A DNA stretch of 35,481 nt, taken from assembly GCA_025060015.1 (NCBI GenBank), contig JANXDB010000023.1:1-35481 (forward strand), in the 5' to 3' direction. Both the position numbers and the translations under genes were made by a program. The notes under the pieces were generated by a model. That model saw only the letters and a list, made by a program, of their open reading frames with translations, had not been told where the DNA came from and searched no databases. Position 1 is the first letter of the stretch; the number at the start of each line of letters is the position of its first letter. The DNA is from Caldimicrobium sp. Lineage in GTDB: Bacteria > Desulfobacterota > Thermodesulfobacteria > Thermodesulfobacteriales > Thermodesulfobacteriaceae. Of the stretch, positions 1 to 35,481 are shown in pieces.

Positions 1-348
1 GTAACAAGGATGCCCTTAGTGATTGATAAGAGGAGGGATCCCTTTTACATAGAGGGAAGGAAGGTAGGGAGAAAAGAGGGGAGACAGGAGGGGAGACAGG
101 AGGGCTTACAACAGGGTTTACAGCAAGGATTACAACAGGGATTACAACAGGGACTTTTAAAAGATGCTCAGGAGATGGTGCTTGAGGTGGTGGAGGTGAA
201 GCTTGGGGAAGTGCCAAAGCAATTAGAGGAGCAGATCAAGGCGGAAACTGACCGAGAGAAACTAAAGAAGCTTCACCGGGAGCTTATTCTTACCTCAAAC
301 CCTCTGGAAGTAATCCAACAATTTGGCTATAGAGTTAATGAAAGCTAA
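1..348 (+). CDS. C-terminal part of an Rpn/PD-(D/E)XK-transposase-like protein (5' partial)
   Basis: The reading frame is open to the first base of the window, and the first Met (position 10) has no convincing Shine-Dalgarno, so the gene probably starts upstream. The visible 115 codons hold a glycine-rich heptad-like stretch, repeated (K/R/Q)EG then LQQG units, followed by a charged helical tail. This is the usual C-terminal architecture of Rpn-family recombination-promoting nuclease / putative transposase proteins, whose catalytic PD-(D/E)XK part would lie N-terminal and is not in the window. The LQQG block is encoded by 12-bp tandem repeats. The alternative is a short free-standing protein starting at position 10. 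Family assignment rests on architecture only. Confidence 0.55.
   Translation, partial: VTRMPLVIDKRRDPFYIEGRKVGRKEGRQEGRQEGLQQGLQQGLQQGLQQGLLKDAQEMVLEVVEVKLGEVPKQLEEQIKAETDREKLKKLHRELILTSNPLEVIQQFGYRVNES
81..152 (+). repeat. 12-bp tandem repeats inside the Rpn-like gene
   Basis: Two copies of a GAGACAGGAGGG-like unit (81-104) are followed by four 12-bp units (105-116, 117-128, 129-140, 141-152). The last two are identical (ATTACAACAGGG). They encode QEGR and LQQG repeats, so copy number can change without breaking the frame. Confidence 0.8.
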
Positions 349-689
349 TCAAAAATACCGTCTAGCAAAGACTTTAAACAAAGGGCACTAATTCATCCCT
401 CTATTAATAAGCCTCTATAAATAATGTTAAGTAACAAATCCTAAAATTGACTCTTCTGCTCCCCTATGTCAGCTTAAAGGTGGTGTGTAAGTCTTTGCCT
501 CTTATTGGGATGCGAAAAAGGGGAAAATTGAAAATTAAGAAATCACTCTTAAACAGGCCTTTTAGTGAAAAGGGAAAAAAGACGAGGTAGGTATACAGAA
601 TCTTCATGCTCTCATCAAAGACTTAGGAATGCCACAAAGACTTTAAGTAATCAAAGATACATCTCAAGGAAAAGAAGTCGCCTTTTGAC
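349..689. other. Intergenic stretch with no supportable gene
   Basis: About 340 bases lie between the Rpn-like gene and the transposase remnant. All frames are interrupted at short intervals. The part from about 590 may be the eroded N-terminal end of the same transposase, but I could not align enough residues to claim it. Confidence 0.5.
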
Positions 690-1130
690 TAAAGGCGATC
701 AAATTTAAAGCCTTCTTTAGAACAGAAGCCACAGTCGAGGCTTTTGGTATCAGTAGATTATCTCAACCGAGGACCTCAAAGAGGAAACGCTTAAAGAGGA
801 GGCCACATGGTGTTTATAGAGTTTATTCAGATTTACAGGAGAGAACATCCTTGCAAGGAGAAGCTTAAGCCCCTGGTGGATGGATTTTGTAGGGAGAGGG
901 GTATAGCTTTGGTGTCAGTATCTACGATTGGAAGGATTATAAAGTATTTGAAAGAGAGGGTGGTAAGTTTGAGGAAAGGCATTGAAGAAGCTTTAGTTTT
1001 TATGGGAAGACGGCAAGGTTTATTGAGAGGGAGAAGAGGAGGCAAAGGATGTGGCTAGTAGATTAGGATTTGTCTATGAAGAGTAGACATTTATCGAGCA
1101 GGAGTGGGAGGGACTTTTGGAGTAAGTTTA
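690..1130 (+). pseudogene. Degenerate IS481-type transposase (frameshifted remnant)
   Basis: Pieces of one transposase can be read in different frames. Around 737-757 there is an AFGISR motif typical of the N-terminal helix-turn-helix, followed by a basic stretch. From about 813 an open segment reads EFIQIYRREHP then KLKPLVDGFCRERG and STIGRIIKYLKER, which resembles the IS481/integrase-core leader 'IRKEHP..GKEKIKPLLDEYC...STIGRIIK'. Around 997-1050 the frame must shift again to read FYGKTARFIEREKRRQR before an in-frame stop. No DDE catalytic core and no terminal inverted repeats are seen. The open frame at 807-1058 is therefore a fragment, not an intact gene. Confidence 0.6.
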
Positions 1131-1541
1131 AGGCTATAGATAGAGGCTTTCAGAGGGTCAATTTGCAAAATATAATTTGTTCTAAACAATCACAATACTT
1201 GATTGATGAGGTATGTATGGGGTTAGGGTTGTAACGCGCCCCGCTTCAAAGGGGATTGCATGAGGAAAGGGCAACACGCAGTGACCTAAGGAAGATCGTG
1301 ACTGCAGAAAACAGATCAATACCTGCTCTAAAAATGTTCCCAAAGTTATTCACAAAAGGTTCTTAAGATTAGATAAAAGGTATGCTCATCTCAAATAGAA
1401 GTGAGGTATCTTGGTCTTTTTCTTCTTACCTGTATCCTCCTTTACTCTCTTTAGTCAAAATCAAAAAGCCAAAGGATTAGGCTTGCCCACTCATGAAAAG
1501 CTATTATACTTATCAGTTAAGACTCACTTAAGGGAGCAAAA
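1131..1541. other. Intergenic stretch with one short hairpin
   Basis: No gene is supported here. A short sequence at about 1229-1259 has a GTTGTAAC start, a CCCC/GGGG hairpin (1239-1242 with 1251-1254) and an ATTGCA end, which superficially resembles a single CRISPR repeat. There is only one copy and there are no cas genes, so it is not called as an array. Confidence 0.4.
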
Positions 1542-1925
1542 ATGAATGGAGTTGAAGCTTTAACTCAGAGTGAGTTTAAAGAGTGGGTGGCCTCAATTGT
1601 GGAAGAGGTCATCAAGGAAAAACTAAGGGAGTTTGTGATAAAGCATGAGCGGGAGGCAAAGGAGATCTCCTTAGTGGAGAGGCTATTGAGAATGGAGGAG
1701 GAGCTAAAGTTTTTGAGGCAGTTAGAGGAGGAAAGGTTTAGCGCCTTGATGAAGGAGATGAATGCTCGCTTTGAGGCCATGAATGTCCGCTTTGAAGCTC
1801 TCCAAAAGGAAATAGATACCCGCTTTGAGGCCTTGGAGAGAAGATTTAACTTCCTTCAGTGGTTGATTGTAGGTGGCTTTTCCTTCCTGAGCCTTCTTTT
1901 AGTCCTAATAAGATTTGGATCTTGA
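1542..1925 (+). CDS. Small coiled-coil protein with C-terminal membrane anchor
   Basis: 127 aa, start ATG preceded by AAGGGAGCAAAA (Shine-Dalgarno at about 1529-1535). Residues 10-100 are almost entirely charged helix with heptad character. Between about residues 70 and 105 an 11-residue pattern recurs around RFEA(M/L). The last ~20 residues (WLIVGGFSFLSLLLVLIRF) form one transmembrane helix, so the protein is probably tail-anchored with the coiled coil in the cytoplasm. Such proteins are common near mobile or tRNA-flanked regions of thermophile genomes; no function is assigned. No enzymatic motif is visible. The coding sequence is intact and has clear codon structure, unlike the remnant upstream. 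Confidence 0.7.
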   Translation: MNGVEALTQSEFKEWVASIVEEVIKEKLREFVIKHEREAKEISLVERLLRMEEELKFLRQLEEERFSALMKEMNARFEAMNVRFEALQKEIDTRFEALERRFNFLQWLIVGGFSFLSLLLVLIRFGS

Positions 1926-2577
1926 GGGGTTCGCCATTAAGTTAAAACCTCTTCTGGATATAGCTCTATGAGAAAGTTGCTTTAAAGGAAATTCTATCTA
2001 CCCTTGCACTCTAAACATCCTCCTTTTTCTCTGCTTTCAAGTAAGACTTAAGAAGACTTAAAAATACACATCTCTCATACATGTTCTAAACAAAATCGTC
2101 CACCAAAAAATGAGGTCTCCTTTATCTGAAAGACCATAGATTATACAACTTAAGATGGAAGTTCTTTCTCCTTTAAAGATATTATTCTATAAAAGCTTCC
2201 AGAAAAGGATTTGTAAATGCCCCTAAATATAAATGTTTTAACCTGTGTGGAGAGCATAGAAATTAAAGCGTATAAACAGGTTTTGGATGTAATGAAGAGG
2301 CTTCCAGTAGCGTATGGTAATGGCTTTTGTAAGTTATATTAGAATTTTGTGGTATTAATTTTTATTCAGAATTCTTAATAGGGATTAATCCATATTAATG
2401 ACCAATGGAAAGGGCATTCCTGAGACAAAGGAGCCAAAATGCATGAAAGATAGGTCACCTAAACACACTTACCCTTGTGCATGGATATCCCTTTAAGTTT
2501 CATATTTCACGACTTGTGATAATCAAGGAGACCCACTTAAGGAGGTAGCAGGCCTTGATCTTAACAAGAAAGGATTA
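1926..2577. other. Long A+T-rich intergenic stretch
   Basis: About 650 bases without a recognisable gene. A 41-codon open frame at 2217-2342 and an inverted repeat AACCTGT/ACAGGTT (about 2240-2283) are present, but neither has supporting context or a ribosome-binding site. It looks like eroded sequence at the edge of the accessory patch. Confidence 0.5.
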
Positions 2578-2649
2578 AGCCGGCGGTGGGGATCGAACCC
2601 ACGACCTGTGGATTACGAATCCACTGCTCTGCCTCTGAGCTACGCCGGC
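2578..2649 (-). tRNA. tRNA-Thr (anticodon CGT)
   Basis: Read on the minus strand, the cloverleaf is complete. The 7-bp acceptor GCCGGCG pairs with CGCCGGC, the D-arm is GCTCAGAGGCAGAGC, the anticodon stem GTGGA/TCCAC encloses TT-CGT-AA, and the T-arm carries GGTTCGATCC. The CGT anticodon reads ACG threonine codons. The discriminator base is U and the 3' CCA is not encoded. It lies downstream of the transporter gene and borders the gene-poor region. Confidence 0.95.
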
Positions 2650-2683
2650 TTTGTTTTATTGGATTTTAATCTTTATTATAACT

Positions 2684-4192
2684 CTAAAGAACAGGACCTT
2701 CAAGAACTCTCTTTCTACTGATAATGGCGATAATGCCTAAAAAGAAAATAAAAGCCATGATAAAGGCGCGAGCTAGCCATTTATAAGGGTCTTCCTCTGC
2801 TAAAACCTCTAAAAGTTTTTCACTAAACCAGAAATAACCAATAAGAACTATAAAGAGTGGAGAGATGATGGCCATGATGTAGACAAAGAATTTAGGTATT
2901 TTAATTACACTATCTCTAATGAGTTCCTGGTAGAAGTTATTGATGCCGAATACCCACAGGAAGATGATGATCTCAAGCAAAGCATAGATTAAGAGAAAGA
3001 CTGCTCCTGCCCAAAAGTCAAACTCATCGAGAAAATGTGGCAAAAAGGCACAGAGATGAGCACCTATGATGACAATTATCATGCTAACGGTAACGGATTT
3101 GGTGTGGCTCCACTTCATCTCATCCTCAAAAAGGGCAACCATTGGTTGTATCAGCGCAAGGGAAGAGGTTAGAGCAGCTATAAAGAGAAGCATAAACCAG
3201 ACAAAGGATAAAATCTGCCCGAATGGGAGATTCATCAGGATGGCGGGCATGGTCATGAAGCCGATTCTAAAGGTTCCCTCTTTAGCTAATTCTGGAACTG
3301 CAAGGGCGCCAAACATGGCAAAGGCGGCTGGAATAGCTATACTTGCTCCAATTATTACCTCCACAAATTCATTAACTCCTGCGGTCCACAGCCCAGCCTT
3401 TACTACATCCTCTCTTGGTTTAACATAACTGGCATAGGTAGCTATGGCACCCATACCAAGGGAAAGAGTGAAGAAAATCTGTCCCGATGCCTCAATCCAG
3501 ATCATAGGGTCTTTCAAACCAGAGAAATTCAAATTATAGATGAATTTCAAGCCTTCAAGTCCTGCCCAGTTGTTGGTTGATAGAGATATAACTCCCAAAA
3601 AGATACCCATGATAATGAGTAAAGGCATACCAATCTTAGCAGTAATCTCTATACCCCTGGCAATACCTCTCTGAAGGATGATCCAATTGATAAACAAAGT
3701 TATCCAGAAAAAGAAACCAGCAAGCAGAGAGGGTGATGTGTATTCTTTGAAAAACTTTAAATAGGGATCCATTGCTACTTTTGGATCTGGTGAGGAGACC
3801 GGTTCTGGCATCATACCAAAAAGGGATAAAAAGGCAAAGCCTAAGGTCCAGGATTCAATATAGATATAATACATGACGATAAGAATTGGTATGGCCACAC
3901 CCAAGGAGCCAAGAGCTCTTGCCCAGCTTGCCTGTTTGAAGAAAAGACCGATAATTCCAGTCATAGAGCCATGCCCATATCTTCCCGCATATCTTCCAAT
4001 AACCCACTCAATAAGCATCACAGGTAAACCAAGTAGGATTAGAGAGATAAAGTAAGGTAGCATAAAGGCACCGCCACCGTATAGTGCGGCCTTGGAGGGA
4101 AAACGAAGGAGATTCCCCAAACCAACGGCATTACCAGCTGCTGCTAAAATAAGCCCGATCTTTGTCCCCCACGTCTCCCTCTGTGGTTTCAT
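2684..4192 (-). CDS. Sodium-dependent transporter, neurotransmitter:sodium symporter (SNF) family
   Basis: 502 aa integral membrane protein with about 12 hydrophobic segments, the usual size for bacterial LeuT/MhsT relatives. The N-terminus has the family signature (WGTKIG then AAAGNAVGLGNLLRFP, about residues 8-32), which forms TM1 and the Na+/substrate site; a second conserved stretch FFTLSLGMGAIATYASY lies in the TM6 region. The family imports amino acids or related amines with Na+; the exact substrate cannot be read from sequence. Its ATG overlaps the stop of the upstream flavoprotein by 4 bases (ATGA), so the two are translationally coupled and are the distal genes of an operon that starts with galE. 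Confidence 0.92.
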   Translation of the reverse strand: MKPQRETWGTKIGLILAAAGNAVGLGNLLRFPSKAALYGGGAFMLPYFISLILLGLPVMLIEWVIGRYAGRYGHGSMTGIIGLFFKQASWARALGSLGVAIPILIVMYYIYIESWTLGFAFLSLFGMMPEPVSSPDPKVAMDPYLKFFKEYTSPSLLAGFFFWITLFINWIILQRGIARGIEITAKIGMPLLIIMGIFLGVISLSTNNWAGLEGLKFIYNLNFSGLKDPMIWIEASGQIFFTLSLGMGAIATYASYVKPREDVVKAGLWTAGVNEFVEVIIGASIAIPAAFAMFGALAVPELAKEGTFRIGFMTMPAILMNLPFGQILSFVWFMLLFIAALTSSLALIQPMVALFEDEMKWSHTKSVTVSMIIVIIGAHLCAFLPHFLDEFDFWAGAVFLLIYALLEIIIFLWVFGINNFYQELIRDSVIKIPKFFVYIMAIISPLFIVLIGYFWFSEKLLEVLAEEDPYKWLARAFIMAFIFFLGIIAIISRKRVLEGPVL

Positions 4193-5151
4193 CTCTGAGA
4201 TACCCTCTCTTTGATTCGTCTTATTATAATGTATGCAGTATTAAAAGCAAGTTGAATTGTGCCCTTGGGCACTGCTATGTCTCCTGCTAAAAAGACCCCA
4301 GGTAAGTTTGTCTCGAAATGTTGATCAATCTTTGGTTGGTCTTCTAAATCAAATTCCACACCTATATATTTTAAGAACCCTTTAGGAGTGCTTCCACCTA
4401 GACAATAATAGACAAAATCGTAGGTGTCAACTGAGCCATTCCTGTAAAAAACCCTCACCTTCCCATCATCAGCTTCAAGCTTCTCGATATCAGTACCCAT
4501 AAGGAGTTTTACCTTGCCCTGCGCTACCTTTTCCTCAAGTATTTTGAGATTAACGGGATTTATTCTGAAAAACTGAGGTCTTCTGTAGGAGAGATAGACC
4601 TCACAGTTTGGACATAGAAAGGAGGCTACTTCTGCTGCGGTATCACCCCCACCAACAACAAGGACCTTACCTGCCGAGGGACAAAGACTGGGAGGTTCAA
4701 AAAAAACCCTACCCTTTAGCTCTTTGGGTATGGGATAATCTGGCTTTTTTGGCTGCCCAAAAATCCCTATGGCTATAATTACAAACTCAGCATAAAACTT
4801 GGGCTCATTATTAACAGTGATCTCATAAACATCTCCCAGCCTTTTTATGTAATTAACCTCACTATTTAGTTCCACCTCGAGATTGTATTCTTCCACCCAT
4901 TTCTTCATGCGCTCTAAAAAGGCTTCCCTTGACTCCGTTTCAAATCTGCAGTTTCCTATAGCCTCTACCTCTACCCCTCTGTAGATCGCATCCACTCTTT
5001 TGTTGGGACGATATAGCCTTTCGATGGTATCACATAGGTGAGGCGCCTTCTCTAATATCACCACTGGTTCTATGCCGTGAAGTTTAGCCTCCACACCTGA
5101 AGCAATCCCAGCAGGGCCTGCACCAATAACTGCGATTTTTACCCTTCTCAT
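4189..5151 (-). CDS. FAD/NAD(P)-dependent oxidoreductase, YpdA / thioredoxin-reductase-like
   Basis: 320 aa. The FAD Rossmann motif GAGPAG sits at residues 10-15, the NAD(P) motif GGGDTA in the middle (about 167-172), and the C-terminal flavin motif GDIAVPKGTIQLAF near 290-305. The two-dinucleotide-fold layout matches thioredoxin reductase and YpdA-type proteins. The CxxC pair that thioredoxin reductases carry just before the NAD(P) motif is missing; a CPNC occurs just after it, in a different place. It is therefore more like YpdA-type disulfide reductases or a ferredoxin/quinone reductase than a thioredoxin reductase. It overlaps galE upstream and the transporter downstream by 4 bases each. 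The physiological substrate is unknown. Confidence 0.82.
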   Translation of the reverse strand: MRRVKIAVIGAGPAGIASGVEAKLHGIEPVVILEKAPHLCDTIERLYRPNKRVDAIYRGVEVEAIGNCRFETESREAFLERMKKWVEEYNLEVELNSEVNYIKRLGDVYEITVNNEPKFYAEFVIIAIGIFGQPKKPDYPIPKELKGRVFFEPPSLCPSAGKVLVVGGGDTAAEVASFLCPNCEVYLSYRRPQFFRINPVNLKILEEKVAQGKVKLLMGTDIEKLEADDGKVRVFYRNGSVDTYDFVYYCLGGSTPKGFLKYIGVEFDLEDQPKIDQHFETNLPGVFLAGDIAVPKGTIQLAFNTAYIIIRRIKERVSQR

Positions 5152-6152
5152 GGCTTACCCCCCTTTCCGAGCCTTCTCTCCCACTCCCAGGTATGTTTTA
5201 TTATCAGGGAGAGATCGTCAAATTCTGGTCTAAAACCTAAAAGGGTCCTGATCTTATCGGTCTTGGCAATTAAAATAGGTGGATCTCCCGGTCTTCGTGA
5301 GGTCTCTTTTACCTCAAAATCAACGCCTGTGACTACCTTAGCCACAGCCACCACTTCCCTTACTGAATATCCCCTTCCATAGCCACAGTTGAAGACCTGG
5401 GAATCACCCCCTGAAATCAGATAATCCATGGCTAAAAGATGGGCCGCTGCCAGGTCCATAACATGAATATAATCCCTTACACAGGTTCCATCAGGTGTGG
5501 GATAGTCAGTTCCAAAGATCTCAAGAAAGGGATACTCGCCTTTGGCAGTCTTCAGGGCTCTTAAAATGAGGTGGGTGGGCTGATTATAAGCAGGTCCGAT
5601 TTCACCTTCGGGATCAGCTCCCGCCACATTGAAATACCTCAGAGAAACATATCTGATCTCTCCTGCCTTACTCATATCTCTTAAGATTTTCTCCACCATG
5701 GCCTTACTCTCTCCATAGGGGCTTATGGGATTAAAAGGGGCTTCCTCATCCACCGGGACCACTTCAGGTATTCCATAGACCGCTGCCGATGATGAAAAGA
5801 CAAAGTTCTTTATGTTAGCTTTCTGCATGGCAGAAAGTAACCTTAGGGTGTTACCTACGTTGTTGTAATAGTACTTTAAGGGATGATCCACACTTTCTGG
5901 CACTACGATAAAGGCTGCAAAATGCATAACCACCTGGGGTTCTCTCTCTTTTAAAAACTCATAAAGCCTGTCTTCCTCTGCTAAATCAAGGGGCCAAAAT
6001 TCTCCATAACGAAGATTGGTGCTCTGGCTCGTGCTTAGATTGTCTATAACGATAACTTCATGGCCACTCCTTACTAGGACTTTGGCCACATGACTCCCAA
6101 TGTACCCAGCACCACCGGTTATCACAACCTTGATAGTCCTTTTTAACCCCAT
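5148..6152 (-). CDS. galE: UDP-glucose 4-epimerase
   Basis: 334 aa, cytoplasmic extended short-chain dehydrogenase. It has the NAD-binding GGAGYIGS motif (residues 13-20), a conserved SSSAAVYG stretch at 120-127, the catalytic YGESK (Tyr146, Lys150) and the epimerase motif CVRDYIHVMDLA. It interconverts UDP-glucose and UDP-galactose for the envelope glycans. The start is supported by AAGGGGAC 5 bases upstream of the ATG. It is the first gene of a three-gene minus-strand operon and is transcribed divergently from recJ. An A+T-rich inverted repeat lies just upstream (6188-6210). Other UDP-sugar epimerases are possible, but the length and motifs fit GalE best. Confidence 0.92.
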   Translation of the reverse strand: MGLKRTIKVVITGGAGYIGSHVAKVLVRSGHEVIVIDNLSTSQSTNLRYGEFWPLDLAEEDRLYEFLKEREPQVVMHFAAFIVVPESVDHPLKYYYNNVGNTLRLLSAMQKANIKNFVFSSSAAVYGIPEVVPVDEEAPFNPISPYGESKAMVEKILRDMSKAGEIRYVSLRYFNVAGADPEGEIGPAYNQPTHLILRALKTAKGEYPFLEIFGTDYPTPDGTCVRDYIHVMDLAAAHLLAMDYLISGGDSQVFNCGYGRGYSVREVVAVAKVVTGVDFEVKETSRRPGDPPILIAKTDKIRTLLGFRPEFDDLSLIIKHTWEWERRLGKGGKP

Positions 6153-6187
6153 AATGTCCCCTTTTTTCCCAGAAAAATTTCCTCAAT

Positions 6188-6210
6188 TATTTAATAATAT
6201 ATATTAAATA
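6188..6210. promoter_or_regulatory. A+T-rich perfect inverted repeat upstream of galE
   Basis: TATTTAATA (6188-6196) and TATTAAATA (6202-6210) are exact inverted copies with a 5-base spacer, placed 36 bases before the galE start. It could be an operator or simply overlap the minus-strand -10 region; its low complexity makes chance a real possibility. Confidence 0.4.
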
Positions 6211-6229
6211 GTAGATTTTGAATGGTTTT

Positions 6230-6258
6230 AACATGTTTTCTTTTTTTTTCAACATGTT
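6230..6258 (+). promoter_or_regulatory. Twin AACATGTT palindromes, candidate operator of recJ
   Basis: The 8-bp palindrome AACATGTT occurs at 6230-6237 and 6251-6258, centres exactly 21 bp apart (two helical turns), separated by a T-rich tract. The second copy lies just upstream of a TATAAA -10-like element (6263-6268), placing the pair over the likely -35 region of the recJ promoter. Confidence 0.45.
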
Positions 6259-6273
6259 AGAATATAAAATTAC

Positions 6274-7947
6274 ATGACTCTTAAAAAGCTTTGGGTGCAA
6301 AGACCATATCAACGAGAGCTTCTCTATCAATTCATAAGAGAAGGATCCTTTTCTCCTCTTATTTCTCAAATATTAATCAATAAAGGCTTTAGCGAGATCA
6401 GTTCTGCCTACAAATTTCTCTATCCGCAGCTAAGTGACTTTGCTAATCCCTTTGAAATACCTGAGATGGATCTAGCAGTTAAAAGGATCGAAGATAGCCT
6501 TCAAGGAGAGGAGAGAATTGGTATTTATGGAGATTCCGATGCCGATGGAATAATAGGAAGTTATGTTCTTTATGACTTTCTAAGCAAAATCTCTAAAAAA
6601 GAACCACTGGTATTACTTCCTGATAAAAACAAAGAGGGTTATGGTTTTCACAAAAAGTACCTACCTTTCTTCAAAGCCAATGGAGTAAAACTAATCATCA
6701 CGGTGGATGTAGGTATCTCTGCCTCAGATACAGTAGAGGAAGCCAAGGCTTTAGGCCTGGATGTGATCATCACAGACCACCATGAAGTAAGGGAGAAGCC
6801 CTCTTCCATCGTGGTTACCAGTAAGTTAACCTCCAGAGACTCGCCCTTTCATTATCTTTGTGGTGCAGGGGTGGCCCTAACACTAATAAGGGCCATAAGA
6901 AGTCACCTCTATCAAAGGGGATTTTTTTCGGAGAAAAGGCCTCCCTCTCTGAGAGAGTACTTAGAACTAGTTGCAATAGCCACTTTGGCAGATATGGTTC
7001 CCCTCTTAGGAGAAAACAGGACCATAACCTATTTTGGTTTTAAAGATCTAAACGACCCTTTTCATCCTGCACTCAAGGCCCTTATTCAAAGTCTTGGTCT
7101 TAGACCTCCACTCACAGAGGAGGATCTTCATTTTAGAATCATATCCTCTATCAATGCCTGTGGAAGGCTTGGTAAGGCGGAGGTCTTTTTTAATTTTCTG
7201 AAGTCTTTCAATCCTCAAGAGAGAGAGAGCTATCTCCGTGAACTTCAAAATTTAAATCAGGAAAGGCAGATCTTGGAGAGCGAACTATGGGAAAGGGTGC
7301 AAAAGGAGATTGAAGTTGAAGAGAATTTGCCCATTCTATTAGCCCTATTTGAGGGTCTTCCAAGAGCTATGCTTGGACTTTTAGCAAACAGACTTAAAAA
7401 TCGCTACAACAGGCCAGTGCTTATCCTGAGCATGGAGAATGGATTGGCCTATGGTTCTGCTCGAAGTCCTGAGGGTATTGACCTTCTTGAAATGCTTTGG
7501 AACTTAAGGGACTGTTTTCTTGAATTAGGTGGCCATCAAAGGGCCTTTGGTTTCAAAATTTCAAAGGAGAAAATACCTGAACTTAAGAGCAAAATAAGGG
7601 AAATAGAAATTATAAGGCCCAAGGGATCAGATGTTTTGCACTTAGATGCTATAACCAGTATATCGGAGATTCTCCTCGAGGATAATCAATATTCTCTTAG
7701 GGAGATGCAACCCTATGGAATCTCTCACCATCCACCCCTTTTAGCAGTGAGAGGTTTTGAAGTGAGGTCACATGAAATCATAAAGGATAAACACACAAAA
7801 TTTATTTTAAAGGAAGGTCTCAAAGAGATATCTGCCATCTATTTTAACGATATTTTGCCTTCAAAAGTCAAAATGCTTGCGGTAACACCCTATCTCAATA
7901 ACTTTTCCCAGAGGATGGAGCTAAAGATTGAGGACTACAGATTTTAA
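6274..7947 (+). CDS. recJ: Single-stranded-DNA-specific 5'-3' exonuclease RecJ
   Basis: 557 aa, in the normal range for RecJ. The DHH phosphoesterase motifs are visible: DSDADGI near residues 88-93, TVDVGIS in motif II, and TDHHE near 166-170. Further on come the [13 protein letters not shown] segment and the DHHA1-region GGHQRAFGF. RecJ degrades single-stranded DNA in recombination and repair. No Shine-Dalgarno precedes the ATG, and a TATAAA element ends only 5 bases upstream, so the mRNA may be leaderless. The 3' end overlaps the dgt start by 20 bases, making recJ the head of a plus-strand operon. Confidence 0.93.
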
Positions 7948-9001
7948 GATAAGAGAACTTAAAGAGGATGAAGAGCTTAGCCTTTTAGCTCCCCAGGCTG
8001 TTAGGGCCAAATTTTCCAGGGGCAGAGCAAAACCTGAAGAGGAATGCGAGATACGCACTGCCTTTGAAAGAGATAGAGACAGAATTATTCACTCCAAGGC
8101 TTTTAGAAGGCTTAAACACAAAACGCAGGTTTTTCTTGCTCCAAGGGGAGATCACTACAGAACAAGGCTAACTCATACTTTAGAGGTTGCGCAAATTGCC
8201 AGAACCATTGCAGGAGCTTTAAAACTCAATTTAGCCCTCACTGAGGCCATTGCTTTAGGTCATGACCTGGGACACACACCCTTTGGACATGCAGGAGAAG
8301 AGGTTTTGAATGAGATCTTAGAGGAGGGCTTTAGACACTATGAACAGAGTCTAAGGGTGATTGATCTCCTTGAAAAGGATGGTCAAGGACTAAATCTTAC
8401 CTTTGAGGTTAGGGAAGGGATCTTGAAACACTCCAAAGGCAAAGGCCCCATAATCAGAGATGAAGAAGATCTCCCCCTCGAGGCTCAAGTAGTAAGGTTC
8501 TCAGACATCATAGCCTATGTTAATCATGATATAGATGATGCCATAAGAGCTGGTATAATCGAAGTTAAAGATTTGCCTGAAAAGGTTAAAACCGAGCTCG
8601 GTGAAAGCCATGCCAAAAGAATCGATACCCTCATAAAAAGTCTCTTGAGAGCAACTTTAGAAGAGGGACTAAAAAGAGTCACTATGGATCCTAAGAAATT
8701 AGAGGCTTTAGAGCTTTTGAGAGATTTTCTCTTTGAGAGGGTATATTTTTCCCCTCTTGTCCGAGGGGAGTTTGAGAAGGCAAAGACAATACTCTTCTCT
8801 CTGTTTGAATTTTATGATAAGAATTTTGAAAGAATTGAATATCTTATCAAGGCAAAAAGTCTTTTTCCAAAGGAGGAAAAGGTAAGATTAATTGCCGACT
8901 ATCTCTCGGGTATGACTGATCGTTATGCCCTCAACGAATACTTCGAATATTTTGTGCCAAAGCCCTGGGGAATGGGTATTTCAAAGGGAGGCTATGTGTA
9001 A
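7928..9001 (+). CDS. dgt: Deoxyguanosinetriphosphate triphosphohydrolase-like dNTPase (HD domain)
   Basis: 357 aa. It has the family N-terminus ([24 protein letters not shown], read in parts), the HD-domain His in [13 protein letters not shown] and the metal-binding [13 protein letters not shown] near residues 110-122, plus a later D in [15 protein letters not shown]. The enzyme hydrolyses dNTPs to nucleosides plus triphosphate. The start is a TTG inside the end of recJ, with GGAG 8 bases upstream; no ATG lies near the conserved N-terminus, so TTG is the best choice. It belongs to the broad dGTPase-like family (type 2 size), so the preferred nucleotide is uncertain. Confidence 0.9.
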
Positions 9002-9793
9002 ATGAATCCTATCAAAGTTGGCTGGTTTACCACAGCACGCGATGAAGCAGCTTTAGCCCTTTTACAGGTGGTTTATGAGGAGATAAACAAGGGCTTTCTG
9101 AACTTGGAAATTCCCTATGTTTTTGTCAGTAAAGAAAGGGATGAATCCTCTATGGCAGAGCTTTTCATTGACAAAGCTGAAAGAGAGATGAGATTTAAAG
9201 TTTTGACCTTTTCCGCTTTACGCTTTAGACCTGAACTGAGAAAAGAAAACATAGAACAATGGAGAACTCTTTATCACAGGGAGGTCTTGGAGAGACTTAC
9301 TGATAGAGTGGACTTTGGAATGCTTGCTGGCTATATGTGGGTGGTATCATCCGAATTTTGTGAAAAAATTCCTTTACTCAACTTACACCCTGCTTTACCT
9401 GGAGGTCCCAAAGGAACTTGGCAAGAGGTCATCTGGCAACTTATAAGTGCAAGAAGTGCTGAAACAGGGGTTATGATTCATAGAGTGACACCAGAGCTTG
9501 ATGAAGGTCCACCACTCACCTTTGTCCGATTCCCCATAAAGACCTCCGAATTTAACCCCCTGTGGGAAGATACGGAAAAAATCCTCCTTAAATTCCATCT
9601 TAAGGGATTAAAGGAGAAAGAGGGTGAGAAAAATACCCTTTTTTCAAGGATACGAGAAGAGGGAGTCAAAAGAGAACTACCTCTGATTATATTAACTCTA
9701 AAGTATCTTTCAGAGGGAAAGATAAGACTGGATGATGAAGCCTTGCCATACGATCTAAGCAAGGAGGTAGAGAACTATCTAAAAGCCCTTTAA
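9002..9793 (+). CDS. Formyltransferase-fold protein (PurN-like)
   Basis: 263 aa. The central part carries the formyltransferase signature: NLHPALPGG around residues 127-135 (the Asn-x-His pair of PurN/Fmt) and VTPELDEGPP around 161-170, where the Asp matches the third catalytic residue. The N-terminal half (GWFTTARDEAALALLQ) resembles the PurN phosphate-binding region but lacks its classic SGxGSN loop. The C-terminal ~60 residues are an additional helical tail. The ATG directly follows the dgt stop (TAA-ATG), so translation is coupled. Folate-dependent formyl transfer is plausible, but the substrate is unknown. I would not call it purN without more evidence. Confidence 0.72.
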   Translation: MNPIKVGWFTTARDEAALALLQVVYEEINKGFLNLEIPYVFVSKERDESSMAELFIDKAEREMRFKVLTFSALRFRPELRKENIEQWRTLYHREVLERLTDRVDFGMLAGYMWVVSSEFCEKIPLLNLHPALPGGPKGTWQEVIWQLISARSAETGVMIHRVTPELDEGPPLTFVRFPIKTSEFNPLWEDTEKILLKFHLKGLKEKEGEKNTLFSRIREEGVKRELPLIILTLKYLSEGKIRLDDEALPYDLSKEVENYLKAL

Positions 9794-9819
9794 AAATATC
9801 AACCTAGGAGTATGATTTA

Positions 9820-9825
9820 TATAAT
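9820..9825 (+). promoter_or_regulatory. -10 element (TATAAT) of cpoB
   Basis: A consensus TATAAT in the 56-base gap before cpoB, followed by GGAGGA (9835-9840) 9 bases before the ATG at 9850. The -35 region is weak, so cpoB may use both this promoter and read-through from recJ-dgt. Confidence 0.45.
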
Positions 9826-9849
9826 CAAAGATAGGGAGGAAGCCAATTG

Positions 9850-10812
9850 ATGAAATACCTATATCTTACCGTACTCTCCATGGTTTTACTCTCAGGTTGT
9901 CTTGCTCTGCAGGATGAGGAGATTTCAACCCTAAGGATAAAGGTTCTCAATCTGGAAACCCTGTCGCAAAGGCAGGCAAGCCAAATTGCTAATTTAGATA
10001 AAAGATTAGATCTTATGCAGAGCAAGCTTGCTAAAGAATTAAGCGATAAATTTCTCCAGGGGCAATTAAAACTCGTCTCAGACCTCGAAGAGATCAAAAA
10101 AGAACTAACTCAGCTACAGTCCAGAATAGATGAAAGCCAGATGCAAAGAGAAGCTGAAGGTAAGGCTCAAAGAAAGGCCTGGGAAGAGCTTAACTTTAAG
10201 ATTGATAGTCTTGATTTGAAGATAAAAAAGCTTGAAAGTCTTGATTTGAAGATAAAAAAGCTTGAAAGCCAGCTTAATGAGATGATAAAAACAAAGGACT
10301 TAGCATCAAATCAAAGTCAACCACAACCCTTGGAGAACAAGACAACAACTCAGCCTCTAACTAATGCCACTCTTAAGGAAGATCTTCCTAAAACTCCACC
10401 CCCTACGAACCAAACCACTCCCACAACCGAATTACCTCTGAAAGAAGAAGATCTGTATCAAAGGGCCTTTAACCTCTATGAAAAGGGAAATCTTATAGAG
10501 GCCAGAGCCCATTGGGAGGAATATGTTAAGAGATTCCCCAAAGGAAAGTGGATTGGGCAGAGTCATTTTTATCTTGGTGAAATAGCCATGAAAGAGAGGG
10601 ATTATGAAACTGCAATTTTAGAGTATCAAAAACTGGTTGAGATGAAGGAGGCTAATCCTCTTAAGCCAAAAGCCATGCTTAGACAGGCTGAGGCTTTCCT
10701 TGCCTTGAAGGATAAAAAAGCAGCAGAGATACTTTATAAAAAGATAATTCAGACTTATCAGGGCACAAAGGAGGCAAAAGAAGCAGAGAAAAAACTGAGA
10801 GAAATTAAATAA
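9850..10812 (+). CDS. cpoB: Tol-Pal-associated periplasmic lipoprotein CpoB (YbgF)
   Basis: 320 aa. The N-terminus is a lipoprotein signal with lipobox LSGC (Cys at about residue 18). Residues 25-145 are coiled coil, 150-200 a Pro/Thr/Gln-rich linker, and 205-320 TPR repeats of YbgF type (LYQRAFNLYEKGN, then KWIGQSHFYLGEI, then PKAMLRQAEAFLAL). In the family this coordinates outer-membrane constriction with septal peptidoglycan synthesis. The start is ATG 9850, one codon after a TTG, with GGAGGA at 9-base spacing. No tolB or pal neighbours are present. A 30-bp exact duplication inside the coiled coil is listed separately. It implies a diderm envelope. Confidence 0.85.
   Translation: MKYLYLTVLSMVLLSGCLALQDEEISTLRIKVLNLETLSQRQASQIANLDKRLDLMQSKLAKELSDKFLQGQLKLVSDLEEIKKELTQLQSRIDESQMQREAEGKAQRKAWEELNFKIDSLDLKIKKLESLDLKIKKLESQLNEMIKTKDLASNQSQPQPLENKTTTQPLTNATLKEDLPKTPPPTNQTTPTTELPLKEEDLYQRAFNLYEKGNLIEARAHWEEYVKRFPKGKWIGQSHFYLGEIAMKERDYETAILEYQKLVEMKEANPLKPKAMLRQAEAFLALKDKKAAEILYKKIIQTYQGTKEAKEAEKKLREIK
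10207..10266 (+). repeat. Exact 30-bp tandem duplication inside cpoB
   Basis: Two identical 30-bp units (10207-10236 and 10237-10266) encode SLDLKIKKLE twice. The unit adds ten residues to the coiled coil without disturbing the frame. Perfect identity points to a recent duplication or polymerase slippage. Confidence 0.9.
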
Positions 10813-10828
10813 GACTACCTTCAGTCTT
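10811..10828. terminator. Short hairpin between converging cpoB and UspA genes
   Basis: AAGACT (10811-10816) pairs with AGTCTT (10823-10828) around a 6-base loop, overlapping the cpoB stop and followed by TATA. The stem is short and the T-run poor, so this is a weak candidate. Confidence 0.3.
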
Positions 10829-10841
10829 TATAGGCTTTCTA

Positions 10842-11315
10842 TTACTCCTCCTCAGCTTTTATCAAACCGGCTCTGTAAGGATTTATGGTAACAACTGGTA
10901 TAGGAGAATTCTTTACCACACCTTCGGCAACACTACCAAATAGGATTTTATCAAGGCCCTTTCTCCCATGGGTTCCCATGACAATGAGATCCACTCCCTG
11001 CTCTTCACCGATTCTAATTAAAGTCTCAACCACATCACCCTTCTCTATGATTGATTGAACCTGAGGATAATCGTAAAAGTGTTCTTTTAGAAAATCATCC
11101 ATGGACTTTCTTGCTCCCTCTAATAGAGTATTCTCAAGTTCTGTAAGGGTCTTCACATCCACATAGATACCTTCATAGGTGGAAAGGTCCTCCAAAACAT
11201 AAGCCACTATGATATGAGCTCCCACTTGCTTAGCAAGATCCTTAGCCCACTTAGTTACCACTGGAGATACCTCAGAAAAATCAACAGGCACCAAAATCTT
11301 GCTGATCTTGTCCAT
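10842..11315 (-). CDS. Universal stress protein, UspA family (ATP-binding type)
   Basis: 157 aa single Usp domain. It starts KILVPVDFSE, as in the family, and ends with GTHGRKGLDKILFGSVAEG, which matches the ATP-binding pattern G-x2-G-x9-G-S, then PVVTINP. It is cytoplasmic and helps stress survival by an unknown mechanism. It has its own promoter (TTGACT/TATTTA, see 11350-11377) and AAGGAGGA before the start. It is separated from the DUF721 gene upstream and faces cpoB. One of three UspA genes in the window; the others are at 18526-18999 and 20573-20992. Confidence 0.92.
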   Translation of the reverse strand: MDKISKILVPVDFSEVSPVVTKWAKDLAKQVGAHIIVAYVLEDLSTYEGIYVDVKTLTELENTLLEGARKSMDDFLKEHFYDYPQVQSIIEKGDVVETLIRIGEEQGVDLIVMGTHGRKGLDKILFGSVAEGVVKNSPIPVVTINPYRAGLIKAEEE

Positions 11316-11349
11316 AGAAATCCTCCTTAGAAAAAAGATTTTTTATAAC

Positions 11350-11377
11350 TAAATACAACAATGAGTGACAAAGTCAA
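11350..11377 (-). promoter_or_regulatory. Sigma-70-type promoter of the UspA gene
   Basis: On the minus strand, TTGACT (plus 11372-11377) and TATTTA (plus 11350-11355) are separated by 16 bases. They lie about 35 bases upstream of the UspA start, leaving room for the AAGGAGGA ribosome-binding site. Confidence 0.55.
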
Positions 11378-11399
11378 GGTTTATTTTTATGAAAAAAAA

Positions 11400-11861
11400 T
11401 CAAAAAGAGCCCTCTCTATGGGCTTTGAGATAACTTTTGATGGCCCTTTGAAATAGAAGACGCATTTCTCCATCGCTTATGTCAAGAAGAGTCTGTTCAA
11501 GATCCCTCCATTCCCTCGCCGAAAAAGAGATCCTTTCCCTTGGGTAATTTACCCTTTTTTTCTTATCTTCTCCCCAAAAGAGAAATTTCAGATTTTTGAT
11601 GGGAAATTTCTGGGATGCAGGATAGAGACTCTTCATTTTATTTAGTATGTTAAGATAATCTAGATAAAGATTCTGCAACTCATAGTGATGGGATACTCCG
11701 ATATAAAGGGTCCCGTCTCTGAAGTTTAATGGGACCACTAAATCAGCCTTCTCAGCAAAGAGATCCTTCCACACTCTTTTGACAAAGAGGATCACTTCCA
11801 ATGACTCTCTCACCTTGGGGGGGATTGCAAGATATGAGGTCAACTTTCTAAGAGACTCCAT
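11400..11861 (-). CDS. DUF721 / DciA-like protein
   Basis: 153 aa. Residues 25-75 fit the DUF721 pattern: VKRVWKDLF, then VPLNFRDGTLYIGVSHHYELQNLYLDYLNILNKM. This corresponds to the 'W..., ...GTL.V.V.S..W..EL' core of DciA, the helicase-loading factor that delivers DnaB in bacteria lacking DnaC/DnaI. The C-terminal half (charged, KKKRVNYPRERISFSAREW) is not recognisable. It overlaps the phosphomannomutase gene by 14 bases, so they are co-transcribed. The assignment is by motif alone and the DNA-replication role is inferred. There is no other DciA-like gene in the window to compare with. Confidence 0.55.
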   Translation of the reverse strand: MESLRKLTSYLAIPPKVRESLEVILFVKRVWKDLFAEKADLVVPLNFRDGTLYIGVSHHYELQNLYLDYLNILNKMKSLYPASQKFPIKNLKFLFWGEDKKKRVNYPRERISFSAREWRDLEQTLLDISDGEMRLLFQRAIKSYLKAHREGSF

Positions 11862-13221
11862 ACTTTCTCATAGTTTCATGCAGAGAATTATAGACCCTCT
11901 CTTGAAGCTCGGAGAGAAAGGCTTCGGTTTCAGCTTCAAAGCGAAGAACGAGAACTGGTTGCGTGTTTGAGGCTCTAACCAAAGCCCAGCCCTCATCAAA
12001 CTCAATACGAGCACCATCAACGTCTATCACGGTAAGCCCTTCTGATTTAAATTTTTTAACCAGATCTTTTACCACTTCAAATTTTATCTCATCCGGGCAG
12101 GCAGTTCTGATCTCAGGCGTGGAGAACATCTTAGGTAGTTCCTCTAAGTAAGAGGAAAGTGGCTTAGAGGTTTTGGAAAGGATCTCAGCTAATCTCAAAC
12201 TGGCATACACACCATCGTCAAAGCCAAACCAACGATCGGCAAAAAAGATGTGTCCACTCATCTCTCCAGCAAGCAGAGCCTTTTCTTCCTTCATCTTGCT
12301 CTTTATTAAAGAGTGCCCGGTCTTCCACATAATGGGTTTACCACCAAGCTCTTCCACCCTTCTATAAAAAACTCTGGAACACTTAACCTCCGCGATAACC
12401 TTAGCCCCTGTATACTTCTTTAACAACTCCTCAGCAAAGATTATCAACAGTTGATCCCCCCATATGATATTTCCCTTCTCGTCTATAACGCCTATCCTAT
12501 CTCCGTCTCCGTCATATCCAAACCCACCTTCATAGCCTTTGCTTATCACAGCCTCCTTTAAGAATTTAAGATTCTCTGGAACCACTGGATCGGGATGATG
12601 GTTAGGAAAGGTTCCATCAACCTCACAAAAAAGCCTCTCTACCTCGCAACCAAGTTTTTCAAAGATCTTCGGGGCTGTAAGGGCACACACTCCATTTCCT
12701 GGATCTAAGGCGACTTTTAGCGGTCTTTCTAATTTGATGTTATCGTAGAGATAGTTGATATAATCCTCAAGAATATCTCTTTGTGAAGGCTTGCCAGAGC
12801 CCTTTTCAAAATCCTCCTTTTCGATCAGATCTCTGATCCTTTGGATTTCTCCACCGAAGATGGTATCTCTACCAAGGCAGATCTTTAACCCATTAAATTC
12901 TGGGGGATTGTGAGATCCTGTAACTTGAATGCCACCATCGATATTTTCCCACCAAAATAGGGAAAAATACATAACCGGGGTAGGGGTAATCCCTATATCA
13001 ATCACATTCACCCCGGTGGAGGTAATTCCCTCTATCAAGGCATTTTGTAAGCTCGGGCCTGATAGCCTACCATCTCTGCCACAGACAACAGTCTCTCCGC
13101 CTTTTCTCTTAACCATGGTGCCATAAGCTTTACCTATAAGTCTTACTACCTCTTCAGTAAAATCCTCACCAACTCTCCCTCTGATATCATATTCTCTGAA
13201 GATATAGGGACTTACTTTCAT
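11848..13221 (-). CDS. Phosphomannomutase/phosphoglucomutase
   Basis: 457 aa, typical for the bifunctional PMM/PGM (AlgC/ManB) class. All four active-site loops are visible: the phosphoserine loop TGSHNPP (Ser103), the Mg2+ loop GYDGDGDRIG (about 236-245), the sugar-binding GEMSGH (about 325-330) and the C-terminal phosphate-binding RASNTQPVL (about 413-421). It interconverts hexose 1- and 6-phosphates, feeding nucleotide-sugar synthesis. AGAGGTGAT precedes the ATG. It lies 15 bases after the DAHP synthase gene and overlaps the DUF721 gene downstream, forming a three-gene operon. Confidence 0.93.
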   Translation of the reverse strand: MKVSPYIFREYDIRGRVGEDFTEEVVRLIGKAYGTMVKRKGGETVVCGRDGRLSGPSLQNALIEGITSTGVNVIDIGITPTPVMYFSLFWWENIDGGIQVTGSHNPPEFNGLKICLGRDTIFGGEIQRIRDLIEKEDFEKGSGKPSQRDILEDYINYLYDNIKLERPLKVALDPGNGVCALTAPKIFEKLGCEVERLFCEVDGTFPNHHPDPVVPENLKFLKEAVISKGYEGGFGYDGDGDRIGVIDEKGNIIWGDQLLIIFAEELLKKYTGAKVIAEVKCSRVFYRRVEELGGKPIMWKTGHSLIKSKMKEEKALLAGEMSGHIFFADRWFGFDDGVYASLRLAEILSKTSKPLSSYLEELPKMFSTPEIRTACPDEIKFEVVKDLVKKFKSEGLTVIDVDGARIEFDEGWALVRASNTQPVLVLRFEAETEAFLSELQERVYNSLHETMRKYGVS

Positions 13222-13236
13222 TCAATCACCTCTATT

Positions 13237-14349
13237 TCAGATTTTGGCTTCACTAACCATTTTCTTCAATTGCAAATAGGTCTCTCTGACCTTTTGCACG
13301 TAATCTACATAAAGCGGAAGCTCAGCAAGGGGAAGGCTTTGAGGTCCATCACAGAGGGCCTTTTCAGGAGCAGGATGAAACTCTACAAGGACCAAATTGG
13401 CTCCGGCGATTATACCTTGAGCCGTGACATGATAGATATCCCTAATCCCATCTGGTGCTTTAACTTTCGAACCAATAGGATGGGAGGGATCGATGGATAC
13501 AGGCAGTCTTGTCAGTCTCTTTACCACTGGAACGTGGGAGAAATCTACCAAGTTACGATGTGGGTCTCCTAAGTGGGTGCGTACTCCTCTGAGGCAAAAA
13601 ATGATTTTGGTATTACCCTCGGAAGCAATGTATTCCGCAGCATTCAAGCTTTCCTCTAAAGATAGTCCATATCCTCTCTTGTATAGCACAGGAAATTCAC
13701 TTTGTCTACCAACTTCCTTTAGAAGTTCAAAGTTTTGGGCATTGCGAGTCCCAATTTGTAGGATCACACCACAGGGATTTCCTGAGGCATCAAGAGCTTC
13801 TTTAATCTCCTCTATATGATGGGGAGCAAGAACCTCCATGGCGATGACTTTAATACCGTATTTACCAGCCAAGTCGAACAACCAGGGAAGACAGGCCTTT
13901 CCATGCCCCTGAAAATCATAGGGAGAGGTTCGAGGCTTATAGGCTCCCATTCTGGCACAGCATAGCCCTATCTCTTTGAGAGCCTTAAATATGCTTTCAG
14001 TGTTCTCATAGGTATCAACGGCACAGGGGCCGGCAAAAATATGAAAACTATCCTGATTAAACTGCAACCCCTTGTATTCAAAACCGAAGTCAGCAAGTGC
14101 CCCATGTCTTCCCAATAATCTGTATTTAGCTGTTACCTTTATGGCCTTTTCCACACCGGGTAAGTTTTCAATTTCCTCCTGGGATACCATATAATCCTCC
14201 CCAATTAAATGAACCTCAATGAGTGAACGGGTTACGCCTCTGTGCTCCATGATCTTAACCTGAAGATGAGGAAATCGTTTTAAATACTCCAGAAGGTCCT
14301 TGAACTCCTTACTATCTTGAGTTATATGGGACTCAAGAATTATTATCAT
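13237..14349 (-). CDS. aroF: 3-deoxy-7-phosphoheptulonate (DAHP) synthase, class I-beta with N-terminal regulatory domain
   Basis: 370 aa. The N-terminal ~75 residues form a ferredoxin-like/ACT-type domain (MIIILESHIT... with GVEKAI), as in Thermotoga-type DAHP synthase, where it mediates Tyr/Phe inhibition. The catalytic barrel has FAGPCAVDT (105-113), MGAYKPRTSPYDFQG, LQIGTRNAQNF, LYKRGYGLS, FCLRGVRTH and SIDPSHPIGSK. It condenses phosphoenolpyruvate and erythrose 4-phosphate, the first shikimate step. GGGGAGGA precedes the ATG. It is first in an operon with the phosphomannomutase and DUF721 genes. The symbol aroF is the common name for this class; isozyme naming is arbitrary. Confidence 0.92.
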   Translation of the reverse strand: MIIILESHITQDSKEFKDLLEYLKRFPHLQVKIMEHRGVTRSLIEVHLIGEDYMVSQEEIENLPGVEKAIKVTAKYRLLGRHGALADFGFEYKGLQFNQDSFHIFAGPCAVDTYENTESIFKALKEIGLCCARMGAYKPRTSPYDFQGHGKACLPWLFDLAGKYGIKVIAMEVLAPHHIEEIKEALDASGNPCGVILQIGTRNAQNFELLKEVGRQSEFPVLYKRGYGLSLEESLNAAEYIASEGNTKIIFCLRGVRTHLGDPHRNLVDFSHVPVVKRLTRLPVSIDPSHPIGSKVKAPDGIRDIYHVTAQGIIAGANLVLVEFHPAPEKALCDGPQSLPLAELPLYVDYVQKVRETYLQLKKMVSEAKI

Positions 14350-14365
14350 CTTTTGCGTCCTCCCC

Positions 14366-14408
14366 TTAGATTTGTTATTATTTAAATTTAATTAAATCTA
14401 AAATCTAA
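14366..14408 (-). promoter_or_regulatory. TTAGATTT/AAATCTAA inverted and direct repeats upstream of DAHP synthase
   Basis: TTAGATTT (14366-14373) is the exact inverse of AAATCTAA (14394-14401), and AAATCTAA occurs again at 14401-14408. The set lies 17-59 bases upstream of the DAHP synthase start in A+T-rich DNA, where the promoter must be. It could be an operator; no known aromatic-pathway box is recognised. Confidence 0.4.
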
Positions 14409-14708
14409 AAAATGCAAGATAAACTAAGACCCACAAATGCCCTTCTTTCAGTGGCTTTGTGTTCTGGGTTCCATTAAGCAAAGGCTTATACAGTGTATCC
14501 CATTAATTAGTCTATCTCCCACAACTTTTCCACTCTCAAGAGTTGGTAAAAAGAATCAAAGTAATTGCAGAGTTAAGAGCACAGAAAGAGAGTCTAACTG
14601 AAATGGTTCAGTTGAGATTCTTTTTAATCAATCGGTGAAAAAACATCATTAGGATGATTAGGATAAAAACCTTGAGAAGTTTGTAAAAAAGATTAATTTA
14701 AAACTAAA
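14409..14708. other. Intergenic region upstream of the sensor kinase
   Basis: About 300 bases. It contains a hairpin AACTGAA/TTCAGTT (14596-14602 with 14607-14613) followed by TTCTTTTT, which is terminator- or attenuator-like on the plus strand. It also contains TTGAGA (14672-14677) with TAATTT (14694-14699), a plausible promoter ending 9 bases before the kinase start. No gene is supported here; a 30-codon open frame (14543-14638) has no ribosome-binding site. Confidence 0.4.
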
Positions 14709-16595
14709 ATGAAATCCTTTCTCAAAAACATAACTCTCTCATCGAAGATTTTCATCCTGCTCCTGATGATTTTAACCCTCTTTTCCGGTTTAATCTCCCT
14801 TGCATTCTATTTTCACCTAAGAGATAAGGTCTTATCCAATTCCTATGAAAAGATGAATATTGTCTTTGCCAAAATGGATGCCTTAGGTAGATATGTGATG
14901 TACAACTTAAGACCAGCAATAATTGAGATCTTTGAGGAATTAGGACATCATGACCGCTTCATCAGGGAGGCCATGTCTACCACTCATGTCAGAAAGATAG
15001 TTATGGAATACTTTAAGGAGACCTTTCCTCAGGTAACCTATGAAAGGGTTTCTCCTTATCCCATTAATCCTGAGAATAAATTTCAAATCATTCACTATGA
15101 ACTTCTGGCGAAAATCATGGAAGAGGATCCCTCCTTTGCATGGAGAGGTCTGATAAAAATTGAAAACAGAGAGTATTTAGTTATCGCAAAACCCATATAC
15201 GCCCAAAAGAATTGTCTCACCTGTCATGGAAGCATTGAAAAAATTCCAAAGGCTCTCTTTAAATACTATCAATTTAAAGAGGATTTTCCGTGGATCGAAG
15301 GAAGCCTTATGGGAATAGAACTGGTAAAATATCCAGTAGAAGAGGCTTTAAGTGAAGTGAAGGCCTTAGTTGTGGGAATTTTCACTATTAGTATAATCTC
15401 AGCCCTTTTGCTTTTGTTCATCCTGGAAGGGCTTTTCTACAACATAATCATAAAACCTATAAAACAGCTGAATCATCATTTTAAAGCCCTTAGAGAGGGA
15501 AAGATATCTCTCAGAACACCTCTTCCGATAGTCTCTAAAGATGAGATAGGGGAATTATTGCAGTCCTTTAATAGTTTATCAAAGCATATTGACACAACTC
15601 AGAGGGCGATTTACGAAAACTTAAAAACCTTAGAGACAATCTTCGAAAGTATAACCCATCCCATTGCCCTTATCAACAGCTGTTGCGAAGCAGAGATTTC
15701 CAATCAAGCCTATAAAGAAAGTCCCTACAAAAAATGTCACCTAGAGTTAATTGAAAAGGTCTTTGCAGATAAGAAAAGCCTCAAAATGGAGATTGATGAG
15801 GGGGGTAAATTCTATCTTCTATCCTTTTACCCCGTGTTTAATGAAAAAGGTGAGGTTATAAAGGTTGTCCAGATCCTGGAGGATATAACAGAGAAAAAAC
15901 TAATGGAAGAGCGATTGATAATGACTGAAAAACTGGCTGCAGTGGGACAGGTATCTGCAGGTCTAGCCCATGAGATCAATAATCCTTTATCTGGTATCAT
16001 TCTTCTCCTAAACCAACTTAGAAAAAATCATCTTCCAGCTCAGGAAAAAGAAAATTACTTTGACCTCATCCATCAGGGACTCCTAAAAATACAAACTTTA
16101 ATTAAGGATCTGCTTAATTTCACCAGAAGTTCTGAGTTGAAACCACAAAGAGTTTCAGTAAATGAAATCATCATTGACCTGCTTAACCTAAGCAGCCATC
16201 TCTTGGAAAAAGAGAAAATCAGGGTTTCATTAGCCTTAGACCAATCTATGCCAAACATTTTGCTAGATAGAGAAAAGATGGAGCAAGTTTTTCTCAATTT
16301 GATTTTAAATGCAGTGCAGGCCATGGAAAACTCCACAGAAAAGCATCTAACAATTGAAACCTACCACAAAGCTGGAAAGGTCTATTTAACCTTTCAGGAC
16401 ACTGGTCCAGGTGTTCCTGAAAACATTGCCAACAGAATTTTCGACCCCTTCTTTACCACCAAACCTCCTGGCAAGGGAACAGGCCTTGGGCTCTCCGTTA
16501 GCTTAGCAATTGTTGAAAAACACGGTGGTAGACTTTACCTTGATAAATCACATAAGGGTGCTAAGTTTGTTATAGAATTACCCTCTGAGTTTTGA
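14709..16595 (+). CDS. Membrane histidine kinase with DUF3365 (heme-motif) sensor, HAMP and PAS-like domains
   Basis: 628 aa. TM1 is at about residues 12-34. The extracytoplasmic domain (about 40-215) is of DUF3365/Tll0287 type and holds CLTCH at about 169-173, a c-type heme motif. TM2 is at about 219-244, followed by HAMP (KPIKQLNHHF... SKDEIGEL) and a short PAS-like segment ending in VVQILEDITEKK. The NtrB-like DHp has phospho-acceptor His in GLAHEINNP (about 421), and the ATPase has N-box LILNAVQAM, DTGPGVP, FFTTKPPGKGTGLGL. It should phosphorylate the response regulator encoded 7 bases downstream, in response to a redox or small-molecule signal (inferred). No Shine-Dalgarno is visible. 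Confidence 0.9.
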   Translation: MKSFLKNITLSSKIFILLLMILTLFSGLISLAFYFHLRDKVLSNSYEKMNIVFAKMDALGRYVMYNLRPAIIEIFEELGHHDRFIREAMSTTHVRKIVMEYFKETFPQVTYERVSPYPINPENKFQIIHYELLAKIMEEDPSFAWRGLIKIENREYLVIAKPIYAQKNCLTCHGSIEKIPKALFKYYQFKEDFPWIEGSLMGIELVKYPVEEALSEVKALVVGIFTISIISALLLLFILEGLFYNIIIKPIKQLNHHFKALREGKISLRTPLPIVSKDEIGELLQSFNSLSKHIDTTQRAIYENLKTLETIFESITHPIALINSCCEAEISNQAYKESPYKKCHLELIEKVFADKKSLKMEIDEGGKFYLLSFYPVFNEKGEVIKVVQILEDITEKKLMEERLIMTEKLAAVGQVSAGLAHEINNPLSGIILLLNQLRKNHLPAQEKENYFDLIHQGLLKIQTLIKDLLNFTRSSELKPQRVSVNEIIIDLLNLSSHLLEKEKIRVSLALDQSMPNILLDREKMEQVFLNLILNAVQAMENSTEKHLTIETYHKAGKVYLTFQDTGPGVPENIANRIFDPFFTTKPPGKGTGLGLSVSLAIVEKHGGRLYLDKSHKGAKFVIELPSEF

Positions 16596-16602
16596 ATCTT
16601 CA

Positions 16603-17955
16603 ATGAAGAACGCCCGAATCCTCGTAGTAGACGATGAATTAATCCTTAGAACGGCACTGCAGGGAATACTCTCTTCTCAAGGATTTGAAGTAAAAACCTG
16701 TGAGTCTGGCAAAAAAGCTCTCTCCCTACTTCAACAAGAGGACTTTCACCTGGCCTTGGTTGATATGAGATTGCCAGATATCAATGGCTTGGATTTATTA
16801 CAGGAAATCAAGAAAATTTCGCCTGAAACCGGTGTTATAATCATAACTGCCTTTGCAGAGGTTAAATCTGCCGTAAAAGCCATCAAAGATGGTGCCTTTG
16901 ACTATCTATCTAAACCCTTTCAGGAGGAAGAACTGTTAATCACCATAGAGAGATTTTTTAAATACAGAGATCTTGAGAGAGAGTTGAAAACCCTGAAGGA
17001 AAGCCTTCCAAAGAGTTATCTTTCACAGGACTTAGTCGGCGAAAGCAAGGCAATCAGAGAGATCCTTCAAAAAATCGACCTAATTGCAGAAACCGATGTT
17101 CCTGTTCTGATATACGGAGAGTCTGGAACTGGAAAAGAGGTTATAGCTGATTTAATTTACAAGCTCTCTAAAAGGGTGGATCAACCCTACATAAAACTGA
17201 ACTGCACTGCTATACCAGAAACCCTCTTTGAAGCGGAGCTCTTTGGTTTTGAAAAGGGCTCCTTTACAGGAGCAGTGGAAGCGAAGAAGGGAAAGCTGGA
17301 ATTAGCACACGGAGGAACCTTACTTCTTGATGAAATTGGAGATCTTCCCTACAGCATCCAACCAAAACTACTGAGAGTCCTTGAGACAAATTCCTTTTTC
17401 CCCCTGGGGTCAAAAAAGGAAGTAAAAGTCGATGTAAGGTACATCTTTTCTACCAGTAAAGATCTAAAAAGGCTGGTAGATGAGGGCAAATTTAGAGATG
17501 ATCTCTACTACCGGATCAACGTCATTCCCATCAGAGTTCCACCCCTGAGGGAGCGCAAGGAGGATATACCCCATCTGATGAGGTTCTTTCTTCAAAACTT
17601 TGCTCAAAAATATAAAAAGAATATGCCAGAGATCAGTAAGGAAGCATACCTTGCCCTTTTGAATTATGATTACCCTGGCAATGTTCGCGAACTGAAGCAC
17701 ATCATGGAGAGAGCCATCTTACTATCAAGGGACAATCTGATAACTATTAAGGATTTACCTGAAGAGCTATGGATCAATAGCAATGTAAATGTTACGGAGA
17801 TGGACTATCATCAGTGCAAAGAGATGATTGAGAGAGAACTTATTTTTAAAACCCTAAAAGAATGTAAGGGCAAAAGATCTGAAGCTGCTAAAAAGTTAGG
17901 AATCTCAAGAAAAACCCTCTGGCAAAAAATCAAAAAATTTGACCTTCCAGCCTAA
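16603..17955 (+). CDS. Sigma-54-dependent response regulator (NtrC family)
   Basis: 450 aa. The receiver domain (1-120) has phospho-acceptor Asp about 54 in LVDMRLPDI, plus IITAFA and KPF. The AAA+ domain (about 145-375) has Walker A GESGTGKE (about 172-179), the sigma-54-contact loop as GSFTGA (instead of GAFTGA), Walker B GGTLLLDEIGDL and the R-finger region YYRINVIPIRVPPLRER. The C-terminal Fis-type helix-turn-helix reads RSEAAKKLGISRKTLWQKIKKF. It activates sigma-54 promoters when phosphorylated, presumably by the adjacent kinase. Its targets are unknown; see the paired dyads near 21.1 and 22.9 kb. It converges on the gene at 17970-18536 with a 14-base gap. Confidence 0.94.
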   Translation: MKNARILVVDDELILRTALQGILSSQGFEVKTCESGKKALSLLQQEDFHLALVDMRLPDINGLDLLQEIKKISPETGVIIITAFAEVKSAVKAIKDGAFDYLSKPFQEEELLITIERFFKYRDLERELKTLKESLPKSYLSQDLVGESKAIREILQKIDLIAETDVPVLIYGESGTGKEVIADLIYKLSKRVDQPYIKLNCTAIPETLFEAELFGFEKGSFTGAVEAKKGKLELAHGGTLLLDEIGDLPYSIQPKLLRVLETNSFFPLGSKKEVKVDVRYIFSTSKDLKRLVDEGKFRDDLYYRINVIPIRVPPLRERKEDIPHLMRFFLQNFAQKYKKNMPEISKEAYLALLNYDYPGNVRELKHIMERAILLSRDNLITIKDLPEELWINSNVNVTEMDYHQCKEMIERELIFKTLKECKGKRSEAAKKLGISRKTLWQKIKKFDLPA

Positions 17956-17969
17956 GTAAATACAGATTC

Positions 17970-18536
17970 CTATTTAAGATACAGGAAATAAATAACCAGG
18001 AGGATGAAAAAGAAAAGGGCAAAGATCTCTGATACTACCACCAAAAACACTACTCTTCTCCCGGTGGGACTTAACCTCAAGTAAAATCTGTCGAGCAAAA
18101 ACTTCCAGACCTTTGTCAGAGGGCTCTTGCTTTCAGTGATCATGGCATAGTTTATAATGCTCTTTATCCAAAGATTCAATTCCATTTGCTCCTCATGACT
18201 CAGACTCTCCTTTTTGACCACCATATCAAGCAGAGTCTTACCATTATCCTCTCTGATGGTAAAGCAGACCTGCTGCGGAAGTTCTCCATCAAAGGAGAGA
18301 TCAATCACCGTCGGATTCGACCTATACTCCACTTTAACCTTATAGAGAATGTCTTTCGACAATCCCTCGTGATGTAAGATACAGGTGTAAGTCCCGTTTG
18401 ATTGAATGGCCTTAGGAAAGTTATGCTCCTTTAGATGCCACTGGATGTTTAGCCTTAAGAGAAGTTCTAAGTTTGTTAAAACTTTCAACAAGGAATCAAG
18501 CCCTGCTGGACATGTGTAAGAGATTTTATTGTTCAT
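17970..18536 (-). CDS. SRPBCC-like domain protein with C-terminal membrane helix
   Basis: 188 aa, not firmly recognised. Residues 1-115 alternate strand-like segments (NIQWHLKEHNFPKAI, then GTYTCILHHEGL, then YKVKVEYRSNPTVIDLSFDG, then CFTIREDNGKTLLDMVV) in a pattern reminiscent of the START/SRPBCC ligand-binding fold. Residues 120-160 are helical, and the last ~28 (RRVVFLVVVSEIFALFFFILL...) form one transmembrane helix, suggesting a tail-anchored cytoplasmic domain. It overlaps the upstream UspA gene by 11 bases, so it is co-expressed with it. The function is unknown, perhaps lipid or small-molecule binding at the membrane in stress. The fold call is tentative. Confidence 0.5.
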   Translation of the reverse strand: MNNKISYTCPAGLDSLLKVLTNLELLLRLNIQWHLKEHNFPKAIQSNGTYTCILHHEGLSKDILYKVKVEYRSNPTVIDLSFDGELPQQVCFTIREDNGKTLLDMVVKKESLSHEEQMELNLWIKSIINYAMITESKSPLTKVWKFLLDRFYLRLSPTGRRVVFLVVVSEIFALFFFILLVIYFLYLK

Positions 18537-18999
18537 AAACTTCTGAGACTACAAAGAGCACAGGTATAGGAATATCATCCAAGACCTTTTGAGGCAGATT
18601 AAAGGAACGAACTCTGTCTAAATACCCTTTAAACTTCTTTTTGCCCATAACCAAGAGATCATATCCTTCCTCTCTCAGTTCCTTTAGGATCTCCTCTTTA
18701 GGGAGACCAAATCTCATCTTTATCTCATAGGGAATTTCCCTTTTTTCAGCTTCCAAACTGAATTCACTCAAAGCCCTCTGTCCAAGCTCTGCCAAGGTGT
18801 TATCTAAGTATTTTCTACACTCTTCACGATTAATAGCATAGATTTCATTGGTAAATCTCTTTGGATAGGCATCCACCACGTAAAGACAAACTACTTTAGC
18901 TTTAAACTTTTCTGCCAAATCAAGAGCAAATTCCTTGGCCTTTTCACTGTGAATCTCTCCATCGATGCAAAGAAGTATCTTTCTTAAACCTTTGACCAT
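18526..18999 (-). CDS. Universal stress protein, UspA family (atypical, ATP motif missing)
   Basis: 157 aa Usp fold: LRKILLCIDGEIHSEKAKEFALDLAEKFKA at the N-terminus (read in parts) and GYDLLVMGKK near residue 120. The usual G-x2-G-x9-G-(S/T) nucleotide motif is replaced by GKKKFKGYLDRVRSFNLPQKV, so ATP binding is doubtful; it may belong to the non-ATP-binding UspA class. It lies 45 bases after the YeiH exporter gene, with a perfect hairpin in between (19010-19033), and its 3' end overlaps the SRPBCC-like gene. The start has no clear Shine-Dalgarno sequence outside the hairpin. Confidence 0.82.
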   Translation of the reverse strand: MVKGLRKILLCIDGEIHSEKAKEFALDLAEKFKAKVVCLYVVDAYPKRFTNEIYAINREECRKYLDNTLAELGQRALSEFSLEAEKREIPYEIKMRFGLPKEEILKELREEGYDLLVMGKKKFKGYLDRVRSFNLPQKVLDDIPIPVLFVVSEVYEQ

Positions 19000-19009
19000 T
19001 TCAGAGGAA

Positions 19010-19033
19010 AGGGGAGGATTTTTATCCTCCCCT
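19010..19033 (-). other. Perfect 10-bp hairpin between yeiH-like and UspA genes
   Basis: AGGGGAGGAT (19010-19019) and ATCCTCCCCT (19024-19033) pair exactly around a 4-base loop. On the transcribed minus strand it is followed by TTCCTCTG, not a U-run, so it is a poor intrinsic terminator. It probably protects the upstream mRNA 3' end or sets differential expression. The arm also resembles a Shine-Dalgarno sequence and would be sequestered. Confidence 0.7.
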
Positions 19034-19044
19034 AGTGTAGCATA

Positions 19045-20364
19045 CTACTGTTTGATTGTAAATGGACCAGGACCGATGGCCATCACGAAGAGAAGTGCCA
19101 AGATGGCTTTAACGGTTGCTGCTATGAAACCGATTGCAAAGGCGGATCCACCGGCTTTCTTGAGATCGTCAAAGGCAATGTTTAATCCAACACCAGCAAA
19201 ACCTATGGCCATAAATATCTTTACAATATCTCTTCCGAGAAGATCTCTTACCTCAGGAGAGAAAAATTTCAACTCGTTAAGTGTTACCATGATAAAGAAA
19301 CCTAAGATAAAGATTGGGAATTTCTCCTTTATCACTTGCCAAGTATTCAGCCTCTGGGTGACATCACCGACCTGACGTGCAGGCCTTACCACATAGTAGT
19401 AAATACACCATAGAACTACAATTGGAATAAATCCGATACGAACGATATTGACCACATTAGCTGTAAGAAGAGCCTCGTGGCCATACCAGGTAGCTGCAGC
19501 CACCAACTGGGCTGTATTTAAGATGGCTGTTCCAACCCAAGCCCCGTATACTGCCTGATGAAGATTCAAGAGTTTCCCAATGTATGGAAAGGTAAAGAGG
19601 GCGATGGTTCCAAAGAGTAAGATAGTTCCTATGGCGTAGAAGAAGTCACGTGGCTTGGCATTGACAACCGGAGCTACAGCCACTGCTGCGGAAACTCCAC
19701 AGACTCCAACCCCTGCTCCCATAAGACCCATAAGTCCATCATCAGCCTTGGCTTTCTTGCCCCACAATGAGATAACAATTTGAGTACCCAACACAAAGAT
19801 AACTACTAAAACAAAACCTATTAAACCCACCTTTAGAACATCTGACCACATATAGTATGCACCAAGGATAATGATTCCTGGTTTAATGAAAGGACGGGCA
19901 GCCACAGTCCCTGGTTGAAGAACACTTGGCACACCTACGGTATTCCTAATAAGCATACCACCCAAGAGAAGAACTGCCACATAGGTTAACTGAAATTGAT
20001 TCATCCTCTCACCAAAGGTAAATTTACCTGGAATTGCCTTGTTCTGAAGAATAAACTCATAGTCTTCTTTCTTCAAAATAAAAGGCTTTGAGGGTTTCTT
20101 TTTTTCAAGACCAGCTTGATACTTCTCCATGGCTTTCTTATAGGACTCTTCCTTCTGTTTCTTATAATCTTCGTAAGGCAGAGGTTCTTTACCTTCTTTT
20201 ATGGGCTTAAGAACTTTTGAAGCCTCTCCATAGCCACGATGTAAATCACCTACCACATATTTATCATATTGAAGAACAAGCCAAGCTAACAACAGACATA
20301 CAATGAAGCCAGGCAACATCTTGGGCCACTGTCTAACATCAGTCAAATCAACTCCTACACCCAT
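19045..20364 (-). CDS. YeiH-family putative sulfate/sulfite exporter
   Basis: 439 aa polytopic membrane protein of the YeiH (Cons_hypoth698) family. Conserved regions include GVGVCGVSAAVAVAPVV, IGTILLFGTIALF, AVYGAWVGTAILNTAQLVAAA and NVVNIVRIGFIP. About ten transmembrane helices are seen. Between TM1 and TM2 there is an extra lysine/glutamate-rich segment (about residues 45-115) absent from shorter YeiH proteins. The family is annotated as a putative sulfate exporter; substrate evidence is limited. In a sulfur-metabolising anaerobe, export of sulfite, sulfate or a related anion is plausible. The ribosome-binding site is very strong (GGAGGAGGTGA). It sits downstream of a small membrane protein and a UspA. 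Confidence 0.85.
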   Translation of the reverse strand: MGVGVDLTDVRQWPKMLPGFIVCLLLAWLVLQYDKYVVGDLHRGYGEASKVLKPIKEGKEPLPYEDYKKQKEESYKKAMEKYQAGLEKKKPSKPFILKKEDYEFILQNKAIPGKFTFGERMNQFQLTYVAVLLLGGMLIRNTVGVPSVLQPGTVAARPFIKPGIIILGAYYMWSDVLKVGLIGFVLVVIFVLGTQIVISLWGKKAKADDGLMGLMGAGVGVCGVSAAVAVAPVVNAKPRDFFYAIGTILLFGTIALFTFPYIGKLLNLHQAVYGAWVGTAILNTAQLVAAATWYGHEALLTANVVNIVRIGFIPIVVLWCIYYYVVRPARQVGDVTQRLNTWQVIKEKFPIFILGFFIMVTLNELKFFSPEVRDLLGRDIVKIFMAIGFAGVGLNIAFDDLKKAGGSAFAIGFIAATVKAILALLFVMAIGPGPFTIKQ

Positions 20365-20381
20365 AGTTCACCTCCTCCTAA

Positions 20382-20555
20382 TTAATATTTAATCAAGTAA
20401 ATCGATGAGATGACCTTATTATCAATAACCCCCAGAAGAACCAGGATAACTACCAAAGCGGCAATCAGTAAGACAGCATAGTCCTCTCTTCTTTCCGCAG
20501 AGAAGGTCTTCTGAGCTTTGGCTTCAAGCTCTTTAGTTCTGGCTTCTTCTTGCAT
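20382..20555 (-). CDS. Small single-pass membrane protein (57 aa) linked to the YeiH exporter
   Basis: 57 codons on the minus strand. The first ~27 residues are charged and helical (MQEEARTKELEAKAQKT...), then one hydrophobic helix (YAVLLIAALVVILVLLGVI, about 26-44) and a short tail ending LIKY. The leader AAAGGAGGTGAGTT directly before the ATG is a full anti-rRNA match and is identical to that of the upstream UspA gene. Gaps are 17 bases both to the UspA stop and to the YeiH start, so it is one operon. By position it could be a regulatory or assembly subunit of the exporter. I know of no name for it. Confidence 0.8.
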   Translation of the reverse strand: MQEEARTKELEAKAQKTFSAERREDYAVLLIAALVVILVLLGVIDNKVISSIYLIKY

Positions 20556-20572
20556 AACTCACCTCCTTTCTA

Positions 20573-20992
20573 TTATTTTATTACCGTAACTGGACAGGTA
20601 GCATACTCAACTACTCTGGAAGATACACTTCCAAGGAGAACCTTCTTAGCTCCGTGTCTTCCATGGGAACCGATAAATATCTCATCCACACCCTCTTCTT
20701 TGGCAAATTCCACAATCACATCTGCAGGTCTTCCCTCTTTTATAACTCCCTTTCCTTCAACACCTAAAGACCTAACTTTCGCCAAGGCCTGATCAATAAT
20801 AACCTTTGCCTCTTTCATAAGAAGCTCTCTAACCATATCACAATCAATCTCCGTTAGACCTATAGGACAAAAGTCCTCAACGACGTATAAAACCACAAGC
20901 TCGCCACCCTCCTTTTTTACCCTCTCAACTGCCTGTGTTAAAACCCGATCTGAAATCTCAGATCCATCTATACAGGCCAAAACTTTACCCAT
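20573..20992 (-). CDS. Universal stress protein, UspA family (ATP-binding type)
   Basis: 139 aa, single Usp domain. The N-terminus KVLACIDGSEISDRV and the C-terminal GSHGRHGAKKVLLGSVSSRV match the G-x2-G-x9-G-S nucleotide motif, followed by CPVTVIK. The ATG is preceded by AAAGGAGGTGAGTT, a maximal Shine-Dalgarno. It is first in the UspA / small membrane protein / YeiH operon. Upstream lie an 18-bp palindrome (21015-21032) and two TGTTAC-N6-GTAACA-type dyads (21096-21147), so expression is probably tightly controlled. The stress protein may modulate the exporter, as Usp domains do for some transporters; that is inference from linkage. Confidence 0.92.
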   Translation of the reverse strand: MGKVLACIDGSEISDRVLTQAVERVKKEGGELVVLYVVEDFCPIGLTEIDCDMVRELLMKEAKVIIDQALAKVRSLGVEGKGVIKEGRPADVIVEFAKEEGVDEIFIGSHGRHGAKKVLLGSVSSRVVEYATCPVTVIK

Positions 20993-21014
20993 AACTCACC
21001 TCCTTTAAAAATAT

Positions 21015-21032
21015 TTTGCTAGATCTAGCAAA
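21015..21032. promoter_or_regulatory. 18-bp perfect palindrome upstream of the UspA-YeiH operon
   Basis: TTTGCTAGATCTAGCAAA is identical to its own reverse complement and ends 22 bases before the UspA ATG. It lies between the probable promoter and the ribosome-binding site. In DNA it could be a repressor operator; in RNA it could fold as a 5' leader hairpin. Confidence 0.6.
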
Positions 21033-21095
21033 TATATGATCAAGAACTTAGAAACAAATTACATGCCTGATAATTTTGGACTGTTTGTATTGATT

Positions 21096-21147
21096 TTGTT
21101 ACCTTAAAGTAACAACTTTAGGGACTTGATGCGGCAAGAAGGTAACG
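21096..21147. promoter_or_regulatory. Paired dyads upstream of the UspA-YeiH operon
   Basis: Dyad A, TTGTTAC-cttaaa-GTAACAA (21096-21115), has perfect 7-bp arms. Dyad B, TGCGGC-aagaag-GTAACG (21130-21147), conserves mainly the right arm. The arms are 33 bp apart, three helical turns. A sigma-54-like AGGCAT-N5-TTTGTT (minus strand, plus 21054-21068) lies on the gene side, but its -12 GC is replaced by GT. The same pair spacing recurs at 22909-22959. Confidence 0.55.
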
Positions 21148-21158
21148 AGTTTAAATGA

Positions 21159-21190
21159 GAAGGGGGTTTAGTGAGAAATTGACCCCCTTC
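21159..21190 (-). terminator. Hairpin downstream of the cytochrome b gene
   Basis: GAAGGGGGT (21159-21167) and ACCCCCTTC (21182-21190) pair perfectly over 9 bp with a 14-base loop. It lies about 28 bases past the cytochrome b stop and upstream of the UspA operon control region. It likely ends the iron-sulfur/cytochrome b transcript, although no long U-run follows the stem. Confidence 0.5.
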
Positions 21191-21217
21191 GTGAAAAGTA
21201 GAGATAAAAAAGAGAAG

Positions 21218-21874
21218 CTATTGGTTTTTCTCCTTAATTCTTTCAAACCAAAGGGGATGACGTTCTCTCACATAATCCTCATCAACACTTCCGGTTAACA
21301 TGGCCTTTAAAAGGGGCCAATTGGCTTTAATTGCCAATACGAAGAAAAGATGAACAAAAAAAAGAAGGATGAAAAGCCCTCCGAAGATTGTGTGCAAAAG
21401 ATTTATAGTTGATTCTGTTTTTGGAGAGAGGATGATCCACTCCAAGTTCTTTAGAACTTTGATAATACCTGTGCCAACAACTACCGATGTAACTCCAGCA
21501 ATTCCAACATAGGCATATCTCTGTTCAGGAAGCCATTTATCAGCTGGAGGCTCTTTCATAAGTCCAAAGGAAGCAAGGATGGTTTTGAAAGACTTGATTA
21601 AATCCCCTTTCTTCGGTAGCAGGCCAAAATCTCTCCTCAGAAGGTGATATGTTACATGGAAGATGACCCCAAAGGTAAACAATATGGCAAAGATATAATG
21701 AAGTTTTGTTACTGTGTAGAAATCAGCAGTCCATTTAAAACCTGGCACCTCAGTAATATAGTACCTTTTGAAAAGGGGAAGGCACCCAAGTCCGGTAAAG
21801 ATTAACATTACGCCTGAGAGAGCAACAAGCCAGTGCTCGAACTGCACAATCCAGGAGTATCTCCTTATTTTCAT
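21218..21874 (-). CDS. Membrane cytochrome b, formate-dehydrogenase gamma-subunit-like
   Basis: 218 aa, four transmembrane helices. Heme-b ligand candidates are FEHWL near the N-terminus, LHYIFAI and FHVTYHLL in the middle, and LLHTIFGG / FFVHLFF near the C-terminus, as in FdnI/FdoI and related di-heme quinone-reactive subunits. The start ATG at 21874 follows GAGGAGGT by 7 bases; an adjacent GTG at 21877 has worse spacing. It is immediately downstream of the 4Fe-4S protein gene, with which it should form a membrane module passing electrons between the quinone pool and the iron-sulfur subunit. No catalytic molybdopterin subunit is adjacent. Confidence 0.85.
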   Translation of the reverse strand: MKIRRYSWIVQFEHWLVALSGVMLIFTGLGCLPLFKRYYITEVPGFKWTADFYTVTKLHYIFAILFTFGVIFHVTYHLLRRDFGLLPKKGDLIKSFKTILASFGLMKEPPADKWLPEQRYAYVGIAGVTSVVVGTGIIKVLKNLEWIILSPKTESTINLLHTIFGGLFILLFFVHLFFVLAIKANWPLLKAMLTGSVDEDYVRERHPLWFERIKEKNQ

Positions 21875-21877
21875 CAC

Positions 21878-22840
21878 TTAGACCTCCTCTTTATTTTTTT
21901 TGGAAAAGATAGCTCCGGCGATTCCTGCAGCTAATCCAAGGACCCCTGCACCAACAATAGCCTTACCCCAGGGGTTGATCTCCTCTGCATAGCGATTGGC
22001 AACCTTTACTGGCATAGAAAATCTTGCTTTCATCTCCCGAAGCTTGGCATCTATCTTTTCAAAGGAGACAGGAGAGAGATAGATGGTAGAGGTGCCCCCA
22101 TTTTGAACATCCCCATATATGAAGAGGCTTTCCTCAGCGGCCCGCTTTTTGGCAAGCTCGTAAATCTTTTCTCTATCCCCAAAGGTGTAGACGGCTCTAT
22201 CCTTTAACCTATCTCTACAGGCAACCACGCAGGCCGGCTCCTCCCCCCTTTTAATTCGCTCATCGCAGAGGTCACATTTGTACATGACTCCTCCGCCTGC
22301 CAATTTGGGCATAAGCTTAAGATATATACCTACCCCTGCCTGCCTTTGTGGAATCTGCCAGGGGCATACATCTCTACACTTGGCACCACCAAAACAGAGA
22401 TTATGATCTATAACAGTGTTTCCCTCAGGTTGTTGAGTGAGAGCTCCAAAGGGACAACCCTTAACACACGGTGGTGAGTCGCAGTGCATGCAACGCCTCG
22501 GGATGTAAAGGTTGTGACCATCAACCCCGACCTTCTGAATGAAAATCCAATTATAGGGAGTCAGAGTGTCAATTCTGTCTCTCTTATCTGACCAATCTTC
22601 ATAGGTCTTTCTTGGCCAGTAGGGTTGAATGGGTTTTTTCGGTTCCGGAAAACGATGTTTGTTTACCTCTCGGCAGGCCTTTACACAGAGAGGAAGAGGT
22701 TCATCCTTACAACCATCACACTTGGTAAGATCGATGAGAGTGGCAAACTTTCCAGGATAGGACCTTGCCTCCTTGGTAGTTAGTGCAAGGGCAGAAAGAC
22801 CTGCAACAACCTTAAAAAATTGCCTTCTATTAAGCTCCAT
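21878..22840 (-). CDS. Tat-exported 4Fe-4S electron-transfer protein, FdhB-like
   Basis: 320 aa. The N-terminus NRRQFFKVVAGLSALALT is a twin-arginine signal. Four cysteine clusters follow the FdnH/FdhB layout: CDGC...C...C (about 40-55), CMHCDSPPCVKGCP (about 117-130), CFGGAKCRDVCP (about 148-159) and CDLCDERIKRGEEPACVVAC (about 189-208), so up to four [4Fe-4S] clusters. A C-terminal membrane helix (AIVGAGVLGLAAGIAGAIF) mirrors the FdnH anchor. It should accept or donate electrons on the outer face of the membrane to the cytochrome b encoded next. A Tat signal on the beta subunit itself is notable, since in FdnGHI the alpha subunit carries it. Confidence 0.88.
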   Translation of the reverse strand: MELNRRQFFKVVAGLSALALTTKEARSYPGKFATLIDLTKCDGCKDEPLPLCVKACREVNKHRFPEPKKPIQPYWPRKTYEDWSDKRDRIDTLTPYNWIFIQKVGVDGHNLYIPRRCMHCDSPPCVKGCPFGALTQQPEGNTVIDHNLCFGGAKCRDVCPWQIPQRQAGVGIYLKLMPKLAGGGVMYKCDLCDERIKRGEEPACVVACRDRLKDRAVYTFGDREKIYELAKKRAAEESLFIYGDVQNGGTSTIYLSPVSFEKIDAKLREMKARFSMPVKVANRYAEEINPWGKAIVGAGVLGLAAGIAGAIFSKKNKEEV

Positions 22841-22908
22841 TGAGAACCCCCAGATATTTTTTATAATCTTAAATCATTTACCAAAAAATTCAAGATTATT
22901 ATGAATTC

Positions 22909-22959
22909 TGTTACCAGAGAGAAAAGGGAACATCAAAGGTCTGTTACATCAGAGCAACG
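22909..22959. promoter_or_regulatory. Paired TGTTAC dyads upstream of the iron-sulfur/cytochrome b operon
   Basis: Site 1 is TGTTAC-cagaga-GAAAAG (22909-22926) and site 2 is TGTTAC-atcaga-GCAACG (22942-22959). The TGTTAC arms are 33 bp apart, exactly as in the UspA-YeiH control region. A TTGAAT -35-like element lies on the gene side (plus 22888-22893). Confidence 0.5.
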
Positions 22960-23083
22960 TTTACCTCTTTGAAACCTGTTTTTTTAAGCAAATAAGGCTG
23001 GCATGTATCTTGATTATACAATAACATAAATATTAATTACTCCACTTCCTTAACAATCCCCCCTCCCTTTTACCTCCCCCTCT

Positions 23084-23120
23084 ACCCCTCCCCCTCCGGG
23101 TGAGGGGTCTTCTTGTTTTT
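23084..23120 (+). terminator. Hairpin with T-tract just upstream of dnaX
   Basis: CCCCTC (23091-23096) pairs with GAGGGG (23102-23107) around CGGGT; the arm at 23084-23090 (ACCCCTC) is an alternative partner for GAGGGGT. It follows a long C/T-only tract (from about 23057) and is followed by TCTTCTTGTTTTTT. It looks like an intrinsic terminator or attenuator, although no upstream plus-strand gene needs one. Confidence 0.4.
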
Positions 23121-23146
23121 TAAGAAAGTGATAAAATAAATCCTTA

Positions 23147-24634
23147 ATGAGTTATCTTGTTTTAGCAAGGAAGTATAGGCCACAGAGGTTCAGCGAAGTA
23201 GTTGGGCAACTTCACGTAGTCAAGACCTTAACCAATGCCCTAAAATCAAACAAAGTAAGCCATGCCCTTCTTTTCTCCGGTATCAAAGGAACGGGAAAGA
23301 CCACGGTTGCTCGCATTGTAGCCAAGGCGCTTAACTGTCAGAATCTCCAGGATGGCTATGAACCTTGCAACGAATGTCCTAATTGTTTGGAGATAAACAA
23401 AGGTTCTCATGTAGATGTGCTGGAGATCGATGCAGCCTCCAATAGAGGCATTGATCAGATCAGGGATCTTATAGAGAACTTAAAGTATGCTCCAGTCAAG
23501 GGAAAGACAAAGGTGTATATCATTGATGAAGCTCACATGTTAACTAAAGAGGCTGCCAATGCCCTCCTTAAGTCCTTGGAGGAGCCGCCAAGACATGTTC
23601 ATTTCATCTTAGCCACCACTGAGCCAAACAAACTTCCGCCCACCATCCTTTCTCGCTGTCAGCGCTTTGACTTTAGAAGATTGGAGTCAAAGAGGGTGGT
23701 TCAGTATCTGAAGAGAATCTGTGAAGGCGAAAGTTATAACATGGAACTATCAGCCTTGGAATTCATAGTCAAAGAAGCTCAGGGTAGCATGAGAGACGCC
23801 CTTTCTCTATTGGACCAGGCCATGGCCTATGGAGTTAAAACCAGAGAGGACATCGTGACTGCCCTTGGATGGCACGAGGAAGCCCTGGTTGAGGATTTAG
23901 CATTCATTCTTTTAGAGAAAGATTTGCCCCAGGCCATGAAGCTATCCAGAGAACTTTATGATCGGGGAATTGATCTGATCCATCTCATGGAGAAATTAAC
24001 CGATTTTTTCAGAAACCTCTTTATGGCAAAGACCCTTCCTGGAGAGACTAGTTTGGAGATTCATAATCCAAAGCTTAAAGAAACCTTTGTATTAAGCACA
24101 TCAGAGGATCTCCTGATAATTTTTCAGCTGCTCCTAAGGGATCTTGAGACATTGAAAAGGACTTCCTATCCCCAGTTACAGTTTGAACTCACTTTGGCAA
24201 AGATCTGCGAATACAAAAAACTAATGCCCCTTAGGGATATTTTGCAAAAATTAGAGGACTTATCCAATAAGACTGATCCCATACTATTACCGAAAGAGGA
24301 AAAAAGGACAACTTTGAAGAGCTGGACAGACTTTCTTGAGAATCTGCGATTTGAAGCACCTTCTCTCTATCCTATTTTAAAGGGTCTGCCTGAACCCGAA
24401 ATCACAGAGGTTGAGATAGTTTTTAAACTCCAGGGAGGAGATTCCCTGCTTAAGGATACCTATTTACCAAGGATAAAAGAAAAAATTGAGCAATACTTCC
24501 AGAGGAAGATAAGGGTAGATGTGGAACCAATCAAGGAATTATCCCTTGAGGAGATAAAAAGTAGGCCAGAGGTTCAAATGATAGCCAAAGAGTTGTCTGC
24601 TAAGGTAGCACACATAGAACTGTTAAAGGAGTAG
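23147..24634 (+). CDS. dnaX: DNA polymerase III subunit gamma/tau
   Basis: 495 aa. It starts YLVLARKYRPQRFSEVVGQ, then Walker A GIKGTGKTT (about 45-53), a four-Cys zinc site (CQNLQDGYEPCNECPNC), Walker B VYIIDEAHML and the sensor-1 segment TTEPNKLPPTILSRCQRF. It is the clamp-loader ATPase of the replicase. The C-terminal ~110 residues are shorter than the long tau tails of Enterobacteria. No Shine-Dalgarno precedes the ATG; a TAAAAT lies 10 bases upstream, so a leaderless or very short-leader mRNA is likely. It heads the classic dnaX-ybaB-recR order. Confidence 0.95.
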   Translation: MSYLVLARKYRPQRFSEVVGQLHVVKTLTNALKSNKVSHALLFSGIKGTGKTTVARIVAKALNCQNLQDGYEPCNECPNCLEINKGSHVDVLEIDAASNRGIDQIRDLIENLKYAPVKGKTKVYIIDEAHMLTKEAANALLKSLEEPPRHVHFILATTEPNKLPPTILSRCQRFDFRRLESKRVVQYLKRICEGESYNMELSALEFIVKEAQGSMRDALSLLDQAMAYGVKTREDIVTALGWHEEALVEDLAFILLEKDLPQAMKLSRELYDRGIDLIHLMEKLTDFFRNLFMAKTLPGETSLEIHNPKLKETFVLSTSEDLLIIFQLLLRDLETLKRTSYPQLQFELTLAKICEYKKLMPLRDILQKLEDLSNKTDPILLPKEEKRTTLKSWTDFLENLRFEAPSLYPILKGLPEPEITEVEIVFKLQGGDSLLKDTYLPRIKEKIEQYFQRKIRVDVEPIKELSLEEIKSRPEVQMIAKELSAKVAHIELLKE

Positions 24635-24638
24635 AGCT

Positions 24639-24974
24639 ATGACTTTACCAAAGGAATTACAAAAGCTCTTCAAAGAGGTGCAGAGGATCCAAAAGCGAAT
24701 GGAGGAGACAGCTAAAGAGCTTGAGGAAAAAACCGTTACTGCCCAAGTAGGAGGTGGAATGGTCAAGGTTACTGCCAATGGAAGGCAGGAAATACTTTCC
24801 ATTGAAATTGAGGAGGAGCTTCTTAAACCAGAGGAAAGGGACATGCTTCAGGACCTCATAGTGGCTGGAGTTAATGAGGCTCTTAAGAAGGCTAAAGCCC
24901 TTGTGGAAGAGGAGATGGCCAAAATCACCGGCGGCCTAGCTTTACCTCCTGGATTCAAAATCCCTGGTTTCTAA
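24639..24974 (+). CDS. ybaB: Nucleoid-associated protein YbaB/EbfC
   Basis: 111 aa. It has the YbaB/EbfC pattern: an N-terminal helix of charged residues (MTLPKELQKLFKEVQRIQKRMEETAKELEE, read in parts), then VTAQVGGGMVKVTANGRQEILSIEI and DLIVAGVNEALKKAKALVEEEM, ending in a short tail GLALPPGFKIPGF. It binds DNA as a dimer. AAAGGAG overlaps the dnaX stop and sets the ATG 4 bases after it. Position between dnaX and recR is the conserved one across bacteria. Confidence 0.95.
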   Translation: MTLPKELQKLFKEVQRIQKRMEETAKELEEKTVTAQVGGGMVKVTANGRQEILSIEIEEELLKPEERDMLQDLIVAGVNEALKKAKALVEEEMAKITGGLALPPGFKIPGF

Positions 24975-24975
24975 T

Positions 24976-25596
24976 ATGGAAAATTTTTATCCCCCTACGC
25001 TTAAGAAGCTGATCAAAGCCCTCAGCTCCCTGCCTGGCCTTGGAGAAAAAAGTGCTCATAGATTAGCTCTCTTTCTGATATCTAAGGTCTCTCTCTGTGA
25101 ATCCTTAGGAGATCTTCTTAAGGAATTGCCCCAAAGAGTGAAACTCTGCAGGATCTGTCGCAACTTTTCTGAAGACGATCTCTGCTCCATTTGCCAGGAT
25201 ATAAGTCGAGATCCTTCACAGCTCTGCGTTGTGGAAAATCCTATGAATCTCCTCCAGATTGAAAGTGCAGGTATCTATAAGGGGTACTATTACGTTCTGC
25301 ATTATCTTCTTGCACCTAAGGAAGGCTTTGGTCATAGGGAATTGGGAATAGATGATCTCATCGACCTGATTAAGGAAAGGTCAGTACGAGAGGTAATTCT
25401 TGCTTTATCTCCAACCTTAGCTGGTGAGGCTACTTCCTCATACCTAGCCACAACTTTAGAGAATTATCCAGTGAAAGTGACCAAACTTGCCTGTGGTTTA
25501 CCTATGGGCATGGAGATCCAGTTTGCAGACTACATAACTCTTAAAAGGGCTTTTATGGGAAGAGAAGTCCTTAAGGGAGGTTCCTACAATGGATAA
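24976..25596 (+). CDS. recR: Recombination mediator RecR
   Basis: 206 aa, normal length. The helix-hairpin-helix is LIKALSSLPGLGEKSAHRLALFL, the four-Cys zinc finger is CRICRNFSEDDLCSICQD (about 56-73), and the Toprim domain starts at LCVVENPMNLLQIESAG. The C-terminal part has ATSSYLATTL and KVTKLACGLPMGMEIQFAD. With RecO/RecF it loads RecA on single-stranded DNA. It starts one base after the ybaB stop, and its end overlaps the next gene by 8 bases, giving a tightly coupled operon. Confidence 0.95.
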   Translation: MENFYPPTLKKLIKALSSLPGLGEKSAHRLALFLISKVSLCESLGDLLKELPQRVKLCRICRNFSEDDLCSICQDISRDPSQLCVVENPMNLLQIESAGIYKGYYYVLHYLLAPKEGFGHRELGIDDLIDLIKERSVREVILALSPTLAGEATSSYLATTLENYPVKVTKLACGLPMGMEIQFADYITLKRAFMGREVLKGGSYNG

Positions 25597-26188
25597 GGAT
25601 CTCTGCCGAACCCTTGCTCTCGGATCTCTTATAAGAGGATATTTTCATAACCTTAAGGGAACCCTACAGTCACTCTCCCTTCAACTGCAAATTCTCTACA
25701 TGAAAAAGGATCAACTGGTTGATGCTAAGGGGCATACTTATCTTGAAAAGGCCCTGAGTTTTCTCCAAAAACTACAGACCCAGTTAGATGTGGCTTTAGA
25801 AGATGCTAATAATAACGCAACCGGTCCATGGGACTTAAGGGAGATTATGGAAAAGGAGTTAATCTTCTGGGAGGCCAACCTCTTCTTTAAGCATAAGACA
25901 TCTAAAGAAATACTGGAAAACAAAAAAGCTCAGGTTAATATTCCTATTTCGGAACTTAAGGGCTACCTCTGTTTGGTTGGAGAGATCCTCTATCCAAACA
26001 TTAAGGAAAACACAAACCTGAAGATAGTCATAGATGAATCTCCAAAACCAGTTATAGTTTTTCAGCTTGACCAGGACTTAGAAGATGAGATCTGTCAAAG
26101 ACTCAAAAATCTCTCACCTCTCCTTGAGCCCAAACTCCACCTAGAGATCGACCAAAGGAGACTTGCCATCTACTTCCATGTTCCATGA
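25589..26188 (+). CDS. Histidine-kinase-like protein with degenerate ATPase domain (recR-dprA linker gene)
   Basis: 199 aa, not matched to a named family. The N-terminal ~70 residues look like a dimerising two-helix DHp: LIRGYFHNLKGTLQSLSLQLQIL places His20-Asn21-x-Lys where kinases have the phospho-acceptor H-(E/N)-x-(R/K). The C-terminal ~110 residues alternate strands and helices (LKIVIDESPKPVIVFQLD, then LHLEIDQRRLAIYFHV) like a HATPase, but the N-box, DxGxG and GxGLG motifs are missing. It may be a phosphotransfer protein comparable in layout to ChpT, or a pseudokinase. It overlaps recR by 8 bases and dprA by 11, so expression is coupled to recombination genes. Confidence 0.55.
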   Translation: MDKDLCRTLALGSLIRGYFHNLKGTLQSLSLQLQILYMKKDQLVDAKGHTYLEKALSFLQKLQTQLDVALEDANNNATGPWDLREIMEKELIFWEANLFFKHKTSKEILENKKAQVNIPISELKGYLCLVGEILYPNIKENTNLKIVIDESPKPVIVFQLDQDLEDEICQRLKNLSPLLEPKLHLEIDQRRLAIYFHVP

Positions 26189-27209
26189 AGAAAAACTGCT
26201 TCTTTTGGGTCTTTATCTTGCCAAAAAGGGAGCCTTCCATTCAGCCAAATGGTTAGAGGACCTTTATCCCTTATCAGAGGTTAAAGAGAGGTATTCATCA
26301 AGCCTCTCCTCACTAATAGAGAGTGCCCAAAAAGAATTAGAAAGGGCTCAAAGAAAGGGAATTGAGATCCTCTTTTACAAGGATCCAAAATTTCCACATG
26401 AGTTAAAGCAGATCCCCTATCCTCCGCTTTTCATCTATATCAAGGGGGAAATCCCATCAAATCCCCGATTTGCCATAGTAGGTTCGAGGAAGCCAACTGC
26501 TTACGGTAAAGAGGTTGCATCACTTTTTACCAAAGAGTTATCAACCCATGGTTTTGCCATCATTTCAGGCTTAGCACGTGGTATTGATACAATAGCCCAC
26601 ATTACCGCCATCGAAGCAGGAGGAAAGACTGTAGCCATTTTAGGATCTGGATTAGACATAATCTATCCTGGAGAAAATCATAACCTTGCCAGTAAAATCG
26701 TAACCTCTGGTGGAGCCATTATTTCTGAGTTTCCCCTAGGCACCCAACCCAGAAGGGAGAATTTTCCAAGAAGGAATCGCCTCATAAGCGGACTTTCTCA
26801 AGGAGTTCTTGTAGTTGAGGCTGGTGAAAGAAGCGGAACACTTCTTACTGCCAAGTGGGCTCAAGAGCAAGGAAAGGACATCTTTGCCATTCCAGGAAAT
26901 ATCTTCTCCGATCAAAGCAAGGGAACACATCTCTTAATAAAAGAGGGAGCTATCCCCGTTACCAATCCAAGGGAGATTATAGAATTCTATGGATTTACCA
27001 AGGTTCACACACAGGGACACCAAAGTGAAAGGATTACAGATGAAATTACTCACTATTTATTGGAGATACTTTCATCCTATCCAATGCACCTTGAGGAGAT
27101 AATCATGAGGGTTGGCAAAAGTCCTGTGGAAGTGCTACGGGACTTAACACAGCTTGAGATTGAAGGAAGGGTTAAAGGCCTTCCAGGAAAGTTTTACATA
27201 AAAACTTAA
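26178..27209 (+). CDS. dprA: DNA-processing protein DprA
   Basis: 343 aa from ATG 26178; a TTG at 26163 would add five residues. The AAAGGAG at 26153-26159 is too close to the TTG and far from the ATG, so the start is uncertain. The Rossmann-like DprA core is clear: FAIVGSRKPTAYG, AIISGLARGIDTIAH, VAILGSGLDIIYP, GAIISEFPLG, FPRRNRLISGLS, VVEAGERSGTLLTA and IFAIPGN. The C-terminal ~60 residues form a winged-helix-like DML1 domain. In transformation DprA loads RecA on incoming single-stranded DNA. It is the last gene of the dnaX cluster and converges on the aldolase gene. Confidence 0.92.
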   Translation: MFHEEKLLLLGLYLAKKGAFHSAKWLEDLYPLSEVKERYSSSLSSLIESAQKELERAQRKGIEILFYKDPKFPHELKQIPYPPLFIYIKGEIPSNPRFAIVGSRKPTAYGKEVASLFTKELSTHGFAIISGLARGIDTIAHITAIEAGGKTVAILGSGLDIIYPGENHNLASKIVTSGGAIISEFPLGTQPRRENFPRRNRLISGLSQGVLVVEAGERSGTLLTAKWAQEQGKDIFAIPGNIFSDQSKGTHLLIKEGAIPVTNPREIIEFYGFTKVHTQGHQSERITDEITHYLLEILSSYPMHLEEIIMRVGKSPVEVLRDLTQLEIEGRVKGLPGKFYIKT

Positions 27210-27215
27210 GCCTTA

Positions 27216-28493
27216 TCAAAGGCAGTCCCTAACAATATCTTGGGTGTTTACCACATTTAATGCTCTAAATATCCTTTCAAAGAGCCCCTCCATATCAGAT
27301 AGAATACTTTCCTTCACCTCTGGGGGGAGATCCCACCATTCTCTCTTGAAGGCCCCAAAACCCTTTTTCCTCACTTTATACAAGAATTGACTTTCTGACC
27401 ACTGAGGATTCCACTCACCTTTGAAATTCTCTTTTAGAAAGGTGTATATCTCTTGTCTGAAATCTGAGGGCAAGGATGGATGATCATAGAGAAAGTTTTG
27501 AAAGGCAGTGGCAAGATGCACCTCCACACACTCTGACTCGGGGAACTTATAGAAAGCCTCTTCTGGCAGAGTGGAAGCACCATGCTGAACTGCTCCGGCA
27601 AGACCAAACTCTTCTCTTGCTAGTCGAGATAAGGTTTTTAAAACTTCGAAATCTAAGGCTACCTCTGCAATGCTACCATCTGCTAAGACCACTCCACCGT
27701 GGGTTGTACCTGTTTGAATGCTGATCTTAGAGATGGGCACATCTCCCTTGAAAGCCTCTCTAAATCCCTTCATAAAAGCCCTTAATTCCTCTGGGGTGCT
27801 GTTTTTACCACCTATTTCTCCAATCTCTCCTCCTAGGTTAACGATCACATCCTTAGGTTCAATTGATCTAACGAACTCAGCTAATTCAGCAGTAACTTCA
27901 TAGTTATGCCTCTGTTGATCCATGAGATCAGTGGCCTCAAGATCAACTAAAGTTGAAGCATCAAGATCAATGTTGTAGAACTGAGACAGGATAGCCTCTT
28001 GAATTAGTTTCTTCAAAGATTCTTTCTCATTCGAAGGATTAGCATTATAAGCCTTTCTATTGAGCTGAAAGTGGTCTCCTTGAAGGAATATGGGCCCATT
28101 AAAGCCCTCACGAAAAGCCGAAGCAAGAATGACCACAGCATACTCCAAGGGTCTTTGTTTAGTGTATCCCATCTCTGATTTGGCAATCTCAAATATAAAA
28201 GCTCCCACTCCTAATCGCTTTGCCACCCTAAAAAGCCTCCTTGCCACATCATAAGTCATACCTCTTATGTTGAAGGCTGGAACAGTGAAGCCAAGAAAAC
28301 CCTGAGATAGTCTTTTATACAAGGGATAAATAGATGCCCCTCTGTAGCCTGAGTTATTTAGAACCGTTAGGAGCTCAAATAACCTTGAGTTCTTTCTCTT
28401 AAGGTCCTCTTCGAAAACGGCCTCATAAAGGAAATTATCAATACTTGAAGGGTCCCTCTTAAGTTGAGTGGCAAGAGAGGTGATCTCTTCCAT
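27216..28493 (-). CDS. Class II fructose-bisphosphate aldolase-like protein (divergent)
   Basis: 425 aa from ATG 28493 (a GTG at 28496 is the alternative; AAGGGAGGG precedes both). The metal and substrate motifs of class II aldolases are visible: FLQGDHFQL (the zinc-ligand His), NIDLDASTL, LGGEIGEIGGK, ISIQTGTTHGG and AGAVQHGASTLP. It is longer than typical FbaA (about 350) and has an N-terminal ~70-residue helical extension. It should cleave or form a ketose bisphosphate in glycolysis/gluconeogenesis; the related tagatose-bisphosphate activity cannot be excluded. It stands alone on the minus strand. Confidence 0.8.
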   Translation of the reverse strand: MEEITSLATQLKRDPSSIDNFLYEAVFEEDLKRKNSRLFELLTVLNNSGYRGASIYPLYKRLSQGFLGFTVPAFNIRGMTYDVARRLFRVAKRLGVGAFIFEIAKSEMGYTKQRPLEYAVVILASAFREGFNGPIFLQGDHFQLNRKAYNANPSNEKESLKKLIQEAILSQFYNIDLDASTLVDLEATDLMDQQRHNYEVTAELAEFVRSIEPKDVIVNLGGEIGEIGGKNSTPEELRAFMKGFREAFKGDVPISKISIQTGTTHGGVVLADGSIAEVALDFEVLKTLSRLAREEFGLAGAVQHGASTLPEEAFYKFPESECVEVHLATAFQNFLYDHPSLPSDFRQEIYTFLKENFKGEWNPQWSESQFLYKVRKKGFGAFKREWWDLPPEVKESILSDMEGLFERIFRALNVVNTQDIVRDCL

Positions 28494-28752
28494 CACATCC
28501 CTCCCTTAAACAGTTTATTATCAGCTTAACACCTAAATAGATCTATGCAACAGCAGGAAAAAAACAGATAAAATCGTTTAGGCCATCAGTGAGAGACACA
28601 GTAAGTCTTATTCTTATCAAGCTCTTCCTTGGTAATGAGTCTACCTCACACAATATCGGTTCGGTATAATGGCATAACTCATATAAGCTTCACTCTTTTA
28701 GTAAATAAAAACACCTTTTCCCCTTAGTCTTGGTTTGAAATCTTAAAATATG
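28494..28752. other. Intergenic region between the aldolase and cbiM
   Basis: Divergent control region, together with the promoter below about 310 bases. I looked for a cobalamin riboswitch (conserved B12 box and GCC-rich core) and saw none. A short GTTCGGTATAATGG stretch (about 28668-28682) contains TATAAT but has no good -35. No gene is seen. Confidence 0.45.
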
Positions 28753-28780
28753 TTGACAAATAGGATATCAGGATTATAGT
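28753..28780 (+). promoter_or_regulatory. Sigma-70-type promoter of the cbiMNQO operon
   Basis: TTGACA (28753-28758) and TATAGT (28775-28780) have a 16-base spacer, followed by the GGAGGG ribosome-binding site (28799-28804) and the cbiM ATG at 28808. It is one of the clearest promoters in the window. Confidence 0.7.
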
Positions 28781-28807
28781 AAAAAAAATTACCATTTCGG
28801 AGGGCCT

Positions 28808-29548
28808 ATGAAAATGTTAGGTCTTTTCTTAGGAGGATTATATCTCTTTGTTCCAAGAGAGCTCTACGCCATGCACATCAGTGAGGGCATATTATCCTTG
28901 AACTGGGCACTCCTATGGTGGGCCATTGCTATTTTAACTTTAGGCCTAGCTTTGAGGAGGTTAAACTTTTATCTCAAAGAAGATCCTCAAAGGAAAGCAG
29001 TTTTTGCCTTTGTCACAGCCTTTGTTTTTCTTGTTTCCGTTATTCCCATTCCTGTGCCCTTTGCTGGGACCTGTTCCCATCCAGTGGGAGTAGCAGCTGG
29101 TGTTTTTTTACTGGGGCTTTCAGGTAGCATTGTTGCAGGATTTATCGTGCTTTTGTTACAGGCTCTACTACTTGCCCATGGTGGTCTCTCCTCCCTAGGT
29201 GCCAACACGGTAGCTATGGCTGTTGTTGGTAGTCTCTCTGCTTATTTAGTTATACTTATTTTCTCTCGCGCATTCATTCCCCTTTACATGAAAGCCTTTT
29301 TAAGTGGTGTGATAGCCGACTGGGCAACCTATGGAGTTACCGCCTTACAACTTGCCTTAGCTCTAAGTGAAGGTGAACCATGGGGAAGCCTCTGGGTTAA
29401 GATTTTGCTTGCCTTTACTCCTACACAAGTGCCCCTGGGACTCCTGGAGGGAGTCATTACTGCAGGAGTCGTTACTGCCATTGCTAAAAGAAGAAGCAAC
29501 CTACTAATTACTGAGGTGCTAAAATTCCAGGAAGGGGTGACAAAATGA
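28808..29548 (+). CDS. cbiM: ECF cobalt/nickel transporter substrate-binding component CbiM
   Basis: 246 aa. A ~21-residue signal peptide (MKMLGLFLGGLYLFVP...LYA) precedes MHISEGILS. After cleavage the new N-terminus Met-His would supply the metal ligands, as known for CbiM/NikM. The rest is a 6-7-helix membrane protein with PVPFAGTCSHPVGVAAG, GLSSLGANTVAMAVVGS and LAFTPTQVPLGLLEGV. It binds Co2+ or Ni2+ for an energy-coupling-factor importer with the CbiN-like, CbiQ and CbiO proteins encoded next. It overlaps the next gene by 4 bases. The choice between Co and Ni cannot be made from sequence. Confidence 0.93.
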   Translation: MKMLGLFLGGLYLFVPRELYAMHISEGILSLNWALLWWAIAILTLGLALRRLNFYLKEDPQRKAVFAFVTAFVFLVSVIPIPVPFAGTCSHPVGVAAGVFLLGLSGSIVAGFIVLLLQALLLAHGGLSSLGANTVAMAVVGSLSAYLVILIFSRAFIPLYMKAFLSGVIADWATYGVTALQLALALSEGEPWGSLWVKILLAFTPTQVPLGLLEGVITAGVVTAIAKRRSNLLITEVLKFQEGVTK

Positions 29549-29853
29549 AAAAATGGTGTTTATTACTGCTGTTAATTCTTTCCCTCGGTAGTTCAGCAAT
29601 AGCTAAGACTGAGCATAGTGAAGAGAAATGGCGGGGCTTTGACGAGGCTGTGATAGAGAGAATTGCCGAGGAAAAGGGTAAAAAACCTTACGGTCTTTTT
29701 AGCTTAGAGGGGGATCTTGAGCTCTTTGCCTTTGCCCTTCTCTCAGGTATAGCTGGCTTACTTGTTGGATACTACTGGAGGAAGCTGATAAGCGAAAATA
29801 GAGATGCATCTTGCTTTACGGAGAGAACCCTATCCAGCTCTAAAGGCTCTTAA
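29545..29853 (+). CDS. Small CbiN/NikN-like membrane component of the metal transporter
   Basis: 102 aa. It has an N-terminal signal or anchor helix (KKWCLLLLLILSLGSSAIA), a periplasmic segment with WRGFDEAVIERIAEEKGKKPYG, and a second transmembrane helix (ELFAFALLSGIAGLLVGYYW). This two-helix layout and its place between cbiM and cbiQ match the CbiN/NikN role of helping metal insertion into CbiM, though sequence similarity to classical CbiN is not obvious. The ATG overlaps the cbiM stop by 4 bases, and its end overlaps the cbiQ start by 50 bases. The tail after the second helix may be translational run-on coupling. Confidence 0.7.
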   Translation: MKKWCLLLLLILSLGSSAIAKTEHSEEKWRGFDEAVIERIAEEKGKKPYGLFSLEGDLELFAFALLSGIAGLLVGYYWRKLISENRDASCFTERTLSSSKGS

Positions 29854-30520
29854 CAGTAAGACAAAGCTCCTCTACTTTCTGAGCCTTTTGATCTTAACCT
29901 TAGCCACAAAAAGCTCTTACTTTTTGTCCCTGATCCTATTTTCCCACCTACTTCTCTGTTATGCCACTGGTCTAACCATAAAAAAAATACTCAAATCACT
30001 GGCAGAACCCCTCTTCGTCGCCTTAATGTTAATCCTTGTCAAATCGGTCAGTCTATCTCCGTTGTCCTTTAATATCCAAGCACTATTTGAAGGTCTTATA
30101 ATTGCCTTAAGAATACTCTCTGCTTTCTCTTTATTTCTCTTCTTTTACCATGGCATCTTTTTTACCGAAATTCTTGCTCTATTAAACTGGCTTAGACTTC
30201 CATTACTTCTGCAAGAGTTGATCTTTCTAAGTTTTCGCTTCACATCGATTCTCCATCAGGAGATTGCAACAATCTATCTTTCACAGAAAAACCGCTTGGG
30301 TTATACGACCTTCAGTAGATCTCTCAGATCTCTAAGACTACTTGTGCAAGGCTCTTTTTTTCAAAGTTTTAGGCACACAGAAAAAATTCTTCAAGCCATG
30401 GAGCAAAGGGGATTTGATTATAAAAATCTTATTCCCTATCTTTCACCCATCCCACATAAGGACCTTATGTTACTAATAATAACAATCTCCACTTGGCTAG
30501 TACTATGGATCCTCTTGTAA
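29804..30520 (+). CDS. cbiQ: ECF transporter transmembrane component CbiQ
   Basis: 238 aa with about five transmembrane helices. CbiQ-type features are the N-terminal LNSKTKLLYFLSLLI, the LLLQELIFLSFRFTSILHQEI segment and the coupling-helix-like FRHTEKILQAMEQRGFD, which contacts the ATPase. It couples ATP hydrolysis by CbiO to metal uptake by CbiM. The ATG at 29804 has no strong Shine-Dalgarno and lies inside the preceding gene, so translation is probably coupled. The end overlaps the cbiO start by 16 bases. Confidence 0.9.
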   Translation: MHLALRREPYPALKALNSKTKLLYFLSLLILTLATKSSYFLSLILFSHLLLCYATGLTIKKILKSLAEPLFVALMLILVKSVSLSPLSFNIQALFEGLIIALRILSAFSLFLFFYHGIFFTEILALLNWLRLPLLLQELIFLSFRFTSILHQEIATIYLSQKNRLGYTTFSRSLRSLRLLVQGSFFQSFRHTEKILQAMEQRGFDYKNLIPYLSPIPHKDLMLLIITISTWLVLWILL

Positions 30521-31332
30521 AACTTAAAGTCTCTATTGAGAGGTTTACCTTTGAGGATGATGAATTCTCTTTAAGAGATATTCATTTTGAAGTTAGAAAG
30601 GGAGAAGGCATTGCTGTTCTTGGTGCAAGTGGGGCTGGAAAGACCACTCTTTTAAAACTCCTTGATGGACTGTATAAGAACTACGTTGGTGAGATCCTTC
30701 TTGAGGGGCAGGAAATACGAACTTTAAAACCCAGAGAGATTTACTCCAAAATGGGCTTTCTCTTTCAAAATCCAGAGGAGCAACTATTTGCAGAGATTGT
30801 TTTTGATGATATAGCTTTTGGCCCAAAAAACATGGGCTGGGCAAAAGAAAAAATTGAAGAAGCAGTGAAGAAAGCCCTTAATATGGTTGAGCTTGAAGGC
30901 TTTGAGTTGAAAGGGATTCAAAATCTGAGTTTTGGACAGAAAAAAAGAGTTGCCCTAGCAGGCCTCTTGGCCATGGGACAGGAGATACTTCTCCTGGATG
31001 AACCTACCCTGGGGCTTGATCCCGTCTTAGAGAAAAACTTCATAGAACTCTTTCTTAAACTAAAGAGGAAAGGAACCACTCTTATAATCGCTACCCATAA
31101 CGTGGACCTTGTGCCTTACTTTGCTGACAAGGTCATCGTTTTGTCGAAAGGTAAGATGGTAAAAGAGGGATTTTTACGCCCTATCCTTCTTCAGGCTGAG
31201 GAACTGAGACAATTTAGCCTAAGACCTCCCCTTATCGCTCTTCCCTTTATGTCATTTGGGAAAAGCTTTCAAGAAATTCCACTGACCGTGGAAGAGGCAG
31301 AGGTTTTACTCAAGCAAAGGATCCTTTCCTAA
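30505..31332 (+). CDS. cbiO: ECF transporter ATP-binding component CbiO
   Basis: 275 aa from ATG 30505; a TTG four codons upstream is the alternative. ABC ATPase motifs are complete: Walker A GASGAGKT (40-47), Q-loop FLFQNPEEQLF, signature LSFGQKKRVALAG, Walker B ILLLDEPTLGLDP and the H-loop ATHNVDL. It energises Co/Ni import. It is the last gene of the cbiM/N-like/Q/O operon; recN follows with its own promoter. The C-terminal ~40 residues are an extra tail usual in ECF ATPases. Confidence 0.93.
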   Translation: MDPLVKLKVSIERFTFEDDEFSLRDIHFEVRKGEGIAVLGASGAGKTTLLKLLDGLYKNYVGEILLEGQEIRTLKPREIYSKMGFLFQNPEEQLFAEIVFDDIAFGPKNMGWAKEKIEEAVKKALNMVELEGFELKGIQNLSFGQKKRVALAGLLAMGQEILLLDEPTLGLDPVLEKNFIELFLKLKRKGTTLIIATHNVDLVPYFADKVIVLSKGKMVKEGFLRPILLQAEELRQFSLRPPLIALPFMSFGKSFQEIPLTVEEAEVLLKQRILS

Positions 31333-31345
31333 GCATCATACTAAA

Positions 31346-31373
31346 TTGACAAAATTCATAAAGAAATTATGTT
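31346..31373 (+). promoter_or_regulatory. Promoter of recN, placed for a leaderless start
   Basis: TTGACA (31346-31351) and TATGTT (31368-31373) have a 16-base spacer. The recN ATG (31383) is 9 bases after the -10, so transcription would start at or next to the ATG. No Shine-Dalgarno is present. Confidence 0.6.
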
Positions 31374-31382
31374 TTTAACGTA

Positions 31383-33017
31383 ATGCTTCTTGGGTTGCGA
31401 ATTACAAATTTTATACTCATTGAGGAAGCCCATTTGGAATTTGATGAGGGCTTTACTGTATTTACAGGAGAAACAGGTGCCGGGAAATCACTTTTAATAA
31501 AGGCCCTTACTTTACTGCTAGGAGAAAAAGGGGGGCCTAACTACATCAAACCAGGCAAAGAAAGCGCTCAGATTGAAGCTATATTCTGGGGTGGTGAAGG
31601 CCTGGCAAAAAAATTGGAGGCCATGGGATACCCGTCTGAAGAGGAAATTCACGTTAAAAGAGTCTTATCCTACCAAAGACAGCGATGCTATCTAAATGGT
31701 TCACCCATCACTCTGGCTGAACTCTCACAAATTACCAGTGATCTACTTTCCATTACAAGCCAACATGAACATTATTTCTTTCTAAAAAAAGACAATCAAT
31801 TAGCACTTTTAGATTCATTTCTTGGCCTAAACCACCTCCTTAGTGAGTATAAAAAGCTTTACGATGAGTACAAGAATTTAGACCATAAAATTAAAGACCT
31901 AAAAGAAAGGCTTGGTCAAAACCTACTAAAAAGGGATTTCTTGCTCTTTCAAATAAAGGAGATCGAAGATCTGAATCCGAAGCTTGAAGAGGAAGAAGAA
32001 CTTCTTCGCCTAAGGGATCGATTAAAACATCTAAACCTTATAAGGGAACTTGCCCATAGTATTGAAAAAGCCTCTGAAGAGGTAAGCCTTTATCTTGTCA
32101 ACATGCTGAAGCTGGTGCAGAAACTTCTCTCCTTTGAACCCTCTCTTCAGGATCGATATAAGATTATTCAAGATCTTTACTACGAATTGAAGGAACTACA
32201 CGGAGAGATCAGGGGCCTCTACACTGACCTTCCAGAGGATGAGAGAGGACTTGAAGAAATAGAGGCTCGTTTGGCAAGATATGAAAGGATTAAGAAAAAA
32301 TACGCCTGTTCTACGGCCGAGCTTGTCAAATTGAAGGAGAATCTGAAGGAAGAACTAAATCTTCTTGATACCTCAGAGGAGGAGCTATCAACCTTAGAGA
32401 CCAAAAAGAGAAATCTTGAAGAAGTGCTTATAAAGCTGGCATTAAAGATAAGAGAAGCAAGATTGAAGGGCAAAGGAGATTTTCGGGACAGAATCAAGGC
32501 GGAGTTAAAACATCTTGCCATGGAACGAGCAGAATTTGATGTAGATGTAAAGGAAAGAGAGATAAAAGCAGAGAATCTAACAAGCACAGGACTTGATGAG
32601 GTGGAATTTCTATTCACCTCAAATCCTGGAGTGCCACCAAGGACCCTTGACAAAGTGGTTTCTGGTGGAGAACTCTCTCGAATCTTTTTAGCCTTTAAAA
32701 TCATCTCCTTTGACTACGATCGCGGATCAACCCTGATTTTTGACGAGGTGGACTCAGGTATTGGTGGTCTAACTGCTCTGAAGGTTGGAGAAAAGTTAAA
32801 GACCCTCTCTACCAGAACTCAGGTTATATGTATAACACACTTGCCCCAGATTGCCCGCTTTGCTGACCATCACTTTTTGGTTGAAAAGATTTACTCTTCT
32901 CAACAGACAGAGACCTTAATAAGAAAGCTCCATGGAGAAGAGAGAGTTAAAGAGCTTGCTCGTATGCTTGGAGATGAGGACAATTTGGAAATCGCTCGAA
33001 GGTTTTATAACGGTTAA
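31383..33017 (+). CDS. recN: DNA repair protein RecN (SMC-like ATPase)
   Basis: 544 aa, normal RecN size. Walker A is GETGAGKS (29-36) within FDEGFTVFTGETGAGKS. The long central coiled coil (about 150-370) includes the dense charged stretch EEEELLRLRDRLK. The C-terminal half has VSGGELSRIFLAFK (signature), LIFDEVDSGIGG (Walker B) and ICITHLPQIARFAD. RecN aids double-strand-break repair. It has its own promoter after cbiO and a leaderless-type start. The PP-loop gene follows 11 bases downstream. Confidence 0.95.
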   Translation: MLLGLRITNFILIEEAHLEFDEGFTVFTGETGAGKSLLIKALTLLLGEKGGPNYIKPGKESAQIEAIFWGGEGLAKKLEAMGYPSEEEIHVKRVLSYQRQRCYLNGSPITLAELSQITSDLLSITSQHEHYFFLKKDNQLALLDSFLGLNHLLSEYKKLYDEYKNLDHKIKDLKERLGQNLLKRDFLLFQIKEIEDLNPKLEEEEELLRLRDRLKHLNLIRELAHSIEKASEEVSLYLVNMLKLVQKLLSFEPSLQDRYKIIQDLYYELKELHGEIRGLYTDLPEDERGLEEIEARLARYERIKKKYACSTAELVKLKENLKEELNLLDTSEEELSTLETKKRNLEEVLIKLALKIREARLKGKGDFRDRIKAELKHLAMERAEFDVDVKEREIKAENLTSTGLDEVEFLFTSNPGVPPRTLDKVVSGGELSRIFLAFKIISFDYDRGSTLIFDEVDSGIGGLTALKVGEKLKTLSTRTQVICITHLPQIARFADHHFLVEKIYSSQQTETLIRKLHGEERVKELARMLGDEDNLEIARRFYNG

Positions 33018-33028
33018 GATCTTTAATT

Positions 33029-33964
33029 ATGGCCAAAGCAATACTACTCTTTTCAGAGGGCCTTGATAGTTGTCTTGCAGGTTTGATACTGAAGCGTGAG
33101 TCCTTCGAGGTAATAGCTGTTAGATTCATCACTTCTTTTTTTGGTTGGCAATACAAGGAAAAAAGGGAGTCTTTCGATGATAAAATCAAGACCCTTGGAT
33201 TCGACCAGGGAATAGTTGAAGATATAAGCCAAGATTTTCTGAAAATACTCCAATGCCCAAAGCATGGCCGTGGTGATTTAGCTAATCCTTGCATTGACTG
33301 TAAGATTCTCCTTCTCAGAAAAGCAAAGGAACTTATGGTTAGATTTAATGCTGATTTTATTGCTACAGGTGAGGTCTTAGGACAAAGACCCATGAGTCAA
33401 AACAGATCTGCCCTGGAGTTGATTGAAAGAGAAGCAGGGGTCCAAGGCTTGGTGGTAAGACCCCTTTCAGCAAAATTACTCAAAGATAGTGAGCCAGAGA
33501 AGAAGGGCCTTATCAATAGGGACAACCTTTTTGACCATCAGGGTAAAAGCAGAGTCTTCCAGATTAATTTAGCAAAAAACTTAGGGTTAAAGGAAATTCC
33601 CACGCCTGCTGGAGGCTGTCTTCTCACAGACCCAACCATTGGAAAAAGGGTCTTAAAGGTAATTAAGGAAAGGAGACCTTTGGACTTGACTACCGCAGAA
33701 TTGCTAACCTTTGGAAGACATTTCTTTGATGGAGCTCTATGGGTGGTTATGGGTAGACGAGAAGAGGAAAATCTTCGTATAAAAAAATTAATTCTACATC
33801 AGAAACCTCTTTACACACTAGATATACCTTCCCCGGTATTAGCTGTAATTGAAGGTAATCCATCGGGGTCAATGATTAAAGAACTTCTGATTAGACATTC
33901 TAAGAAGGCACAGCTTGCCTTAGCTGAAGGGAGGGAGCCTCATGTCCTCAAAATTGACTCCTAA
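33029..33964 (+). CDS. PP-loop ATPase, predicted tRNA thiolation enzyme (MnmA/ThiI-like)
   Basis: 311 aa. It starts with AILLFSEGLDSCLAGL, a PP-loop (SxGxDS) for ATP adenylation of tRNA. Conserved segments follow: GDLANPCIDCK (a CxxC pair, about 91-101), ADFIATGEVLGQRPMSQNRSAL and IPTPAGGCLLTDP (another Cys). The C-terminal part (GRHFFDGALWVVMGRREEEN) is not recognised. Such proteins are usually annotated as tRNA 4-thiouridine or 2-thiouridine synthases of the MnmA/ThiI superfamily; the exact uridine is unknown. Its end overlaps the next gene by 23 bases. No strong Shine-Dalgarno precedes the ATG, so it may depend on recN translation. Confidence 0.72.
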   Translation: MAKAILLFSEGLDSCLAGLILKRESFEVIAVRFITSFFGWQYKEKRESFDDKIKTLGFDQGIVEDISQDFLKILQCPKHGRGDLANPCIDCKILLLRKAKELMVRFNADFIATGEVLGQRPMSQNRSALELIEREAGVQGLVVRPLSAKLLKDSEPEKKGLINRDNLFDHQGKSRVFQINLAKNLGLKEIPTPAGGCLLTDPTIGKRVLKVIKERRPLDLTTAELLTFGRHFFDGALWVVMGRREEENLRIKKLILHQKPLYTLDIPSPVLAVIEGNPSGSMIKELLIRHSKKAQLALAEGREPHVLKIDS

Positions 33965-34736
33965 AGGTGTTGTGGCCTTCCTTACAGACTTTGGTCTTAT
34001 GGATCACTACGTTGGGGTCATGAAGGGAAGGATTTTAGCTGAACTTTTAGGAGAGGCTAACCCTATTTTCATCGATATAACACATGAAATACCTCCTCAG
34101 GACATCAGAAAAGGAGCCTTGAAATTAAAATTTGCCTACCCCTACTTTCCCCAAGGCACGATTTTCTTAGTGATAGTGGACCCAGGGGTGGGAACTGAGA
34201 GGAAGGCAATAGTTATAGTGACCGAAAATTACTTTTTCGTTGGACCAAATAACGGCGTTTTTACCTTCCCTGCAAAAGAAGCTCAAGTGCTTGAGTGTTT
34301 TGAAATTGACTTAGAGAAGATTATGAGACCACCTTTTTCCTCTACCTTTCATGGCAGGGACCTCTTTGCACCGGCAGTTGCTCAACTTTTAAGAAGAATA
34401 CCAGTTGAGATTTGGAGTAAACCTTTGTCCAATGAAGCTCTCACCCTCCTGTCATTTCCAGAACCTAAAAGGACCGCTAGTGGTTACAGCTTAAGCATCT
34501 GGGATATTGATAGATTTGGCAATCTAATTACCAATTTTTCTAAAATCATGGCCAAGAACCACTTTAAAGTGTTGGTGAACGGTCAAGAGGTAAGAAGGGT
34601 AAACACCTACGGCGAGGGAGGAGATGGAGAGATTTTGGCGCTATTCAGTAGTGAAGGCCTACTTGAAATTGCTATAAGGAACTCCTCAGCAGCTAACTCA
34701 TTGAAGGATCCACAAATTGAGATCATTTTTGAATAA
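33942..34736 (+). CDS. S-adenosyl-L-methionine hydroxide adenosyltransferase (DUF62 family)
   Basis: 264 aa. It has the DUF62/chlorinase-fluorinase fold: GVVAFLTDFGLMDHYVG near the N-terminus (catalytic-site Asp in TDFG), FIDITHEIPPQDI, VVDPGVGTERKAI, FVGPNNGVF, FHGRDLFAPAVAQL and, in the C-terminal domain, WDIDRFGNLITNF. Family members hydrolyse S-adenosylmethionine to adenosine and methionine. GGAGGGAGCCTC precedes the ATG inside the preceding gene. It is the last protein gene of this plus-strand run before the tRNAs. Confidence 0.9.
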   Translation: MSSKLTPKGVVAFLTDFGLMDHYVGVMKGRILAELLGEANPIFIDITHEIPPQDIRKGALKLKFAYPYFPQGTIFLVIVDPGVGTERKAIVIVTENYFFVGPNNGVFTFPAKEAQVLECFEIDLEKIMRPPFSSTFHGRDLFAPAVAQLLRRIPVEIWSKPLSNEALTLLSFPEPKRTASGYSLSIWDIDRFGNLITNFSKIMAKNHFKVLVNGQEVRRVNTYGEGGDGEILALFSSEGLLEIAIRNSSAANSLKDPQIEIIFE

Positions 34737-34908
34737 AAAGGCGTCTTTGCCTGTGACATAAAAAGTCTACGTAAAGGAATCTAACGGGATTTACAGGATT
34801 GACGAAATTCCTGTGCATAATTTCTGTAACCCCATAATTCTTAAATAAATCACTATTGAGGGTATACACATAGTATTGGAAAAGGTGTAGTTTGACTCGT
34901 TGTTTTTA

Positions 34909-34936
34909 TTGACAATTTGGAAAATAGTATTAACTT
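34909..34936 (+). promoter_or_regulatory. Promoter of the tRNA-Val/tRNA-Arg unit
   Basis: TTGACA (34909-34914) and TAACTT (34931-34936) with a 16-base spacer, 13 bases before the tRNA-Val 5' end. The placement fits a short 5' leader for a tRNA transcript. Confidence 0.6.
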
Positions 34937-34949
34937 AAAGGGGAAATCA

Positions 34950-35021
34950 GGGCGGATAGCTCAGGGGGAGAGCATCGGCCTTACAAGCCGGGGGTCAGAG
35001 GTTCGAATCCTCTTCCGCCCA
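34950..35021 (+). tRNA. tRNA-Val (anticodon TAC)
   Basis: The acceptor GGGCGGA pairs with TCCGCCC, the D-arm is GCTCAGGGGGAGAGC, the anticodon loop CTTACAA sits on TCGGC/GCCGG, and the T-arm carries GGTTCGAATCC. Discriminator is A; CCA is not encoded. TAC reads GUA/GUG valine codons. Confidence 0.95.
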
Positions 35022-35032
35022 TTTTTTATTTA

Positions 35033-35106
35033 GCCCCTGTAGCTCAGCAGGATAGAGCGTGAGATTCCTAATCTCAAGGTCGCAGGTTCGAATCCTGCCG
35101 GGGGCG
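35033..35106 (+). tRNA. tRNA-Arg (anticodon CCT)
   Basis: The acceptor GCCCCTG pairs with CGGGGGC, the D-arm is GCTCAGCAGGATAGAGC, the anticodon stem TGAGA/TCTCA encloses TT-CCT-AA, and the T-arm carries GGTTCGAATCC. Discriminator is G; CCA is not encoded. CCT reads AGG arginine codons. It is 11 bases after tRNA-Val, probably the same transcript. Confidence 0.95.
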
Positions 35107-35118
35107 CTTAAATAAGGT

Positions 35119-35481
35119 ATGAAGGCAAAAGAAATCCTTAAAAAGATTCAAGAGGTTTTTCCTCCTAACCAGGCTAAGGTATTGCTCGACTTAGTTGCGC
35201 TTCTGGATGATCTTGTAAAGGTAAGTGATTTCAACGAACTTAAAGCTATTGTTGCTGATCTTGTTAAAGCTCAAAAAGAACTTGCACAAGCTCAGAAAAA
35301 TACAGAAGAGGAACTAAGAAAGCTATCTCAAGAAGTTAAAGAGTTAGCTCAAGCCCAGAAAAAAACTGAAGAACGCCTTGAAGAACTCGCCTCAGCCCAG
35401 AAAAAAACTGAAGAACGCCTTGAAGAACTCGCCTCAGCCCAGAAAAAAACTGAAGAACGCCTTGAAGAACTCGCCTTAGCC
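35119..35481 (+). CDS. Coiled-coil repeat protein, 3' partial (DUF3782/PD-(D/E)XK-like N-terminus)
   Basis: 121 codons visible, running off the window. Start ATG at 35119, preceded by AATAAGGT. Residues 1-45 form a short N-terminal domain ([16 protein letters not shown], then [17 protein letters not shown]). After that the protein is all helical coiled coil, with [14 protein letters not shown] units of 14 residues encoded by near-perfect 42-bp DNA repeats. In several thermophiles such coiled coils sit in front of a PD-(D/E)XK nuclease-like domain (DUF3782 type); that domain, if present, would be beyond the window. It lies 12 bases after tRNA-Arg. Function unknown. Confidence 0.75.
35353..35481 (+). 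repeat. Perfect 42-bp tandem repeats in the coiled-coil gene
   Basis: Three copies of a 42-bp unit starting GCCCAGAAAAAAACTGAAGA lie at 35353-35394, 35395-35436 and 35437-35478. They are identical except for one base in the third (TCA to TTA), and the array continues to the window edge. Each encodes 14 residues (two heptads), so changes in copy number keep both frame and coiled-coil register. Confidence 0.92.

Follow-up and report, generated by a model that had tools for sequence, protein, structure and literature searches.

Two pairs of short inverted repeats in a 35,481-nucleotide stretch of Caldimicrobium DNA (the window; contig C55 of the 1.6-Mb genome G000) are very probably enhancer sites of the NtrC-type response regulator (RR) encoded at 16603-17955. 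Comparison with related genomes points to a usp-small-yeiH-usp operon as the live target, and the second pair would be an orphan, the relic of a lost long PF03601 gene. More generally, across sulfur bacteria of hot springs and Nitrospirota, this RR appears to have sulfite/sulfate-exporter-type genes as its conserved targets, those of PF03601 (YeiH-family) transporters together with Usp genes. The regulon is new, and its mechanism is of a known kind.

The original prediction had described dyads before two operons in the window, and their sequences, positions and 33-bp spacings were all confirmed. A perfect dyad, TGTTACCTTAAAGTAACA, lies at 21097-21114, and its GTAACA arm at 21109 is 33 bp from a GTAACG at 21142. 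TGTTAC occurs at 22909 and 22942, again 33 bp apart, with GCAACG after the second copy. The window thus contains two inverted-repeat pairs of identical spacing, starting at 21098/21131 and 22910/22943. The TGTTACCTTAAAGTAACA 18-mer occurs once in the whole genome. As a loose motif, the single dyad was unremarkable, with 9 matches in the window at 3 mismatches (9.4 in shuffled sequences) and 29 in the genome at 2 mismatches (46 for a reversed control). Genome scans for single dyads were uninformative, since loose matches were at or below the control level. One-mismatch matches on contigs C30, C31 and C64 were taken as chance, as were perfect dyads in two relatives (G001:944944 and one in G036), both within open reading frames. 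Comparison of relatives refined the palindrome to GTTnCC-N4-GGnAAC, and we defined a pair as two such 16-mers 30 to 33 bp apart with a combined score of at least 16/20. By this definition, the window holds 3 pairs compared with a shuffle mean of about 0.03, so that the pair is far from chance. The third pair-like match (26729-26777; 16/20) falls inside the open reading frame at 26163-27209 and was taken as chance.

Across relatives, a pair with 30- to 33-bp spacing was found at nearly every locus with an ortholog of the RR. In aligned upstream regions, GTTACC-N4-GGTAAC precedes usp-yeiH in G002 and in both copies of the operon in G006. The same sequence also aligns next to the iron-sulfur (FeS) gene (the FeS/long PF03601 region) in G001, G002 and G005. 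In G011 and G013, perfect dyads stand 86 to 97 bp after the RR ortholog, ahead of a gene for a 538-aa PF03601 protein. More distant orthologs (L067-L075; Nitrospirota and an uncultured bacterium) share 51 to 56% identity with the RR. There, the relaxed palindrome begins at most 40 bp from the RR stop codon and is always paired at 30 to 33 bp. The pair is followed by sigma-54 promoters of the TGGCAY-N5-TTGCA type and then by Usp, PF03601 or other genes. In two of the Nitrospirota genomes (L068:13579-13907 and L071:7737-8085), a long PF03601 gene exists separately from a usp-yeiH-like operon, and dyads with a consensus sigma-54 promoter precede each of the two.

The pairs tracked the RR orthologs: 12 pairs scoring at least 16/20 were present in 160 kb of RR-ortholog loci, and none in the 1.007 Mb surrounding 68 regulators that are not orthologs. 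Orthologs found later, and not used to define the motif, likewise had a pair after the RR stop codon (G019, 19/20; G022, 19/20; G068, 16/20), and four paralogous RRs scored at most 12. In an RR tree, the dyad-bearing proteins form one clade (support 100/99). The pair is present in 20 of its 21 members, and the remaining locus is cut by a contig end. Pair spacing was 32.1 ± 0.8 bp. With up to 3 mismatches allowed, a genus-wide pair scan hit nothing but loci of the RR system (in G005, and in G006 the copy next to the RR); it misses the pairs of the window itself, which need 4 mismatches.

The RR (16603-17955, plus strand) has receiver (PF00072), AAA+ (PF00158) and Fis-type HTH_8 (PF02954) domains, all over cut-off. 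Its loop reads GSFTGA at residue 219; orthologs mostly have GAFTGA, and the GSFTGA variant is listed as functional in a study of Desulfovibrio vulgaris (PMC4641369). A recognition helix of the form ISRKxLWxK is common to the clade. By its named relatives, the RR places the genome with Caldimicrobium/Thermodesulfobacteriaceae. The genome also encodes RpoN (PF04552, 3.7e-58, on contig C44). The domains, the GSFTGA loop, the RR-linked tandem inverted repeats upstream of -24/-12 elements and rpoN together place the RR in the NtrC family of enhancer-binding regulators. Matches to the AtoC, NtrC and ZraR equivalogs were below NCBIfam cut-offs (437 of 714, 427 of 559 and 372 of 760 bits, respectively). 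Comparative evidence strongly favors the RR as the predicted dyad-binding protein, as originally put forward. It also supports the proposal of a single regulator, whose paired dimers would occupy the same side of the DNA at a separation of about three turns.

Immediately upstream of the RR gene is that of a sensor histidine kinase (14709-16595, plus strand) with a periplasmic Tll0287/DUF3365 (c-haem Cache) domain followed by HAMP, PAS_4-like, HisKA and HATPase domains. The Tll0287 domain (PF11845, 1.6e-21) contains CLTCH at residue 169. A CxxCH-bearing Tll0287 domain fused to a kinase would make this protein an sCache_heme sensor kinase. The kinase orthologs at L067-L075, directly upstream of the RR orthologs, have CxxCH at residues 165 to 170, and the CxxCH-bearing domain was common to all kinase orthologs checked, in two phyla. 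In G006, a frameshift and a stop codon interrupt the RR (L215:4440-5684 and L066:8001-9337) shortly ahead of its DNA-binding HTH domain, yet the two usp-yeiH operons of that genome keep their dyads, which counts against the RR as their binder.

The predicted target operon is on the minus strand. Its first gene encodes a Usp (20573-20992; PF00582) and is followed by a stretch with a small gene (20364-20573; about 57 aa with one apparent membrane span in translation), the YeiH-family transporter gene (19045-20364; PF03601) and a second Usp gene (18526-18999; Pfam). The last gene (17970-18536), convergent with that of the RR, encodes a 188-aa protein with no Pfam match, and homologs occupy the same position in G002 and G006. 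The promoter-proximal dyad (21098-21113; GTTACCTTAAAGTAAC, 9/10), a candidate enhancer, has conserved counterparts in G002 and in the two copies of G006. The distal candidate (21131-21146), 33 bp away, is weak (7/10), which counts against the model. A sigma-54-like promoter, AGGCATGTAATTTGTT (21053-21068, minus strand), lies 29 bp from the proximal dyad, and the same spacing is found in G002. The original prediction of such an element before usp was correct, and its restriction to that operon was not, since the second pair has one as well (see below). A sigma-70 reading of the usp promoter (TTGAmw-N16-TAwwAT, with TATAAT-like boxes) was dropped; the conserved block there is GGCAT-N5-TTG.

In Caldimicrobium, the sigma-54 element takes the form GGCAT-N5-TTG[T/A], of which TGGCATAGTTCTTGAG is the example in G001. 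The -12 element (TTGT or TTGA) is without the usual C, a further point against the model; the promoter of the D. vulgaris lactate operon likewise has TTGT (PMC6456213). Measured from the second dyad, the -24 element is about 29, 40 to 41, 51 to 53, 61 to 65 or 79 to 83 bp away, with a period of about 11 bp (grouped P of 0.003, for promoters that are few and related). This phasing supports binding to the same face of the DNA. Also against the model, the element in G068 lies at a long distance (about 250 bp) from its pair.

According to our model, the kinase would sense a periplasmic signal through its c-haem Cache domain and phosphorylate the RR. Two RR dimers bound to two dyads 32 to 33 bp, or three helical turns, apart would nucleate an AAA+ hexamer. 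At the promoter with the GGCAT-N5-TTG element, this hexamer would remodel the sigma-54 form of RNA polymerase. The products of the operon probably export a sulfur oxyanion, for example sulfite, or give resistance to it. The system would likely induce sulfur-oxyanion export and stress proteins upon a periplasmic haem signal.

Escherichia coli NtrC acts from paired enhancer sites upstream of a sigma-54 promoter. The arrangement described here is similar, with a response regulator of the AAA+ Fis-HTH type as activator and, ahead of a -24/-12 element, two dyads separated by about three turns. It differs from the NtrC/glnA type in its palindrome (GTTnCC-N4-GGnAAC instead of the NtrC sequence), in a candidate enhancer merely 29 to 83 bp from the promoter and in a local PF03601/Usp regulon instead of nitrogen genes. 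Nine of the sigma-54 operons in D. vulgaris carry genes for TSUP or putative sulfate export (PSE) transporters (PMC4641369, PMC3333781). That regulome, too, belongs to a sulfur-metabolising bacterium and has transporters of the sulfate-export type under sigma-54 RRs, in regulons that are mostly small and local; however, the sole Desulfovibrio match to our RR (L108, 40% identity) falls outside the RR clade. We found no description of the motif, the paired spacing or the link to a c-haem kinase in the D. vulgaris regulome papers (PMC4641369, PMC3333781), or of the motif or regulon in the limited set of literature searched. YeiH of Salmonella confers sulfite resistance, and its gene is also under a dedicated neighbouring regulator (PMC12880088). 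There, YeiE is a one-component LysR-type protein, whereas the system here would be two-component and sigma-54 dependent, with a YeiH substrate that we infer. Fused sCache_heme (DUF3365/Tll0287) domains were described in a preprint as c-haem Cache domains that bind NO and form no stable oxygen complex (PMC12889525). The kinase resembles them in the CxxCH of a periplasmic Tll0287 domain fused to HAMP/HisKA; NO binding was reported for a P. azotoformans protein (PMC12889525). The analysis assigns a predicted regulator, binding site and promoter class to the PF03601/YeiH family, transporters with a possible part in sulfur disproportionation and sulfate reduction. It ties this family to a recently described c-haem sensor domain, for which we did not find target genes described in such organisms, and the motif predicts targets in uncultured Nitrospirota.

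The second pair consists of dyads at 22910-22925 (GTTACCAGAGAGAAAA, 8/10) and 22943-22958 (GTTACATCAGAGCAAC, 8/10), 33 bp apart. A sigma-54-like promoter, TGGCATGTATCTTGAT (22999-23014, plus strand), lies 40 bp from the second dyad and points away from the FeS gene; this element aligned in G000, G001, G002 and G005. The orthologous pair of G001 and G005 is flanked by the FeS gene and a divergent gene for a 582-aa PF03601 protein, with the sigma-54 element 40 to 41 bp away and aimed at the latter. This long PF03601 gene is intact in G001 and G005 and absent in G000 and G002, and no remnant of it was found beside the promoter in the window. In G006, it is a pseudogene elsewhere in the genome (L247) that keeps a 33-bp pair upstream. 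As the window and G002 have the pair and its element although the gene is absent there, and as the gene is broken in G006, we read 22910-23014 as an orphan control unit. It looks like a control unit that has outlived its gene, a case in which adjacency alone can mislead regulon calls.

The original prediction had assigned this second pair to the FeS/cytochrome b operon on the minus strand, which encodes an HmcB/HybA-like 4Fe-4S protein (21878-22840; profile matches) and a cytochrome b561/formate dehydrogenase gamma-like subunit (21218-21877). This assignment was not supported, because the pair goes with the opposite-facing sigma-54 promoter and the FeS gene has a conserved sigma-70 promoter of its own (22866-22893, minus strand; TTGAAT-N16-TAAGAT, identified by eye and below the scan threshold). 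In alignments, that promoter (TTGAmw-N16-TAwwAT) is kept in relatives with and without dyads. The RR might still control FeS/cytochrome b from the second pair, for instance as an activator or repressor of the sigma-70 promoter, given that the dyad at 22910-22925 stands 16 bp upstream of the -35 hexamer, that the best dyad in G001 and G005 (10/10) directly adjoins this promoter at its -35, and that FeS/cytochrome b adjoins the RR in G000, G001, G002 and G005 (with a fragment in G007). We regard such control as possible but unlikely: besides the orientation of the sigma-54 element, FeS orthologs in G006, G011, G013, G019 and G022 have the promoter without a dyad and at a distance from the RR gene, and the RR is intact in the latter four. 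The 4Fe-4S gene is probably a neighbour and not a sigma-54 target. A functional role for the unit in the other direction, driving either the dnaX operon or an RNA of some 80 to 90 nt that ends at a hairpin (23091-23107), would fit the retention of pair and sigma-54 core in both G000 and G002 and the presence, about 75 to 95 bp beyond the element, of a terminator-like hairpin followed by a T-rich tail; noncoding RNAs are also among the targets of D. vulgaris enhancer-binding proteins (PMC4641369). We consider this quite improbable, as no Rfam match was found between 20900 and 23300, both dyads (8/10) are weaker than the best in G001 and G005, and the downstream intergenic stretch is poorly conserved.

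Another regulator was also considered. If a CRP/FNR-family redox factor, the second candidate originally named, were the binder, the dyads would be its class I sites next to sigma-70 promoters, and it would co-regulate both operons. A 16-bp palindrome with an N4 center is of CRP/FNR-like size, the sigma-70-like FeS promoter has a dyad just upstream of its -35, and the genome encodes one CRP/FNR protein (L224). Operators of such a factor would be expected at sigma-70 promoters wherever the protein occurs, and this is not what we observed. CRP/FNR proteins are also encoded in G009, G010, G012 and others, where dyads are only scattered one-mismatch matches, whereas in two phyla the dyad is a neighbour of the RR gene, with sigma-54 elements after it. 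The dyads follow the RR clade and not the presence of CRP/FNR, and we regard this factor as a highly implausible binder.

With the RR as the preferred regulator, a broader and rather doubtful scenario is that the c-haem Cache kinase and the sigma-54 activator form a switch, responsive to NO or sulfur species, that controls the export of a toxic sulfur oxyanion (sulfite) via PF03601 transporters in Thermodesulfobacteriota and Nitrospirota. In this lineage, the enhancer and sigma-54 promoter of the lost transporter would have been kept for a new purpose, a short RNA or control of the divergent FeS/cytochrome b operon.

Two further observations concern the surroundings of the second pair. Between the orphan promoter and dnaX, a G+C-rich inverted repeat with a T-rich tail spans 23084-23108 (plus strand), and a similar CCCCTC..GAGGGG occurs at the same place in G002. 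G007 has an FeS gene fragment between the RR and the long PF03601 gene (L217:2187-2504), which suggests that the FeS operon was once part of the RR/PF03601 neighbourhood in that genome.
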